Assembly: GCA_020054095.1 (NCBI GenBank)
Contig: JAGVMA010000062.1
Coordinates: 1-59,706, forward strand
Direction: 5' to 3'
Origin: Bacteroidia bacterium
GTDB lineage: Bacteria; Bacteroidota; Bacteroidia; JADZBD01
DNA length: 59,706 bases
Part shown: positions 1 through 59,706 of the stretch, piece by piece
Numbering within the stretch: position 1 is the first letter of the stretch
Layout of the letters: each line of letters begins with the position of its first letter
Program-made: the position numbers and the translations under genes
Notes under the pieces: model-generated
Database searches by the model: none
What the model was told of the DNA's origin: nothing
Seen by the model: the letters and a program-made list of their open reading frames with translations, nothing else

Positions 1-1227
1 ATACCTGCTGCCGCCTGATGATACTATTAAACTTGGATTGGTTATAGTAGGTGCTATTGTTGTTTCGTTACAACCCGAAAAACCAAGTGCATCTGTTTTA
101 ATTAGCCACACATCCCTTGTATTACCTTGGCCAAAGGCTGCTGAAAAACCCGAAAGTAAAAATCCGGCATCAGAAGTTGCAGAAAGACGTGGAGCCCATT
201 CATCGTAAACAGAATTTTGTACAAAGTCGCCATACATTCTTCCCCATTGATGATTGCCGTTAAAATCTACTTTAAAAAGAAATGTTTTTATTCCAAAATA
301 ATAAGTGGATTCCATCCCATTTGATAATCCGGCAAAAACATATCCTAACGAGCCACCCGATATAATTACCTGTCCGGGCGAATCTAAATAGGTGCCGCCA
401 TATGTTTTATTCCACTGAATATTGCCATTTGCATCTGTTTTAATAATTAAAATATCACCCCCACCGGCACCAAAGCCATAGGTTACTCCTAAAAGCAGAA
501 AACCTCCATCAGGCGTTTGAATAATGTCCGATTCTCCTTCTAATTGTATGCTACCGTAAGATTTGCCCCAAAGAAAATTCCCATTCTTATCTACACGTGC
601 AAGGTATAAATCAAAATCATTTATGCCACCGGCAGCAAATGATTTTGTAGAGCCCAGTGAAATATATCCACTATCTGATGTTTGTTTCAATACAGAAGTA
701 ACACCATTGTCTAAAGCACCTCCGTACCAATATTGCCATTGTAAATTTAGGTTTGAATCATATTTTTTTATGGAATTTCCGCCCCCAAAACAATAGCCTC
801 CATCAAATGTTTGTTTTATTCCTTGTACAGGTACCTCTTTTATCCACATTAGGTTACCATCTTTATCCGCCTTTATTGCAATGGGGGTAAGACACGACCC
901 CATTGCAGTGCCGCCAAATAAGTAACCGCTATCAGCAGTTTGTATCAAGCCACTGCCGTCAAACTCGCAATTTGGTACAGAAAAATGTTTTACCCATATT
1001 GTATCGGCATATTTATCTAATTTAATTAAACAAATTGCAGAGTTAGTTTGCATCAGGTTATAATTTAACAAAACCGCATAACCAGAATCAATAGTACTAA
1101 TGGCCATACCTATATCTTCTGCATTATAATGAAATGTTTTTTGAAATGTAATTATCTGAGCATTTGCATTAGTAAATACAAAAAACAAAAACGAAATAAG
1201 ACTATTCTTTAGCAGAGTATATTTCAT
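1..1227 (-). CDS. Secreted repeat protein, C-terminus cut by window edge
   Basis: The frame is open from an ATG at 1227 to base 1, giving 409 codons without a stop. The N-terminus is a signal peptide (MKYTLLKNSLISFLFFVFTN, cleavage probably after ANAQ). The body repeats a roughly 50-60 residue unit with motifs such as TADSGYLFGG, TPDGGFLLLG and ISGGSLGYVFAG. Each is followed by a strand like IIKTDANGNIQWNKTYGG, as in bacterial surface proteins of the WD40-like or delta-60 beta-propeller type. The missing C-terminus probably carries a T9SS sorting domain, by analogy with the next gene, but this cannot be seen. Substrate or partner is unknown. It is likely exported to the cell surface or medium. 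Confidence 0.75.
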   Translation of the reverse strand, partial: MKYTLLKNSLISFLFFVFTNANAQIITFQKTFHYNAEDIGMAISTIDSGYAVLLNYNLMQTNSAICLIKLDKYADTIWVKHFSVPNCEFDGSGLIQTADSGYLFGGTAMGSCLTPIAIKADKDGNLMWIKEVPVQGIKQTFDGGYCFGGGNSIKKYDSNLNLQWQYWYGGALDNGVTSVLKQTSDSGYISLGSTKSFAAGGINDFDLYLARVDKNGNFLWGKSYGSIQLEGESDIIQTPDGGFLLLGVTYGFGAGGGDILIIKTDANGNIQWNKTYGGTYLDSPGQVIISGGSLGYVFAGLSNGMESTYYFGIKTFLFKVDFNGNHQWGRMYGDFVQNSVYDEWAPRLSATSDAGFLLSGFSAAFGQGNTRDVWLIKTDALGFSGCNETTIAPTITNPSLIVSSGGSRY

Positions 1228-1242
1228 GATTATAATTTTTTT

Positions 1243-1277
1243 AAAAGCATTTTCTGCAAACGGCAGAAAATGCTTTT
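1243..1277 (-). terminator. Intrinsic terminator behind the T9SS cargo gene
   Basis: A perfect 15-bp stem (AAAAGCATTTTCTGC with its complement) and a 5-nt loop lie 8 nt beyond the stop at 1285. Both arms end in T/A runs, so it could work in either direction. On the minus strand it separates the 230-residue gene from the gene ending the window. Confidence 0.8.
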
Positions 1278-1284
1278 TGGTTAA

Positions 1285-1977
1285 TTATTGCAATACTATT
1301 TTTTTCAAATACAATGTGCTTTCGCCCTCTATGACTTTCACATAATATATCCCTTTTGCCATTTGCGTTAAATCATAATCAAATTGTTTTTTATTTACAT
1401 CTAAATTAGCTTCAAACATTGCTTGTTTACCATTCGCATCATATATAACAATACATGTTCCGGCCACTAATTGATTAAACTGTAAACTAAACTTACCCTC
1501 TGTGGGATTAGGAAATAAGTTAATTTCAGAATTTACTTTTTCATTTTCCTGGTCGGGGCTTATTAACCTACAGCAAGTATTGTTTACTGTTACTTTTACA
1601 GTTGAACTTCTTTGTATTGCTGTACATGTTTGACTTGGGCAACTGCCGGTACCTCCATCGCAACAACATAGCCCGCTAAAATTAACATACAATGTATAAG
1701 TTGTTGTAACTGTAGGGCTTGCTGTAGGATTACAAACTGTGGCTGAACTTAATCCTGTAGTTGGTACCCAACTATATGTATAGGTGCAAGCTGTACCTCC
1801 ACCACCATAGGTTATACATGGGCTACCGCCAATTGTTACACTACCCGGAGGGCAACAAATGGTTTTGTTGCTTCCCGCACTAACAGCACATACTTTATTA
1901 CATGAGTTTTGTGCATTAACCTGCGCTATGCAAAAAAGCATTAACGCGGCAAATAAAAATTTAATTTTTGTTTTCAT
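1285..1977 (-). CDS. Secreted cysteine-rich protein with T9SS type A sorting domain
   Basis: This is a 230-residue protein. It begins with a signal peptide (MKTKIKFLFAALMLFCIAQV, cleavage after NAQ), followed by a Cys- and Thr-rich region (residues 25-135) with many CC pairs. It ends in a classic type IX secretion sorting domain (residues about 152-230): INLFPNPTEGKFSLQF, then YDLTQMAKGIYYVKV and LYLKKIVLQ. The family knowledge is that this C-terminal signal directs passage through the outer membrane by T9SS, followed by cleavage and surface attachment. The middle part, with SWVPTTGLSSATVCNPTASP, resembles PKD/SprB-like beta-sandwich repeats. Its specific function is unknown. Confidence 0.85.
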   Translation of the reverse strand: MKTKIKFLFAALMLFCIAQVNAQNSCNKVCAVSAGSNKTICCPPGSVTIGGSPCITYGGGGTACTYTYSWVPTTGLSSATVCNPTASPTVTTTYTLYVNFSGLCCCDGGTGSCPSQTCTAIQRSSTVKVTVNNTCCRLISPDQENEKVNSEINLFPNPTEGKFSLQFNQLVAGTCIVIYDANGKQAMFEANLDVNKKQFDYDLTQMAKGIYYVKVIEGESTLYLKKIVLQ

Positions 1978-2131
1978 TTTTTTAGGGTTTTATAAAGTTA
2001 AACAATATTTTATTTGCGCTCTAAACTGAGGGTGCTTTTTAAACCACAGCAGAGCCTTGGCTAAAAGTGTGCGAGTTAATTTTTCTTTTGTGAGTCTCCT
2101 CCTTTTTTATTTTAATTATTAGAAAAAAAAA

Positions 2132-2157
2132 TCCCCTATGGTTTTTGCCATAGGGGA
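2132..2157 (-). terminator. Intrinsic terminator of the small-protein operon
   Basis: A perfect 10-bp stem (TCCCCTATGG with CCATAGGGGA) and a 6-nt loop are followed on the minus strand by nine T residues (complement of 2122-2131). It lies 21 nt beyond the last gene of the operon at 2178-3757. Confidence 0.9.
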
Positions 2158-2177
2158 ATTAAAATTTTTAAATTAAA

Positions 2178-2270
2178 CTATTCTACCAGCAAACCCGATA
2201 AATACCAAATAGCAACGAGCACTAAAACAAGCAGAATAAAAACTCCGGTATAATCGCGCTTGTTATTCAT
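2178..2270 (-). CDS. 30-residue single-span membrane peptide
   Basis: This is a short ORF reading MNNKRDYTGVFILLVLVLVA, IWYLSGLLVE and a stop. The N-terminus is charged (NNKRD), then one hydrophobic helix covers residues 9-28. Its ATG lies 3 nt after the stop of the upstream transposase-domain gene, and a strong terminator follows, so it is the last cistron of an operon. Length and layout resemble bacterial small membrane proteins that bind larger partners. No family is recognised. Confidence 0.6.
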   Translation of the reverse strand: MNNKRDYTGVFILLVLVLVAIWYLSGLLVE

Positions 2271-2273
2271 CAA

Positions 2274-2726
2274 TTAAGCTGCGTGTTTTGTTTGCGACTG
2301 ATCGTCTGCCGATGATTTATACAAAAAAATTGCCAGTAACCTTGCAGCTTCCATATCAGTACAATAAAGTGATTTTTCTCTGATAAAATCGAGATTCATT
2401 TTACTTCTGTCAAATTTGCGCCAGTAAAAAACTCGTTTTATGTTTATCGCATATTCTTCTTTTAAAAATGCGGCAATTTGAAATAATATTTTGTCCCATA
2501 TTCCGTTTGCTTTCCAGGCCCTGTATTTTGTGTTACAAGTTGATGATGGAGCAAAATCGGACGGAATAGATGTCCATGGCATATTGTATTGGTGTACCCA
2601 TATTATAGCGGATACAATCTTATTCATGCTCTCAACTGAACGACCGCGCCCATCTCTTTGTTCAGCATTTATTATCGGTTCAATACGCAACCATAGTTTG
2701 GGTGGTAAGGGCATTACTTTAGCCAT
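2274..2726 (-). CDS. Stand-alone IS5/DUF4096-type transposase DNA-binding domain
   Basis: This is a 150-residue protein. Residues 8-90 match the N-terminal domain of IS5-group (insertion element 402-like) transposases: LWLRIEPII, a GRGRS turn, SAIIWVHQYNMPWTSIP, then STCNTKYRAWKANGIWDKIL. The DDE catalytic domain that should follow is absent. The C-terminal 60 residues are different and charged (KRVFYWRKFDRSKMNLDFIR), with no further transposase similarity. It lies inside a tightly spaced operon and not in an IS with inverted repeats, so it may be a domesticated DNA-binding protein. A decayed element is the alternative. Confidence 0.6.
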   Translation of the reverse strand: MAKVMPLPPKLWLRIEPIINAEQRDGRGRSVESMNKIVSAIIWVHQYNMPWTSIPSDFAPSSTCNTKYRAWKANGIWDKILFQIAAFLKEEYAINIKRVFYWRKFDRSKMNLDFIREKSLYCTDMEAARLLAIFLYKSSADDQSQTKHAA

Positions 2727-2732
2727 GGTGAA

Positions 2733-2834
2733 TTATATTTTAATGTTTGTTGCAAGTAATATAAACGTGGTTACGGCAGCGGCAAATAAGTAAAGCACGG
2801 TTAGGGTAATGTTGTCGTTTCGTTTCTCGTCCAT
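2733..2834 (-). CDS. 33-residue single-span membrane peptide
   Basis: This short ORF starts with MDEKRNDNITLTVLYLFAAA and ends LLATNIKI. The N-terminus is charged (DEKRND) and one hydrophobic helix covers residues 9-30. It begins 6 nt after the stop of the 76-residue gene and ends 6 nt before the next ATG, as expected in an operon. Its topology matches the 30-residue peptide two cistrons later (charged N-terminus, single helix), suggesting a related role. No family is recognised. Confidence 0.55.
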   Translation of the reverse strand: MDEKRNDNITLTVLYLFAAAVTTFILLATNIKI

Positions 2835-2840
2835 GTTAGT

Positions 2841-3071
2841 TTATTGATTATATAGTTTTCGTAATGATTTTATGCGCATGTACAAGTCGTAATAATCGGC
2901 ATATTTCCAAAGCGCTTCTAAGCGCTCTTGCACCGATTTTATGGGCGGCACATTGCTTGGCAATTCTTTTTTGATAAACAGGTTTGAAAAATTTTGTTGC
3001 CAAAAATTTAGCTCTACTAACTCTTCAGGCACATGTTGCGTTTTTTCAAATTTTTCTAAAAGCACTATCAT
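2841..3071 (-). CDS. Small hypothetical protein, 76 residues
   Basis: This is a small soluble protein rich in Leu, Glu, Lys and aromatic residues, probably all helical (for example VQERLEALWKYADYYDLYMR near the C-terminus). It has no signal peptide, membrane span or Cys motif. It starts 7 nt after the end of the receiver-like gene and is followed 6 nt later by a membrane peptide gene, so it is an operon member. I do not recognise the family. Confidence 0.55.
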   Translation of the reverse strand: MIVLLEKFEKTQHVPEELVELNFWQQNFSNLFIKKELPSNVPPIKSVQERLEALWKYADYYDLYMRIKSLRKLYNQ

Positions 3072-3078
3072 AAGGCAA

Positions 3079-3483
3079 TTAGTTTAATGAGTATTTATCG
3101 AGCAATTCATTCACATGAGGCACACGTGTAAATATTTTTTTAAACAAGCGTTGCTTCTGCGCCATGTCTTCAAGTGTTGTTTTATTTGCACCGCCAATTA
3201 TAAGCAACAGCGATGTGAGTAAATTGGCGGTGGCCGGCATAGCTTTTAGCTTTACAGAATATTTAGTTACCTCTTGTGCCGTAGAGGCATAAAGTATAAC
3301 CATGCTTGGCTTTGCACCACCGGCTTGTATTTTGCTTAACATGCCGGCAGGCGATGTTTCCACTTCTATCTCTTTACCTAATCCCGCTTTCCAAAACTTA
3401 TACCGGTGCTGGTATAAGTATCTTTCATCGTCTCCGGCAAGTAATATATTATTATGCTCTGCTTTTAAAAAACTATCTGTCAT
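3079..3483 (-). CDS. Receiver-like domain lacking the phosphoacceptor Asp
   Basis: About 134 residues from ATG 3483, which lies 1 nt after the upstream stop; an in-frame start further upstream would overlap that gene. The fold pattern follows response-regulator receivers: first strand and acidic pair (NNILLAGDDERYLYQHRYKF), a helix, then KPSMVILYAS where the family has an Asp in place of the Tyr. Strand four is LLIIGG followed by KTT. With no acceptor Asp it should not be phosphorylated in the usual way. It would be a pseudo-receiver, possibly a protein-interaction module. The family call rests on weak similarity. Confidence 0.5.
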   Translation of the reverse strand: MTDSFLKAEHNNILLAGDDERYLYQHRYKFWKAGLGKEIEVETSPAGMLSKIQAGGAKPSMVILYASTAQEVTKYSVKLKAMPATANLLTSLLLIIGGANKTTLEDMAQKQRLFKKIFTRVPHVNELLDKYSLN

Positions 3484-3484
3484 A

Positions 3485-3757
3485 TTAGTCAATATCCTCC
3501 ATCCCAACAATAGATCCACCTTCTACAAATACAATGGTTAAATAATCATAATCGGACGAACACATATAGTGCCCCTCGTCTGTTTGATACAATATTTTAG
3601 CATTTCTGTATCCTTTAGATTTTAAGTAATCAAGCACATCTGATGAGGTAACTTCTAATTTTTGTTCTACTTGGTTAGCATTAAAGTTTGCAGTTGCAAC
3701 ATTTAACGATGTGAGTAACATAAACGCTACTAATACTGTTTTGATGATTGTTTTCAT
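3485..3757 (-). CDS. Small exported protein, first gene of operon
   Basis: 90 residues from ATG 3757. The N-terminus is a signal peptide (MKTIIKTVLVAFMLLTSLNV, then ATA before NFNANQ). The mature part of about 65 residues includes SSDVLDYLKSKGYRNAKILY and ends in VEGGSIVGMEDID. I chose this start because a signal peptide follows it directly and a good promoter (3788-3818) lies just upstream; the longer in-frame reading would put the promoter inside the gene. The product is probably periplasmic and its function is unknown. Confidence 0.65.
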   Translation of the reverse strand: MKTIIKTVLVAFMLLTSLNVATANFNANQVEQKLEVTSSDVLDYLKSKGYRNAKILYQTDEGHYMCSSDYDYLTIVFVEGGSIVGMEDID

Positions 3758-3787
3758 TGGGCTTTTGTTTTTTGTTTGCTCAAAGGT

Positions 3788-3818
3788 GAAACATAATCGA
3801 GACTTGAAAAATGTCAAA
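3788..3818 (-). promoter_or_regulatory. Bacteroidota-type promoter of the small-protein operon
   Basis: On the minus strand TTTG (complement of 3815-3818) is followed by 19 nt and then TATGTTTC (complement of 3788-3795), 7 of 8 matches to TAnnTTTG. The start codon at 3757 is 30 nt downstream. Confidence 0.65.
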
Positions 3819-3829
3819 TGATGGTAGTT

Positions 3830-3845
3830 TGTCACATCCATTAAA
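3830..3845. repeat. 16-bp direct repeat, copy 1, in divergent promoter region
   Basis: TGTCACATCCATTAAA occurs here and again at 3896-3911. This copy lies 12 bp upstream of the -33 box of the minus-strand promoter. It may be an operator shared by the two divergent genes. Confidence 0.6.
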
Positions 3846-3895
3846 TAAGTATATTTTCATAATACATTGATTTTCTGATGTTTAAACTTTTAAAA

Positions 3896-3911
3896 TGTCA
3901 CATCCATTAAA
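3896..3911. repeat. 16-bp direct repeat, copy 2, in divergent promoter region
   Basis: Identical to 3830-3845, 66 bp apart start to start. It ends 12 bp before a perfect -7 box (TATATTTG, 3923-3930) for the plus-strand gene and takes the place where a -33 box would lie. Confidence 0.6.
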
Positions 3912-3922
3912 CATAAAAATTT

Positions 3923-3930
3923 TATATTTG
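3923..3930 (+). promoter_or_regulatory. -7 box TATATTTG, 3 nt before ATG
   Basis: This is a perfect TAnnTTTG match. Only CTC separates it from the ATG at 3934, implying a leaderless transcript. No TTTG is found at the -33 position, which is occupied by repeat copy 2. Confidence 0.5.
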
Positions 3931-3933
3931 CTC

Positions 3934-5448
3934 ATGCAAGATTTAGCAGAATTGATAAAAAAATTCACTCCGTCCGAAATAACATCGGTAAATAATTATT
4001 TTAAATCTACGCTAAGTGGCAAATCCGAAACCGCTTACCTTAAAGCATTCAAATACATTTTAGAGAATAAACGAAAGCCGATAACCGATGCAGCTTTTTA
4101 TGCCGAAGTGCTGGAGCGAAGCACAAGCAGCGCCTGCCGAATGTTTAAAATTCGTTTCACGGAAAAAATACTTGATGCGGTTACAATACAACAAAATATC
4201 AGCAAATCATCGGCAGCCGAAGAATTAGACCGTGCCTGGTTTACGCTTAACAACAAAATGTTGCAGTTGCATTATATCTATCGCACAAAAGGTAACACGC
4301 CATTTGTTATGCAACTAATCACAGATATTGAGAAGAAAGCAAAATTATTTGAGATTTACTCTGTTCTACTTGAAGTATTGCGTTTTAAAAAATACCTGAT
4401 AGGGTTTAAAAAAGGGAATAAATATGTGGATGAAATAAATAAAGAAATAAATGAATATGAATTTTGCCAGCAGGCAAAAAATAAGGCCAATGATTATTAT
4501 TTAAAATTTACTACCGATGCCAATTTTATAGCAGCAGCAAATACAGAAGAAAAAATAAAATTTTTGCGCGATTGTATTTATGAACTTCGGCAAGATTACA
4601 AGCAATGTAAATCAAATGGCATATTGTATTACTGCAAATTGCTGGAAATAGCGTACCATGAGTTAATGAGTGATTATGATACTGCATTAAAAGCTACAAA
4701 CGAATTACACCGGCTTACAAATAAAGAAAAATCGGTAAAACGAAATGTTCGTATCGCAGTTGCACTAATTAATAAATCGCATTTCAACATCTATTTAAAA
4801 AATTACTCTGAGGCGGAAATGCATAGCCGTGAATCTCTAAAATATATTGCGGAAAGTAGTAACAACTATTGGATATGTGTGGAACAAATTTTCTTGGCAC
4901 AATTTTATACAGGTGATTACAAATCATCTTATAGAACAATAAATCGGGCGTTAAAGGCAAATGAACTAACGCATGGTAAATTCAGGATTGACAAATACAA
5001 GTATTATATGGCAAATGTGCTTTTACAAACAGATGCAAAAAAAGCGCAGCGCATTTTAAACGAAAAATTAGAAATAAGCACCGATAAGGCCGGCTGGGAT
5101 GTTGCAATTAGAATACTTAGAATACAATGCGCCATTGAACTAAAACAATTAGACTTTGCAGATGTTCAAATTGCAGAATTAAACAGACAATATTACCGCA
5201 TTACCAACAACTTAGATTTATTGAATAGGAATAAGGCTTGCATTAAATTGCTTACACACATTGCAAAAAATGGTTTCGTATTTGAAAACCACGATGAAGA
5301 AACTTATAATTTACTAGAAAAATTAACCACATCAAAAAATAAATGGCTGCCATTTACTCCTGAACTGTACCCGCTTGAAAAATGGTTAGCTAAAAAATGT
5401 AGCATTACGCTTGCACCCCACAGAGAAAAATTTTTAGTGAACAAATAG
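3934..5448 (+). CDS. Helical-repeat (TPR-like) hypothetical protein
   Basis: 504 residues from ATG 3934; a reading from 3895 would begin inside the direct repeat and before the -7 box. The protein starts MQDLAELIKKFTPSEITSVN, without a signal peptide or membrane span, so it is probably cytoplasmic. It consists of Lys-, Tyr- and Leu-rich amphipathic helices in pairs of about 34-40 residues, for example NYSEAEMHSRESLKYIAESS and GDYKSSYRTINRALKANE, as in TPR solenoids. Proteins of this size and N-terminus are common in Bacteroidota and generally unannotated. It faces a convergent TPR-membrane protein gene across a 1-nt gap. A scaffold role is an inference. Confidence 0.7.
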   Translation: MQDLAELIKKFTPSEITSVNNYFKSTLSGKSETAYLKAFKYILENKRKPITDAAFYAEVLERSTSSACRMFKIRFTEKILDAVTIQQNISKSSAAEELDRAWFTLNNKMLQLHYIYRTKGNTPFVMQLITDIEKKAKLFEIYSVLLEVLRFKKYLIGFKKGNKYVDEINKEINEYEFCQQAKNKANDYYLKFTTDANFIAAANTEEKIKFLRDCIYELRQDYKQCKSNGILYYCKLLEIAYHELMSDYDTALKATNELHRLTNKEKSVKRNVRIAVALINKSHFNIYLKNYSEAEMHSRESLKYIAESSNNYWICVEQIFLAQFYTGDYKSSYRTINRALKANELTHGKFRIDKYKYYMANVLLQTDAKKAQRILNEKLEISTDKAGWDVAIRILRIQCAIELKQLDFADVQIAELNRQYYRITNNLDLLNRNKACIKLLTHIAKNGFVFENHDEETYNLLEKLTTSKNKWLPFTPELYPLEKWLAKKCSITLAPHREKFLVNK

Positions 5449-5449
5449 T

Positions 5450-6763
5450 TTACTTTTTTAATTTTTTCAACTCTTTCAGCATGTACTTTTCGGATGTGAG
5501 CAGGCTATCTTGTATGCGCTTTGCGTAATGTATGCTGTCAAGAATTTCCTTCTGCTTTTCTTCTATAATTTCCTTTTGCCGAATTAACAATAAATTGTCT
5601 TTCGATTTTTTTCTGTATCGGCTAAAAAACATAACGGATATAACACCCACCAGTGTTACCATTAAAAGCAATATGATGATCCAGAATTTGTTTTTGCTGT
5701 TTTGTAAATCGCTTATTTCATTGTCTTTTTTTAATATCTCTATTTCTTTTTCTTTTTGCGAAAATTCATATTTCTGCTCGGCATTTGAAACGCGCTGCTG
5801 ATTATCGGCAGTTTCAAGGCTATCGGCTATGTGTGCATATTTGCTGAAAAATTCAAATGCTAATTCAAATTTTTTGACTTGCGCAAACAGCATTGATTTA
5901 TTCTTATACACATTAACCAACCTTCGTATTGAATTTGCTTTCAGTGCATAGATATATGCCGAATCGTTAAATGCTATTGCCTTTAAAGGCCTTTTGTTTA
6001 TCTCTGCAAGCGCACCAAGATTGTCGTAAATAAGTGAGATGGAGTGATTATCTTTTATCTCCATAGCGGTTTTTAGTGCACTGATTGTATATTTTTCGGC
6101 ATCAATTAAATTACTATCGTTTACATAAAATGTTGCAATATTAATATACGCTTGCATAATCCCGCGTTTATTTTTAGTATCCGAAAACATTTTTAATGCT
6201 TTGTAATAAAATTCTGATGCTAAATCTTTTTTGCCAAGGCGCTTATAGTTGGTTCCAATATTTACATAATACTTTGCTGCTGCTGTTTTATCGTCTAAAT
6301 CGCGAGCCACTTTAGCTGCTTTTAAAAAATAATCAATAGACACTTGTGGCTGGTTCATTAAAATATAAATATTGCCGATGTTATTATAGATCCGATGCTG
6401 GATGTATTTATTTTCAATTTCATCTGCTAAAGACAGTGCCTCAAAAAAATAATTTAACCCTGTATTATAATCATCTAATTTGTAGTATGAAATTGCTAAC
6501 GCATATTTTGCTTTTGCAAACTGCTCTTTTTGATTAATTAATTTCGACAATGAATCTGTTTTGCGAGCATACTCCATTGCTTTAATATTATTGAAATCTG
6601 TATGCAATTCCATTAGTTTAAAATAAACAGTAAACAAACCCGTGTCTGATTGTTTGAGAGCAGTAAGTTTTATCAAACTATCAATTTTTGCAGAACCCAC
6701 CTGCGAGTACAAAAATGTAGTACAGAATAAAAAAAACAATGTTGCGATGCGTTTCATTTTCAT
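5450..6763 (-). CDS. TPR-membrane protein with orphan phosphatase-type linker
   Basis: 437 residues. A signal peptide (MKMKRIATLFFLFCTTFLYS) precedes at least five TPR units (residues 25-330), for example IYNNIGNIYILMNQPQVSID and YVNIGTNYKRLGKKDLASEF. A charged coiled coil follows, then one membrane span at about 358-382 (FWIIILLLMVTLVGVISVMF). The C-terminus is EIIEEKQKEILDSIHYAKRI then QDSLLTSEKYMLKELKKLKK. In related Bacteroidota proteins the DSIxYAKRIQ linker leads into a SpoIIE/PP2C phosphatase domain; here the protein ends about 20 residues later. Its ATG overlaps the upstream stop by 4 nt, so it is coupled to its paralogue. Confidence 0.8.
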   Translation of the reverse strand: MKMKRIATLFFLFCTTFLYSQVGSAKIDSLIKLTALKQSDTGLFTVYFKLMELHTDFNNIKAMEYARKTDSLSKLINQKEQFAKAKYALAISYYKLDDYNTGLNYFFEALSLADEIENKYIQHRIYNNIGNIYILMNQPQVSIDYFLKAAKVARDLDDKTAAAKYYVNIGTNYKRLGKKDLASEFYYKALKMFSDTKNKRGIMQAYINIATFYVNDSNLIDAEKYTISALKTAMEIKDNHSISLIYDNLGALAEINKRPLKAIAFNDSAYIYALKANSIRRLVNVYKNKSMLFAQVKKFELAFEFFSKYAHIADSLETADNQQRVSNAEQKYEFSQKEKEIEILKKDNEISDLQNSKNKFWIIILLLMVTLVGVISVMFFSRYRKKSKDNLLLIRQKEIIEEKQKEILDSIHYAKRIQDSLLTSEKYMLKELKKLKK

Positions 6764-8133
6764 TTGTTTTTTTTCATAATTCGTTCAATGTATTTTTCTT
6801 TTGGCAATAAACTATCTTGTATCCTTTTAGCATAATTAATACTGTCTATTAATGCCTTTTGCTTTTCTTCTATAATTTCATTTTTTATCTCCACTTCTTT
6901 CTTCTGATTTTCGATTATCATTTTTTGCTTTTGTGTTAACCTAAAACGATTGTAAATAAAAAATGAAAATATCACAGTTACTGCAAGCATAGCTGTTCCG
7001 AACCAAATAATTATCATTTTTCGCTGATTTTCTTCTTCGTGTTTTAAGGCACTTACCTTTTCCCTCATCTCATTTTCCCGTTCAATATTCTTTATAGTAT
7101 AATCACTCTCTAACTCATCTATTTTATTTAATTTCTCTTGATTGCTAATTGTGTCCTTTAGTACATAATATTCATTTTGAAAAAAGAGAGCTTTGTCCAA
7201 TTTATTTATTTTCTTATACAAATCTGAAAGTGTTTCGGCAGAGCTCTGCTGCAAAATATAATCTTTTCTATTTTTACCATATTCGTAACTAAGTATTAAC
7301 AATGGTTCGGCTTCGTTATATTTTTTCGTTTTACAGTACAACTTTCCTAACCTATGATTGTTATATGCAACTCCGCTTCTTTCATCTAACTTTTGGTGAA
7401 AAAATTTTGAAATCTGAATGTACTCAAAAGCTTTATCATATTTAAACATATCAATATATGCTTCTGCCAGGTTACCGGCCGCCATAGCAATACGGCTCGT
7501 ATCGCCCGACTCGCAGAGCACTTCATAACATTTCAATGAATAATACAGAGCGGAATCCAAATCCATTTTAGGGGAATTATTATATGTCATACTAATATTT
7601 CCCAAATTACCACCAATAAGTTTTTTGTTTCCTAACTTTTGGTTTATCGCTAATGCTTTTAAAAAATACTCGCGCGATTTTTTATAATTTTTAGAATAGT
7701 TCTGGTGTACCATCCCTGCATTATTATAGATGCGCGCCAAAAGTTTATCGCTTTTAATTTCGTTAGCATAGTTAACTGCTTCTAAAAAAAACTCAAGTGC
7801 ATTGTCGGGTTTATTTAATCTGAAGCAAATGTTTCCAGCATGAAACAAGGCCTCTGCAGCGTAATATTTTTTATCAGATTTCAAGGCATATTCTTTTGCC
7901 AGCTTAGCGACTACAATTCCATTATATAATGTATCTGCTTTTATTGAATAAGTATATGAGTATGTTTTTGATAGCTCGCAATACAATTTTACTTTTACAG
8001 AATCGTGCAAGCCGGGCGTAATTATTTTGTACAACGAGTCTATTACTCTTTTCTGAGCAAATAAATTTCCGGCACCGATTACAATAAACAGTAATAATGG
8101 TGCGGTGATTTTATTTGCTTTATGTTTCGCCAT
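6760..8133 (-). CDS. TPR-membrane protein, paralogue of the downstream gene
   Basis: 457 residues with the same architecture as the downstream gene. A signal peptide (ends FIVIGAGNLFAQ) precedes TPR units (residues 30-330), for example IYNNAGMVHQNYSKNYKKSR and AYIDMFKYDKAFEYIQISKF. A Glu/Lys-rich coiled coil follows, then a membrane span near residues 372-392 (MIIIWFGTAMLAVTVIFSFF). The C-terminus is EIKNEIIEEKQKALIDSINY then AKRIQDSLLPKEKYIERIMK. The phosphatase domain expected after this linker is absent. It is presumably a periplasmic TPR sensor with a short cytoplasmic tail that pairs with its neighbour or a separate phosphatase; that role is inferred. Confidence 0.8.
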   Translation of the reverse strand: MAKHKANKITAPLLLFIVIGAGNLFAQKRVIDSLYKIITPGLHDSVKVKLYCELSKTYSYTYSIKADTLYNGIVVAKLAKEYALKSDKKYYAAEALFHAGNICFRLNKPDNALEFFLEAVNYANEIKSDKLLARIYNNAGMVHQNYSKNYKKSREYFLKALAINQKLGNKKLIGGNLGNISMTYNNSPKMDLDSALYYSLKCYEVLCESGDTSRIAMAAGNLAEAYIDMFKYDKAFEYIQISKFFHQKLDERSGVAYNNHRLGKLYCKTKKYNEAEPLLILSYEYGKNRKDYILQQSSAETLSDLYKKINKLDKALFFQNEYYVLKDTISNQEKLNKIDELESDYTIKNIERENEMREKVSALKHEEENQRKMIIIWFGTAMLAVTVIFSFFIYNRFRLTQKQKMIIENQKKEVEIKNEIIEEKQKALIDSINYAKRIQDSLLPKEKYIERIMKKNK

Positions 8134-8207
8134 ATAAGTTGTAGTTAAAAATAACCAATTTATGTTATCGGGCTAAAAAAACTAAAAGATGGTTTAAAAA
8201 AATCGAG

Positions 8208-8215
8208 TAGTTTTG
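8208..8215 (+). promoter_or_regulatory. -7 box of the glycyl-tRNA synthetase gene
   Basis: TAGTTTTG matches TAnnTTTG and lies 8 nt before the ATG at 8224, implying a very short leader. No clear -33 TTTG is seen. Confidence 0.5.
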
Positions 8216-8223
8216 CGCTCGTT

Positions 8224-9762
8224 ATGGCAAATCAAGACGATATTTTTAAGAACACAATCTCTCACTCCAAGGAGTATGGATTCATTTTTCAGTCATCAGA
8301 GATTTATGATGGCTTGAGCGCAGTATACGATTACGGACAGGCGGGCGTTGAATTAAAAAAAAACATTCGTGATTTTTGGTGGAAATCAATGGTGCAAATG
8401 CACCAAAATATTGTGGGTATTGATGCTGCTATTTTTATGCATCCCACAACATGGAAGGCAAGCGGGCACGCAGACGCCTTTAACGACCCATTAATTGATA
8501 ATAAAGACAGCAAGAAGCGTTATCGCGCTGATGTTTTAATTGAAGAACACGTTGCAAAAATAGAAGCCAAAATAAACAAAGAGGTTGCGAAAGCAAAAGA
8601 GCGTTTTAATCCGTTTGACGAAACTATGTTTCGTTCAACTAATGCTCGTGTACTAGAAAATCAGAAAAAAATAGATGAAATAAATACGCGTTTTAAAAAC
8701 GCAATGGAGAAAAACAATTTGGCAGAAGTAAAACAAATTATTGTTGATTGCGAAATTGCTTGCCCTATTTCAGGTTCGCGCAACTGGACAGATGTGCGCC
8801 AATTTAACCTGATGTTTTCCACATCAATGGGTTCGGTAAGCGAAGATGCGTCTGTTATTTACCTGCGTCCTGAAACAGCTCAAGGTATTTTTGTAAATTT
8901 TCTGAATGTTCAAAAAACCGGTCGGATGAAAATCCCATTTGGGATTGCACAAACCGGAAAAGCATTTAGAAATGAAATTGTAGCTCGGCAGTTTATTTTC
9001 CGCATGCGCGAGTTTGAACAAATGGAAATGCAGTTTTTTGTGCGTCCCGGCACCGAAATGGAATGGTATAACAGCTGGAAACAAACACGCATGAATTGGC
9101 ACAAAGCAATGGGTTTCAGCGAAAGCAAGTATCGTTTTCACGATCATATAAAATTAGCGCATTACGCCAACGCGGCCTGTGATATTGAATTTGAATTCCC
9201 TTTTGGATTCAAAGAATTAGAAGGCATTCACTCGCGCACCGATTTTGATTTAAAACAACACGAACAATTTTCAGGAAAAAAATTACAGTACTTTGACTCC
9301 GAGCTAAATCAAAGCTACGTACCCTATGTGGTTGAAACTTCTATCGGGTTAGACCGAATGTTTCTTGCCATTTTAGCATCATCATACAAAAACGAAAAAT
9401 TAGAAGATGGTACCGAGCGAGTGGTTTTAAACATTCCGCCATTTTTAGCACCAGTAAAAGTTGCCGTGCTGCCGCTTGTAAATAAAGATGGCTTACCTGA
9501 AAAGGCGAACGAAATTTTCAGCCAACTTAAGTTCGATTACGTTTGTCAAATGGAAGAAAAAGATTCGATTGGGAAGCGCTATCGCAGGCACGATGCAATT
9601 GGCACCCCCTATTGCATAACCGTTGATCACCAAACGATCCAAGACAATACTGTAACCATTCGTGAGCGCGATACTATGAAACAAGAACGAATTGTAATTA
9701 ATCAATTAGCAACTATAGTGAGCGAAAAAGCAAGCATGAATAATGTACTAAAAAAATTGTAA
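8224..9762 (+). CDS. glyS: Glycine--tRNA ligase, dimeric type
   Basis: 512 residues. It charges tRNA-Gly with glycine using ATP (class II, alpha-2 type found in Bacteroidota, archaea and eukaryotes). Visible family motifs are FMHPTTWKASGHADAFNDPL near residue 78, FSTSMGS, the LRPETAQGIFVNF block, motif 2 (GKAFRNEIVARQFIFRMREF), GIHSRTDFDLKQH, and motif 3 (VETSIGLDRMFLA). The anticodon-binding domain covers about residues 395-512 (PPFLAPVKVAVLPL, RYRRHDAIGTPYCITVD). Length is normal. It is transcribed alone and ends convergent with the serine hydrolase gene. Confidence 0.97.
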   Translation: MANQDDIFKNTISHSKEYGFIFQSSEIYDGLSAVYDYGQAGVELKKNIRDFWWKSMVQMHQNIVGIDAAIFMHPTTWKASGHADAFNDPLIDNKDSKKRYRADVLIEEHVAKIEAKINKEVAKAKERFNPFDETMFRSTNARVLENQKKIDEINTRFKNAMEKNNLAEVKQIIVDCEIACPISGSRNWTDVRQFNLMFSTSMGSVSEDASVIYLRPETAQGIFVNFLNVQKTGRMKIPFGIAQTGKAFRNEIVARQFIFRMREFEQMEMQFFVRPGTEMEWYNSWKQTRMNWHKAMGFSESKYRFHDHIKLAHYANAACDIEFEFPFGFKELEGIHSRTDFDLKQHEQFSGKKLQYFDSELNQSYVPYVVETSIGLDRMFLAILASSYKNEKLEDGTERVVLNIPPFLAPVKVAVLPLVNKDGLPEKANEIFSQLKFDYVCQMEEKDSIGKRYRRHDAIGTPYCITVDHQTIQDNTVTIRERDTMKQERIVINQLATIVSEKASMNNVLKKL

Positions 9763-10962
9763 TTATTTTTTTTCTACGTCCTTCTGCTCATCCTGCTCTA
9801 AGTCAATTACGTTTTGTGAGTTGTCCAACACTTGAAGTACATCATAAATTTGATAGGCACTTCGGTTATACTTATTTGCCAAAATAATAATTACTGCGTG
9901 GTCAGACAATCGTCTGAAAAATGTGCTGTTATAGCCATGCCACCAGCCATTATGATAGGCAAATTTTGTATCGCCATTAATTTGATAAACTCGCCAACCA
10001 AATCCATAATTTCTACTCCCCGGTTTTTCGGTACTGTAACCCTTGTATGCTTCAGCGAGTGTTTCTTTTTTTAGAAGCATGTAGTCATTGATTGCATTTT
10101 CAAATCGGTATAAATCAACTGCTGTAGAAAAAATATTTTTATCGCCATAAACGCCATCCGCAAAATTTAACTTATAGCGCTCCCATTCTTTTTTAAAATA
10201 TCCTATTGTTTGATTGCTTTTAAAAATAGTGTCACTGCTTGTTTTAACCCAAGTGTTTTTCATTCCACATTTGTCAAAAATTTCTTCTTTCATAAACTTC
10301 GGAAATGGTTTGCCCGAAATTTTTTCTACAATTAAAGCAAGTAAAACATAGTTGGTGTTGTTGTACTCAAACTTTTTGTCGGGTTTAGAATAGAGTGTAG
10401 GTTTTTTTTTCAAAATATAATTTAACACCATTTCGTTTGATATAAATTTTCCTTCATCCGGAAAATCATTCTCCATAAAATAAATGTAATTGCCCAATCC
10501 GGAGCGATGATTAAGAAGTAATTTTATACTTATGCCGCTATATGGAAAATCAGGAAAATATTTTTTTACATCATCTGTATAATTTAGCAGCCCTTTTTCT
10601 TTAAGCAACATAATGGCAGTTGCGGTAAATGGTTTTGAGGTGGATGCAATTTGGAACTGCGTACTAAATTTAATGGGCGTTTTATCTTCGTAAACTGAAT
10701 AGCCGAAACATGCTTTGTAAAGTATTTTTCCATTTTGAGCAACCAAAACCGAACCATTAAACTCACGATTGATAGCTCTGCTTTTAAACAGTGTATCGAG
10801 CCGATATTTTTTTAGTTTTTCTTCCTCAGTAAGCGCATTAATTTTATTTCGTTTTATCGAATGGTGAGGCGGTGGCTTGGCAACAACCTCCGGATTATTA
10901 TTGCACGAAAAGAGAAATACTGCAACAACTAAAATTGTTGAGAAACGAAGTAATAAATTCAC
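9763..10962 (-). CDS. Serine hydrolase, class C beta-lactamase family lipoprotein
   Basis: About 399 residues from GTG 10962. This start gives a clean lipoprotein signal (NLLLRFSTILVVAVFLF before SC and NNNPE); an upstream TTG at 11022 is possible but adds an odd hydrophobic extension. The penicillin-binding fold motifs are SxxK in STSKPF, YxN in YNNTNY, and HxG-like HNGWWHG near the C-terminus. Family members are D-aminopeptidases, esterases or penicillin-binding-like enzymes, and the substrate cannot be told from sequence. The lipobox suggests anchoring in the envelope. Confidence 0.85.
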   Translation of the reverse strand: MNLLLRFSTILVVAVFLFSCNNNPEVVAKPPPHHSIKRNKINALTEEEKLKKYRLDTLFKSRAINREFNGSVLVAQNGKILYKACFGYSVYEDKTPIKFSTQFQIASTSKPFTATAIMLLKEKGLLNYTDDVKKYFPDFPYSGISIKLLLNHRSGLGNYIYFMENDFPDEGKFISNEMVLNYILKKKPTLYSKPDKKFEYNNTNYVLLALIVEKISGKPFPKFMKEEIFDKCGMKNTWVKTSSDTIFKSNQTIGYFKKEWERYKLNFADGVYGDKNIFSTAVDLYRFENAINDYMLLKKETLAEAYKGYSTEKPGSRNYGFGWRVYQINGDTKFAYHNGWWHGYNSTFFRRLSDHAVIIILANKYNRSAYQIYDVLQVLDNSQNVIDLEQDEQKDVEKK

Positions 10963-11049
10963 AGCGTAAAAAAGGGAATAAAAAAAAAGTGCAAAATAGT
11001 TTGTGCTTCTTTTTGTAAACAAGCGTATGTTAAATTTTCAGATGTTGTT

Positions 11050-11484
11050 TTAATAAGCCAGCTCTTCGTTAATTTCCATATCTAAAATGTCGCTGTAGTG
11101 GGCGTTTTTAGAATCTTCGCCATCAGGGGTAAATTTAAAAATATCAATTATTTCATATTCCCATGCATCGCCTTTGTAAACAAAAATAAATACCTCTTCG
11201 GTACCGTATTCAAATAGTTGATTGAGTTTTTTTAATTCCAATTTTAATCCGCTTTTCTTGCAAACCTGAAAACTAACAACAGGCACTTCATCTTCGTCAA
11301 AAACATTTACATCAGGGGCTAACGAGTTCATGTCTTCGTCTGAGCTATTCGCCTCGTGTATAACCATTAGATTTTCATCATCGGCCAACTCATTTTCAAG
11401 GTTAAAATAAATTAAGCTTCCTATTCGCTGATGAGCTTTAGGAGCACGAGCCGGACTGGATATACTTACGCCTTTGTTTTTCAT
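11050..11484 (-). CDS. Hypothetical acidic protein, 144 residues
   Basis: No signal peptide or membrane span. Residues 1-20 are basic (MKNKGVSISSPARAPKAHQR), and the rest is strongly acidic (for example LADDENLMVI, SSDEDMNSLA, DVNVFDEDEVP) with a beta-rich stretch TEEVFIFVYKGDAWEYEIID. It lies 12 nt after the end of the IcmF gene on the same strand, so it may be co-transcribed. I do not recognise a family. Confidence 0.6.
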   Translation of the reverse strand: MKNKGVSISSPARAPKAHQRIGSLIYFNLENELADDENLMVIHEANSSDEDMNSLAPDVNVFDEDEVPVVSFQVCKKSGLKLELKKLNQLFEYGTEEVFIFVYKGDAWEYEIIDIFKFTPDGEDSKNAHYSDILDMEINEELAY

Positions 11485-11496
11485 AGTGATATGTTT

Positions 11497-14400
11497 TTAC
11501 ATATTGCGCCTGTACTGTCCGCCCACTTCAAAGAGCGCATCGGTTATTTGGCCAAGCGAACAGTATTTAGAAACTTCCATCAGTTTCTCGAAAATATTTT
11601 TGTTCTGAACTGCCACCACTTGTAAATCACGAAGCAGCTGTGTGGCTTTTACGCTATGCGCTTTGTGTAACTCATTAACCATCGAAATTTGATATTGCTT
11701 TTCATCTTCCGATGCACGTATCACTTCTTTTGGTAAAATAGTGGGCGACCCTTTAGAGGAAAGGAAAGTATTAACTCCTATTATCGGGAACTCACCCGTG
11801 TGTTTTAACGTTTCGTAATACAAACTTTCTTCTTGAATTTTTCCGCGCTGATACATTGTTTCCATTGCACCTAAAACTCCACCACGTTCGGTAATTTTAT
11901 CAAACTCGCTCAGCACTGCTTCTTCCACTAAATCAGTAAGTTCTTCAATAATAAACGAACCCTGTATAGGGTTTTCATTTTTTGCCAACCCTAATTCGCG
12001 ATTAATAATTAACTGAATTGCCATTGCTCTGCGCACACTTTCTTCGGTGGGTGTTGTAATTGCCTCATCATAAGCATTGGTGTGAAGTGAATTACAGTTA
12101 TCGTAAATAGCATATAGCGCTTGCAATGTTGTACGTATATCATTAAAATCAATTTCCTGTGCATGTAAACTGCGGCCGCTTGTTTGAATATGATATTTCA
12201 ACATCTGCGATCGTTCATCGGCATTGTATTTTAGTTTCATGGCTTTAGCCCAAATTCTGCGTGCCACACGACCAATCACTGCATACTCAGGATCAATACC
12301 ATTTGAAAAAAAGAAAGAAAGGTTTGGAGCAAATTTATTGATGTCCATTCCGCGACTAACGTAATATTCCACAAAAGTAAATCCGTTGGCAAGCGTAAAC
12401 GCAAGTTGTGTTATTGGGTTAGCGCCAGCTTCGGCAATGTGATAGCCGCTTATTGAAACTGAATAAAAATTGCGAACTTTTTTATCAATAAAATATTGTT
12501 GCACATCGCCCATCAGTCGCAACGCAAACTCAGTAGAAAAAATACAAGTATTTTGCGCCTGGTCTTCTTTCAAAATATCCGCCTGAACAGTGCCTCTAAC
12601 TGCCGATAAAGTTTCGGTTTTTATTTTCTCGTACACCTCTTTGGGTAGCACTTGATCTCCGGTAACGCCTAATAGCATTAAGCCAAGTCCATCGTTACCT
12701 TCGGGCAAATCGCCTTGATATTTTGGGCGCACAGCTTTTTTGCTTTTATAAATTTCAACTATTTTTTTCTCTATTTCTTTTTCAAGTCCGTTTGCTTTTA
12801 TATAAAGTTCGCATTGCTGATCAATGGCAGCATTCATGAAAAATGCAGCAAGCATAGCAGCAGGGCCGTTAATAGTCATGCTCACCGAAGTTTTCGGGTT
12901 AGCTAAATTAAATCCCGAGTATAATTTTTTTGCATCATCAAGGCAACAGATAGAAACTCCCGAATTGCCAATTTTACCATAAATGTCGGGACGCGGCTCC
13001 GGGTCGCGACCATAAAGTGTTACACTATCAAATGCTGTTGACAAGCGGTGCGCAGGCATATTAAGTGAAACATAGTGAAACCTGCGATTGGTTCTTTCAG
13101 GGCCGCCTTCACCTGCAAACATTCGCGTAGGATCTTCGCCTTCGCGTTTAAACGGAAACACTCCGGCTGTATAAGGAAATTCTCCCGGAACATTTTCCTG
13201 CAAATTCCATTTTAACAAATCGCCCCATGCTTTGTAGCGCGGTGTAGAAACTTTTGGAACTTGCGTGTGTGATAATGACTCGTAATGCGTTTTAATTTTT
13301 ATTTCTTTATCGCGAACTTTAAAAATAAAATATTCGTTTTTGTATTGCTGCACTTTGTCTTGCCATCCTTCAATAATTTTTTTGTTCTTCGGATCAAAAC
13401 TAAGTTCCAGTTGAGCCATGGATGCTTGCAGTGCTTTTACAATTCTGTCTTTGTCATCCACTTTTGATTGCTCTATAGTTTCAATTGATTTACTGATGGA
13501 ATATAATTGTTGGGCTAATTCAGTTTGCTCTATTACCCATCCATCGTATTTACGATTGTTCTCCGCTATTTCGCTCAAGTATCTTGTTCGGCCCGGAGGA
13601 ATGATGTAAATTTTTTCGCTCATCTCGTCCGAAACATTGAAACTTGATTTTAGTGGCGCCCCTGTTTTTTCTACCAACTTATCCATCACTGATTTGTACA
13701 ATCGGTTCATGCCCGGATCGTTAAATTGAGAGGCAATGGTGCCAAAGACAGGAAGTTTTTCATCATCAGTTTCCCATAGTTGATGGTTGCGCTTGTATTG
13801 CTTTTTTACATCGCGCAAAGCATCTTGTGCGCCACGCTTATCAAATTTATTGAGTGCTATCACATCGGCAAAATCGAGCATGTCAATTTTTTCTAACTGA
13901 GTTGCCGCTCCATATTCCGGAGTCATCACATACAAGCTCATGTTACTGTGCTCAATTATTTCTGTATCGCTTTGCCCAATGCCCGAAGTTTCGAGTATCA
14001 CTAAATCAAAATTTGCAGCGCGAGCAATATTAACGGCTTCTTGCACATATTTGCTAAGCGCCAAATTGCTTTGGCGTGTTGCCATGCTACGCATATATAC
14101 TCGTTCGTTTCTAATAGCGTTCATGCGTATTCTGTCGCCAAGCAATGCTCCGCCTGTTTTTCGTTTTGATGGGTCAACGGAAATAATGGCTATGGATTTT
14201 TCTTTAAAATCAATTAAAAATCTGCGGACTAATTCATCCACCAACGATGATTTTCCGGCACCACCTGTTCCAGTAATTCCTAAAATTGGCGTAGTTGATT
14301 TTACGGCCAATTTTCTTATTTCATCTAAAACAGAAGCAGACTCTTCAGGAAAATTTTCGGCAGCCGAAATTAAACGTGCTATTGATTTATGATCACGCTT

Positions 14401-14883
14401 TGTAAAGTGATTTAGTTCGCCATTCAAATTTGCGCCTGTTGCAAAATCGCATTTGCCCAGCATATCGTTTATCATTCCTTGCAGGCCCATCGCTCTGCCA
14501 TCGTCAGGCGAATAAATTCTGGCTATGCCATATTTATGCAGGTCCTCAATTTCGGAAGGCAAAATGGTTCCGCCACCGCCACCAAAAATGCGAATGTGCG
14601 AACAACCTTTTTCCTTTAGTAGATCATACATGTATTTAAAAAACTCATTGTGGCCGCCTTGGTATGATGTGATGGCAATAGCATTCGCATCTTCTTGTAT
14701 AGCACAATCTACAATTTCTTGCACACTACGGTCGTGGCCGAGATGTATTACCTCTGCACCACTCGCCTGTATAATTCTTCGCATGATATTAATTGCAGCA
14801 TCGTGCCCATCAAAGAGAGATGCTGCTGTTACTATGCGTATCTTGTGTTTTGAAATATATGTTTTTACTTCTGCTAAAGCCAT
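11497..14883 (-). CDS. icmF: Fused isobutyryl-CoA mutase
   Basis: 1128 residues in three parts. The cobalamin-binding domain covers residues 1-140, with DGHDAA in place of the usual DxHxxG, as in known IcmF proteins. The MeaI-type G-protein chaperone covers about 195-430 (P-loop [12 protein letters not shown], then ALNKFDKRG). The mutase TIM barrel covers about 520-1128. The enzyme interconverts isobutyryl-CoA and n-butyryl-CoA with adenosylcobalamin, while the fused GTPase handles cofactor loading. Two substrate-site residues favour IcmF over methylmalonyl-CoA mutase: Phe in PYTAGVF (Tyr in MCM) and Gln in EDQAQNT (Arg in MCM). Length matches the family. The gene has its own probable promoter. 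Confidence 0.95.
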
Positions 14884-14908
14884 GTGATTAGGGTATTTTA
14901 CAATCGTT

Positions 14909-14916
14909 CAAATTTA
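14909..14916 (-). promoter_or_regulatory. -7 box of icmF
   Basis: On the minus strand TAAATTTG matches TAnnTTTG, 25 nt before the ATG at 14883. Confidence 0.4.
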
Positions 14917-14953
14917 CAAATACTAAGCATATTTTACCAGAAGAATTTTAGAT

Positions 14954-14961
14954 TAAGTTTG
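14954..14961 (+). promoter_or_regulatory. -7 box of the YdcF-like gene
   Basis: TAAGTTTG matches TAnnTTTG and lies 7 nt before the GTG start at 14969. This supports the GTG and a nearly leaderless transcript. Confidence 0.45.
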
Positions 14962-14968
14962 TGTACTC

Positions 14969-15730
14969 GTGTTTTTTTATCTCTCTAAAATACTCGGCTT
15001 TTTAATTACGCCCATTGTATGGATTGCGGGGCTTTTGATTTATTCTTTCATAACAAAAATTGAATCGCGAAGAAAAAAAGCCAGAATATGGTCGTTAGCG
15101 CTGCTACTATTTTTTAGCAATAGTGCGCTTTACAATGTGGTGATGAATTGGTGGGAAACAGATGCCATTAGCACTGAAACATTAGCCAAACACGATGTGG
15201 CAATTATATTGGGGGGCATTCTTTCGGTTGACACAAAAATTAATCGCATTCAGTTTTCTAAAAGTAACGATCGTTTAATGCAAGCAGTGGATTTATATCA
15301 CAAAGAAAAAATAAAAAAAATATTTTTTGTCGGGGGCTCGGGCAGCATTGCTCACCCCGAATTTAAAGAGGCGGTGTATGTTCGCAATTTTTTGCTCAAC
15401 ATAGGCATTCCCGATTCGGCTATTATTATTGAAACCGAAAGCAGAAATACGCACGAAAATGCCATCAATGCAAAAAAAATTCTCACAGAAAAAAAAATCA
15501 GTTCCAAAGTATTGCTTATCACATCGGCATTTCACATGCCGAGAAGCATTGGATGTTTTGAACGTGCAGGAATTAATGTAACTCCTTTTAGCACTGACAG
15601 AATGAGTGGTGATTTAAAATGGGATGTAGATTATTGGTTTATTCCAAGCACAGAAGCACTGATGCTATGGAATGTGCTTTTGCACGAATGGGTGGGCTAT
15701 GCTTCCTATAAACTGATGGGCTACATTTAA
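14969..15730 (+). CDS. YdcF/ElyC-family membrane protein (DUF218)
   Basis: 253 residues with a GTG start. Two N-terminal hydrophobic segments (residues 6-27 and about 38-58) precede a DUF218 domain (residues 70-235). Its motifs are DVAIILGG, FFVGGSGS, ESRNTHENAINAKKIL and LLITSAFHMPRSIGCFERAG. Relatives include SanA/ElyC, linked to cell-envelope integrity; the biochemical activity of this family is poorly defined. It precedes pgk by 44 nt, but pgk has its own -7 box. Confidence 0.85.
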   Translation: MFFYLSKILGFLITPIVWIAGLLIYSFITKIESRRKKARIWSLALLLFFSNSALYNVVMNWWETDAISTETLAKHDVAIILGGILSVDTKINRIQFSKSNDRLMQAVDLYHKEKIKKIFFVGGSGSIAHPEFKEAVYVRNFLLNIGIPDSAIIIETESRNTHENAINAKKILTEKKISSKVLLITSAFHMPRSIGCFERAGINVTPFSTDRMSGDLKWDVDYWFIPSTEALMLWNVLLHEWVGYASYKLMGYI

Positions 15731-15752
15731 GTTTTTGATTTATGTATTTATA

Positions 15753-15760
15753 TATTTTTG
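15753..15760 (+). promoter_or_regulatory. -7 box of pgk
   Basis: TATTTTTG matches TAnnTTTG, 14 nt before the ATG at 15775. The only TTTG upstream (15734-15737) is 15 nt away, shorter than usual. Confidence 0.45.
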
Positions 15761-15774
15761 CAAAAAAATAATTT

Positions 15775-16968
15775 ATGAACACTATTGACAAATATAATTT
15801 CGGAAATAAGCGAGCGCTGATACGTGTGGATTTTAATGTGCCACTCGATGATAAATTTAATGTTGCAGATGATACGCGAATGCGCGCTGCATTGCCAACC
15901 ATAAAAAAAATTATTGCTGATGGCGGTGCAGTTGTATTAATGTCGCACCTTGGCCGACCGAAAGATGGCCCTACCGAAAAATATTCATTGAAACATATTG
16001 TAAAACATTTATCAGCGCTTGTGAAAGCACCAGTGAAATTTACAAGTGATTGCATGGGTGCTGATGCATTTAACGCATCGGCAAGTTTAAAAGCAGGCGA
16101 AATTTTGTTGCTCGAAAATTTAAGATTTTATAAAGAAGAAGAAAAGGGTGATGTAGCATTTGCCGAAAAATTAGCTGCACACGGCAATTTTTATGTAAAC
16201 GATGCATTTGGTACAGCGCACCGCGCACATGCATCCACTGCGGTAGTCGCAAAATATTTTAATTCAAAAAAATGTTTTGGATATGTGATGAGCGGAGAGC
16301 TTGCATCTATTAATAAAGTACTTACACAAGCCGAAAAACCATTTACCGCAATAATGGGTGGCGCTAAAGTATCTGACAAAATTTTAATTTTAGAGCAGCT
16401 CCTAAACAAAGCCAACAATATTATTATAGGTGGCGGCATGGCTTTTACATTTATAAAAGCGCAAGGTGGAAGAATTGGAAAATCGTTGGTAGAAAACGAC
16501 AAATTAGATGTGGCGCTTAAAATAATTGCTGATGCTAAAGCCAAAGGAGTGAATTTGTACATTCCCACCGATGCGATAGCTGCTGATAATTTTGCGAACG
16601 ATGCAAATAAAAAATATTGCGACATAAATACCATTGATGATGGATATATGGGTTTAGATATTGGCGAAAAAACAGAAACGATATATGCAGATGTTATTTC
16701 CAAATCAAAAACGATTTTATGGAACGGCCCTATGGGTGTTTTTGAAATGAGTAATTTTGAACATGGTACTAAAGCTGTTGCTGATGCAATTGTGGCTGCT
16801 ACAAAAAACGGAGCATACTCGTTAATAGGTGGTGGCGATTCGGTGGCGGCAATAAATAAATACCAATTTGCAGATAAAGTTAGTTACGTATCAACCGGAG
16901 GTGGTGCACTATTAGAATATATTGAAAGCGGCACCTTGCCAGGTGTGGAAGCAGTAGAAAAAAATTAA
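15775..16968 (+). CDS. pgk: Phosphoglycerate kinase
   Basis: 397 residues, the usual length. It catalyses transfer of phosphate between 1,3-bisphosphoglycerate and ADP in glycolysis. Visible motifs are RVDFNVPLD (substrate site, N-domain), [63 protein letters not shown] and the nucleotide-binding IGGGDSVAA near the C-terminus. The last 4 nt overlap the end of the convergent homoserine dehydrogenase gene. Confidence 0.97.
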
Positions 16969-18179
16969 ACTGCACAAACAAAAACTTTGCTTTCTGCATT
17001 TCCCTTAAGTGCAAATAGCGATTTGAATTTTACGTTTGCAACAATATAATTTGTTCGTGTAGATTTATATTCTTCCTCAACAGATATAATTTCGATATCT
17101 TTTATCTCGGCTTTATCTTTAAAACGGATGTACACTTTAATTTCAAAATCGTTATCGAGTAATTCACCATTAGGTAATTTACCGGCTATGCTCGCTTGCT
17201 TTTTCAATTTTTTGTAGCCGTATTTGTAATCATAAGTAAGTGCCGAAATGTCTGACAATACAGCGCTGCCTGTAGGATGGCTGCCCGCACCTTTGCCTAC
17301 GAAAGTTTGCTTGCAAGAAAAAGCACCTTCCACTTCCACTCCATTGTATTCGTACATTACATTATACAATTCATCTTTTGCAATTACAAAGTGCGGCATG
17401 GCATATACCCTGAATTTGCCATTGCCGTTTTCGCCCACTTTATATCCGGTACCTATCATTTTTATTCGCAGTCCTTTTTCGCGAGCGTAAACTATGTCAT
17501 CAAAAGTTATGTTTTGTATTCCCAAGTTTAAAATTTGTTCGGGTTTTAATATCATCCCGAAAGAATGAACGGTGAGCAAACAAGTTTTGTAAAGCGTATC
17601 AAAGCCGGCAACATCGAGCCAAGGATTGCTTTCGGCAAAGCCGCTTGATTGCGCATCGTTTAAAATTGCATCGTAATTTTTGCTTTCTAATTCCATTCGG
17701 GTGAGGATATAATTGCAAGTGCCGTTTAAAATTCCCCTGAACGAACTCAGTAATTCATTATCATAATATTCTTCCAAATTGCGAATGATGGGAATGCTGC
17801 CGCCTGCACTGCCTTCGTAAATAAGTGCAATATTATTTTTTTCTTGCAACTTATAAAGCGATTCGAAATTTTCGGCAAGCATTTTTTTATTTGCTGTTAC
17901 CACATTAACTCCGTTGCTCATTGCTTCACTCACAATTTTATATGCTTCGTCTGAATCATCAATTAATTCTACAATCACATCTAAATTGTTTTTACCAAGC
18001 ACCTCTGTTTTATCGTACGTAAAATACGACATGTCAATTTTGCGCGGTTTGTTTGCATTCTTTACACATATTTTTTCAATGTTAGCCTGCAGACCCTGCG
18101 AATGATTTAAAACATCGTACAATCCTTGGCCTACACAACCAAAGCCAAATAATCCTATTGTCATTTTTTTATTTTCCAT
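16965..18179 (-). CDS. hom: Homoserine dehydrogenase
   Basis: 404 residues. It reduces aspartate semialdehyde to homoserine, a precursor of methionine and threonine. The N-terminal NAD(P) fold has [12 protein letters not shown]. The catalytic domain has [60 protein letters not shown] and a [10 protein letters not shown] segment. It is monofunctional, not fused to aspartokinase. It lies 10 nt after cysH at the end of the sulfur-assimilation operon. That fits supply of the carbon acceptor for sulfide in methionine synthesis, which I infer from position. Confidence 0.93.
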
Positions 18180-18189
18180 AATTTAATTG

Positions 18190-18837
18190 CTATGAATGTA
18201 ATCCGCATTCTGTTTTTGATTTATTTATCCATCTGCCCTCACGCGATTGCCCCTTGCCGGTACAATGTGTGCAACCGATACTGTTATACCCTTGTGCTTT
18301 AAGCGGATGTTCAGGCAAATTATTTTCCTTTATGTAACTATTTACTTCTTGTTCATTAATATCAATAATGGGATAAAATTTTATTATTCCGTTTCGCTCT
18401 TCAAAAATATTTAATTGAGCGCGGTGTTCGTTTTGCGATTTCATAAGACCCGATACCCACACCTGATAATTAGGTTTTATTTGTTCTAACGGCTCCACTT
18501 TATTTATACTGCAACATAAATCGGCATCTTTTGCCCAAGTTTTATCTTGCGCTGTAAATTTGTTCCTCCATTCATCTCCTTTTAGCTCAGTAATGTTTAA
18601 GTTAAATTTTTGGCGAAGATAATTTTTGTATTCAAGCGTTTCCGGAAAATGGTAAGTAGTGTCTAAAAAAACTATCTCTTGCTTGGGATTTGCTTTTTGG
18701 AATTGGTGAATAAGATAAACAGCAGTAGTGCCAAAAGAAGAAGTGAGAAGCACTTGCGAAAAATCTGCATACAGCTCATTTATTCGCTGCTGTGGACTAA
18801 GCGATAAATATTTTTTATTTAATTCTGTTAAGTTCAT
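18190..18837 (-). CDS. cysH: Adenylylsulfate/phosphoadenylylsulfate reductase
   Basis: 215 residues. It reduces activated sulfate (APS or PAPS) to sulfite. Visible parts are the PP-loop-like start (SFGTTAVYLIHQF), VFLDTTYHFPETLEY, a CC pair in DLCCSINKVEPLE, VWVSGLMKSQNEHRAQL, a second pair in CTHCTGKGQSREGRW and the C-terminal ECGLHS catalytic Cys. The CC plus CxxC set is the iron-sulfur ligand pattern usually linked to APS-type reductases. It lies 2 nt after the siroheme/TauE fusion gene. Confidence 0.93.
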   Translation of the reverse strand: MNLTELNKKYLSLSPQQRINELYADFSQVLLTSSFGTTAVYLIHQFQKANPKQEIVFLDTTYHFPETLEYKNYLRQKFNLNITELKGDEWRNKFTAQDKTWAKDADLCCSINKVEPLEQIKPNYQVWVSGLMKSQNEHRAQLNIFEERNGIIKFYPIIDINEQEVNSYIKENNLPEHPLKAQGYNSIGCTHCTGKGQSREGRWINKSKTECGLHS

Positions 18838-18839
18838 AA

Positions 18840-20354
18840 TTATAAAATTGCAATTAAAATGGAACGCAAACTTACAACGATTACAACAATGCCTACTACA
18901 ATAAGCCCTGCCTTTACAGGAATTTTTGATGTTGCAAATGCTGCAATAGGGGCAGCTATCATTCCGCCTATTACTAAGCCCAAAATAACTGTCCAGTGAT
19001 GGATGCCTATTACAGTAAAGAATGTGATGGAACTTGCGAGCGTGATAAAAAATTCTGCCAAATTAACCGATCCAATTGTGTAACGTACCGTGCGTCCTCG
19101 AGCAATAAGTGTTGATGAAACTATTGGTCCCCATCCGCCTCCGCCAATAGAATCAAGAAAGGCGCCAAAAAAAGCAAGCACCCCAATTCGTTTAACTTTT
19201 TTCTTTTCACTCAACTTTCTTATTGCTTTTACAATAATCACAATTCCTAAAAAAAGCGTGTACACCGAAACAATTGGTTTTATTAAACTTCCATAAGCTT
19301 GGAAAGAAGATAAAATATAAGCACCTGCAATTGATCCAATAATTCCCGGAATTAAAAGATGACGAAATAGTTTAGCATTCACGTTTTTAAATTTTAAATG
19401 CATTAATCCGGATGCTCCTGTTGTAAAAATTTCAGAAGCATGCACGCTTGCACTTGCTGCTGCGGGTGTTATACCGAATGAAAGTAAAAATGTGGTGGCA
19501 GTTACTCCATAAGCCATACCCAATGCGCCATCTACCATTTGAGCAATAAATCCGCCAAGCACAAATATTAAGACCGTCTTGTCAAGCGAATTAAAAAAAA
19601 GTGCTGCGTGTGAGCCGAAAGAATTTAGCGGCAAAAACGAAAACAAAATGTGCCCAACTACCATAAGAGCGATTGACGCCAATGAATATACGAGCCAATA
19701 TTTTACTTGCTTGTACTTTGGCTTTTCTTTTTCTTCAATCACCAAATGTGGCTGCAGCGATGCCATATTGGTACTCAACACAGAAGTTATTTCGTTCAAC
19801 TTTTTTACTTTATAAGCAAAATCTCCTTTTAGATGATTCCGTAATTTATTTAAACCATCAATATTAGTTTGAATATCAGTAGGTAAATTTTCGTTCAGCA
19901 CTTCTTTTACTCGTTTAGCAAGCGTAGGCGATTTGCCATTTGTTGAAATGGCAATTTTCAAATCTCCTTTTTGAACAATTGAACCGAGGTAGAAATCGCA
20001 TAAGTCGGGAGTGTCAGCCACGTTTATTAATATTTTTTTTTCAGTTGCATCTTTTTTAATCTGCACACTAAAACCTCTATTACCTGTTGCGGCTATAACT
20101 ATATCAGTGTTTTCTAAATCGGATTTTTGATACGCTCGTTCTTCTATCGAGATGTTTGAATATTTTTCAGCAATAGCTTTTATTTCGGGAAGAATTTTAA
20201 TCGCCACAAGCCTCACATTTGTTTGCGGACTGTTTTGTATCACTGCGGTAATTTTTTCCAAGCCAATATTGCCGCCTCCAATAATTAAAACGCGCAACTG
20301 TTCTAACTTTAGAAAAACAGGGAATAGTGTGTTTGTATGTTCCTCGATGGCCAT
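18840..20354 (-). CDS. Fusion of siroheme synthase (Met8-type) and TauE/SafE transporter domains
   Basis: 504 residues. Residues 1-155 are a precorrin-2 dehydrogenase/sirohydrochlorin ferrochelatase domain: LRVLIIGGGNIGLEKI, TDIVIAATGNRG, INVADTPDLCDFYLGSIVQK and ISTNGKSPTLAKRVKEVL. A linker follows, then from about 218 a TauE/SafE permease with 7-8 spans, including VLGGFIAQMVDGALGMAYGV, SASVHASEIFTTGASGLMHL and GAFLDSIGGGGWGPIVSSTL. Siroheme is the cofactor of sulfite reductase in the same operon, and TauE-family members move sulfite or related sulfur anions. One polypeptide therefore seems to join cofactor synthesis to transport. Transport direction and substrate are inferred. Confidence 0.88.
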   Translation of the reverse strand: MAIEEHTNTLFPVFLKLEQLRVLIIGGGNIGLEKITAVIQNSPQTNVRLVAIKILPEIKAIAEKYSNISIEERAYQKSDLENTDIVIAATGNRGFSVQIKKDATEKKILINVADTPDLCDFYLGSIVQKGDLKIAISTNGKSPTLAKRVKEVLNENLPTDIQTNIDGLNKLRNHLKGDFAYKVKKLNEITSVLSTNMASLQPHLVIEEKEKPKYKQVKYWLVYSLASIALMVVGHILFSFLPLNSFGSHAALFFNSLDKTVLIFVLGGFIAQMVDGALGMAYGVTATTFLLSFGITPAAASASVHASEIFTTGASGLMHLKFKNVNAKLFRHLLIPGIIGSIAGAYILSSFQAYGSLIKPIVSVYTLFLGIVIIVKAIRKLSEKKKVKRIGVLAFFGAFLDSIGGGGWGPIVSSTLIARGRTVRYTIGSVNLAEFFITLASSITFFTVIGIHHWTVILGLVIGGMIAAPIAAFATSKIPVKAGLIVVGIVVIVVSLRSILIAIL

Positions 20355-20358
20355 TGGG

Positions 20359-21054
20359 CTAATTTAGTTGCTGTATTAAATTTAAAACAATAGTATTGTT
20401 GTCATAAAACGAGTTAGGGCTGTTTTGCTTCAGAACAAGATTCATGTATAGCAACTGAATATTTAATGATTTATTAAACATATAACCGAACCCGGTCGAA
20501 ATCCTGTTTTGATCAAAATAATTGCATACTACCGATTTTCCGCTGTTGAACATTATTTCGTCTGCCAAAGTGAAATAAAAAGTATTATCCTCTATTGATT
20601 TTTTATGTATTGGCACTTGCAAATTTAACTGATATCTGTATCTATTAGTGTATGTAAATTCATCTGCAGGGGATGAAATGTAGCGCTGCTCTATCCTTAA
20701 CCTTTGATTAATGATTAGAGTTCCTGCTTTAGCTTGATATGAAATTTGTTGCCAAAGTCTGTATTCTGGTTTAAACTTGTCTGTTCGGTAATGCATAAAA
20801 AAAACGCCTCCAAAAGCCAAAAAAAATTTGTCATTTAGTTGGTACCCAATTCCTGGTCTAACTAAAATCTGACTCCAATCGCGTAACCAATCAGCACGTC
20901 TTAAGCCGTAATCAAGGTGAAAAAATAATTTTTTGTTCAATTTATATCTCGCAAAGTGTCCAAACCAAGTAAGATTATTATTGCTTACTTGTTTTGGCAC
21001 TTCAGCGTTTAGGGTTAAATAAATAAATAAAAAGAATAGAATTAAATTTTTCAT
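20359..21054 (-). CDS. DUF2490-family outer-membrane-type protein
   Basis: 231 residues with a signal peptide (MKNLILFFLFIYLTLNAEVP). The rest is alternating beta strands rich in Tyr, Phe and Arg, for example LFFHLDYGLRRADWLRDWSQ, QILVRPGIGYQL, RLWQQISYQA and FGYMFNKSLNIQLLYMNLVL, ending in Asn. It resembles the DUF2490 family of predicted beta-barrels. It sits within the sulfur operon, 3 nt after the methyltransferase stop and 4 nt before the next start. A link to envelope passage of sulfur compounds is possible but unproven. Confidence 0.75.
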   Translation of the reverse strand: MKNLILFFLFIYLTLNAEVPKQVSNNNLTWFGHFARYKLNKKLFFHLDYGLRRADWLRDWSQILVRPGIGYQLNDKFFLAFGGVFFMHYRTDKFKPEYRLWQQISYQAKAGTLIINQRLRIEQRYISSPADEFTYTNRYRYQLNLQVPIHKKSIEDNTFYFTLADEIMFNSGKSVVCNYFDQNRISTGFGYMFNKSLNIQLLYMNLVLKQNSPNSFYDNNTIVLNLIQQLN

Positions 21055-21057
21055 ACT

Positions 21058-21831
21058 TCAATTTAAAAGATATTTCCAATCTGATAATACTTGCGGAAAT
21101 AATTTGTGCTGGCGCACTACTTCGCCAATAACAATTATTGCCGGTGCGCCTATTTTTTCATCGCTCACAATTTGCTCAATGGTTTCAATAGTGCCAAGCG
21201 CAATATTTTCGGTTGGCAGCGAACCATTTTGAATTACCGCAACAGCCGTTTCCGCTTTTCCTTTTTGCTTAAACGTGCTAACAATTTCGGCTATTTTATT
21301 TAAGCCCATTAAAATTACAACCGTAGCGGTTGATTGAGCAGCGAGTTTTACATCTGCAGATAATTGATTGTCTTTGGTGGTTCCGGTAATTACCCAAAAG
21401 CTTTCGCTGATGCCGCGCTGTGTAACAGGTATGCCTTGCAATCCGGCAACGGCTATTGAACTTGATATGCCGGGTACGTAAGCAGTTTCAATATTAAACA
21501 ATTCGGCAAAAGCGATTTCTTCGGCACCACGACCAAATACAAATGGGTCGCCACCTTTTAGGCGAACCACATGACCATGCGTAAATGCCAAATCTACAAT
21601 TAGCGCATTTATTTGCTCTTGCGGATAACTGTGTTTGCTATTTCTTTTTCCTACATATATTTTTTTTACTCCGTGCGGAATGTATTTAAATAACTCAGTG
21701 TTAACGAGCGCATCGTATAAAACAATATCCGCATCGGCAAGTGCATTAATAGCTTTTACCGTAATTAAATCTACATCGCCCGGACCGGCTCCCACTACTG
21801 TTAATTGGGGAATATTATTTGTTGTTTTCAT
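21058..21831 (-). CDS. cobA: Uroporphyrinogen-III C-methyltransferase
   Basis: 257 residues. It adds two methyl groups from S-adenosylmethionine to uroporphyrinogen III to give precorrin-2, the precursor of siroheme and B12. Motifs are LTVVGAGPGDVDLITVKAI, DIVLYDALVN, VRLKGGDPFVFGRGAEEIA, YVPGISSSIAVAG, GIPVTQRG, VILMGLNKI and NGSLPTENIALGTI. It works upstream of the Met8 domain in the next-but-one gene. It follows a Cys-run mini-ORF by 53 nt. The symbol is shared by sumT/cysG-type enzymes. Confidence 0.95.
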   Translation of the reverse strand: MKTTNNIPQLTVVGAGPGDVDLITVKAINALADADIVLYDALVNTELFKYIPHGVKKIYVGKRNSKHSYPQEQINALIVDLAFTHGHVVRLKGGDPFVFGRGAEEIAFAELFNIETAYVPGISSSIAVAGLQGIPVTQRGISESFWVITGTTKDNQLSADVKLAAQSTATVVILMGLNKIAEIVSTFKQKGKAETAVAVIQNGSLPTENIALGTIETIEQIVSDEKIGAPAIIVIGEVVRQHKLFPQVLSDWKYLLN

Positions 21832-21884
21832 TTTTTAAGTTTTTTGAATTTTGTGTTTGTGAATTAATTGCTTTTATGGTTTAA

Positions 21885-21938
21885 TCAGCAACAACAACAA
21901 TATTCAAATACAATGTGGATATAATATTTTCTATTCAT
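21885..21938 (-). CDS. 17-residue mini-ORF ending in four Cys codons (third Cys-rich leader)
   Basis: Reads MNRKYYIHIVFEYCCCC then TGA, with codons TGT TGT TGT TGC directly before the stop. Its ATG overlaps the sulfite reductase stop in another frame (CATGAATAG), so ribosomes finishing sulfite reductase could restart here. The cobA ATG follows 53 nt later. Runs of one amino acid just before a stop are typical of regulatory leader peptides that sense that amino acid, here cysteine, the end product of the operon. No terminator hairpin is visible downstream, so any control would be translational or Rho-dependent. Translation itself is unproven. Confidence 0.65.
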   Translation of the reverse strand: MNRKYYIHIVFEYCCCC

Positions 21939-24051
21939 GGTTAACGGTATTTTCTTGTTTTATAGTATTGCGATAATTTAATGCGCTTTGATAAAACGAT
22001 TTTACGTTTTCAAAAAAGTTTTCTGCAAATTTTTCTGCTGGCTCGTTTTTATTTATCTGCAACACTGTTTCGGAGAATGTATTTTGGAAACTGAATAGTT
22101 GCGTATCAACAAAATATTTCTGAAAATCATTAATGATGCCGTGTTGTGTATTGCAATGCACTTGTTTTTCTATAAGCAGCGCCTTTGCAATGCTTATGTA
22201 TGTTGCGTAGCTGTGATAAATACTGTCGCCATAAGACTGATTGGCTAATGTTTCGGCTGCTGACTGTAATTTTTCTTCTGCCTCAAATAGGAGTGTAGCC
22301 ACTAAGTCAATCATCACCCCGGCACATTCGCCCACACCAATTGCCGTTTCAAAATTTTCTGTTTTATTCCAGTCAATCAATTCATCAGGAGAAATTGTGC
22401 TTGTATCTGCAACTGGCGTAAGCAATTTGTAAAAATAATTTTTTCCTTGCCTGTCGTAATAGCTATTAAAGTATTCGCCTTCTACTGCATTGTTTTCAAA
22501 ATCAAGGAGTAGTTTTCGCAATACATCAGGGCCTCTTTTTGATGGCACTTTAATTACCTTATCGGAAATGCGACCGCCTCCGTTTCCTAAAACACCACCT
22601 CCGAGCAACACCTGCAAAGCCGGCACAACCACTGCACCAACTTTAAACGAACTGCCGTGAAATCCAATCTGCGCCAAGCTGTGCTGGCCGCATGAATTCA
22701 TGCAACCACTAATTTTAATTTTTATATCGTGGTTATATATCAAATCAGAAAATTCTGCCTTAATAACTTTTTCGAGCGCACCGGCAATTCCTGTACTGCT
22801 CGATATTCCTAAATTGCAAGTATCAGTTCCGGGGCAAGCAGTAATATCAGCCACACTATCAAACCCGGGATTAGCTAATCCTATTTCGTTCAGCTCAGTA
22901 TAAAGCGATGGCAGTGCTTCGGGACGCACATACTTTAACAAAAATCCTTGGTTAATTGTAATCCTAATATCCTGCGAAGCATATTTTTCAACTATTGTTG
23001 CAAGTTTGCGGGCGTTATCTGTATTTAAATTTCCTAAAAACACACGCAAGTAAACACCAAAATATCCTTTTTGCTTTTGTTCAAATACATTTGTTTTGTA
23101 CCATGCTTTGTACGCATCTGTGTCCGAAATTTTAAATGTGGTAAATATGTTTACTGTTTCGGGTAAGTGAGTTGGAATAAAATCGGGATTAATTTCAACT
23201 ATTTTATTTAGCAAGGCGTTTTCTTCTGCAGCAGTTAGTTTTAAAAATTCGTCAATGCCAATTTTATTGATAAGGTATTTTATTCTGGCTTTGTGCCTGC
23301 TTGCGCGCTCACCATGTCTATCGAAAACACGCAGCGCTGCCTCGGTAAACGGAATTATTTTATTTACATCTAAAAACTCGTGTGCGGTTTTTGCCAAAAA
23401 GGGTTGTGCGCCCAATCCGCCACCAACAAGTATTTTAAAGCCGCGCACTATTTTCCCATCAATAATTTTTACTTTGGGGATAAACCCAATATCGTGCATA
23501 AATGTGTATGCTGTATCATCATCATTTGAAGAGAATGCAATTTTGATTTTACGCCCCAGTTCTTGGCAAAAAGGTTTTCGCAAAAAATATTTGAACACTG
23601 CTTGTGCATAAGGCGAAACATCGAAAGGTTCTTTTGCATCTATTCCGGCTTCGGCTGAAGCTGTAACATTGCGCACTGTGTTGCCGCACGCCTCGCGCAA
23701 AGTAATATCATCTTGCTCCAATTTTGCCCAGAGTTCAGGTGTTCTGTCTAAGCTCACGTAGTGTATTTGAATGTCTTGCCTGGTCGTGAGATGCAAATTG
23801 CCCGTTGAGTATTCATCGCTTATCTCGGCAATTTTTCGCAACTGCTTGGGGCTTACTTTGCCAAATGGTAATTTAATACGAATCATTTGCACTCCTTGCT
23901 GCCGCTGACCATAAACGCCTCTCGCTAATCTGAGTGAGCGAAATTTTTCTTCGTCAATTTTTCCATCACGAAAAAGTTTAATTTTTCTTTCCAGCTCAAT
24001 GATGTCTTTTTCTACGAGCGGATTCTCAATTTCTGTTTGAAAGCTTTGCAT
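21931..24051 (-). CDS. Assimilatory sulfite reductase, ferredoxin-type, with C-terminal helical extension
   Basis: 706 residues. It reduces sulfite to sulfide with siroheme and a [4Fe-4S] cluster. Residues 1-540 contain two ferredoxin-like/catalytic repeats: LRLARGVYGQRQQGVQMIRI, GNLHLTTRQDIQIHYV and TVRNVTASAEAGID. The cluster ligands are CPGTDTC (about 405-411) and CMNSC (about 450-454), then KVGAVVVPALQVLLGGGVLG. Residues about 555-706 are an added helical region (FEAEEKLQSAAETLANQSYG, SIAKALLIEKQ) resembling a HEPN domain. This tail makes the protein 130-150 residues longer than standard ferredoxin-type enzymes. It is the first large gene of the operon, behind two attenuator-like elements. 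Confidence 0.93.
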   Translation of the reverse strand: MQSFQTEIENPLVEKDIIELERKIKLFRDGKIDEEKFRSLRLARGVYGQRQQGVQMIRIKLPFGKVSPKQLRKIAEISDEYSTGNLHLTTRQDIQIHYVSLDRTPELWAKLEQDDITLREACGNTVRNVTASAEAGIDAKEPFDVSPYAQAVFKYFLRKPFCQELGRKIKIAFSSNDDDTAYTFMHDIGFIPKVKIIDGKIVRGFKILVGGGLGAQPFLAKTAHEFLDVNKIIPFTEAALRVFDRHGERASRHKARIKYLINKIGIDEFLKLTAAEENALLNKIVEINPDFIPTHLPETVNIFTTFKISDTDAYKAWYKTNVFEQKQKGYFGVYLRVFLGNLNTDNARKLATIVEKYASQDIRITINQGFLLKYVRPEALPSLYTELNEIGLANPGFDSVADITACPGTDTCNLGISSSTGIAGALEKVIKAEFSDLIYNHDIKIKISGCMNSCGQHSLAQIGFHGSSFKVGAVVVPALQVLLGGGVLGNGGGRISDKVIKVPSKRGPDVLRKLLLDFENNAVEGEYFNSYYDRQGKNYFYKLLTPVADTSTISPDELIDWNKTENFETAIGVGECAGVMIDLVATLLFEAEEKLQSAAETLANQSYGDSIYHSYATYISIAKALLIEKQVHCNTQHGIINDFQKYFVDTQLFSFQNTFSETVLQINKNEPAEKFAENFFENVKSFYQSALNYRNTIKQENTVNHE

Positions 24052-24086
24052 TTTTTATATTTTTTTGTTCTACTTTTTTTAGGTCA

Positions 24087-24120
24087 TAAAAAAGCCCCTC
24101 GGCTTTTGCGGAGGGGCTTT
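24087..24120 (-). terminator. Intrinsic terminator behind the second Cys leader, before sulfite reductase
   Basis: On the minus strand a perfect 10-bp stem (AAAGCCCCTC with GAGGGGCTTT) and a 10-nt loop are followed by TTT, giving six T in a row. It lies 23 nt after the stop of the 27-residue mini-ORF and 36 nt before the sulfite reductase ATG. It can therefore only end transcripts that started in the leader. Confidence 0.85.
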
Positions 24121-24142
24121 GATGGATTTATATTCTTATTCA

Positions 24143-24226
24143 TCAATAACAGCACTTCCGCCTGTGATTTTTACACATGCAGCAATACATTTGAATCATT
24201 GTTGTTTTGGTTGTTATTGTTTTCAT
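24143..24226 (-). CDS. 27-residue Cys-rich leader peptide, second of tandem pair
   Basis: ATG at 24226, stop TGA at 24143. The C-terminal part reads MIQMYCCMCKNHRRKCCY with five Cys codons in two clusters. The N-terminal part (KTITTKTTM) resembles the first leader (NTIITTSTM), suggesting the two arose by duplication. It starts 8 nt after the T-run of the first terminator and is followed by the second terminator, so it repeats the first leader-terminator unit. The Cys codons sit just upstream of the terminator, as in amino-acid attenuators. It could instead be a metal-binding peptide. Translation is unproven. Confidence 0.65.
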   Translation of the reverse strand: MKTITTKTTMIQMYCCMCKNHRRKCCY

Positions 24227-24233
24227 TTGTTTA

Positions 24234-24270
24234 AAAATAAAAAGGGCTTTCGTTTTACGGAAAGCCCTTT
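24234..24270 (-). terminator. Intrinsic terminator behind the first Cys leader, with possible antiterminator
   Basis: On the minus strand an 11-bp stem (AAAGGGCTTTC with GAAAGCCCTTT) is followed by TTATTTTT. It lies 30 nt after the first mini-ORF. GGAGAGCT (complement of 24288-24295), between mini-ORF and terminator, can pair over 8 bp (two G-U) with GGCTTTCC in the left arm (complement of 24259-24266). That would break the terminator. Confidence 0.85.
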
Positions 24271-24300
24271 GGGTAAATTATGATATTAGCTCTCCTACAA

Positions 24301-24366
24301 TTAAATGTACATACAGCACATACACATTGTGCTGGTTGTAATAATTGTATTTGAGTAGTTGTTCAT
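24301..24366 (-). CDS. 21-residue Cys-rich leader peptide, first of tandem pair
   Basis: ATG at 24366, stop TAA at 24301. The end of the peptide is TSTMCMCCMYI, with three Cys codons in a four-codon window near the stop. The ATG is 12 nt after a consensus -7 box, so the transcript would be nearly leaderless. A perfect 7-bp hairpin (CAGCACA with TGTGCTG, 24314-24334) overlaps the Cys codons, and a terminator follows after 30 nt. Together with the alternative pairing partner at 24288-24295 this is the layout of a classical attenuator sensing cysteine. Similar polycysteine leaders upstream of sulfur genes are known from mycobacteria. Translation here is unproven. Confidence 0.7.
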   Translation of the reverse strand: MNNYSNTIITTSTMCMCCMYI

Positions 24367-24378
24367 TGTTTGTGAGGG

Positions 24379-24411
24379 CAAATGTAAATTAAAAAACTTT
24401 ACATCTGCAAA
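24379..24411 (-). promoter_or_regulatory. Consensus promoter of the sulfur-assimilation operon
   Basis: On the minus strand TTTG (complement of 24408-24411), 21 nt, then TACATTTG (complement of 24379-24386), a full match to the Bacteroidota form. Expected transcription start is about 24375, some 8-9 nt before the first leader ATG. The promoter begins 14 nt after the stop region of the upstream gene. Confidence 0.8.
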
Positions 24412-24424
24412 TATTTTTAAAAAA

Positions 24425-25339
24425 TTATTTTTTAGGCGCCTGCACTCCATCCTTAAACAGCGTTATAGTAAGCTTTCCATCGGCATCGTATTCTTTCCAC
24501 TCGCCCTCCTTTTTGCCCATTTTATACTTGCCAAGCTGCTTTGGTTTTCCACTTTCATAAAATTCTTTGTAGTCGCCATCTAATTCATCGTCTTTGTAAT
24601 TTGCAATTCTTAGTGTAACTTTTCCATCTTCGGTGGTTGTTTTTTGAAGTCCTTGTTTTTTCCCCTTCACATATTTTACTGTTGATTTTAATTTACCTGA
24701 TTCATAGTATTCTTTTAACTCGCCCTCATATAACCCATCAATGGCATTCACTTCGGTTTGCAATGCGGTGCCTTTTTTGTAAAAGGTTTTCTGGATTCCC
24801 TGTTGTACACCATTTTTATAATTGTATTCGCTCATAAGTGCGCTGCCGCCATAAAACCATTTCGCAATTCCATCTTTTTTACCATTTAAGTAATTGGCAT
24901 CTTCCATCATCGTTCCATCGTTATACATTATTTTTTTCTTTCCGTTAAGCACGCCCATGTTATAGTTTGTTTCCGATTTGGGTTTGGCATTATCAAAATA
25001 TTCTTTTTGCAACCCGTCAAGCGTATCGTTGGTGTAAAACTCTTCTTTGGTATAGTTTCCGTTTTTGTCAATCTGAATGCCTATTCCGTTTTTCATGCCG
25101 TTTTTATAATGCTGCAATGATTGAAGCTGTGTAGTTCCGTAATGATAACCATACCAGCTTCCTTCTTTTTTGTTGTTTGCATAATAGCCATAAGTGATGG
25201 TTGACTGATATTGCTCTTTCCAAAATCCTTGTTTTAATCCGGCAGCATCAGTTTTGTTGGTGTCCTTTGGCAGGCCTATTTGCGAAAAAGCAAATTGCTG
25301 TGAAAGAAAAAAAACTGCGATAAGAAAATACTTAGTCAT
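24425..25339 (-). CDS. Exported MORN-like repeat protein (YwqK family)
   Basis: 304 residues with a signal peptide (MTKYFLIAVFFLSQQFAFSQ). The rest is about ten short repeats of the MORN_2 type, each with a form such as YYESGKLKSTVKYVKGKKQG or EFYESGKPKQLGKYKMGKKE, often followed by W or L and another strand. Such proteins are common in Bacteroidota, predicted to be periplasmic or surface-exposed; in some databases they are called YwqK-type antitoxins without evidence for that role here. It follows corA by 11 nt and may be the last gene of that operon. Confidence 0.8.
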   Translation of the reverse strand: MTKYFLIAVFFLSQQFAFSQIGLPKDTNKTDAAGLKQGFWKEQYQSTITYGYYANNKKEGSWYGYHYGTTQLQSLQHYKNGMKNGIGIQIDKNGNYTKEEFYTNDTLDGLQKEYFDNAKPKSETNYNMGVLNGKKKIMYNDGTMMEDANYLNGKKDGIAKWFYGGSALMSEYNYKNGVQQGIQKTFYKKGTALQTEVNAIDGLYEGELKEYYESGKLKSTVKYVKGKKQGLQKTTTEDGKVTLRIANYKDDELDGDYKEFYESGKPKQLGKYKMGKKEGEWKEYDADGKLTITLFKDGVQAPKK

Positions 25340-25350
25340 AGGTTAAGGTT

Positions 25351-26397
25351 TTAAATCCATCTCTTTTTTCGGAAATAGATGAGTAGTGAAATGATGATGG
25401 TTAGCATAACAGTCCATGTTATCCAATATCCCCAGCGACTATGTAGTTCGGGCATGTTATCGAAATTCATGCCGTAAACACCGGCAATAAACGTAACAGG
25501 AACAAAGATGGTGGTGATGATGGTAAGCACCTTCATTACTTCATTCATTTTGTTACTTACACTTGATAGGTACAGATCCATCATGCCTGATAATAAATCG
25601 CGATAGGTTTCTACTGTATCCATTACACGCAAGGTGTGGTCGTATAAATCGCGCAAAAAAACATCAGTGCTTGGTGCTATTAGTTCGCTTTCGCAGCGCT
25701 CTTTATTGTTTATTAATTCGTGGAGCGGCCACACATTTTTTCTCAAAAAAATCATTTCTCGTTTCATGTGGTGGAGCTCTTGCATAGTTGCTTGCGAAGG
25801 AGAGGTGATTAACTCTTCTTCTAAAATTTCAATTTTATCACCCACTTTTTCAAGAATGGTAAAGTAGCAATCAACTACTGCATCGAGCAAACAATATGAA
25901 AGGTAATCGGCTTGCATTTTCCTTATTCGGCCTTTTCCTTGCCTAAGGCGTGTTCTGATAATATCAAAAGCATCACCACCATGTATTTCCTGAAATGAAA
26001 TTACTGTATTGTTTTCTAAAAGCACAACCGAAAGTTGCTCGGCATGTAATTCAGAATCGTAATAGAGCATTTTTAAAATAGAAACCACATAGTTTTCATA
26101 TTCTTCAAATTTGGGCCGCTGGTTAATGCTCACTATATCTTCGAGTGTGAGCGAGTGAATGTTAAAGGCCTTGCCAATTTTTTCAATAATATTTACGTTG
26201 TGTACACCGTCTACATTTATCCATTTCACCATGTTAGGTTTAACGTGCATCAAGCACTCTTCAATATCGTAAAAAGGTTTTTCAAAAAATTCGGTTTCGT
26301 TATATTCGATGAGCGTAATCACAACCTGTTCGGCATGTTGCTCTCCATCATAAACGATAGAGCCCGGTGGCAAACCCATTTTATATTTGGTTGTCAT
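25351..26397 (-). CDS. corA: Magnesium/cobalt transporter CorA
   Basis: 348 residues. A cytoplasmic domain (residues 1-285) is followed by two C-terminal spans: VLTIITTIFVPVTFIAGVYG leading into the signature YGMNFDNMPEL loop, then WGYWITWTVMLTIIISLLIY and a basic tail KKRW. The GMN motif is the ion selectivity loop of the pentameric CorA channel, which imports Mg2+ and sometimes Co2+ or Ni2+. Its ATG overlaps the end of the rfaE2 gene by 4 nt. Confidence 0.95.
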   Translation of the reverse strand: MTTKYKMGLPPGSIVYDGEQHAEQVVITLIEYNETEFFEKPFYDIEECLMHVKPNMVKWINVDGVHNVNIIEKIGKAFNIHSLTLEDIVSINQRPKFEEYENYVVSILKMLYYDSELHAEQLSVVLLENNTVISFQEIHGGDAFDIIRTRLRQGKGRIRKMQADYLSYCLLDAVVDCYFTILEKVGDKIEILEEELITSPSQATMQELHHMKREMIFLRKNVWPLHELINNKERCESELIAPSTDVFLRDLYDHTLRVMDTVETYRDLLSGMMDLYLSSVSNKMNEVMKVLTIITTIFVPVTFIAGVYGMNFDNMPELHSRWGYWITWTVMLTIIISLLIYFRKKRWI

Positions 26398-26909
26398 TCT
26401 TTAGCTGATTGAATAATTTTTTGTTCAATACTTGTAGTTGAAAATCCGTTTACAAATGGAATGTTTTTTACTTCACCACCATTTTTTAAAACAATATCGG
26501 CACCAACTATTTGTTCGGGTTTCCAATCGCCACCTTTAACCAGCACATCAGGTAAAATAAAACTAATTAAATCAAGCGGAGTTTCTTCATTAAATATTAT
26601 TACGGCATCTACTATATGAAGCGATGCAATAATAAGCGCCCGAGAATATTCATCCTGCAAAGGTCGTGAGTTTCCTTTGCCTAATTTTTTTACAGATGCA
26701 TCGGCATTAACAGCTACAATCAAAAAATCTCCGCAATCTGCAGCATCAGCTAAGTATTTAACATGTCCTTGATGTAACAAATCAAAACAACCATTGGTAA
26801 AAACAATTTTTTTTGAAAGCAAACGGCAAATAGTTAATCGCGAAAGCAATTGCTCTTTGGTTACAATTTTATTTTTAAGCAAATCGGCTTTCGATAAATT
26901 AGGTTGCAT
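26394..26909 (-). CDS. rfaE2: D-glycero-beta-D-manno-heptose 1-phosphate adenylyltransferase
   Basis: 171 residues, a single nucleotidyltransferase domain. It activates heptose-1-phosphate with ATP to ADP-heptose for lipopolysaccharide core. Motifs are FTNGCFDLLHQGHVKYL (HxGH-type site), DFLIVAVNADASVKKLGKG, RPLQDEYSRALIIASL, LVKGGDWKPEQIVGAD and GFSTTSIEQKI. It corresponds to the C-terminal half of HldE as a stand-alone enzyme. It overlaps the flippase-like gene upstream by 11 nt and corA downstream by 4 nt. Confidence 0.93.
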   Translation of the reverse strand: MQPNLSKADLLKNKIVTKEQLLSRLTICRLLSKKIVFTNGCFDLLHQGHVKYLADAADCGDFLIVAVNADASVKKLGKGNSRPLQDEYSRALIIASLHIVDAVIIFNEETPLDLISFILPDVLVKGGDWKPEQIVGADIVLKNGGEVKNIPFVNGFSTTSIEQKIIQSAKE

Positions 26910-27900
26910 TTTTTTGCTTGTTTAATAGTGGCAATAAAATTAGTGAAACTGAGCCGAAAAAAACAATGGCTACAAATTGCGATAGCCAAACGAGCCAACC
27001 GATGGCTAAACCAATTTGAAAGTTTGTAGCGTACAATAAAAGTACCGATGCAATGGCCGGAGGGTATGCGCCCAATCCACCGGGAGTTACCATCACCGTT
27101 AGTGTGCCTATTAATAAAGTGGTGAGGGCACAGCCCACGCTTAAGCCGGCAGTTTCGGTTAATGCCAAATAGCAGATGTGCATCATTGCATAATAGATAA
27201 ACCAAATAAAAAACGAGTGGAACACAAATAACCAGGGCGATTTTAATTTTCTGATTGTTTGCAAACCATCTGTAAAACCCTTGATGAATTTAAAATACCG
27301 TTCGCCTAAAACCGATTTTATTTTTTTTCGGAGTAAAAAAATTGTGAGTGCAATTAGAGCCAAAAAAACGATGGAAAAAATATAGAGGTTTGGGTTGGTT
27401 GCATATTTCTCGGCAAGCTTATCAATGAAATTTGATTTAATGAACGAATAAAGTGTATCAAATTGCACCAGTAAAACAATTAGCACAAGTACAAAAAAAC
27501 AAAGCACATCTACTAATCGTTCTACAATTACTGTTCCTACGGATTCGTTAAGCGGAATTTTTTCGTAGCGAAGCAATATGCCGCACCGGGAAACTTCACC
27601 TAAACGGGTAACAGCATAGTTCACCAAATATCCAATCATTACTGCAAAAAATGTATTGCTTAGTTTTGGTTTATGCCCAAGAGGAGCGAGTAACATGTTC
27701 CATCGTACAGCACGAATGATGTGGCTAAGCATGCCTACTGCTACTGAAACTGCTACCCAAAAATAATTAGCGCGAGAAAGTGCATTTTTTATTTCGGCAA
27801 TATTTTCTGCGGTTAAGTTTCGCAACGAAAGCCAGATGAGCAAAACGCCAATACCAAAAAACAGAATAAATTTTAGTATTGTGGATGCGTTTTTATTCAA
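26899..27900 (-). CDS. Flippase-like integral membrane protein (LPG synthase TM family)
   Basis: 333 residues with about eight hydrophobic segments, for example FILFFGIGVLLIWLSL, WVAVSVAVGMLSHIIRAVRW and LLIGTLTVMVTPGGLGAYPP. Family marks are IRAVRW near residue 65, AVTRLGEVSRCGILLRYE and GGLGAYPPAIASVLL. Such proteins (UPF0104, AglD/MprF N-terminal type) are thought to move or modify lipids at the inner membrane. The operon partner rfaE2 makes an LPS sugar precursor, so an envelope role is likely. The substrate is not known. Confidence 0.85.
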   Translation of the reverse strand: MNKNASTILKFILFFGIGVLLIWLSLRNLTAENIAEIKNALSRANYFWVAVSVAVGMLSHIIRAVRWNMLLAPLGHKPKLSNTFFAVMIGYLVNYAVTRLGEVSRCGILLRYEKIPLNESVGTVIVERLVDVLCFFVLVLIVLLVQFDTLYSFIKSNFIDKLAEKYATNPNLYIFSIVFLALIALTIFLLRKKIKSVLGERYFKFIKGFTDGLQTIRKLKSPWLFVFHSFFIWFIYYAMMHICYLALTETAGLSVGCALTTLLIGTLTVMVTPGGLGAYPPAIASVLLLYATNFQIGLAIGWLVWLSQFVAIVFFGSVSLILLPLLNKQKNAT

Positions 27901-27906
27901 AGCGTT

Positions 27907-28260
27907 TTATGCTTTTAGTTTATTGGTTTTGCTATCGGGGAAAACAATAGATGGCTTAAATGTTTTGGCTTTTTCAAAATCCATTTGAGCATACGAAATA
28001 ATAATTACCTCATCGTTAGGTGCAAATTTTAATGCTGCGGGGCCGTTCAAACAAATCACACCGGAGTTGCGCTCGCCTTTAATAACATAGGTGATAATGC
28101 GCTCGCCATTGCGATAATTAAAAATGTGGACTTGTTCGCCTTCTATAAAATTAGCAGCGTCCATTAAATTTTCGTCAATGGTAACGCTGCCTATGTAATC
28201 TAAATTGGCTTCGGTAACTCGTGCGCGGTGTATTTTTGATTTTAAAACATTAATTTCCAT
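27907..28260 (-). CDS. panD: Aspartate 1-decarboxylase
   Basis: 117 residues, the usual length for this pyruvoyl enzyme. It converts L-aspartate to beta-alanine for pantothenate and CoA synthesis. The self-cleavage site is IGSVTID near residue 24, where the Ser becomes the pyruvoyl group. Other marks are [19 protein letters not shown]-like [10 protein letters not shown] and [12 protein letters not shown] -7 box lies 7 nt upstream. Genes 7 nt and further downstream probably belong to the same transcript. Confidence 0.96.
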
Positions 28261-28267
28261 GAGGGCG

Positions 28268-28275
28268 CAAAGTTA
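28268..28275 (-). promoter_or_regulatory. -7 box of the panD operon
   Basis: On the minus strand TAACTTTG matches TAnnTTTG, 7 nt before the panD ATG at 28260. This implies a leaderless or nearly leaderless mRNA. Confidence 0.5.
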
Positions 28276-28299
28276 AATAGAATTTTGCAGGCAAATAAG

Positions 28300-29346
28300 C
28301 TATTTAAAGCTCCAATCATACTTATCAATATCCTGAAGGCAGTTGCGTAGCAAATCAATACTCGCGGCTATATCATCTTTGTCGGCCATTTCAATTACTT
28401 GATGCACGTGCCTTGTGGGGATAGAAATACATCCTGATATAGCTCCACCGGCTGTCATGCGCTGAATGCCTGCCGTATCGGTTCCGCCACCGGTTAATAT
28501 TTCGGTTTGCCATTTTATTTTGTGTTTAATGGCAGTTTGTTTCATATATTCTATCATGCGGTAATCGCATACTACTGATGTGTCCATAATTTTAATGGCG
28601 GTGCCTTTACCTAATTCAGTAATTTTTTCGTGTTCTTTTGCTCCCGGCACATCAAATGCGATGGTGATATCTAAGCCAAATCCAAAATCGGGTTGTATTT
28701 TAAGTGCCGATACGCTTGCACCTCGTATGCCAATTTCTTCTTGCACGGTAAATACAGCATACACATCGTAAGGATTATTTTTCAGGTTCTTCATCGTTTC
28801 GATGAGGATAAAAACCGAAACACGATTATCTAACGATTTACAATTTACACAGTTGCCCATTTCAATTAGTTCGCGTTCGCGTGTTACAGTATTGCCTACA
28901 CTAACTATTTTTTCTACCTCTTTTTTCGGCATTCCCAAGTCAATAAAATAATCGGTTAGCGGAACTGGTTTTGTGCGCTCTTCGGCAGTCATTACATGTA
29001 TTGGTTTGCAACCCATTACGCCAATAATATCTTTTTTGCCATGTACAATTACACGCTGCGCTGTAAGTGTTTTGGGATCAAATCCGCCAAGTGGTACAAA
29101 TCGCAAAAATCCATTTTCATCAATGTGCGAAACCATAAAACCTATTTCGTCCATGTGGGCCGCTATCATTACTTTTTTATTTTTTTTACCTTTTCGCAAG
29201 CACACTACGTTGCCCATGTTGTCAACCGAAATTTCATCTACATAAGGTTTCATTTCTTTTATAACAAATTCGCGCACACGTTGCTCATGGCTTGGTGCAC
29301 CGGCTATTTCGCAGGTTTGCTTTAGTAGTTTTATGTTTATACTCAT
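28300..29346 (-). CDS. M42-family metallopeptidase
   Basis: 348 residues. It is a di-metal aminopeptidase of the glutamyl-aminopeptidase/FrvX group. Visible metal and catalytic parts are AAHMDEIGFMVSHI (His-Asp), CKSLDNRVSVFILIETM (bridging Asp), VQEEIGIRGASVSALK (catalytic Glu-Glu), FGLDITIAFD and the late His in PTRHVHQVIEMAD. The N-terminus MSINIKLLKQTCEIAGAPSH is standard. Cytoplasmic, probably a dodecamer like its relatives. The exact peptide preference is unknown. Confidence 0.92.
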   Translation of the reverse strand: MSINIKLLKQTCEIAGAPSHEQRVREFVIKEMKPYVDEISVDNMGNVVCLRKGKKNKKVMIAAHMDEIGFMVSHIDENGFLRFVPLGGFDPKTLTAQRVIVHGKKDIIGVMGCKPIHVMTAEERTKPVPLTDYFIDLGMPKKEVEKIVSVGNTVTRERELIEMGNCVNCKSLDNRVSVFILIETMKNLKNNPYDVYAVFTVQEEIGIRGASVSALKIQPDFGFGLDITIAFDVPGAKEHEKITELGKGTAIKIMDTSVVCDYRMIEYMKQTAIKHKIKWQTEILTGGGTDTAGIQRMTAGGAISGCISIPTRHVHQVIEMADKDDIAASIDLLRNCLQDIDKYDWSFK

Positions 29347-29502
29347 CTTATAATTGTTTATTTATTATTGTTTAATATTTTCAATTTTGATGTTTTGCGT
29401 GAAGCAATAAATATAGCAGTAAGTTCTCAAGACTCTTTCAATAAATCTAGAAGTTGTTCTTTTTTTAATGTTTTTTCATCTATTATAAATTCAATCCAGA
29501 AA

Positions 29503-30930
29503 TTAACTGATGTTTGATAGCTTTAGCATATTTGTTCGGCCTCGTTCTTTCATTGGCATACTTGCTATGTTAATCACCAAATCATCTGCAATAACAAAAC
29601 CTTTTTGTTTGATATAGTTTTTTAAATCGGCAATCGTTTGGTCGGTGCTTTCGTACTTATCGTAATAAAAGCCGCGCACACCCCAAACTAAGTTTAATGA
29701 TGTAAGCAACGACCGATTATCAGTAAAAATAAAAATATTGGCTTTGGGCCTGTGGCTCGATAATTTAAAAGCTGTGTAGCCGCTGTTCGTCATTGATATA
29801 ATTGCTGTTACTCCGGCTTGCTCAGCCATTACACAAGCATTGTAACAAATAGAATCTGAAATAAATGTTTGTGTTTTTAGCATCGGTGCATGATCGCGAT
29901 GAAAAATAGATTCTTGTTTTTCTACTTCAGAAATAATTTTTTGCATGCACTCAATTACCTTAACCGGAAATTTGCCCACCGAAGTTTCTCCGCTCAGCAT
30001 AACGGCATCTGCACCATCCATCACAGCATTTGCCACATCGTTCACTTCTGCGCGCGTGGGGGTGTAATTGGTAATCATGCTTTCCATCATTTGTGTAGCA
30101 ATAATTACAGGTTTTGATGCATGTATGCATTTATTCACCAGCATTTTTTGAATAACCGGCACTTGTTCCATCGGTAGTTCCACTCCCAAATCGCCACGAG
30201 CAACCATCAGCGCATCAGTCATATCAATAATATTATCTATCTCTTTAATGGCTTCGGGCTTTTCAATTTTTGCAATTACGCGTGCTTTTTTGTTTTTGTT
30301 TTTTATTATTTCTTTTAAATCTACAATATCGGTAACCGAGCGCACAAACGAAAGCCCTATCCACTCCACTTCGTTTTCCAATGCAAAATCTAAATCTTTT
30401 AAATCTTTTTCGGTTAAGCACGGAAGTGAGATGCGTGTGTTAGGCAAGTTCACTCCTTTTTTAGATGATAGTGTGCCACCATTAACCACTGTAGCTTTCA
30501 CTTCATCGTTTCGGTTAGTTGCGGTTACTTTTAACAATAATTTTCCATCATCAATCAGCACGTTATCGCCTACTGCCACATCTTTCGGAAACATTTGATA
30601 CGTGATGTATATTTTTTGTGCCGTGCCCACACATTTTTCGGTGGTGATAATTATTTCGGCTCCGTTTTTTAATTCCACGCCATTATTTTCCACTTCCCCT
30701 ATTCGCAATTTTGGGCCTTGTAAGTCTGCCAAGATGCCCACATTGGTATTTAGCTTTTTATTAATTGCTCTGATGGTAGCTATCGTGTTTTTTACATCAT
30801 CGTAATTTCCGTGCGAAAAATTAATTCGGCAAATATCTACTCCGGCTTTTATCATTTGCTCAAGCACATCGGGCGGACTGGATGCCGGGCCCATGGTAGC
30901 TACTATTTTAGTTTTATTAAATGTTATCAT
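29503..30930 (-). CDS. pyk: Pyruvate kinase
   Basis: 475 residues, normal length. It makes pyruvate and ATP from phosphoenolpyruvate and ADP. Motifs are KIVATMGPASSPPDVLEQMI, CRINFSHGNYDDVKN, NVGILADLQGPKLRIG, IAKIEKPEAIKEIDNI, ALMVARGDLGVELPMEQVP and the active-site ATQMMESMI with TRAEVNDVANAVMDGADAVM. The C-terminal domain (from about residue 345) is present. It starts 1 nt after the end of the IPExxxVDY gene. Confidence 0.97.
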   Translation of the reverse strand: MITFNKTKIVATMGPASSPPDVLEQMIKAGVDICRINFSHGNYDDVKNTIATIRAINKKLNTNVGILADLQGPKLRIGEVENNGVELKNGAEIIITTEKCVGTAQKIYITYQMFPKDVAVGDNVLIDDGKLLLKVTATNRNDEVKATVVNGGTLSSKKGVNLPNTRISLPCLTEKDLKDLDFALENEVEWIGLSFVRSVTDIVDLKEIIKNKNKKARVIAKIEKPEAIKEIDNIIDMTDALMVARGDLGVELPMEQVPVIQKMLVNKCIHASKPVIIATQMMESMITNYTPTRAEVNDVANAVMDGADAVMLSGETSVGKFPVKVIECMQKIISEVEKQESIFHRDHAPMLKTQTFISDSICYNACVMAEQAGVTAIISMTNSGYTAFKLSSHRPKANIFIFTDNRSLLTSLNLVWGVRGFYYDKYESTDQTIADLKNYIKQKGFVIADDLVINIASMPMKERGRTNMLKLSNIS

Positions 30931-30931
30931 T

Positions 30932-31345
30932 TTAAAAAATAAAGTTTTGTTTTGATTTTAGTTTTGATACTTCTAATTGAAAAACAGTGAGTACTCCCGG
31001 AATTGGTTTTATTTTTTTCTGTAATTCCATCACATCGTTTTCATCGTAATTGCCTTCTACTTTTAGCCAATAGTCAATATTTTTTTGCTCTGGAACTAAA
31101 TAATGTCCGTCAGATTTATTTGCAATAATAAAAAATTGGGTACACATCTCTTCGTCATCGTGCATAAACACATTATAATTTACTTTTTTTTTACCTGCTG
31201 CCAACTCAATAGGGTCTGATTGCGAAAACTCAACTTGTATACTTTTGTTAAGCAGCCAACATAGTTTATAATCTTTTACATGGCACGATATGCCAAGCAA
31301 CGCAAATTCAAAGTCGTATTCAATCAAGAGCTTGTGCTTGTTCAT
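30932..31345 (-). CDS. IPExxxVDY-family protein
   Basis: 137 residues. It contains the family motif as LVPEQKNIDYWLKVEG (residues about 84-99). Other features are HKLLIEYDFEFALLGISCHV near the start and hydrophobic VLTVFQLEVSKLKSKQNFIF at the end. It is cytoplasmic with no signal peptide. The family is restricted to Bacteroidota and of unknown function; it often lies next to pyk, as here. Its ATG overlaps the pdxA stop by 4 nt. Confidence 0.85.
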   Translation of the reverse strand: MNKHKLLIEYDFEFALLGISCHVKDYKLCWLLNKSIQVEFSQSDPIELAAGKKKVNYNVFMHDDEEMCTQFFIIANKSDGHYLVPEQKNIDYWLKVEGNYDENDVMELQKKIKPIPGVLTVFQLEVSKLKSKQNFIF

Positions 31346-32388
31346 CCACGTTCTTTTTTTAATTGCGTTACTTGTAACGGATTGGCTGCAATTTGCTTGT
31401 ACTCGTTTCGTTTTCGGAAAACATCTATTGCCATGTAAATTGCTTTACGAAACGAATCGGGCGAAGCCATATTTTTTCCTGCAATATCGAAACCCGTTCC
31501 GTGATCGGGCGAAGTACGTACAAACGAAAGACCGGCAGTAAAATTTACTCCTTCGCCAAACGATAGTGCTTTAAAAGGCACCAAACCTTGGTCGTGATAC
31601 ATCGCAAGTATTGCATCAAATTTTAAATGATTACCCGAACCAAAAAAACCATCGGCCGGATAAGGGCCGTAAACCATTATGCCTTCCTCTTTAACTTTTA
31701 CAATGGCAGGTGTTATTACATTTTGCTCCTCGCTGCCAAGCGTACCGCCATCACCGGCATGCGGATTTAAACCCAGCACTGCAATGCGCGGCTTGCGCAC
31801 ACCAAAATCTGTAATTAGTGTTTTGTTGAGTAGTTTTATTTTGGCAATAATTTTATCGGTGCTTATGTTTTGTGCAATTACAGTAACAGGTACATGGCCT
31901 GTAACCAGTCCTACCCTAAGTGCATCGGCACACATGAGCATAAGCGATTCGCCTGTCTCAGATTTTTGTTGCAAATATTCTGTATGTCCGGCAAATTTAA
32001 AGTCAGCCGATTGAATAGTATGTTTGTTAATAGGGGCTGTTACAAGTACATCAATTTTTTTCTCAACCACCGCTTTTGTTGCTGCCTCAAGTGCCATAAG
32101 CGCATACCTGCCTCCAAGGGGCGTTGCTTTTCCAAGTTCTATTGAAACCTCTTCGTCATACACATTAAGTACATTCACCTTTTTGGCTTGCGCTTGGTCG
32201 GCATCGCGTATAATCTGAAAATTAAATTCTTCGATATTTAATGCCTTGCGGTGATACGAACATGTTTTATTCGACCCAAAAATGATGGGTGTGCAAAGTT
32301 CTAACATGGTGGGGTCAGAAAAAGTTTTTAGTATAATCTCCCAACCAATTCCATTAATATCACCTTGCGATATACCTACTTTTATCAT
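31342..32388 (-). CDS. pdxA: 4-hydroxythreonine-4-phosphate dehydrogenase
   Basis: 348 residues. It oxidises 4-phosphohydroxy-L-threonine in pyridoxal phosphate synthesis. Motifs are GISQGDINGIGWEIILK, INKHTIQSADFKFAGHTEYL, VGLVTGHVPVTVI, GLNPHAGDGGTLG, MYHDQGLVPFKAL and FTAGLSFVRTSPDHGTGFDI. The metal-binding His residues lie in AGHTEY, NPHAGD and YHDQG. Length is standard. It begins the pdxA-IPExxxVDY-pyk run. Confidence 0.95.
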   Translation of the reverse strand: MIKVGISQGDINGIGWEIILKTFSDPTMLELCTPIIFGSNKTCSYHRKALNIEEFNFQIIRDADQAQAKKVNVLNVYDEEVSIELGKATPLGGRYALMALEAATKAVVEKKIDVLVTAPINKHTIQSADFKFAGHTEYLQQKSETGESLMLMCADALRVGLVTGHVPVTVIAQNISTDKIIAKIKLLNKTLITDFGVRKPRIAVLGLNPHAGDGGTLGSEEQNVITPAIVKVKEEGIMVYGPYPADGFFGSGNHLKFDAILAMYHDQGLVPFKALSFGEGVNFTAGLSFVRTSPDHGTGFDIAGKNMASPDSFRKAIYMAIDVFRKRNEYKQIAANPLQVTQLKKERG

Positions 32389-32438
32389 ACTACTATTTTG
32401 AGGTTTAAAGATATACTTAATTCATTTAACAGCGCACC

Positions 32439-32468
32439 TTTGTAGGATATAACTAATTAATAACTTTG
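32439..32468 (+). promoter_or_regulatory. Promoter of the sensor kinase gene
   Basis: TTTG (32439-32442), 18 nt, then TAACTTTG (32461-32468), a full match to TAnnTTTG. The ATG at 32474 is only 5 nt away, so the mRNA should be leaderless. Confidence 0.65.
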
Positions 32469-32473
32469 AGTGA

Positions 32474-35425
32474 ATGAATGTGAAAACAAAAAAGATATTT
32501 TTTTCGGCAGCTATACTTTTGTCGAGCTTTTGCACTTTGTTTTCGCAGAACTATAATTTCCATAATTACAATGTTGACCAAGGATTGCCATTTGTGCAGG
32601 TGTTTACGATTCATCAGGATACGAAAGGATATTTGTGGAGTGGCGGTTACGGTGGCTTGAGCAGGTTTAACGGAAAAACTTTTGAAAATTACAGTCCAAA
32701 GAACGGACTTGCTAACCACTTTGTAAACTCGATTACCGAAGACAACTCAGGAAATATTTGGGTGGGAACAATTAAAGGACTAAGCATATTTGATAGTAAG
32801 AAATTTAAAACATTTGATTCGCGCACAGGACTTAACAGCGATGTGGTGAATTATGTTTTTAGGCAAAGTAACGGAAGTATGTGGGTTTGTACCGATAAAG
32901 GATTGATGCTTTACGATGACAATCAGCTTGTAAACATGAGCAAAAAATTAGGAGCCGAAACGGAATGTTCGTTTCGTACTGTTTTTGAAGATGCACAAAA
33001 GCGCTTGTGGTTTGGCACTGATAACGGAATATATATTTACGAAAAGGGAGAATTTGTGCATGAAAATGTTTACGGCAGTTCAGCAAATGTATTATCAAGC
33101 CAAATGAATGGCGGCATTATAAATTGTATAGCGCAAGATGAAACAGGAAAAATATGGATGGCAACCGAACAAGGCATTTATATTTATAACGGTCAATCGT
33201 TTGAAAAAGCTACTGCAAACACACAGCTAAGCGGCTCGGTTAAAACCATTTGTTTTGACAAACGAAAAACACTGTGGGCAGGCACATCTACAGCACTTTT
33301 TAAATACGAAAACGGATTATTTAAAAAATATATTTTCCGTACCGAAACTGCCAACAATGGTGTTTACTGCCTTTACACCGATTACGAAAGTAATTTATGG
33401 ATAGGTTCCGGAAACGGATTGTATAAATTTAGAGGCGAAACTTTTATCACCTATAATGAAAGCAACGGGCTCGACAACACTTTTATTTATTGCATCACCA
33501 AATACAAAGACAAAGAATTGCTGATAGGAACCGAAAGTGGCGGTATTTACAAATATTACAACAACAAGTTTATAAACTACACAACTGCCGATGGTTTGCC
33601 ACATAATATTATTAACGCCTGTGTTACATTAGAAAACGAAAATATACTTTTTGGTACCGATGGCGGATTGTGCGAATACGATGGCATTTCATTTAAAAAG
33701 AAAAAAATACTTGGCCTGCCCGATGGTGGTGTTTTTGCACTGATGATAGATTCGAAAAAAAACCTGTGGATAGGTACCGGCTTTGGCGTTTTCAGATATA
33801 ATGGAATAAGTTGCCAACGCATTCCGTTAGGAAAAATTGTGCAAAATGCCGAAGTGTATGCCCTGCTCGAAGACCATGAAAAAAATATTTGGATTGGAAC
33901 TTATTTAGCAGGCCTCTTAAAATTCGATGGCAATAAAACCACTGATGAGAGTAATTTGTTTGGCTACAAAGGCGAAGATTTTTTGGCGATAGTAAAAGAT
34001 AAAACAGGCAACATTTATTTTGGCACATTTGAAGGCGTATTTATGTACGATGGCAAATCGCATGTGCGTTTTAGTCAAGACGATGGCCTTAGTTCTGATT
34101 TAGTTTATTTTCTTTTGCTCGATGATTATGATAATACGCTGTGGGCGGGAACCAACCAAGGGTTAAATAAAATTGACATAGGAGAATATCGCAGAAGCGG
34201 ACGAAAAGTAATTATCCCTTACGGAAAAGAGGAAGGATTTAATGGTGTAGAGTGTAACTCGAATGGAGCATTTAAAGATAAAGATGAAAGTATATGGTTT
34301 GGAACCGTAAACGGATTAATACATTATAAGCCCAATGAATTTTTGCTAAACAACATGGAATCGAAAACGGATATTACCGGTTTCCGACTTTTTTATAAAG
34401 ACACGCTGCTGCCACAAAATGCTGCACTTTCTTACAACGAAAACAATATATCGTTTCAGTTCATTGGCATTTGTCTCACTAATCCTAACAAAGTGCGTTA
34501 CTCATATATGCTGGAGGGTTATGATAAAAATTGGTCGCCCGAAACACATAACAATATTGCCGGCTATTCAAACTTAGAACCCGGAACCTATACCTTTAAA
34601 GTAAAAAGTTGTAATAACGAAAACCGATGGAATTTAAATCCAGCCACATTTACATTTACCATAAAAACCCCGTGGTGGCAAGCGTGGTGGTTTCGCATTA
34701 CCATTTTCGTTTTAATGTTTGCGCTTGTTTACACCGGCTTTAGGTGGCGCATTACACAAATACAAAAAAACGAAAACAATAAAGTAATGCTCGCTGCCAA
34801 TGAGCTAAAAGCGCTACGCGCGCAAATGAATCCGCATTTTATTTTTAATGCACTAAACTCCATACAGCACTTTGTAGTAAACCGCGATGAAAACGGTGCT
34901 GCCAAGTACCTCAATAAATTTGCTAAACTCATCCGCAGTATTTTAAATAACTCTGAAAAAACTACTGTTTCAATAAAAGAAGAAATTGATTCGCTTAAAC
35001 TTTACTTGGATTTAGAGCTACTTCGATTTGAAAATAAATTTACCTATCACATTAATTATGATGAAAATGCTGATTTAGAATTTTACGAAATCCCGACTAT
35101 GCTTATTCAGCCTTATGTAGAAAACGCCATACTGCATGGCATGGTGCCGGCAGAATATGTATGCAAACTAAGCATTGATATTTCCAGAAAAGAAGATTAC
35201 TTGGTGTGTTTAATTACAGATGATGGCATAGGTCGAAAAAAATCGGCAGAACTAAAAGCGCACTCATCAAAAAAACACAAATCGCTGGCAATGCGCATAA
35301 CACGCGACAGATTAGAGCTATTAAACAGCGTACACAATTCTAACCTTAGTGTAAATATAAGCGACCTAAAGCCGGAAGCGGAAAATACAGGAACAAAAGT
35401 GGAAATATATATACCTATTGATTAA
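32474..35425 (+). CDS. Propeller-sensor histidine kinase of the LytS type
   Basis: 983 residues. A signal peptide (to about 25) precedes two-component-regulator propeller repeats covering about 30-620, with marks such as GYLWSGGYGGLSRFNGK, GNIWVGTIKGLSIFDSK and NLWIGTGFGVFRYNG. A Y_Y_Y domain follows (about 650-735: RYSYMLEGYDKNWSPET, NLEPGTYTFKVKSCN), then a membrane span at 740-762. The His_kinase domain has LRAQMNPHFIFNALNSIQHF (His about 787), and the ATPase part has QPYVENAILHGM and TDDGIGRKKS. It senses a periplasmic signal and should phosphorylate the LytTR regulator 11 nt downstream. The signal is unknown. Confidence 0.92.
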   Translation: MNVKTKKIFFSAAILLSSFCTLFSQNYNFHNYNVDQGLPFVQVFTIHQDTKGYLWSGGYGGLSRFNGKTFENYSPKNGLANHFVNSITEDNSGNIWVGTIKGLSIFDSKKFKTFDSRTGLNSDVVNYVFRQSNGSMWVCTDKGLMLYDDNQLVNMSKKLGAETECSFRTVFEDAQKRLWFGTDNGIYIYEKGEFVHENVYGSSANVLSSQMNGGIINCIAQDETGKIWMATEQGIYIYNGQSFEKATANTQLSGSVKTICFDKRKTLWAGTSTALFKYENGLFKKYIFRTETANNGVYCLYTDYESNLWIGSGNGLYKFRGETFITYNESNGLDNTFIYCITKYKDKELLIGTESGGIYKYYNNKFINYTTADGLPHNIINACVTLENENILFGTDGGLCEYDGISFKKKKILGLPDGGVFALMIDSKKNLWIGTGFGVFRYNGISCQRIPLGKIVQNAEVYALLEDHEKNIWIGTYLAGLLKFDGNKTTDESNLFGYKGEDFLAIVKDKTGNIYFGTFEGVFMYDGKSHVRFSQDDGLSSDLVYFLLLDDYDNTLWAGTNQGLNKIDIGEYRRSGRKVIIPYGKEEGFNGVECNSNGAFKDKDESIWFGTVNGLIHYKPNEFLLNNMESKTDITGFRLFYKDTLLPQNAALSYNENNISFQFIGICLTNPNKVRYSYMLEGYDKNWSPETHNNIAGYSNLEPGTYTFKVKSCNNENRWNLNPATFTFTIKTPWWQAWWFRITIFVLMFALVYTGFRWRITQIQKNENNKVMLAANELKALRAQMNPHFIFNALNSIQHFVVNRDENGAAKYLNKFAKLIRSILNNSEKTTVSIKEEIDSLKLYLDLELLRFENKFTYHINYDENADLEFYEIPTMLIQPYVENAILHGMVPAEYVCKLSIDISRKEDYLVCLITDDGIGRKKSAELKAHSSKKHKSLAMRITRDRLELLNSVHNSNLSVNISDLKPEAENTGTKVEIYIPID

Positions 35426-35436
35426 ATTTACAGTCC

Positions 35437-36192
35437 ATGATTAAAACCATAATTGTAGAAGACGAGAAGAAAAGTCGCGAAATGCTGCTAAAACTGATTG
35501 CAAAAAATTGTCCGCAACTGCAAGTTGTTGCCGATGCAGCATCGGTAAAAGATGCTGTGGCTGCAATACGCGAACACAAGCCCGACTTGGTTTTTTTAGA
35601 TATTGAGCTTGCAGACGGAACCGGTTTTGATGTACTTGAGAAAATAGGCGATGCAAATTTTGATATCATTTTTGCTACCGCCTACGATCAATATGCAATT
35701 AAAGCAATAAAATACAGTGCTATTGATTACTTGCTAAAGCCTTATGAAGTGGATGAGTTAAAAAATGCCGCTGCACGTATCGCTGAAAAGCGTTCAAAAT
35801 CTTCGGGCTTTGATAATCTGCACCAGCTAATTGAAAACCTAAAGAAGAAAGATAACGATTACAGTAAAATAACTTTACCCACAGGCAGTGCTTACGAAAT
35901 AGTTAACATCAATGATATTATACGCTGCAAAGCCGAAGCAAGCTACACGTATTTTTACCTTACCGGCAAGCGCGAATACTTGGTTACGCTATCGCTGGGG
36001 CATTACGAAGAAATTTTACCTACCCAGCAATTCATGCGCATACACCACGCCCACCTCATTAACATTAACCATGTGGCACGCATGCTCAAAGAAGATAGCG
36101 GCTACGCAATAATGACTGATGGCTCTAAAATTGAAGTTTCGAGGCGAAAAAAAGACCAATTTTTAGATGCGCTGAATAAACTCACCAGCTAA
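35437..36192 (+). CDS. LytTR-family response regulator
   Basis: 251 residues. The receiver domain (1-120) has the acidic pair VEDE and phosphoacceptor Asp55 in LVFLDIEL, a Thr/Ala site in FATAYDQ and Lys in LLKPYE. The LytTR DNA-binding domain (about 145-250) has IRCKAEASYTYFYLTGKREY, MRIHHAHLININHVARML and IEVSRRKKDQFLDAL. It is the partner of the LytS-type kinase encoded just upstream. LytTR domains bind pairs of short direct repeats about 21 bp apart, and three such repeats begin 7 bp after this gene. Confidence 0.94.
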   Translation: MIKTIIVEDEKKSREMLLKLIAKNCPQLQVVADAASVKDAVAAIREHKPDLVFLDIELADGTGFDVLEKIGDANFDIIFATAYDQYAIKAIKYSAIDYLLKPYEVDELKNAAARIAEKRSKSSGFDNLHQLIENLKKKDNDYSKITLPTGSAYEIVNINDIIRCKAEASYTYFYLTGKREYLVTLSLGHYEEILPTQQFMRIHHAHLININHVARMLKEDSGYAIMTDGSKIEVSRRKKDQFLDALNKLTS

Positions 36193-36198
36193 AATTTT

Positions 36199-36259
36199 AC
36201 CAGTTATTGGTCAAAACCGACCAGTTATTAGAAAAAACCGACCACTTATTAGAAAGCGG
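36199..36259 (+). repeat. Three 21-bp-phased direct repeats, candidate LytTR binding sites
   Basis: The core ACCAGTTATT occurs at 36199 and 36220 and as ACCACTTATT at 36241, exactly 21 bp apart. Each is followed by an A-rich half and CCG or GCGG. The CCAGTTATT core fits the published LytTR consensus [TA][AC][CA]GTTN[AG][TG] at 7 of 9 positions. The array ends directly before the -33 box of the downstream promoter, as expected for an activator. Confidence 0.7.
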
Positions 36260-36290
36260 TTTAGTACTCCTATTATCAGATGTATTTTTG
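36260..36290 (+). promoter_or_regulatory. Promoter downstream of the LytTR-type repeats
   Basis: TTTA (36260-36263, one change from TTTG), 19 nt, then TATTTTTG (36283-36290), a full TAnnTTTG match. Expected transcription start is near 36294, some 240 nt before the 69-residue gene. The imperfect -33 box fits a promoter needing an activator. Confidence 0.7.
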
Positions 36291-36293
36291 AAT

Positions 36294-36536
36294 CGAGGTT
36301 AACATTATATCGTTCTTTGATTCGTGTTCATGGTTTTTCACTCCTAAATATAGGTAGCGGGCAGTTACCGATAAAATGGAGAAACTAATCAGAACACAAA
36401 AAGCGCTTAAATGCGCAAAGGTCAATTAGCCGGCCGGCCAACAAGATGGGGATGTTGTTCAAGCCGGCCGGCAAAACTGACCTCCCTCACAATAGACAAA
36501 CGAACATCTCGAATTAAACAATAAATACACAACAAC
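36294..36536 (+). ncRNA. Structured leader RNA of about 240 nt
   Basis: No convincing ORF is seen. Possible helices are GTGTTC/GAACAC (36324-36329 with 36392-36397) enclosing GGTA/TACC (36353-36369), then GCGC/GCGC around 36403-36416. A large GC-rich hairpin lies at 36420-36482: GGTCA pairs with TGACC, then GCCGGCCGGC pairs with its second copy, then ACAA with TTGT around GATGGGGATG. In a genome this AT-rich, two copies of GCCGGCCGGC are striking. It could be a 5' UTR control element of the small membrane protein or an independent small RNA. Confidence 0.45.
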
Positions 36537-36746
36537 ATGGAAACAAAAGCTTTTAATAACGATGATTCAAACTCAAAGAGTTTGCGCGTTAAAATGCATG
36601 GCAAACGCAGAATTGCAAAAGCGCACTTACGAGCAGTAGGTAAACGTAATGAAACCGAAGGAGTAGATTCGGTAGCCATTTTCTTAGCTATTTGCACTGT
36701 AAGTTTTATTTGCTACCACTTTTTTCAAGAGGTTTTTTTCAAATAA
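36537..36746 (+). CDS. 69-residue basic single-span membrane protein, candidate LytTR target
   Basis: Starts METKAFNNDDSNSKSLRV. A basic middle (KMHGKRRIAKAHLRAVGKRN) is followed by one hydrophobic helix at about 46-64 (VAIFLAICTVSFICYHFF). The end is QEVFFK. The basic segment before the helix predicts an N-in orientation. It lies behind a long structured leader and the LytTR-type promoter and is followed by a strong terminator, so it is a single-gene transcript. I do not recognise a family. A role in membrane signalling or envelope stress is only a guess. Confidence 0.6.
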   Translation: METKAFNNDDSNSKSLRVKMHGKRRIAKAHLRAVGKRNETEGVDSVAIFLAICTVSFICYHFFQEVFFK

Positions 36747-36767
36747 AAACCTCCTTTCCTGGTCGAG

Positions 36768-36806
36768 AAACGGGGTGCGCCTAAAGGCGCACCCCGTTTT
36801 GTTTTT
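36768..36806 (+). terminator. Intrinsic terminator after the 69-residue gene
   Basis: A perfect 11-bp GC-rich stem (CGGGGTGCGCC with GGCGCACCCCG), TAAA loop, followed by TTTTGTTTTT. Confidence 0.93.
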
Positions 36807-36872
36807 ACTTGTTTATGCCGTGTATTGCAAATGTTGTATTATTGCATCCGTAACACAATTAAAAATTAAAAA

Positions 36873-37373
36873 ATGAGAAACAAATTATTATCAACAGCTG
36901 TAATTACAGCTTTTACATTTTTAACCGCTTGCGGACCTACTACCGATGAGGCAGTAAAGTATAACGACAGCATTATTGGTCAAATGGACCCGGTAATTAC
37001 TGCAGAAGACGCCTTATTAGATGCACTTGAAAAAGGCCCCGATGAAATGGCAGCAGCACACAAAGCAATGATCGACCAAATAAACAAATCAATTGAAGAA
37101 GTAAAAAAGATGGCAAAATTTGATGGCAAAACCGAACTTGCAGATGCAGCCATAAAATATTTTGAAGTATATAAATCTGCAGTAGAAGTTGAATATAAAA
37201 AAATGATTGATGTGTTAAGTAAACCTGTGGAAGAAAGCACTGATGCCGATGACGAAGCATATAGCAAAGCATTAGATGAAGTTGACAAAAAGCTAAATGC
37301 CGCTTCTGCTGAATTTGATGCTTTTCAAGCAGATTTTGGTAAACGCTACAACTATACTATTGACAAAAAATAA
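36873..37373 (+). CDS. Helical lipoprotein, 166 residues
   Basis: Lipoprotein signal MRNKLLSTAVITAFTFLTAC with the lipid-modified Cys at 20. The mature part is almost entirely helical and acidic/lysine-rich: AVKYNDSIIGQMDPVITAED, a central KSIEEVKKMAKFDGKTELAD, AIKYFEVYKSAVEVEYKKM, and a late SKALDEVDKKLNAASAEFDA. The YNDSIIGQ start resembles the LIC11966-type surface lipoproteins, but I hold this loosely. It is probably anchored to the periplasmic face of a membrane. Function is unknown. Confidence 0.75.
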   Translation: MRNKLLSTAVITAFTFLTACGPTTDEAVKYNDSIIGQMDPVITAEDALLDALEKGPDEMAAAHKAMIDQINKSIEEVKKMAKFDGKTELADAAIKYFEVYKSAVEVEYKKMIDVLSKPVEESTDADDEAYSKALDEVDKKLNAASAEFDAFQADFGKRYNYTIDKK

Positions 37374-37392
37374 AATAAATATTTTCATTTGT

Positions 37393-37430
37393 AAAAAAGT
37401 CCTTTCGCTTAAAATAGAAAGGACTTTTTT
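37393..37430 (+). terminator. Intrinsic terminator, 14-bp stem
   Basis: AAAAAAGTCCTTTC pairs perfectly with 37417-37430, with a 10-nt loop, and ends in six T. It follows the helical lipoprotein gene by 20 nt and could work in both directions. Confidence 0.88.
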
Positions 37431-37441
37431 ACTTTTACACG

Positions 37442-37966
37442 ATGAACATAAAAAGCAAGATTTTTTTTATAGCTGCTATTTGCACCATTTTGATTTCGTG
37501 CAGCAGCAATATAACTTATACCACTACGCAAGTAGCACCGGGCATAAGCATCAATTTGGCAAGCTGCCTGTCAAAAGCCGAAGCCAAAGATGTGCAATAC
37601 GCCTGCTATTATGAAGATACGTTGCGCGATTTTATTTTTATGATCGTTACCGAATCGAAAGATACAATGCGGGCTTATGGCATGAAATACGATATAAATA
37701 CGTATTACAGAAAAACTGCTAAAGCATTGTGCGATGCGCTTGATGGCGGAAACGAAGCGCGCGTTTACCCCGATACAATTAATACATATACAGCAAGGGT
37801 GAGTATTATTAAAGGCGGTGCAAAAGAAAATAAATTGGTTTACAAGCTTACTGTTATCGAAACAAAAAATAATTTTCATCAAGTTATTTTTGCGATGACA
37901 CAAAATGGCGAAAACTATTACCGCCCCGTGTGCGATACAATGCTTCAATCGTTTAAGGAAAATTAA
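37442..37966 (+). CDS. Hypothetical lipoprotein, 174 residues
   Basis: Lipoprotein signal MNIKSKIFFIAAICTILISC followed by SSNITYTTTQVAPGISINLA. The mature domain has mixed strands and helices (YACYYEDTLRDFIFMIVTES, VSIIKGGAKENKLVYKLTVI, FHQVIFAMTQNGENYYRPVC) with an end DTMLQSFKEN. It resembles the size and shape of small periplasmic PsbP- or DUF-like domains that protect or deliver proteins, but no family is certain. Its 3' end faces the ferredoxin gene 8 nt away. Confidence 0.7.
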   Translation: MNIKSKIFFIAAICTILISCSSNITYTTTQVAPGISINLASCLSKAEAKDVQYACYYEDTLRDFIFMIVTESKDTMRAYGMKYDINTYYRKTAKALCDALDGGNEARVYPDTINTYTARVSIIKGGAKENKLVYKLTVIETKNNFHQVIFAMTQNGENYYRPVCDTMLQSFKEN

Positions 37967-37973
37967 AAAAAAC

Positions 37974-38291
37974 TTAGCGCGTAAATTTCTTTATGCGTAG
38001 GCGCTCCACCGGAATATTATTTTGCAAGTGGCTTTCTACTATCTCGGCCACATCTGCTAATTGCACTTTGCCATAAAAAACTGCTTCGGGGTAAATTACC
38101 ACATTAGGGCCATCCTCGCATATATCTATGCAGCCCGTGCGCTGGGCGCGCATGTTTACATTAAGGTTACGGTTTTTAATTTCTTTTTTAAATGCCGCCA
38201 CCAACTCCAGCCCATATTGATCGCCACAGCTTATGCGCTCGCCAGCTTTGCGCTCATTATTACATATAAAAATGTGTTTTTGGTAAAGCAT
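37974..38291 (-). CDS. Thioredoxin-like [2Fe-2S] ferredoxin
   Basis: 105 residues. It starts MLYQKHIFICNNERKAGERI. The four cluster Cys are seen in FICNN, ISCGDQ, TGCID and DICEDG, with 11 residues between the first pair and 3 between the last pair. The tail is PNVVIYPEAVFYGKVQLADV. This is the pattern of the thioredoxin-fold 2Fe-2S ferredoxins (also the NuoE-like fold). It is a cytoplasmic electron carrier. Its partner is unknown; sulfite reductase is a possible user but lies far away. Confidence 0.9.
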   Translation of the reverse strand: MLYQKHIFICNNERKAGERISCGDQYGLELVAAFKKEIKNRNLNVNMRAQRTGCIDICEDGPNVVIYPEAVFYGKVQLADVAEIVESHLQNNIPVERLRIKKFTR

Positions 38292-38392
38292 CGTATAAAG
38301 GTAAAATTATTTTGCGGCCCGATTCTTCTTTGAATTCCAATGATAATTTTTAAAAACGAATTAATACAAAAAGATTTTCCAAATTTGTGCCG

Positions 38393-39172
38393 ATGGAAAA
38401 AATTAAAATAGCAGTAGTACAAAGCCATTTACATTGGCAAAATGTGGATGAAAATTTAAAATCGTTTTCCGCAAAACTCAGCAGCATTACCGAGCCGGCA
38501 GATTTAATTTTATTACCCGAAATGTTTACCACCGGTTTCACCATGCAGACCAAGCAATATGCCGAGCCATTTAAAGGAAGTGCTTATGAGTGGATGCAAA
38601 AAACAGCAGCCGAAAAAAATGCTGTATTGTGCGGCAGCATCTCTTGCCACGAAAACGGGAAGTATTACAATCGGTTAATTTGGATGCAGCCCGATGGTAA
38701 TTATTTTACTTATGATAAGCGGCATTTGTTTCGCTATGGCGATGAGCAAAAACATTATACAGCAGGTGAAAAGAAATTAATTGTTCAGCTAAAAGGTTTT
38801 AACATTTATCCGCTTGTGTGTTACGATTTGCGTTTCCCGGTGTGGAGCCGCAATAAAAATAATGCGTATGATTTACTGTTATACATTGCCAACTGGCCCG
38901 AGCGCAGAGTGCATGCCTGGAGTAGTTTATTAGTTGCTCGCGCTATTGAAAACCAGGCGTATGTTATAGGGCTTAACCGTGTGGGGCTTGATGGAAACAA
39001 TATTGCACACAGCGGTAACAGCGCTGTAATAAATTTTAAAGGCGAGTTAATGTCAAACATTACACCACACCAAGAAAGCATTACAATTATTGAATTAAAT
39101 AAATCTGATTTAGAAAAATGGCGAGCAGATTTTCCTGCTTGGATGGATGCTGATAAATTTACAATTGAGTAA
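38393..39172 (+). CDS. Carbon-nitrogen hydrolase (omega-amidase/nitrilase family)
   Basis: 259 residues from ATG 38393; a GTG two codons upstream is possible. The catalytic triad is Glu in LLPEMFTTGF, Lys in YFTYDKRHLF and Cys in PLVCYDLRFPVWSR. Other marks are ANWPERRVHAWSSLLVARAI, IENQAYVIGLNRVG and HSGNSAVINF. The pattern fits YafV-type omega-amidases, which hydrolyse 2-oxoglutaramate or 2-oxosuccinamate. Cytoplasmic, single gene. Confidence 0.9.
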   Translation: MEKIKIAVVQSHLHWQNVDENLKSFSAKLSSITEPADLILLPEMFTTGFTMQTKQYAEPFKGSAYEWMQKTAAEKNAVLCGSISCHENGKYYNRLIWMQPDGNYFTYDKRHLFRYGDEQKHYTAGEKKLIVQLKGFNIYPLVCYDLRFPVWSRNKNNAYDLLLYIANWPERRVHAWSSLLVARAIENQAYVIGLNRVGLDGNNIAHSGNSAVINFKGELMSNITPHQESITIIELNKSDLEKWRADFPAWMDADKFTIE

Positions 39173-39174
39173 CC

Positions 39175-40848
39175 CTATTTTACATTCCACTCTATTTCGG
39201 TTACCCAATCGCTGCGGAGCTTAATTGCTTCTTTGTAATAAATAATTTTTTCGGGCTGTTGTCTTTTTATGAAAACTCCGGTTGAAAATTTTTTGTTTTT
39301 GTCAGTATCGTATATCAGTCGCAAAGTATAGGAGCCGGGCTGTAAATAATTAACTGCTATTACTTCGCCTTGTTTCGGATTAAAAAATTCTTGTTTCACG
39401 TTTCCTTTATCATCAAGCAATTGCAAAACAAAATTACCTGTAGGCAACACCGGTTTTATTTTTAGCGAAGCATAAATTTTTTCTTCGTTTGTTTTAAAAT
39501 TAATTTTAAAAGTATCATTCGGGTAGCCAAAAACATCGGTAAACGCACCGGGCAAAATAGTAATAGCTATTTTTTTATTTTCTAACCCCACCGGAAAAAC
39601 ATTGGGCATGGTTTTAATATTGTTAACAGATAATGAATCGGAACCAAAATAATTTTTATTGTCCACGAAAACTCCTTTGCGCAGCGTAGTTTGTGCTTTG
39701 TAATCATTCGCGACAAGCGTATCTATTGCGAAAAGAATTTTATCATTATTCCTGTTTTTTATGGGATGTGTAAAAAACAAAATGAGATTTTTGTTTAAAT
39801 CGAAAAGTTGCGTGGCGGACGCATTTGTTGTGATTTCTACTTTATTGGTTTTACCCACTTTCTTTTTCTTCAGCGAGCAACCGCATATACTAATAGTATC
39901 TAATCGCTTGCCGTTCACATCCAAATAAAATTGAATAGAATCATCAGTTAAATCAGGAAACCAATAAGTGATTGTGTCTTTTGCTGCATTGTATTCTGTA
40001 ATAAAATTTGAAACTTTAGTACTGTTGTAGCCAATTGTTTTTTCGGAAAAAATGGGAGTTGAGAAAACAAGCGATACGCTGCCGTAACCTGTAATTTCTC
40101 GTTTTACATATAATTTAGTTTCTGCTTCTTTAAACAAAAACAAATTAGCCGTTGCATTATTTTCTATTTTCAAAACCGTATCAGCAAAAGCAATGAACTC
40201 TGCAAGCGGATTGTATAAATAGTTATTGTTTTCGTCAAGCAGCGCCACAAGTTTATAGCTGCCGGCTTTAATGTTTGTGATTTTAAACGAACCATCGGGG
40301 CGTGTTTTTGTAAAATAATCGGGCAAATGTTTCATCGCAGCCGAATCTGCGAAATCGCTGTAAAGCATTACGAGCACATTTTTTTCGGGTTTTAAATCGT
40401 GTGCATATTTCACCGCCCCCGATAACCAGAGCGAATCAATATAACTGCCCGTAGAAAAAACATATTTAAAATCCGATTTCACATTTCCTTCCGTTATATC
40501 CGCAATAGCGTTACCAAATGATATGGTGTAAGTTGTATTTTCTTTTAGCTCTTCTTTAAATTCAACCAACACTGTTTTGCTTTTATGCAATGTAACATTA
40601 GGCTGCTTAGTTACAGGTGGCGAAATTACTAAGTTGGCATTAATGTCATTTAATTGAATGTACTCATTAAAACTGATGCTGATTTTTTTGACTTTTAAAT
40701 TTATAGCAGCGCTATCCGGAATATATTTTATCACTTGTGGCGGCACGGTATCTTTTACGCCACCATTAGGCGTTAGCACTTGTGCACACGATGCAATTAA
40801 GATTGTTGTGAGAAAAAATAAAAAAAACTGAAATTTATTTTTGCTCAT
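39175..40848 (-). CDS. Ig-like domain lipoprotein
   Basis: 557 residues. Lipoprotein signal ends LTTILIASC at about residue 21. Residues 30-130 form a SbsA/Big_5-type Ig-like domain (PPQVIKYIPDSAAINL, ISISFNEYIQLND, TTYTISFGNAIADITEGN). Further beta domains include DGSFKITNIKAGSYKLVALL at about 185-205, a carboxypeptidase-regulatory-like piece, and a C-terminal PGSYTLRLIYDTDKNKKFST. Such proteins are common Bacteroidota surface or periplasmic lipoproteins of unknown role. Its start overlaps the end of the msrC gene by 14 nt. Confidence 0.85.
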   Translation of the reverse strand: MSKNKFQFFLFFLTTILIASCAQVLTPNGGVKDTVPPQVIKYIPDSAAINLKVKKISISFNEYIQLNDINANLVISPPVTKQPNVTLHKSKTVLVEFKEELKENTTYTISFGNAIADITEGNVKSDFKYVFSTGSYIDSLWLSGAVKYAHDLKPEKNVLVMLYSDFADSAAMKHLPDYFTKTRPDGSFKITNIKAGSYKLVALLDENNNYLYNPLAEFIAFADTVLKIENNATANLFLFKEAETKLYVKREITGYGSVSLVFSTPIFSEKTIGYNSTKVSNFITEYNAAKDTITYWFPDLTDDSIQFYLDVNGKRLDTISICGCSLKKKKVGKTNKVEITTNASATQLFDLNKNLILFFTHPIKNRNNDKILFAIDTLVANDYKAQTTLRKGVFVDNKNYFGSDSLSVNNIKTMPNVFPVGLENKKIAITILPGAFTDVFGYPNDTFKINFKTNEEKIYASLKIKPVLPTGNFVLQLLDDKGNVKQEFFNPKQGEVIAVNYLQPGSYTLRLIYDTDKNKKFSTGVFIKRQQPEKIIYYKEAIKLRSDWVTEIEWNVK

Positions 40849-41326
40849 TGCTCTTGGTTTCTATAATGGCAACTATTTGTTGCAAATATTTTTTGTCAGT
40901 TTCATCAAAGTCGGCAAGTTTATCGCTGTCCACATCCAAAACAAAATTCACCTTGTTGCTTTTAAATCCCGGCAACACTATTTCTGATTTTGATGATGAA
41001 CTGCAAGCAATGTGTCCGGAAAATTGATCTACATCATCCACTAAAATTATTTTTTCGGTTTCCCATGCTTTACCACACACTCCTTTACCTTTTGCAATGC
41101 GTGTGCAAGCAATAGTTCCCTGGAAAGGGCCAAGCACTAGTTCATTTCCTTTTACAAAATAAATGCCCACCCAGAAAAAATTCATTCCATATTTTAATGC
41201 TGCCATAATATTAGAAACATTGGCAATAAAATCGTTTTCGCCTTGCACCAATGCGTTTATTTGTGGTAACAACGATTGGTACCGTTCTGCTTTTGAAATT
41301 CCTGAAACTGATAATTCTTCGGCCAT
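40835..41326 (-). CDS. msrC: Free methionine-(R)-sulfoxide reductase (GAF domain)
   Basis: 163 residues from ATG 41326. It reduces free methionine-R-sulfoxide. The GAF-type fold carries the family signature: GPFQGTIACTRIAKGKGVCG with the Cys residues, then HIACSSSSKSEIVLPGF with the catalytic Cys, and VLDVDSDKLADFDETD. I chose this ATG because a -7 box (41333-41340) covers the alternative TTG three codons upstream. The repair role fits an organism managing sulfur amino acids. Confidence 0.93.
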   Translation of the reverse strand: MAEELSVSGISKAERYQSLLPQINALVQGENDFIANVSNIMAALKYGMNFFWVGIYFVKGNELVLGPFQGTIACTRIAKGKGVCGKAWETEKIILVDDVDQFSGHIACSSSSKSEIVLPGFKSNKVNFVLDVDSDKLADFDETDKKYLQQIVAIIETKSNEQK

Positions 41327-41332
41327 CGTGTG

Positions 41333-41340
41333 CAAAGATA
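41333..41340 (-). promoter_or_regulatory. -7 box of msrC
   Basis: On the minus strand TATCTTTG matches TAnnTTTG, 6 nt before the ATG at 41326. It decides the start of the gene and implies a leaderless mRNA. Confidence 0.5.
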
Positions 41341-41343
41341 ATT

Positions 41344-42027
41344 TTAATATTGCGTGTAAGCGATAGTAGCAACGCTAAGTTTTACGTTCCCGATTTCTAA
41401 TAGTTTTTGGGCACATGCTTCAATGGTGGCTCCGGTTGTAATCACATCATCTACCAATAAAATATGTTTGTTTTCTAATTTTAAATTATCTGTGATTGCA
41501 AAAACGGTTTCCACGTTTTTCCATCTGTCATACCTCGATTTTTTAGTTTGCGTTTCGGTTGCTGCAATCCGTACAAGATTATTGGTACTTAATTCTATAT
41601 TCATTGCTTGAGCTATTCCAGCCGCAAACATTTCGCTTTGGTTGTATCCTCGCTTGCGCTCCTTGCTTTTATGAAGCGGCACAGGCATCACCACGTTCAC
41701 ATCTTTAAACAAATTACTTTGTTTTAAATCTGTTCCATAAAACTTGCCAATGGTTACTCCTATTTCGCGCTTGCCTTTATACTTTAGCTGGTGTATTAAT
41801 CTTTGTACACTGCCGCCTTTGTTAAAATTATAATATGCTGCAGCAGAATTTATATCTACTCGCCCCCAAAATAATTTTGCTACTGCGTTTTCTTTATCTA
41901 AATGAAATTGTGTTTGTGGCAAAAAATACCGACACGATGTACATATACAATTTTCAGAATGATACAGCACTTTGCCACACGATTGGCAAACATTGGGGAA
42001 GAAAAGTGAGAGCAGTTCTTTTAACAT
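41344..42027 (-). CDS. ComF-family phosphoribosyltransferase-like protein
   Basis: 227 residues. An N-terminal zinc ribbon has the Cys residues of CQSCGKVLYHSENCICTSC (residues 14-32). Then comes AAYYNFNKGGSVQRLIHQLKYK, VVMPVPLHKSKERKRGYNQ and the PRPP-binding motif ILLVDDVITTGATIEACAQK. Family members (ComFC/GntX) assist uptake of single-stranded DNA during transformation, and the enzymatic role is unclear. The last residues are SVATIAYTQY. Confidence 0.92.
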   Translation of the reverse strand: MLKELLSLFFPNVCQSCGKVLYHSENCICTSCRYFLPQTQFHLDKENAVAKLFWGRVDINSAAAYYNFNKGGSVQRLIHQLKYKGKREIGVTIGKFYGTDLKQSNLFKDVNVVMPVPLHKSKERKRGYNQSEMFAAGIAQAMNIELSTNNLVRIAATETQTKKSRYDRWKNVETVFAITDNLKLENKHILLVDDVITTGATIEACAQKLLEIGNVKLSVATIAYTQY

Positions 42028-42079
42028 TTTGCTTGTTAATAAAATACAGCAATGGCTATTTAGCGCCCGTTAAATTAGC

Positions 42080-42087
42080 TACTTTTG
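42080..42087 (+). promoter_or_regulatory. -7 box of the coiled-coil membrane protein gene
   Basis: TACTTTTG matches TAnnTTTG, 21 nt before the ATG at 42109. An apparent upstream TTG start at 42085 falls inside this box and is rejected. Confidence 0.5.
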
Positions 42088-42108
42088 TTAAAAGAACTAT
42101 TACAAAAA

Positions 42109-43038
42109 ATGAGTACGGCAGATAATAACAAAGAGGAAAAAAAGAAATCGAATTTTTTTTACATCAGCATCATTAGTGTTGAAACCATTATTATAGCGCT
42201 GCTAACCTGGCAATTTTTTAACCAGCGCACTAAAATTGAAACGATTGAAAAAGAAAAAATTGTTTATGTAGAACAAACAAATAAACTACAAAGTGATTTA
42301 GTGCAGTTAAAAGAAGAGTACCAATCCTTGCAAACTACTGATGCCAATATGCGTAAAGAGTTGGATGAAAAAATAAAGCAGATAGAGCAAATGCAAGTTG
42401 AAGCCGAAAAACACAAAAACGATGCGTATTATATTTATAAATTGGAGAAAGAGACTGAAACGCTTCGTAAAATAATGAAGCATTTTGTGGGACAATTAGA
42501 TTCGCTTGGCAGATTAAACAAAGAAATACGTAACGAAAAAGAAAAAGTAGAAACTGCGCTCACTCAAGAAAAAGATAAAACCAATCAACTTACACAAGAG
42601 AAAGAAGAATTAAAATCAACCGTAGCACTGGGATCGGTTTTAAAAGCAAGTAGCATAAAGGTTTTGGGCGTTAAATATAAATCGGGCGGAAAAAAAGAAA
42701 CCGAAACTACATCTGCAAAAAGAGTTGAAAAAATAAAAATTACATTTCAATTAGGCGAAAATAAAATTGCAAAAACCGGACAGCGAACGGTTTTCATTCG
42801 CATTGTAACGCCCGATGGCAAAGAACTTACAAAATCGGTTGATGAGTCAAATCAATTTAAGTTCAATAATTCGAAAGGCTATTTTGCTGCAAAAACGATA
42901 ATAGATTATAAAAACTCTGATATGAATGTAACCGTTTATACGGCTAAAACTGAAATTGCTTTTTTACCCGGCAAATACTTAATTGAAATTACTACTGATG
43001 AAGTAGTGATAGGTTCCACAACTTTAACGCTGGAGTAA
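42109..43038 (+). CDS. Membrane-anchored coiled-coil protein
   Basis: 309 residues from ATG 42109. A short charged N-terminus (MSTADNNKEEKKKSN) precedes one membrane span at about 16-38 (FFYISIISVETIIIALLTWQ). A long coiled coil follows to about 185, with repeats of KLQSDLVQLKEEYQSLQTTD type, then a beta domain of about 120 residues (KASSIKVLGVKYKSGGKKET, GQRTVFIRIVTPDGKELTKS, FLPGKYLIEITTDEVV). The topology is N-in with the coiled coil in the periplasm. This architecture recurs in Bacteroidota with unknown function. Convergent with the O-antigen ligase gene. Confidence 0.8.
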   Translation: MSTADNNKEEKKKSNFFYISIISVETIIIALLTWQFFNQRTKIETIEKEKIVYVEQTNKLQSDLVQLKEEYQSLQTTDANMRKELDEKIKQIEQMQVEAEKHKNDAYYIYKLEKETETLRKIMKHFVGQLDSLGRLNKEIRNEKEKVETALTQEKDKTNQLTQEKEELKSTVALGSVLKASSIKVLGVKYKSGGKKETETTSAKRVEKIKITFQLGENKIAKTGQRTVFIRIVTPDGKELTKSVDESNQFKFNNSKGYFAAKTIIDYKNSDMNVTVYTAKTEIAFLPGKYLIEITTDEVVIGSTTLTLE

Positions 43039-43046
43039 AGAGTTTT

Positions 43047-44597
43047 TTATTGAAGTTGTTCTTCTTCTCGTTTGGCAAACAAATACAGTGAATTAAAGAA
43101 AGCGAAAAAGGTAACGCCCGCTTGTGTTTCAAAGGTATCTTCGCTCAGCATCGAAAAGGTTATTATCACTATAAATGCCAAGTACATTTTATTTTCTCTA
43201 ACCCGTTTTATAGTTAACGGGTAATACATCGTAAAAATAAAAATTGCAAATCCTATTATACCAAAGCTAACCATCATGGTTACAAACTGGTTGTGGGCGC
43301 GTAATCTAAACTCGGTTTTTAAAAGCGTCCCGTTATTTTCGTATTCTTGCTTAAAAGCGATAGCCATATCGCCTGTGCCTACTCCAATAAAAATATTTTT
43401 GCTGATAATACTAAATGCTGTTTTTAAAAACTCTACGCGCTGTGTAACTGAATGTCCGCTTGCGTCTTTGCCTTGCTTAAATTTATCGAACTCAAAAATA
43501 ATATCGTGAATTCGGCTTCTAATGTTTTTAATATCTGCATACGCAATATTTGAAATTCCATTCTCAATATTTTGTACATCTATTGCTGATAGCGCGTTTA
43601 CGCCTGCCGAATCTTTCCTTAATCCTTTGGATGTAAGATAACGATGAAGTGTAAAATCAATTCTGTTTCCTTTTTTATCTTTCTCTTTTGATTTGATAAT
43701 GCTTCTCTTGTCCCATTGCTTTTCCATTTCTTCCCAACAATTATAAATTGCCAAGTAGTGTCCGTTTTCTAAATCCTTATTGCTTGTATCGTGCTCATAT
43801 TTATTTCCGTTTACGGTAAATTGTTCAAGTGATTTTATATCGTGCTGATTTACTGGAGTGTAAAATTTTTTGTACTCATCGGTAACAAAGTAAAACGGAA
43901 CAGTGATAATTACCATATTGAATAAAACTGCAAGCGAGGAAGTAAGTGTTTTTTTATTTTTAAACGCCCAATAATTTATGTAGCAAATAATAAGCAAAGC
44001 CGCTATTATTAATCCGGCTACGGATTGAAGAATAAATAAAAATGCAAAAAGCCATATTAGTAATCCACCACTTATCAAACGCTGCTCTTTAAACTGCTGG
44101 AGCAAAAAAACAATAGCCAAGCATATCATCAGCGATAAGCGTATGTGCGATAATGAACCGGTGGCTTGTCTTAAATCAACAATGTCAGTAAAATTAATTT
44201 TATAAAAAGCAATTAATGTTTTTGTTAAAACTGCTGCACAAAAAACCCACATTAGTTTTTTTATATGATTAGATGTTAAATGCGCTGATGATGATAAAAT
44301 AAGTGGTAGCAAAAAAATTGGAATTTTTATTCTCAGATCTCTGGTTGCTTCTGCAAAATCGGTAGTATAAGCAAGGCCTGTAATGTGCAATAGAAACAAA
44401 GAAGCGCAAGCAAGTGCAATTTTGTTGTTAAAAAACAATTTAATTTTTACTAGTGGGTTACTCGAAAGCAACCAAGCCCCCAACAAAAAAAACTGCCCTA
44501 CACTTACTAAAAATTTTGAAAGCGGTAATCCAACGGCAATTAAAACAAAGCCGAAATAGTATGCATAAATAAGTTTCTCTCGGGCAGAAGAAAGCAT
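43047..44597 (-). CDS. O-antigen ligase-family (Wzy_C) membrane protein
   Basis: 516 residues with about ten hydrophobic segments. The large periplasmic loop lies at about 255-415, with the Wzy_C region TEFRLRAHNQFVTMMVSFGI containing the Arg and His of the active site. The start is YYFGFVLIAVGLPLSKFLVS. Family members attach polysaccharide to lipid A or polymerise O-antigen. The exact class (ligase WaaL or polymerase Wzy) cannot be decided from sequence alone. Confidence 0.87.
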   Translation of the reverse strand: MLSSAREKLIYAYYFGFVLIAVGLPLSKFLVSVGQFFLLGAWLLSSNPLVKIKLFFNNKIALACASLFLLHITGLAYTTDFAEATRDLRIKIPIFLLPLILSSSAHLTSNHIKKLMWVFCAAVLTKTLIAFYKINFTDIVDLRQATGSLSHIRLSLMICLAIVFLLQQFKEQRLISGGLLIWLFAFLFILQSVAGLIIAALLIICYINYWAFKNKKTLTSSLAVLFNMVIITVPFYFVTDEYKKFYTPVNQHDIKSLEQFTVNGNKYEHDTSNKDLENGHYLAIYNCWEEMEKQWDKRSIIKSKEKDKKGNRIDFTLHRYLTSKGLRKDSAGVNALSAIDVQNIENGISNIAYADIKNIRSRIHDIIFEFDKFKQGKDASGHSVTQRVEFLKTAFSIISKNIFIGVGTGDMAIAFKQEYENNGTLLKTEFRLRAHNQFVTMMVSFGIIGFAIFIFTMYYPLTIKRVRENKMYLAFIVIITFSMLSEDTFETQAGVTFFAFFNSLYLFAKREEEQLQ

Positions 44598-44643
44598 TTA
44601 TGTTATAACGTAAAAAAAGGGGAAATATTGTGCCGATAAAATA

Positions 44644-46449
44644 CTATCCCTTTTTATTTTTCTTTTCTTTTTTGTTTTCGGGCTGTTGCTCGTTATTCTT
44701 ATTTATTGGCTCGTTATTAGTGGTAGGCGGCTCGTTTTTGCCTTCGGTATTTTTAGTGCTTTTCGGCTTGCCAATTACCTTATATTGCCCTTCGCCTTTT
44801 AGAATGGACGAATAAAGTGAATTGTTTCGCAGCAGTTTTACTGATTCAATTATTTCCGAATCGTTGTATAGGCCAATTTCTAATCTGCCGTTTTGGTAAT
44901 AATAGCGCGATGCTATTTCGCCCTTTATGAGTTCGAGAATTTCTTTTCTGTATTTTTTTAAATCATCGGTTTTGTTGTGTGTGAGTTTTTGTTTTAATGA
45001 TTCAAATTGCTCTTTTACTTCATCAATGTATTTTTCCGATTCTAAAACTTTTTTCAAATCCTCTATTTCTTTTTCTGTTTTGGTGGTATAATCAAATTCT
45101 TTAGTGCCCACAAAAGCCACGAAACTATCGTAATCGGCATCAGTAAAGTTAAATTGTTTTACAGGCGGCAAGTTAGGATGCGATAACCTGTATTGAGTGG
45201 CATAATCAAAAATTATGTTTTTAGAAATTAATGCCGATGAAATGTTACTGTATTTTTTTGCATCCATCACCATATCGGGATAAATTCCGCTGCCATCAAA
45301 AACAGAGCGGCCAGCTTTGGTTTTAAATTCTTTCATCAGCGAGTCGGCAACTTTATCTACCGTACCATCGGGGTTTTTGTGAAAATAATCGAGCGCTTGT
45401 ATGCATCGGCCACTTGGTGTGTAGTATTTTGCAATAGTAACTTTCATTTGCGAATTGTAAACTAATTGCAATGTTTGTTGCACTAATCCTTTGCCAAACG
45501 AGCGCTGACCAAGCACCACTCCTCTATCTAAATCCTGAATTGCGCCCGTTACAATTTCTGATGCCGATGCCGAACCTCTATCAACCAGCACTACTATCGG
45601 CATTTGCGTATCAATGGGTTGCTTATCGGCTGTGTGCACTTTATTCATTTCTTTTATTTTTGCTTTTTGTGTAACAATAACCTGGCCGCGCTCCACAAAT
45701 AAGTTTACAATTTCTACTGCCTCGCGCAAAAGCCCGCCACCATTACCACGCAAATCAAAAATGAGCGATTTCATTCCTTGTTTTTCTTTTAGATTAAGGA
45801 AAGCATCCTTCACTTCTTTCCCCGCATTTTCAGTAAAGCCCGTAAGTTTTATATAACCCACCGTATCGTTTATCATTCCGAAATAAGGCACGTTTTTAAT
45901 TTTAATTTCTTCGCGAACCAATGTTTTTTCCAACGGATTTTTTTCTCCTTCGCGTTGTATCAAAAGTTTTACAGGAGTATTTGGCTGGCCTTTTAAAAGT
46001 TTACTCACATCGGCAGTAGTTTTTCCTTTCACCGAGTTGCCGTTTACTTCCAATAAAATATCGCCTGCACGCAAGTCGGCTTTTTGTGCCGGAAATCCTT
46101 CATAAGGTTCAGATATCATTACATAATCACCTTTTTGCTGAACAAGCGAACCTATGCCGCCATATTGGCCTGTGAGCATTACTTTATAATCTTCCACTTC
46201 CGACTCGGGATAATATTCCGTGTACGGATCAAGCGATTGCAACATTCCGTCAATTGCTTTTTTCATTAAATCGCCCGGCTTTATTTCATCCACATAATAC
46301 GAACTCAGTTCTTTCATAACCGAATTCATAATGTCCATGTTTTTAGAAATCTCAAAATAACTATCAACAAACGCATAAGATGAGATAGAGAAAACAACGA
46401 TTAAAACATACATTGTTTTTTTGCGTAAATACTGAGCCGGTTTTTTCAT
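44644..46449 (-). CDS. S41-family C-terminal processing protease
   Basis: 601 residues. One N-terminal span (about 13-30) is followed by a PDZ domain (about 85-165: GIGSLVQQKGDYVMISEPYE, LRAGDILLEVNGNSVKG). The protease core has SLIFDLRGNGGGLLREAVEI and the Ser-Lys pair in VDRGSASASEIVTGAIQ and GQRSFGKGLVQQTLQ. The C-terminal half (from about 400) is helical and ends in an unusual Asn/Glu/Lys-rich tail (EPPTTNNEPINKNNEQQ). It cleaves C-termini of envelope proteins in the periplasm. It follows yidD by 11 nt. Confidence 0.94.
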   Translation of the reverse strand: MKKPAQYLRKKTMYVLIVVFSISSYAFVDSYFEISKNMDIMNSVMKELSSYYVDEIKPGDLMKKAIDGMLQSLDPYTEYYPESEVEDYKVMLTGQYGGIGSLVQQKGDYVMISEPYEGFPAQKADLRAGDILLEVNGNSVKGKTTADVSKLLKGQPNTPVKLLIQREGEKNPLEKTLVREEIKIKNVPYFGMINDTVGYIKLTGFTENAGKEVKDAFLNLKEKQGMKSLIFDLRGNGGGLLREAVEIVNLFVERGQVIVTQKAKIKEMNKVHTADKQPIDTQMPIVVLVDRGSASASEIVTGAIQDLDRGVVLGQRSFGKGLVQQTLQLVYNSQMKVTIAKYYTPSGRCIQALDYFHKNPDGTVDKVADSLMKEFKTKAGRSVFDGSGIYPDMVMDAKKYSNISSALISKNIIFDYATQYRLSHPNLPPVKQFNFTDADYDSFVAFVGTKEFDYTTKTEKEIEDLKKVLESEKYIDEVKEQFESLKQKLTHNKTDDLKKYRKEILELIKGEIASRYYYQNGRLEIGLYNDSEIIESVKLLRNNSLYSSILKGEGQYKVIGKPKSTKNTEGKNEPPTTNNEPINKNNEQQPENKKEKKNKKG

Positions 46450-46460
46450 CGCTTTTAGTT

Positions 46461-46712
46461 TTATTTTTTAATGCTTATTTTATCAGGCACAGGGTCATGG
46501 CCGTGGCCGCCCCATGGGTTACATCGGGCAATTCTTTTTAATGCCATCCAGCCGCCCTTAAATGCACCGTGTTTTTTTATGGCATCTATGCCATAGTGCG
46601 AACATGTTGGCGTGTATCGGCATGCCGGCATTAGTAATGGCGATATGGTGTATTGATAGGTGCGTATCATACCCATAAATATAAAGCCAAGTATTTTATT
46701 TACTACTGCCAA
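46461..46712 (-). CDS. yidD: Membrane protein insertion efficiency factor YidD
   Basis: 83 residues. It carries the family signature [20 protein letters not shown] with three Cys, then [20 protein letters not shown] and the end GGHGHDPVP. It helps YidC insert membrane proteins at the inner membrane. It overlaps the rnpA end by 17 nt, the conserved rnpA-yidD order. Confidence 0.95.
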
Positions 46713-47064
46713 TTTTTGTTAAAGTTGTTTTTATTGCTTGTTCTATTGTTTTGTATTCTGTTATTTCTGTAGCTATGTATATAAAAATCAATATTATTTT
46801 TTTGTCGGTTATGCTATTGTATAACGTGTTTTTGTTTTTCCTGTACACTTCGCGCATTCTGCGTTTTAGTTTATTTCTATCAACAGCTTTGCCAAATTTT
46901 TTCTTGGGCACCGTAAAAGCAGCTTTTGCCGGAAAATCGCTCTCAAATTTTTTTTCCATCCACACTACTCGCACGGGAAATGCTTTTATGCTGTTTCCGT
47001 TTTTCATCAGTTCATCAAAAAGCACTTTGCCTGTTAATCGTTCGGCTTTGCAAAGTGTTTCCAT
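46696..47064 (-). CDS. rnpA: Ribonuclease P protein component
   Basis: 122 residues. It supports the RNase P RNA in maturing tRNA 5' ends. Motifs are [37 protein letters not shown] and the RNR-type MREVYR. Codons for the end ([17 protein letters not shown]) overlap the start of yidD. The rpmH gene usually found upstream is absent; hemD lies there instead. Confidence 0.95.
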
Positions 47065-47185
47065 TGTTGTTTAAAATTAATGGTTTAGATTAATGTTTAC
47101 AAATAAAATATGACAAGCGGCAAGTTTAGCAGCCAAGGCATATAATTTACTAACATAATTATTGGTAAGAATGAGAAAAGCCCGT

Positions 47186-47977
47186 TTACTTTTTATTGGC
47201 CTCTTTTATGTATTTCTCCAGCGCAATAGTCATTGATGGAGCTTCGGGCAGCGGTGCCTGTATATCGAGGCGAAGGCCGGCTTCTTCAACTGCTTTTGCG
47301 GTAGTGGAGCCAAAAGCGGCTATGCGGGTTTTATTTTGTTTAAACTTGGGGAAGTTTTTAAATAGCGATGTTATTCCGGCAGGGCTGAAAAAAACAATAA
47401 CATCGTAAAACACTTTTTCCAAATCCGATAAATCGCTACACACGGTTTTATACATTACCGCTTTGGTGTAAACTATGTTATGCCTATCAAGCACTTCCGG
47501 AATTTCGTCTTTATGTATATCCGAGCACGGAAGCAAAAACTTTTCGCCTTTGTGTTTCTTAATCATATCAATCAAATCCAAAAAGGTTTGCTTGCCATGA
47601 AAAATTTTTCGTTTCCTGAACTGAACGTATTTCTGTAAATAATATGCTGTGGATTCAGAAATACAAAAATATTTCATCGTTTCGGGCACAGTCAGGCGCA
47701 TCTCGTTACACAATCTAAAATAATGGTCAACTGCCATGCGGCTGGTCATTATTACGGCTGTGTGATCTAAAATACTTATTCTATCGGCTCTAAAATCTTT
47801 AGCCGGAACGCCTTCTACGTGTATAAACGAGCGGAAATCAATCTGTACTTTGGTTTTTTGAGATAAATCAGCGTAGGGCGATTTATCGCCTTCGGGCTTT
47901 GGTTGTGTAACCAATATGCTTTTAACCTTTTCGGGTTTTACCTTGCTTTTAGCAGAAGTTTTTAATTTCAAAGCCAT
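47186..47977 (-). CDS. hemD: Uroporphyrinogen-III synthase
   Basis: 263 residues. It closes hydroxymethylbilane to uroporphyrinogen III, the substrate of the cobA product in the sulfur operon. Marks are SILVTQPKPEGDKSPYADLS, HTAVIMTSRMAVDHYFRLC, FLLPCSDIHKDEIPEVL, VIVFFSPAGITSLFKNFPKF and RIAAFGSTTAKAVEEAGLRL. A Lys-rich extension of about 20 residues precedes the domain. It lies 31 nt after the DUF4271 gene, and the pair is commonly adjacent in Bacteroidota. Confidence 0.92.
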   Translation of the reverse strand: MALKLKTSAKSKVKPEKVKSILVTQPKPEGDKSPYADLSQKTKVQIDFRSFIHVEGVPAKDFRADRISILDHTAVIMTSRMAVDHYFRLCNEMRLTVPETMKYFCISESTAYYLQKYVQFRKRKIFHGKQTFLDLIDMIKKHKGEKFLLPCSDIHKDEIPEVLDRHNIVYTKAVMYKTVCSDLSDLEKVFYDVIVFFSPAGITSLFKNFPKFKQNKTRIAAFGSTTAKAVEEAGLRLDIQAPLPEAPSMTIALEKYIKEANKK

Positions 47978-48008
47978 ATTGCCTTAGCTATTTAGGTTTT
48001 AACTGCGT

Positions 48009-48902
48009 TTACACAAAATTGTATTGCACATACTTTGCTATAAACAGAACAGGTAAAATTTCGAGAGTGCAAAGATATAAAAATATGTATATGATTGAAA
48101 TGCGCTGTTTGCCACGCAAGGTGCTAACGGTTCGGGCAATACGGAAGAAAAACGTGAACAGAAAAAACAACAATGCCAGGTAAATGGGTATTTCTATGCT
48201 TATTTGCGATGAGAAAAGCATAACCATGGCTACGGGCAACAAAAACACTCCTGCCACTTGGTTAAAAAGCAGAATATTAAAGATATATTCTTTGGCAGCT
48301 GTGGTGTTATCAAAAATATAGCCCATCACATTAATGCTTAGCATTTTTATTGAGTATGCCAGCACTATTACGCCCGATAAAATACTGATGCGAAACAAAT
48401 AGCTACCCGGAAAAGTATTTGGAATAAAGTAATCAATAATATGAATGCTTAAAATGGCAATTGTAATTACAAATGCAATTAATAGTGTTATGGCAGCACG
48501 GTTATTTATGGAGTATTCTTGGCGCTGAAGCTGCAATGCAAAACGGCTTGCCTTAAAAGCATTAATGAGTGCCGCAAGTCGCCTGTTATTATATTGCCGC
48601 ACCATGGCAATGCACAGCACCACAAATAATACTATAACTGCCACCGCAGTTTTATCAATAACGCCCGATGGTTTTGGCTGCAGGTTTTCTGCTTTTAATG
48701 CATGGCCCGTAAAAACCGATGGCACTACTTTGGCGGGCTGTGTTGCAGTAATTCCTTTTATTTTTTGGTAAGAAAAATTTTTTTCATTAAAAACCGAATC
48801 GGTATAATGGGCTGCCTGTGCCGAATCTTGTGCATGCAGCTTATTAACCAAGCCGTGCAAAAAATTACTATCGGGGTTAAAGATGGTGGCTTGGTTTTGC
48901 AC
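48009..48902 (-). CDS. DUF4271 membrane protein
   Basis: 297 residues with GTG start at 48902, supported by a -7 box 4 nt upstream. The N-terminal 85 residues are soluble (SNFLHGLVNKLHAQDSAQAA). Six or so hydrophobic segments follow from about 87: TAVAVIVLFVVLCIAMV, AAITLLIAFVITIAILSIHI and VAGVFLLPVAMVMLF among them. The family is restricted to Bacteroidota and of unknown function; it lies next to hemD as usual. Confidence 0.87.
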   Translation of the reverse strand: MQNQATIFNPDSNFLHGLVNKLHAQDSAQAAHYTDSVFNEKNFSYQKIKGITATQPAKVVPSVFTGHALKAENLQPKPSGVIDKTAVAVIVLFVVLCIAMVRQYNNRRLAALINAFKASRFALQLQRQEYSINNRAAITLLIAFVITIAILSIHIIDYFIPNTFPGSYLFRISILSGVIVLAYSIKMLSINVMGYIFDNTTAAKEYIFNILLFNQVAGVFLLPVAMVMLFSSQISIEIPIYLALLFFLFTFFFRIARTVSTLRGKQRISIIYIFLYLCTLEILPVLFIAKYVQYNFV

Positions 48903-48906
48903 GATG

Positions 48907-48914
48907 CAAAATTA
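48907..48914 (-). promoter_or_regulatory. -7 box of the DUF4271-hemD pair
   Basis: On the minus strand TAATTTTG matches TAnnTTTG, 4 nt before the GTG at 48902. The predicted transcript starts at the start codon. Confidence 0.5.
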
Positions 48915-49026
48915 AAACTATTATCACATTCGTGTATAGATAAAAAAACTCCGTTACTAAGGGTTAATATAGTAGCTGAGTAGATTATTACGAGAAAGGA
49001 ATGTTTTATTACGAGCAGAAAAAATA

Positions 49027-49269
49027 TTAAAATTTAAGTTTTGAAAATAAATCGAGCAGGTTAATATTTAAAGCACGAGCAATTTTTATATAACTCATTA
49101 TTCCGCTGTTTATTTCTCCGTTTTCAATGCGGCTTAGTTGCTTTTCAGTGGTTTCTATTTCAAATGCCAATTGTGCGCACGAAATTTTATGCAACTCGCG
49201 TATGCGCCTTATGTTCACTCCCGCAATTTGTAAATCCGATTGTTTTGCTTTCTTCTTTGGCACAGTCAA
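49027..49269 (-). CDS. HTH (XRE-type) transcriptional regulator
   Basis: 80 residues. A basic start (KKKAKQSD) precedes a Cro/C1-type helix-turn-helix: IRRIRELHKISCAQLAFEIE, TTEKQLSRIENGEINSGIMS, YIKIARALNINLLDLF. There is no ATG; the start is TTG at 49269 or GTG at 49263. The start region overlaps a perfect 18-bp palindrome (49262-49279), suggesting self-control. It is divergent from the LytTR gene. Its target genes are unknown. Confidence 0.8.
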   Translation of the reverse strand: MTVPKKKAKQSDLQIAGVNIRRIRELHKISCAQLAFEIETTEKQLSRIENGEINSGIMSYIKIARALNINLLDLFSKLKF

Positions 49270-49279
49270 ATTTGACTGT
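49262..49279. promoter_or_regulatory. 18-bp perfect palindrome over the HTH start codon
   Basis: ACAGTCAAATTTGACTGT is fully self-complementary and covers the start of the HTH gene. It is a candidate operator for this or the neighbouring regulator. Confidence 0.6.
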
Positions 49280-49292
49280 TGATAAAAAAACT

Positions 49293-49314
49293 TTCATGTC
49301 TTTTTAGACATGAA
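49293..49314. promoter_or_regulatory. Second inverted repeat in the divergent promoter
   Basis: TTCATGTCT and AGACATGAA, 9-bp perfect arms with a TTTT spacer, lie 14 bp from the palindrome and 45 bp before the LytTR ATG. Protein-binding site or RNA hairpin cannot be told apart. Confidence 0.55.
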
Positions 49315-49358
49315 TTGGCTTTTCATTAAATTCGTTTTAAAGTGCTTAAATAAATGAC

Positions 49359-49715
49359 ATGACAAAAACAGAGATGATAGATGTATTAAAAAATGATAGA
49401 AACTATTTGCACAATACTATCTTGTTCGAAGGCATAGGCAATTATGTGAGAGTAGTGCGATTTAGAAAAAAATCGGAGCTAATTGTTTGCCAGTTAGGAG
49501 AAATAGAAAAGATAATTAAAGACAAAAATTATTTTAGAATAAACAGGAAATATTTAATAAACACAAAAAGAATTAAACTGTTATATGTAAACGATTATAT
49601 ACACGACCGATGCTGGGTTATATTACCTAAAATCAAAAAACTTTACATATCTGTTCGAAATACCAAAAAATGGCTCTCTTACTACAATACCAAGCTCCAT
49701 AGCAGATTTAGATAA
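49359..49715 (+). CDS. Stand-alone LytTR DNA-binding protein
   Basis: 118 residues with no receiver domain. The LytTR fold is seen in NTILFEGIGNYVRVVRFRKK, ELIVCQLGEIEKIIKDKNYF, RINRKYLINTKRIKLLYVND and LPKIKKLYISVRNTKKWLSY. Its input is unknown since there is no phosphoacceptor; it may act constitutively or with the divergent HTH protein. It precedes a small lipoprotein gene by about 210 nt and may control it. Confidence 0.85.
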   Translation: MTKTEMIDVLKNDRNYLHNTILFEGIGNYVRVVRFRKKSELIVCQLGEIEKIIKDKNYFRINRKYLINTKRIKLLYVNDYIHDRCWVILPKIKKLYISVRNTKKWLSYYNTKLHSRFR

Positions 49716-49898
49716 TACAAAAAAAACGAAACGATGTGAAAACACAAATTTTTCATTTTTAAGAAATGAGCAATAACAAGCCCTTGAGTGGCCTTTATTT
49801 TTGTATACAAAATTAACGCTTATACAGTTTTATAATTTTCTCTTGACTTTCGGTTTTGCATGGTATAGTATTGCGGTGTTTAATTCATAAATGTTTAA
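49716..49898. other. Intergenic region with competing promoter-like signals
   Basis: About 180 nt without a gene. It holds a TAnnTTTG box (TATTTTTG, 49796-49803), a 14-bp palindrome TTTTGTATACAAAA (49799-49812), and an enterobacterial sigma70-like pair TTGACT, 17 nt, TAGTAT (49843-49871). No terminator is seen after the LytTR gene. Confidence 0.4.
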
Positions 49899-50411
49899 CT
49901 AAAAACTAAAAAAAAGAGAAAAATTATTTTGTCAGTTACAGCTATCGCAGCAATATTTGTTGTGAGCTGCACAAAAGAGTTACCCGAGCCAAGTGCAACC
50001 AACCCAGCTAATGCTAATAACAATAGCGGTGGAAGCAACCCAAAAGACCCGCAAACTTTAACCCCGTGGGGGCTAAATTGGACATGGGATGCCGTAGCGG
50101 AAGATTGTGTGACACCTGCAAAAGATTGTTTTGATGAAGTAGTGATAGATGGCTCATCTGGTTATTTATCAGATTTTGAAGATGCAATAGCGGGTGGTGC
50201 GCAGGATATTGCTGATTTCTTTTTAGATGAAAATCAATGGCCTAATTTATTTCCTGGTCTTACAAAAAGTCCAAACGATTCTCATCTATCAGCATTGCAA
50301 TCAGGCAACTACTATATTGTACAAGTAGGAACGCAGGATGCAAGACGCTACAAGGTACTGGCAACAGGCATCAATGCATTACTTTGTGTACTTCGTATTA
50401 ACACTATTTAA
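49899..50411 (+). CDS. Small lipoprotein with no ordinary start codon
   Basis: The frame is open from 49899 and reads LKTKKKRKIILSVTAIAAIF then VVSC. The basic segment KKKRK and hydrophobic core form a good lipoprotein signal, but no ATG, GTG or TTG precedes the basic segment; the first TTG (49929) would remove it. An ATT start, an indel in the A-rich tract or a lost start are possible. The mature part begins with a low-complexity linker (SATNPANANNNSGGSNPKDP). A domain follows with EDCVTPAKDCFDEVVIDGSS and LFPGLTKSPNDSHLSALQSG. Function is unknown. A terminator follows. Confidence 0.55.
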   Translation, partial: LKTKKKRKIILSVTAIAAIFVVSCTKELPEPSATNPANANNNSGGSNPKDPQTLTPWGLNWTWDAVAEDCVTPAKDCFDEVVIDGSSGYLSDFEDAIAGGAQDIADFFLDENQWPNLFPGLTKSPNDSHLSALQSGNYYIVQVGTQDARRYKVLATGINALLCVLRINTI

Positions 50412-50418
50412 ATCTAAC

Positions 50419-50452
50419 AAAGCCACTAAAAAAAATAGTGGCTTTGTTTTTT
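50419..50452 (+). terminator. Intrinsic terminator after the small lipoprotein
   Basis: AAAGCCACTA pairs with TAGTGGCTTT across a 7-nt A loop, followed by GTTTTTT. It ends 16 nt before the next gene, separating the two transcripts. Confidence 0.88.
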
Positions 50453-50467
50453 CAGTAATTTTATTCG

Positions 50468-51610
50468 ATGAATAAACTTCTGTATGTTTTTATTGCTTTA
50501 GTTATAGTATTATCTTCATGCTTACAAGATAATAGTATAATTATTGCCGAACACGACAGCTATATAGTTGATAATATAAAAATAAATCTGCCCGTTCCAC
50601 AAAACAAAGCAAGACATACAGCAAGCTTTTTTGACACAAGAAGTAAAAAAGATTATTTAATTTTTTATAAGCCGGACACCACTTCAAAAATTATTTTTTT
50701 TGATTTAGCTAAACACGATAGTTTTTTATCTGCAGAAGTAAAATTAAAATCAAACAAGCATTCAAGTTTTTATTTAGGGGATATAGATACTTTATATTTA
50801 GTTAACGAACCAAATACAATTTATAAATACTGCATTTCTTCCGATACTATAATTAATAAAATAATTGTGAAAGATGTTACACGAACATATGGAAAGGATT
50901 ATATGATTTCATCTAGTTATTTCTATGTAATGTATAGATACAACAATAACTATCAAATTTGTTTTTATCCTACATGGAATGTTGGGGGCAAAAATCGAAA
51001 AAAGTATATGAGCAGTAATCTCTTTATTTCAGTAAATGATAGTGGCGAAATTGTTAATGAGTACGGGGCATTCCCAAGTAAATATTTAGTTAACAACTAT
51101 AATGCTACCTCCGCCCACATCACAGCTAATTGTAATGAAAAATTTTGCTATTCATTTGCAACCGAAGACACAATAAGTATTTATGACTTGAATTCAATGA
51201 CGACAGATAATAAAGCAATGTCAAGCAAATTTTATCAACCCCACGATACCTGCCCATGTGTTTTTCCCAAAGATGATTATTACGGATGTTTAGAGAAATA
51301 CTCATTAGAGAATTTTTCTTATTTCAATTTAATATATGACCAGTTTCGTAAAAAATACTACCGCATTTGCTTACACAAGTACAAGTATGAAAACGCAGAT
51401 GGCACTGTAAATACATCTATGGAACGACCATGGTCAATTATTGTAGCCGACTCTAATTTTAATATAGAAAAAGAGGTAACTTTTCCTGCTTTAAAATATG
51501 ATTATCGTTTTGTGTATGTAACATCTAAAGGATTAATCGTTTCTAAAAACAATGAATACAACCCTAATTACAAACCCAAAATGCTGATTTACGATGTGTT
51601 TAAATTTTAA
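50468..51610 (+). CDS. DUF4221-like lipoprotein
   Basis: 380 residues. Lipoprotein signal MNKLLYVFIALVIVLSSC (Cys 18). The mature protein is beta-rich with repeated short strands, for example KDYLIFYKPDTTSKIIFFDL, HSSFYLGDIDTLYLVNEPNT and TEDTISIYDLNSMTTDNKAM. It has a central Cys-containing CPCVFPKDDYYGC and the end RFVYVTSKGLIVSKNNEYNP. This propeller-like layout and length resemble the DUF4221 family; I am not sure of that. Probably surface or periplasmic. It overlaps the next lipoprotein gene by 17 nt. Confidence 0.65.
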   Translation: MNKLLYVFIALVIVLSSCLQDNSIIIAEHDSYIVDNIKINLPVPQNKARHTASFFDTRSKKDYLIFYKPDTTSKIIFFDLAKHDSFLSAEVKLKSNKHSSFYLGDIDTLYLVNEPNTIYKYCISSDTIINKIIVKDVTRTYGKDYMISSSYFYVMYRYNNNYQICFYPTWNVGGKNRKKYMSSNLFISVNDSGEIVNEYGAFPSKYLVNNYNATSAHITANCNEKFCYSFATEDTISIYDLNSMTTDNKAMSSKFYQPHDTCPCVFPKDDYYGCLEKYSLENFSYFNLIYDQFRKKYYRICLHKYKYENADGTVNTSMERPWSIIVADSNFNIEKEVTFPALKYDYRFVYVTSKGLIVSKNNEYNPNYKPKMLIYDVFKF

Positions 51611-52031
51611 ATTCATATCCATCATATCCATTCTGATTTTATGCTCATGTAACGGTGAACAGAAATATGAAAAAGAATCTACCATATTTTTAAAATATCT
51701 TAATCATCTTACCATAAAAGAAATCCCGGCAGAAAAAGCATACTTTTTATTTGCACCATCGCAATCTTGCATTGGTTGTCAAAAGTCATCGCTTAAAAAA
51801 ATAACTGATTTTGTTAATATGAGTAACGTATATGTAATTACAACTCCCGATGGCGCTTCTATTTGCCAATTTCCATCAGATAGAACTTATATTGATAGCA
51901 GCATGCTAATTAACAAAGTTAATTTTAGTTCTGGTGGTGTGTGCGTGATAACCACAAATGAAAATAGAATTATAAATGTTACCGGAATAAATCCAACAAA
52001 CGTAGATAGTGCTCTTGCGCTAATTAGATAA
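51594..52031 (+). CDS. Small lipoprotein with a CxxC pair
   Basis: 145 residues. The signal FKFISIISILILCSC places the lipid Cys near residue 19. The mature part has FLFAPSQSCIGCQKSSLKKI, a CxxC after a strand as in thioredoxin folds. Then come VYVITTPDGASICQFPSDRT and GGVCVITTNENRIINVTGIN. The fold may be thioredoxin-like, with a redox function at the envelope, but Pro and other signature residues are not clear. Start overlaps the DUF4221-like gene by 17 nt, so they are co-transcribed. Confidence 0.65.
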   Translation: MCLNFKFISIISILILCSCNGEQKYEKESTIFLKYLNHLTIKEIPAEKAYFLFAPSQSCIGCQKSSLKKITDFVNMSNVYVITTPDGASICQFPSDRTYIDSSMLINKVNFSSGGVCVITTNENRIINVTGINPTNVDSALALIR

Positions 52032-52067
52032 TTCCGCTCTAAAACCCTAACTTTATTGGCGATTTTA

Positions 52068-52829
52068 ATGCAAAAATTAATGAACTTAATTCAGATTAAA
52101 GTAGTTGTATTATTTGTTTCATTTTCTATTTTGAGCCATGTTCCTAAAAGCCAATCGAACAATTCGGTAGTTGGCACTTATGTTTTTGTTGATACAACTA
52201 ATATTAATTGCAGAATTCATCGTTTGACAATAAACGCTGATAGCTCCTATGAATACACATCTGATTGCCAAAATAGCTACGGGAAATGGCAGGTAAAAAA
52301 CAATAAGCTTTTATTATATTTTGACCTGCAAAAAACATATGGTTCGTTCAGCGATTTTGGATACAACAAGAATCAAAACGAAGTAATAATTCGTTTATGG
52401 GGGAAAAGCACACACGCAGAATTTAGTTTAATAAAGGGCAAAACCGTTTTGGTTCCTACAAAACCTATTAAACCTTTGGTTTGCGAAGAGGTAGTATGCT
52501 GGCTGAATGGAAAAGATTACGTAGCGTTTACAAATAGCAAGGGCGAGGCTATCTTTAATAAAATTAATGAGGTCGATAGCTTTTTGCTAAAATCACTCTA
52601 CTTATATAACTACTCTAAAGGAATTACTTTTGGGACTATTACAAAGGCCAAACATTATCCTAATGGTAAAATAAATTCGTGTACTCTTTACTTTCCTTGC
52701 CATTCAGACTATCATAGATTTATTCAAATAAAAAATTATTCTATCCAAATGACTCCACAAGGACTTAAGTCCGAAAAGAAATCATTTATTAATGGAGTAA
52801 TGCCAAAAGGCAACTGGGTAAAAAAGTAG
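52068..52829 (+). CDS. Hypothetical exported protein, 253 residues
   Basis: Starts at ATG 52068; a TTG four codons upstream is possible. The N-terminus MQKLMNLIQIKVVVLFVSFS then ILSHVPKSQS looks like a signal peptide. Residues 30-110 resemble a lipocalin-like or copper-resistance-like strand pattern (VVGTYVFVDTTNINCRIHRL, YEYTSDCQNSYGKWQVKNNK). The second half has CEEVVCWLNGKDYVAFTNSK, suggestive of a small repeated beta domain. No family is certain. It lies 36 nt after the CxxC lipoprotein and may be co-transcribed. Confidence 0.6.
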   Translation: MQKLMNLIQIKVVVLFVSFSILSHVPKSQSNNSVVGTYVFVDTTNINCRIHRLTINADSSYEYTSDCQNSYGKWQVKNNKLLLYFDLQKTYGSFSDFGYNKNQNEVIIRLWGKSTHAEFSLIKGKTVLVPTKPIKPLVCEEVVCWLNGKDYVAFTNSKGEAIFNKINEVDSFLLKSLYLYNYSKGITFGTITKAKHYPNGKINSCTLYFPCHSDYHRFIQIKNYSIQMTPQGLKSEKKSFINGVMPKGNWVKK

Positions 52830-52842
52830 TTATCCCAAAAAA

Positions 52843-53799
52843 CTATTTCTTCGGTTTCACAACAGTGAACATGCGCGAGATGTTAAAACCAAATTTAAAG
52901 CCGCCTTGTAACCAATCATCGTTGGTATTAGGTATAAAATCGTTTTCGATGATGCCGCGCGCATTGGTAAAGTTTAATGAAAACACGTGGCCGCCTGTTT
53001 CTATCTCTATGCCTAAGCCAAGTGGGTTGCGGTATTCAATATCGGTATTACCGGTGCGAAAAGCCGAGAAGTTGTGTAAATAATCAACCACAATGCCAAA
53101 GCGCTTAGTGAACATAAACCTAAATGCGGTGCCGGCCGAAAAAATTCCGTTTTCGTCCATTGCATTATTTGCAGGGTTAATGTATGCTTTCACAAAATTA
53201 CGGTGCTGGTAAGATGCGATTAGCTCCCACGAAAAACGCCAGTGAAACTTGCGGGCAATAATTAATTGTGTGTTATACGCCATGCGGTGTGCAAACTTGC
53301 GCACTACGGTACTATCTACTCCCAAATAAAAATCGGCTTCGCGCATGGGCGTGAGTGCGGCATTGGTATAAAGTACTAAGCTGAATGGTTTTTTGTTATC
53401 GGTAGTTTGCTGTATTAAGCGCCATTTAAAAGTGCCATCTATGTTTTCCATGCGCTTGTTGCGCGCAATGCCTATGGTAATGTTATCGGTAATACCATAA
53501 TCAAACGAAATACGAATATCTTCCGAATTATCTAAACCATAAAGTGTGTGCCCACCGCCACCGCTGCCTGTGCCTATGTTGCCAAAGCGGTGCCCAACTC
53601 TAAAATCTAAATTTCCTTTTTTTACTGTTTCGGGCGATTGTGATTTAATTATTTTGGTTCCCTTAAATGTGGCTGATACGCGTGTATCAACTTTAGGAGC
53701 GTTTTCATCCACCATTTTTTCTAAATCTACTTCTTGCGCCATTGCAAATGCGGCAAAAAGCGTGAACGAAAAAAAGAGCGTCAGTTTTTTGTTTAGCAT
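52843..53799 (-). CDS. DUF5777-family beta-barrel protein
   Basis: 318 residues. The signal peptide ends AAFAMAQ at about 22. The mature protein is strand-rich with LDFRVGHRFGNIGTGSGGGG, LYGLDNSEDIRISFDYGITD and NITIGIARNKRM. It ends in a series of barrel strands (FRFMFTKRFGIVVDYLHNFS, GFKFGFNISRMF). The RVGHRFG motif near residue 66 is typical of the DUF5777 family, predicted outer-membrane barrels often next to YceI and cytochrome genes, as here. Function is unknown. Confidence 0.85.
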   Translation of the reverse strand: MLNKKLTLFFSFTLFAAFAMAQEVDLEKMVDENAPKVDTRVSATFKGTKIIKSQSPETVKKGNLDFRVGHRFGNIGTGSGGGGHTLYGLDNSEDIRISFDYGITDNITIGIARNKRMENIDGTFKWRLIQQTTDNKKPFSLVLYTNAALTPMREADFYLGVDSTVVRKFAHRMAYNTQLIIARKFHWRFSWELIASYQHRNFVKAYINPANNAMDENGIFSAGTAFRFMFTKRFGIVVDYLHNFSAFRTGNTDIEYRNPLGLGIEIETGGHVFSLNFTNARGIIENDFIPNTNDDWLQGGFKFGFNISRMFTVVKPKK

Positions 53800-53830
53800 A
53801 CTTTATTGTTTTGTTTGGTTTTAAAAATAC

Positions 53831-53865
53831 GCAAACTGCACCTCATGGGTTTGGATGCAGTTTGC
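53831..53865 (-). terminator. Intrinsic terminator after the YceI-family gene
   Basis: GCAAACTGCA pairs with TGCAGTTTGC across a 15-nt loop, followed on the minus strand by GTATTTTTAAA. It lies 14 nt after the YceI stop. Confidence 0.75.
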
Positions 53866-53879
53866 GATAAAAGAAAAAA

Positions 53880-54428
53880 TTATTTGCCTCCTTCGGTAAG
53901 TGTGGTTTTAATAGTAACCGCCACCACTTCGCCTATTTTTTGGAACATCAGTTCAGGTACTGCTATGTTATGATCTTTAAGAGCGATGTTAAATTTACAA
54001 TCAATGGTTACTGCGCCATCTTTAACAGTTACAGTTCCTTCAATGGTGCGCTCTTTTTCCACACCATGCACGGTAAGTTTTCCGGTAACGGTTACTTTGG
54101 TAGTGCCATTGGTTTTATAATCTATTTTCTCGTTAATTTTTCCTTTAAACATGGCATGCGGAAATTTTTCGCTTTCCATGTAGTTTTCGTTAAAATGCTC
54201 TTGCATTAATGCTTTCTCGAACGAAAAGCCCTGTATGCTGATTTTAAAAAGAACATCACCGGTAGCAGTGTTTAATACAGGTTTAGTGGTTTTGTTAATA
54301 GCCGTAATATCTTCTAAAGGCGCAGTAGAGAAAAAACTAATTTCGGTAGTTTTTCCCATTAAAATTTGTGCTGATGCCGATAGCGTGATAGCTGCAAAAG
54401 CCAAAGAGGTTAAGATGATTTTTTTCAT
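53880..54428 (-). CDS. YceI-family protein
   Basis: 182 residues. Signal peptide MKKIILTSLAFAAITLSASA. The mature part is a lipocalin-like barrel: KTTEISFFSTAPLEDITAIN, FKISIQGFSFEKALMQEHFN, MESEKFPHAMFKGKINEKID and GKLTVHGVEKERTIEGTVTV. The last is the typical LTxHGV strand of YceI. Family members bind isoprenoid or amphiphilic ligands in the periplasm. It precedes the DUF5777 gene on the same strand with a terminator between. Confidence 0.92.
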   Translation of the reverse strand: MKKIILTSLAFAAITLSASAQILMGKTTEISFFSTAPLEDITAINKTTKPVLNTATGDVLFKISIQGFSFEKALMQEHFNENYMESEKFPHAMFKGKINEKIDYKTNGTTKVTVTGKLTVHGVEKERTIEGTVTVKDGAVTIDCKFNIALKDHNIAVPELMFQKIGEVVAVTIKTTLTEGGK

Positions 54429-54555
54429 TTGTCTGTATTTATTTGTTGTTTTTTACCAAATGGAATAACCAGTTTTTGTTATTTGTGTTTTTGGCAACCG
54501 GGTTATTTCATTCGTTTATTTGGTTAGGTTTATTTTATTTGGGTTGAGTATTTAA

Positions 54556-54872
54556 TTATTGGGTGCCCCGGCTTCTATCCAGCATTTTATTTCGCTCGTT
54601 ACGGCTTAAGCCATCGGGCGGCATGTCTTTTTTATCCAGCACACGGTTTTCTAGTTTTCCGTTATCGGCTTGCGTTTTAATTCCGGCATACACGGTAAAA
54701 TTGTCATTTGATGAGCCGCTGCCATGGCATCCGGAACCCAAACAATTGGTCTGAATGATAGGAACAATGGTTCCGGAATAGGTAACCGTGTTACAATCCA
54801 CATCGTTATTACACGCCCCAAGAATAAAAGCAGAAGCAAAAAAAGAACAATAGATTTTATAACTAAGCGCAT
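54556..54872 (-). pseudogene. Lipoprotein c-type cytochrome domain gene with apparent frameshift
   Basis: Two overlapping frames make one protein. From ATG 54872, MRLVIKSIVLF is a lipoprotein signal start; after a run of seven T (complement of 54838-54844) it runs on as Leu-rich nonsense. In the frame one base away the sequence continues FASAFILGACNND, a perfect lipobox, then CNTVTYSGTIVPIIQTNCLG and SGCHGSGSSNDNF with a GCHG heme-type motif. It ends KDMPPDGLSRNERNKML. An eighth T would restore one 106-residue lipoprotein. This may be a real frameshift, a phase-variable tract or a sequencing error in a homopolymer. Confidence 0.65.
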
Positions 54873-54948
54873 CTGCAAAACAACTATAGTGCTAAAATTA
54901 ATACGTTTTATCAAAGATAAAAAAATGCTTTTAACAACGCTTATTTTC

Positions 54949-54956
54949 TATTTTTG
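54949..54956 (+). promoter_or_regulatory. -7 box of gcdH
   Basis: TATTTTTG matches TAnnTTTG, 20 nt before the ATG at 54977. Confidence 0.5.
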
Positions 54957-54976
54957 CGCAACTAAAAAATAAAACT

Positions 54977-56158
54977 ATGGCACGAGCCGATTTATACCAG
55001 CACCCCGATTACTATTTAATGGATGAGTTGCTAACCGATGAGCACAAAATGATACGTGATACTGCACGTGCATGGGTTAAAAAAGAAGTATCGCCAATAG
55101 TGGAAGATGCCTGCCAAAAAGCTGAATTTCCGAAACAATGGATAAAGGGCTTGGCAGAAATTGGCGCTTTTGGGCCATATATACCTGAAGAATATGGCGG
55201 CCCGGGTTTAGACCAAATTTCTTACGGCTTAATAATGCAAGAGCTAGAGCGTGGCGATAGCGGCTTGCGCTCAACGGCATCGGTACAAAGCTCGTTAGTA
55301 ATGTTTCCCATTTATACGTTTGGCACCGAAGCACAAAAGAAAAAATATTTACCAAAACTTGCTAAAGGCGAACTAATGGGCTGCTTCGGGTTAACCGAAC
55401 CCGACCATGGCTCCAACCCAAGCGGCATGTTATCGAACATAAAAGATAAAGGCGACCATTATATTTTAAATGGCGCAAAAATGTGGATTTCTAATTCGCC
55501 ATTTGCTGATATTGCCGTAGTGTGGGCAAAAGATGAAACAAGTGCCATACGCGGCATGATAGTGGAGCGCGGCATGAAAGGATTTACAACCCCCGAAACA
55601 CATGGCAAATGGAGCTTGCGAGCAAGTGCAACAGGCGAACTTGTTTTTGATAATGTTATTGTGCCGAAAGAAAATGTTTTTCCGGATATAAAAGGATTAA
55701 AAGGGCCATTGAGTTGCCTTAACTCTGCCCGCTATGGTATTGCTTGGGGCGCAATAGGCGCTGCCATGGATTGTTACGATTCTGCTTTGCGTTATTCTAA
55801 AGAGCGTGTGCAATTTGGAAAACCAATAGCCGGATTTCAGCTGACGCAAAAAAAATTAGCGGAAATGATTACCGAAATTACAAAAGCGCAAATGCTTACC
55901 TGGCGCTTAGGGGTGTTAAAAAACGAGCACAGGGCCACGCCCGCTCAAATATCAATGGCGAAACGAAACAATGTGCATATTGCACTCACCATTGCCCGCG
56001 AAGCACGCCAAATACATGGCGGCATGGGCATCACGGGCGAATACCCAATTATGCGCCACATGATGAATTTAGAAAGCGTAATTACTTACGAAGGCACACA
56101 CGATATTCATTTACTTATTACCGGAATGGATGTTACCGGAATAGCTGCGTTTGAATAA
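54977..56158 (+). CDS. gcdH: Glutaryl-CoA dehydrogenase
   Basis: 393 residues. FAD enzyme that oxidises and decarboxylates glutaryl-CoA to crotonyl-CoA in lysine and tryptophan breakdown; electrons pass to ETF. The GcdH signature RSTASVQSSLVMFPIYTFGT lies near residue 98. Acyl-CoA dehydrogenase marks are GCFGLTEPDHGSNPSGM and KMWISNSPFADIAVVW; the catalytic Glu is in TYEGTHDIH near residue 375. QIHGGMGITGEYPIMRH follows the FAD-binding pattern. Length is standard. Confidence 0.94.
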   Translation: MARADLYQHPDYYLMDELLTDEHKMIRDTARAWVKKEVSPIVEDACQKAEFPKQWIKGLAEIGAFGPYIPEEYGGPGLDQISYGLIMQELERGDSGLRSTASVQSSLVMFPIYTFGTEAQKKKYLPKLAKGELMGCFGLTEPDHGSNPSGMLSNIKDKGDHYILNGAKMWISNSPFADIAVVWAKDETSAIRGMIVERGMKGFTTPETHGKWSLRASATGELVFDNVIVPKENVFPDIKGLKGPLSCLNSARYGIAWGAIGAAMDCYDSALRYSKERVQFGKPIAGFQLTQKKLAEMITEITKAQMLTWRLGVLKNEHRATPAQISMAKRNNVHIALTIAREARQIHGGMGITGEYPIMRHMMNLESVITYEGTHDIHLLITGMDVTGIAAFE

Positions 56159-56162
56159 TAAA

Positions 56163-56615
56163 ATGAAAACTCTGTTTAACACCACCGATAACGCAGCGAT
56201 TATAGCTCGCATAAATTTGTTAAACCCCGAGAGCAAAGCGCTATGGGGAAAAATGGATGTGGCGCAAATGATAGCTCATTGCGAGGTTCCAATAAGGGCT
56301 GCTTTTGGAGAAATAACACTAAGCAAAACTTTTATTGGTATTTTGTTTGGAAGATACTTCAAGAAAAAACTGGTTACTCAAAACAATCCGTTTTCTAAAA
56401 ACTTACCTACCGATAAGCACTTTTTAATTCATGATACTCGCATTTTCGATGCTGAAAAAACAAAACTTATAAAACAAATAAGCCGATTTTTAGAGACAGG
56501 ACAAAGTGGGATAACAAAAAATCCGCACCCGTTTTTTGGAAAACTAACGCCCGATGAATGGGCTGCTTTGCAATGGAAACACCTCGACCATCATTTGCGA
56601 CAGTTTGGAGTTTAA
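56163..56615 (+). CDS. DUF1569-family protein
   Basis: 150 residues from ATG 56163; a TTG four codons upstream overlaps gcdH and is less likely. Features are ALWGKMDVAQMIAHCEVPIR, IGILFGRYFKKKLVTQNNPF, ITKNPHPFFGKLTPDEWAAL and the end QWKHLDHHLRQFGV. His residues at the AHC and HLDHH positions match the DinB-like metal-binding fold to which DUF1569 belongs. Function is unknown. It lies 4 nt after gcdH. Confidence 0.88.
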   Translation: MKTLFNTTDNAAIIARINLLNPESKALWGKMDVAQMIAHCEVPIRAAFGEITLSKTFIGILFGRYFKKKLVTQNNPFSKNLPTDKHFLIHDTRIFDAEKTKLIKQISRFLETGQSGITKNPHPFFGKLTPDEWAALQWKHLDHHLRQFGV

Positions 56616-56622
56616 CCAATTA

Positions 56623-57696
56623 CTACATCTTCCATTTTGCATTTTGGTAAAGAAAAGAGCTTCCGGTGCCAATGCGTAAAGAAATTTCAAAACCTCCTCT
56701 GCCTGAACTTGCAGCAGCTAAGCCAGAAATATTAGTATCGTAACTTATCCCTATAGTGTACCGGTCCATTTCCAATAAAATGGTAGGTATTATGGCATCT
56801 TTATTTCTATAAAAACATCCAAATGAAATTACACTGCTTTTAATAATGCCTGTGTATTTCGATTCTTCTCGAACTTTATATTTAATAAGTGAACCCACCG
56901 TAATTTCTTTTTGCTTGCCTTGCATAGTTACCAGCAACGATGGCGCAATTGAATAATGTGTGTTCTTGATACCAAACATTGTATTGCTGTGAAATGTGTA
57001 TTTGCGGTAAATTTTTTCGGCAGTGCCTAAAAATGAATAAGATGGTGTATTAAGATGCTGTATGGATGCTCCGGCATTAGCAAATACCTGATCGTTTAAT
57101 GAAGTGTATCTTCCCTCGCTGCCATAACTCCACATTATACCCATTCCAAAATCAGGAACCATAAAGTTTTGATTCGCAAAATTTTCGCCAGACATTGTTG
57201 CTGAATTATAAATACCTCCCGTGTATTGATTATTCCAGCGCAATGGATCAGGGCTAATACTGCGCTGCATAATGCCCCCTATAAGCCCTGCGGAGAGCGT
57301 ATTGTTTTTATTAAGCAACGCATGGTAAGCAATGCTAAGATTAACGGTTGTTGTTTTTATTGCTCCATCGCCAGCTTTATCCGAGAAAAAGTTTAATCCG
57401 AATGCAAGTCCTTTCACTAATTTTTTCTTGTAGCCCTCGGTAACACGTGATAATTTTGTCCATCGTTTTTGATTGAGCTTCATTTCAAAAACAGCACCGG
57501 CTGTTCTAAATGCGTTCATTGATCTCCATTGATCTTTAAAGTTTACGGTGCCTTGCAAATCCTTATATGCCGATGTAAGTGCCGGATTAAGTGTGAGTGG
57601 TGAAAAATTATATTGCGAAAAATGTGCATCTTGTGCATCGGCTTTTTCTAGTATAAAAACCAAAAAAAGATACGAGAGTAGTTTTTTTATTTTCAT
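56623..57696 (-). CDS. PorP/SprF-family type IX secretion membrane protein
   Basis: 357 residues with signal peptide MKIKKLLSYLFLVFILEKAD. It then carries the family start AQDAHFSQYNFSPLTLNPAL, TSAYKDLQGTVNFKDQWRS, GAVFEMKLNQKRW and LAFGLNFFSDKAGDGAIKTT. The last part holds strands such as YTIGISYDTNISGLAAASSG and FEISLRIGTG. SprF-type proteins are outer-membrane partners that help a specific T9SS cargo reach the surface. It follows the SprB-like gene by 11 nt, so the two are very likely cargo and partner. Confidence 0.94.
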   Translation of the reverse strand: MKIKKLLSYLFLVFILEKADAQDAHFSQYNFSPLTLNPALTSAYKDLQGTVNFKDQWRSMNAFRTAGAVFEMKLNQKRWTKLSRVTEGYKKKLVKGLAFGLNFFSDKAGDGAIKTTTVNLSIAYHALLNKNNTLSAGLIGGIMQRSISPDPLRWNNQYTGGIYNSATMSGENFANQNFMVPDFGMGIMWSYGSEGRYTSLNDQVFANAGASIQHLNTPSYSFLGTAEKIYRKYTFHSNTMFGIKNTHYSIAPSLLVTMQGKQKEITVGSLIKYKVREESKYTGIIKSSVISFGCFYRNKDAIIPTILLEMDRYTIGISYDTNISGLAAASSGRGGFEISLRIGTGSSFLYQNAKWKM

Positions 57697-57707
57697 TTTA
57701 TTATAGT

Positions 57708-59706
57708 TTATCTGATTAATGAAATATTACCTTTTTGCGAAAATGATTGCCCGTTAATTAATTCTGCTTTAAAAAAGTAAACAAACACGCCTGTGTTTAA
57801 ATGCTTGCCTTTAAAGTAGCCATCCCAGCAATTATCAAATGTGGTTGACTCAAAAACTTTTTCGCCAAGGCGGTCATACACGATTATTGAAAAATTAGAA
57901 ATACATGGATTTGCAGGCACACAATATTGGTTATTTACCGCATCACCGTTAGGAGAAAATGCATTTGGCAAAAGTGTTTGTAATAATTGTTGTCCACAAT
58001 CGTAGTTTACTTCAAGGGTAACACATGCTTCATCGGTACAGCCGTTTGCATCGGTAACTACAACACAATAACTGGTAGTTTCTTTTGGTTGTGCGGTTAA
58101 TGTAGAGCAGTTGCTACATGATAAATTAACGGATGGATACCAAGAATAGGTTACACCACCTGATGCATTTAATAGGGTTTGCTCGCCATACATGAGCTGG
58201 GGTGTACTTGCGCTTGCTGATGCAACGGGTGGTGAGGTTTGTGTAACAGTAACTGTTTGTTGCACTGTGCAGCCATTTGCATCGGTTATTACTACAGCGT
58301 ATGTTCCGTATGCTAAACCGGTAGCAGTTTGTGTGGTTTGTCCGTTTGCCCAATTGTATTGATAAGGTGCGGTTCCATTAGTGGCAGTAACGGTTGCGGT
58401 TCCTGTAGGTGCGCTGCAAATAGCAGGTGCAGTGTTTGATGTAACATTGATTGGTGCCGGTTGCGTTACAGTAACTGTTTGTAAAATCGTGCAGCCATTC
58501 GCATCAGTAACAACTATGGTGTAATTACCGGCAATTAAGCTCGATGCACTTTGTGTTGTTTGGCCGGTTGACCACATGTATGTATATGGAGAGCTTCCTC
58601 CTGTAACAGTTACTGCGGCTGTTCCATCATTGCCACCATTACAAAACACATTTGTGTTTGATGTGTTTAATGTAATTACTGTTGGTTGTGCAAGAATAAT
58701 AGTTTGTTGCGATGTGCATCCATTCGCATCGGTTACTGTTACTGTATAATTGCCTGCTAAAAGTCCGTTGGCGGTTTGAGTTGTTTGTCCGTTGCTCCAT
58801 AAATAAGTGTATGGTGATGTGCCGCCAGTAACTACTGCTGATGCACTTGCGTTACCCCCATTACACAAAATGCTGGTGTTTGTTATTATTAAAGAAATAG
58901 CGGCAGGTGCGGTAACATTTATTGTTTGTTGCGATGTACACCCATTCGCATCGGTAACCGTAACTGTGTAATTTCCGGCTGTTAAGCCCGTGCTGGTTTG
59001 TGCGGTTTGCCCGTTGCTCCATAAATAAGTGTATGGCGCTGTTCCTCCGCCTACAGCTACTGTTGCTGTAGCGTTATTACCTCCGTTACATAATACATTA
59101 GTACTATTAATTGTTGTTGATAAAGATACGGGTTGAGTAATTGTTACAGTTTGGTTTACTGAACAACCGTTAGCATCTGTTACAACAACCGAATATGTTC
59201 CGGCAGAAAGGCCTGTAGCGGTTTGTGTAGTTTGCCCATTACTCCATATATATGTATATGGATTTTGTCCATTAGCAGGATTAGCAGTTACGGTTCCACT
59301 TAAATCTCCAAAACAAAGCAGATTGGTTTGGGTGGTAGTTAGTGTAACGCCATTGGTCGCATTAACAACTACTTGTGCTGTTACACTACAGCCATTTGCA
59401 TCTGTAACTATTACAGTATATGTTCCAGATGATAATGCAGTAGCAGTAACGGTTGTTTGTAGAGAAGGGCTCCACAAATAAGTGTAAGGTCCATTTCCTC
59501 CATTTACAGTTGCAGTGGCTGTTCCGTTTGGCATCGAGCAATTGGCAACGGTTGAACTCATACTAATTGTAAGGGCTGTTGGCTGTGTAATGGTTATTGT
59601 TTGTTGCGAGGTGCACCCATTTGCATCAGTTACTGTTACTGTATAAGTGCCAGATGATAATCCGGTTGCGGTTTGCGTTGTTTGCGAATTGCTCCACAAA
59701 TAAGTA
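57708..59706 (-). CDS. SprB-repeat surface adhesin with gliding-type C-terminal sorting domain, N-terminus outside window
   Basis: At least 665 residues; the frame runs off the window end, so no start is present. Seven SprB-type repeats of about 74 residues are visible, with marks PYTYLWSNGQTTQTATGL, SAGTYTVTVTDANGCT and SILCNGGN. A PKD-like unit follows (SASASTPQLMYGEQTLLNAS), then the C-terminal domain LLPNAFSPNGDAVNNQY, IIVYDRLGEKVFES, FDNCWDGYFKGKHLNTGVFV. This end is the type B T9SS (CHU_C) sorting signal. SprB is the gliding adhesin in Flavobacterium; the paired PorP/SprF gene downstream supports surface export. Confidence 0.92.
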   Translation of the reverse strand, partial: TYLWSNSQTTQTATGLSSGTYTVTVTDANGCTSQQTITITQPTALTISMSSTVANCSMPNGTATATVNGGNGPYTYLWSPSLQTTVTATALSSGTYTVIVTDANGCSVTAQVVVNATNGVTLTTTQTNLLCFGDLSGTVTANPANGQNPYTYIWSNGQTTQTATGLSAGTYSVVVTDANGCSVNQTVTITQPVSLSTTINSTNVLCNGGNNATATVAVGGGTAPYTYLWSNGQTAQTSTGLTAGNYTVTVTDANGCTSQQTINVTAPAAISLIITNTSILCNGGNASASAVVTGGTSPYTYLWSNGQTTQTANGLLAGNYTVTVTDANGCTSQQTIILAQPTVITLNTSNTNVFCNGGNDGTAAVTVTGGSSPYTYMWSTGQTTQSASSLIAGNYTIVVTDANGCTILQTVTVTQPAPINVTSNTAPAICSAPTGTATVTATNGTAPYQYNWANGQTTQTATGLAYGTYAVVITDANGCTVQQTVTVTQTSPPVASASASTPQLMYGEQTLLNASGGVTYSWYPSVNLSCSNCSTLTAQPKETTSYCVVVTDANGCTDEACVTLEVNYDCGQQLLQTLLPNAFSPNGDAVNNQYCVPANPCISNFSIIVYDRLGEKVFESTTFDNCWDGYFKGKHLNTGVFVYFFKAELINGQSFSQKGNISLIR

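Follow-up and report, generated by a model that had tools for sequence, protein, structure and literature searches.

The sulfur-assimilation operon of the Bacteroidia bacterium GCA_020054095.1 is very probably controlled by two ribosome-mediated transcription attenuators in series, a reading that we draw from the DNA sequence. The twin design of leader and terminator recurs in relatives, and thus a Cys-starved ribosome, perhaps also a Met-starved one, very probably turns the operon on. The window, which is the whole stretch of DNA analysed, comprises 59,706 nt of contig JAGVMA010000062.1. Both strands were read, and the feature lies on the minus strand. The operon contains the following genes:

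21931..24051, minus strand, nitrite/sulfite reductase family protein of 706 aa, matching NIR_SIR and NIR_SIR_ferr
21058..21831, minus strand, cobA, uroporphyrinogen-III C-methyltransferase (siroheme synthesis), TIGR01469 over cut-off
20359..21054, minus strand, DUF2490 protein, between cobA and the Met8-TauE fusion
18840..20354, minus strand, siroheme synthase N-terminal domain (Met8-like) fused to TauE/SafE permease
18190..18837, minus strand, cysH, phosphoadenylyl-sulfate reductase, TIGR00434 over cut-off
16965..18179, minus strand, hom, homoserine dehydrogenase

The 706-residue protein is sulfite reductase, judging from its operon context. Its residues 586–651 give a weak C-terminal Pfam HEPN match, barely over the cut-off. 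The gene at 18840–20354 joins a TauE/SafE sulfite exporter to the siroheme-synthase N-terminal domain. The initial annotation of this DNA had listed the same operon, omitting only the DUF2490 gene in the interval between cobA and the fusion gene.

Upstream of sulfite reductase, two complete units follow each other:

24379..24411, minus strand, Bacteroidota-type promoter: TTTG at 24411–24408, a 21-nt spacer, TACATTTG at 24386–24379
24301..24366, minus strand, leader ORF1, MNNYSNTIITTSTMCMCCMYI and stop, Cys codons at 24324–24322, 24318–24316 and 24315–24313
24288..24295, minus strand, antiterminator segment 1, GGAGAGCT, candidate pairing with the left arm of terminator 1
24241..24270, minus strand, terminator 1, 11-bp stem, then U tract, −15.3 kcal/mol
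24143..24226, minus strand, leader ORF2, MKTITTKTTMIQMYCCMCKNHRRKCCY and stop, core Cys codons at 24184–24182, 24181–24179 and 24175–24173
24150..24162, minus strand, antiterminator segment 2, GGCGGAAGTGCTG, within the 3′ part of ORF2
24091..24120, minus strand, terminator 2, AAAGCCCCTCCGCAAAAGCCGAGGGGCTTT, then U tract, −20.0 kcal/mol

The ATG of unit 1 at 24366 is 12 nt past TACATTTG, and transcription is predicted to start a few nucleotides ahead of it. Codons 14, 16 and 19 of ORF1 are Met codons, and a 7-bp hairpin spans its Cys codons. Promoter, ATG spacing, ORF1, hairpin and the 11-bp terminator with its T run are all found where the initial annotation had placed them. The alternative pairing that it proposed is a more qualified case. 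The segment at 24295–24288 exists, beginning about 20 nt after the last Cys codon starts and right behind the ORF1 stop, and its duplex with the left arm of terminator 1 has an energy of −8.4 kcal/mol, with p 0.20 when taken alone. The unit 1 antiterminator is thus not significant by itself, and its significance derives from the family, where the pairing is significant.

While unit 1 is real, its tandem partner between unit 1 and sulfite reductase had been missed. The start codon of ORF2 is 14 nt past the terminator 1 stem. Segment 2 begins 13 nt after the last core Cys codon starts, and its pairing with AAGCCCCTCCGC (−11.7 kcal/mol, p 0.015) is stronger than that of unit 1. Terminator 2 ends about 40 nt from the sulfite reductase start. 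Dinucleotide shuffling of the 373-nt intergenic region (10,000 shuffles) yielded a Cys-rich mini-ORF in 167 cases and in none a mini-ORF with a terminator, compared with two full units in the real sequence. The folding z-scores of the two halves of the region are −4.9 and −5.2.

Relatives were collected within the class Bacteroidia by one genome-contig scan and two whole-genome searches; dropping loci with identical sequence around the gene start left 138 sulfite reductase loci. The detector sought mini-ORFs in which Cys codons cluster and behind which an intrinsic terminator lies, and initially matched in 66 loci. Six matches (L107-0, L103-0, L149, L147, L091-0 and L090) were dropped by judgement as likely intra-CDS or implausible, and sequences with unknown residues were left out. 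The final set holds 80 units from 63 loci, or 63 non-redundant units at 70% nucleotide identity. At least one unit therefore occurs in 63/138 loci, which represent 15 of the 25 family groups; 17 loci carry two. Chryseolinea sp. H1M3-3 (L019) is among those with one unit. The Cys clusters, terminators and alternative pairing for which the initial annotation suggested a check in related genomes are found across this set.

No units were detected in family groups f12, f15, f54, f68 and others of the 138-locus sample, nor at the sampled loci of Echinicola, Algoriphagus, Belliella, Flavicella, Wenyingzhuangia and Psychroserpens, by a detector that misses leaders more than 1,500 nt upstream or with fewer Cys codons, as at L102. 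There, some 130 nt ahead of sulfite reductase, MPMHYCYMMREQI and stop (one Cys, several Met) precedes a terminator; it is possibly a Met-weighted leader. Upstream Cys-codon runs in Wenyingzhuangia (L044, L045, L047) were rejected as leaders, stops interrupting their frames. The first 78 loci (1.0 Mb) were also scanned on both strands for clusters of any amino acid, without bias, and Cys proved the commonest clustered residue. Each of the 38 matches that pair a Cys mini-ORF with a terminator, a total in which some loci count twice, has the coding orientation and precedes either sulfite reductase or whichever gene opens its operon.

The spacing between Cys codons and terminator is constant. Over the 80 units, the last core Cys codon precedes the terminator by a median of 56 nt (IQR 51–65.5). 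The stop codon falls 1–24 codons past the last Cys, a median of 23 nt from the terminator. At the median, the antiterminator segment begins 16 nt beyond the last Cys codon, and in 69/80 it begins between 9 and 20 nt beyond it. Its pairing with the terminator left arm has a median z of −2.2 against shuffles, with p≤0.05 in 40/80 units (Fisher 1.5e-34). Duplex energies have a median of −10.8 kcal/mol, versus −5.1 and −4.3 in control regions. When arms were swapped between species, the mean energy changed from −10.8 to −7.9 kcal/mol (p≤5e-5). Cognate arms thus fit better than swapped ones, which amounts to covariation without the need for an alignment. Divergent pairs illustrate it, such as GGAAAGCC with GGCTTTCC (L085) versus GGAAGAGC with GCTCTTCC (L067).

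This architecture bears on whether stalling might instead alter how accessible the main gene's start is, leaving termination aside. Mycobacterial leaderless Cys-codon ORFs are described as translational in that sense (cited in PMC13236596 and PMC9031893). Every counted unit here, however, has a strong intrinsic terminator at constant spacing, the alternative pairing targets the terminator arm, and tandem units carry two terminators. Translational attenuation is accordingly very unlikely for these loci.

Transcription attenuation, the preferred reading, also agrees with modelled ribosome positions. The left arm is sequestered at 0.71 with the footprint at the last Cys versus 0.29 at the stop (p 3e-12), a contrast partly due to there being less free RNA when the ribosome is at the stop. 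The two window units give 0.64/0.28 and 0.82/0.22 for stalled and stop positions. Pairing of the coding and Cys region with the antiterminator segment is weakly above chance (median z −0.39, p≤0.05 in 10/63), too weak family-wide to establish a trp-style protector. No conserved protector (anti-antiterminator) pairing was found among the 63 units, and thus the ribosome-free state is predicted to read through (0.65) and not to terminate.

Of the 63 first leader ATGs, 34 have the box TAnnTTTG no more than 70 nt away, mostly at 4–19 nt, as compared with 3.6% of random ATGs. Several of the remaining first leaders have the one-base-shorter variant TAnTTTG. No second-leader ATG (0/17) has TAnnTTTG nearby, and second leaders often begin directly behind terminator 1. 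The distribution of the box suggests that unit 1 is promoter-proximal and near-leaderless and that unit 2 is internal, as far as starts can be predicted. The near-leaderless start proposed for the window hence recurs among relatives.

Taken as a mechanism, RNA polymerase would start a few nucleotides ahead of ORF1, and a ribosome would load at the near-leaderless ATG. With Cys-tRNA, and perhaps Met-tRNA, well charged, the ribosome would get to the stop codon, where its footprint would hide the antiterminator segment; the terminator would then form and transcription end. With low charging the ribosome would stall within the Cys/Met cluster and leave the segment about 13–20 nt past the last Cys free to pair with the left arm, allowing read-through. 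With ORF2 and terminator 2 the same decision would be taken again ahead of sulfite reductase, an arrangement expected to cut basal expression and sharpen the response.

The leader peptides are divergent in sequence, with the Cys cluster retained. Their Cys codons are TGT (139) and TGC (114). In 18 disjoint pairs of relatives, Cys was kept in 56 codons, 12 of them synonymously changed, and replaced in 21. Met was kept in 53 codons and replaced in 14 (53/67), and other residues were kept in 147/273. This synonymous variation weighs against the idea that a riboswitch or an RNA-binding protein governs the terminators, the ORFs being incidental. Some sulfite reductase loci do have nearby SAM-I riboswitches, yet no Rfam family exceeds the gathering cut-off in the window, and we give this explanation hardly any probability. 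The SAM-I riboswitches lie no more than a few kb from sulfite reductase at leader-less loci (L121, L122, L128, L033, L034, L136) and also at leader-bearing ones (L115, L004). Being present with and without leaders, they show no clean exchange by which a riboswitch would substitute for a Cys leader.

Other operons were probed by gene family, namely cysD, cysK, cysE, OAH sulfhydrylase, trpE and hisG. Poly-His leaders with a terminator precede hisG in 13/14 genomes (L237–L249), and poly-Trp leaders with a terminator precede trpE in 7/9 genomes with a full-length trpE match (L214–L222). Leader-peptide attenuation is thus general in these bacteria. These counterparts also bear on whether the ORFs serve to make a functional, metal- or thiol-binding small peptide rich in Cys. 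The leader peptides are Cys-rich and their position is conserved, but peptide length, Cys number and Cys spacing vary freely and the remaining residues are not conserved. Conservation is seen instead in the distance from Cys to terminator and in the RNA pairing. A functional peptide is therefore highly improbable, and attenuation by the translating ribosome remains the reading that we adopt.

Met makes up 12.6% of Cys-leader residues versus 2.5% in control mini-ORFs (p 2e-75), with peaks beside the Cys core at −1 (52%) and +1 (38%). Met flanks the core in 44/63 Cys leaders versus 1/20 His/Trp leaders of the same genomes (p 2e-7). It is quite possible, if somewhat short of an even chance, that the sensor reads cysteine alone, the Met codons being neutral or otherwise used, for example as extra starts near the Cys cluster. 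The leaders of L078 and L158 have Cys without adjoining Met, and G313 and G054 have cysE- and cysK-like genes, yet Met-flanked leaders. Against Cys-only sensing stand the size of the Met enrichment with its peaks at the edges of the core, the near absence of core-flanking Met from His/Trp leaders, and the conservation of Met in the relative pairs. The pairing test did not support Met as a by-product of pairing between coding region and antiterminator. Thr sensing, considered in view of the Thr-rich window ORFs and hom in the operon, was set aside: Thr makes up 8.5% of leader residues and 5.5% of those in controls, a difference that probably reflects an A/C-rich start region.

Cys leaders extend beyond the sulfite reductase gene. 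Where an aldo/keto reductase or peroxiredoxin, so named from reading the sequences and not from a profile search, is the first gene of the operon, the leader moves ahead of that gene. Peroxiredoxin-like or aldo/keto-reductase-like first genes are seen at L002, L083, L084, L087; L004, L009, L015, L082 and others. Operons with cysD have a Cys leader in 9/13 genomes, the window's genome included. Its third Cys/Met attenuator (L168, contig C54, leader at 752) lies before cysD. This leader is MKSRTLRQSVIYSICCMMCCN and stop, behind TACATTTG-CCAA-ATG, and GGAGAGAC can pair with GTCTTTCT. A Cys leader is also present at one cysE-cysK locus (G313). No Met-only leaders were found ahead of the sampled OAH-sulfhydrylase-family genes.

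In 12/14 genomes, cysE-like genes are weak hexapeptide-repeat matches at most, cysKM has no match over the cut-off, and most of the 12 have a longer, cystathionine beta-synthase-sized relative. The lack of a recognisable cysE and of a cysKM match over the cut-off fits, without proving it, entry of sulfide via homocysteine as a route to cysteine, which would explain both the Cys and Met codons and the presence of hom in the operon. As a full explanation of the Met codons, this route meets counter-evidence in G313 and G054, whose cysE- and cysK-like genes indicate that a shared homocysteine route is not universal and whose leaders are Met-flanked all the same.

ARAGORN identified five tRNA genes in 1.41 Mb of loci. 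Three are tRNA-Cys(GCA) genes, in L010, L083 and L084, which share the orientation of the operon and sit downstream of the Cys terminators but ahead of sulfite reductase. The tRNA-Cys(GCA) genes placed in this way inside attenuator-controlled operons are:

L010, 6696–6768, tRNA-Cys(GCA)
L083, tRNA-Cys(GCA)
L084, 3646–3717, minus strand, tRNA-Cys(GCA)
L088, 3836–3908, minus strand, tRNA-Cys(GCA)

G172 matches L010 in arrangement and leader peptides and is thus not an independent case. By similarity, G254 has a single tRNA-Cys, and G361 has a further copy elsewhere. The position of tRNA-Cys inside the operon in one family suggests that the sensing tRNA may itself be under attenuator control. We tentatively propose, at a little under even chances, that a multivalent Cys and Met attenuator, in tandem and at several operons, defines a reduced-sulfur regulon of Bacteroidota, with sulfide perhaps entering via homocysteine to feed both amino acids and, in one family, with feedback through tRNA-Cys.

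In 2004, Vitreschak and colleagues reportedly surveyed such systems and predicted attenuation for other amino acids in Bacteroidetes/Chlorobi. The initial annotation knew of no such system in Bacteroidota. For cysteine this agrees with the literature searched, largely other than subscription papers, in which no report of a Cys attenuator in the phylum was found; priority is not proven. Leader-peptide attenuation as such had been noted for amino-acid operons of Flavobacterium psychrophilum, in a general statement in the main text of PMC9723704. That case shares the phylum and structured 5′ regions with short peptides, and the statement does not name cysteine or sulfur operons. Possible sORF leaders are reported for Bacteroides (PMC7366714).

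Cys leaders were predicted in Actinobacteria (PMC1262725), and mycobacterial polycysteine leaderless sORFs were described (Canestrari 2020, cited in PMC13236596 and PMC9031893). The latter share with the present units the Cys-codon runs, the leaderless or near-leaderless mini-ORF and the position ahead of cysteine or sulfur genes. They are described as acting by translational attenuation without conserved terminator hairpins (PMC1262725, PMC13236596), whereas the units here have intrinsic terminators with antiterminators, are often tandem and carry Met beside Cys. Mycobacteria, where the initial annotation had placed prior Cys attenuators, are not the only precedent. For Rhodobacterales uORFC-8-2, upstream of cysS, ribosome-mediated attenuation is also predicted, with two adjacent Cys codons in the uORF, usually at 14–15, followed by an intrinsic terminator (PMC8632094). 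As presented there, it is a single unit at the cysteinyl-tRNA synthetase gene in Alphaproteobacteria without a reported Met cluster. In contrast, each window unit has three core Cys codons, and the leaders described here precede sulfite reductase and cysD.

Enterobacterial trp and his attenuators (PMC1183508) likewise have regulatory codons and a terminator competing with an antiterminator, with ribosome position deciding. The present units differ in having no conserved protector pairing, a near-leaderless start, Cys/Met codons and a Bacteroidota host. E. coli trp terminates without translation, whereas the ribosome-free state here is predicted to read through. The tandem attenuators of Salmonella mgtCBR (PMC3641672) also place two short ORFs in one leader. 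Those ORFs sense different signals (ATP, proline), while here the codons are identical and each unit has its own intrinsic terminator.

The units combine a cluster of end-product codons, a terminator before the first gene and, at the family level, a mutually exclusive antiterminator. By these sequence features they are ribosome-mediated transcription attenuators with predicted function, and the cysteine-attenuator interpretation of the initial annotation is upheld to that extent. The new features are the Cys and Met codons, the units in series, the near-leaderless unit 1, the sulfur regulon and, in some lineages, the operon-borne tRNA-Cys.

Control of sulfur assimilation in Bacteroidota appears little described in the papers searched, and the attenuators offer a directly testable, codon-level mechanism for at least two operons. 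Cys-codon leaders recur in Bacteroidota with intrinsic terminators, while those of mycobacteria are reportedly translational. Met codons, units in series and co-transcribed tRNA-Cys raise the testable question of how one attenuator may combine input from two amino acids while controlling its own sensor. If true, the operon-borne tRNA-Cys would feed back on the sensor in a closed loop.
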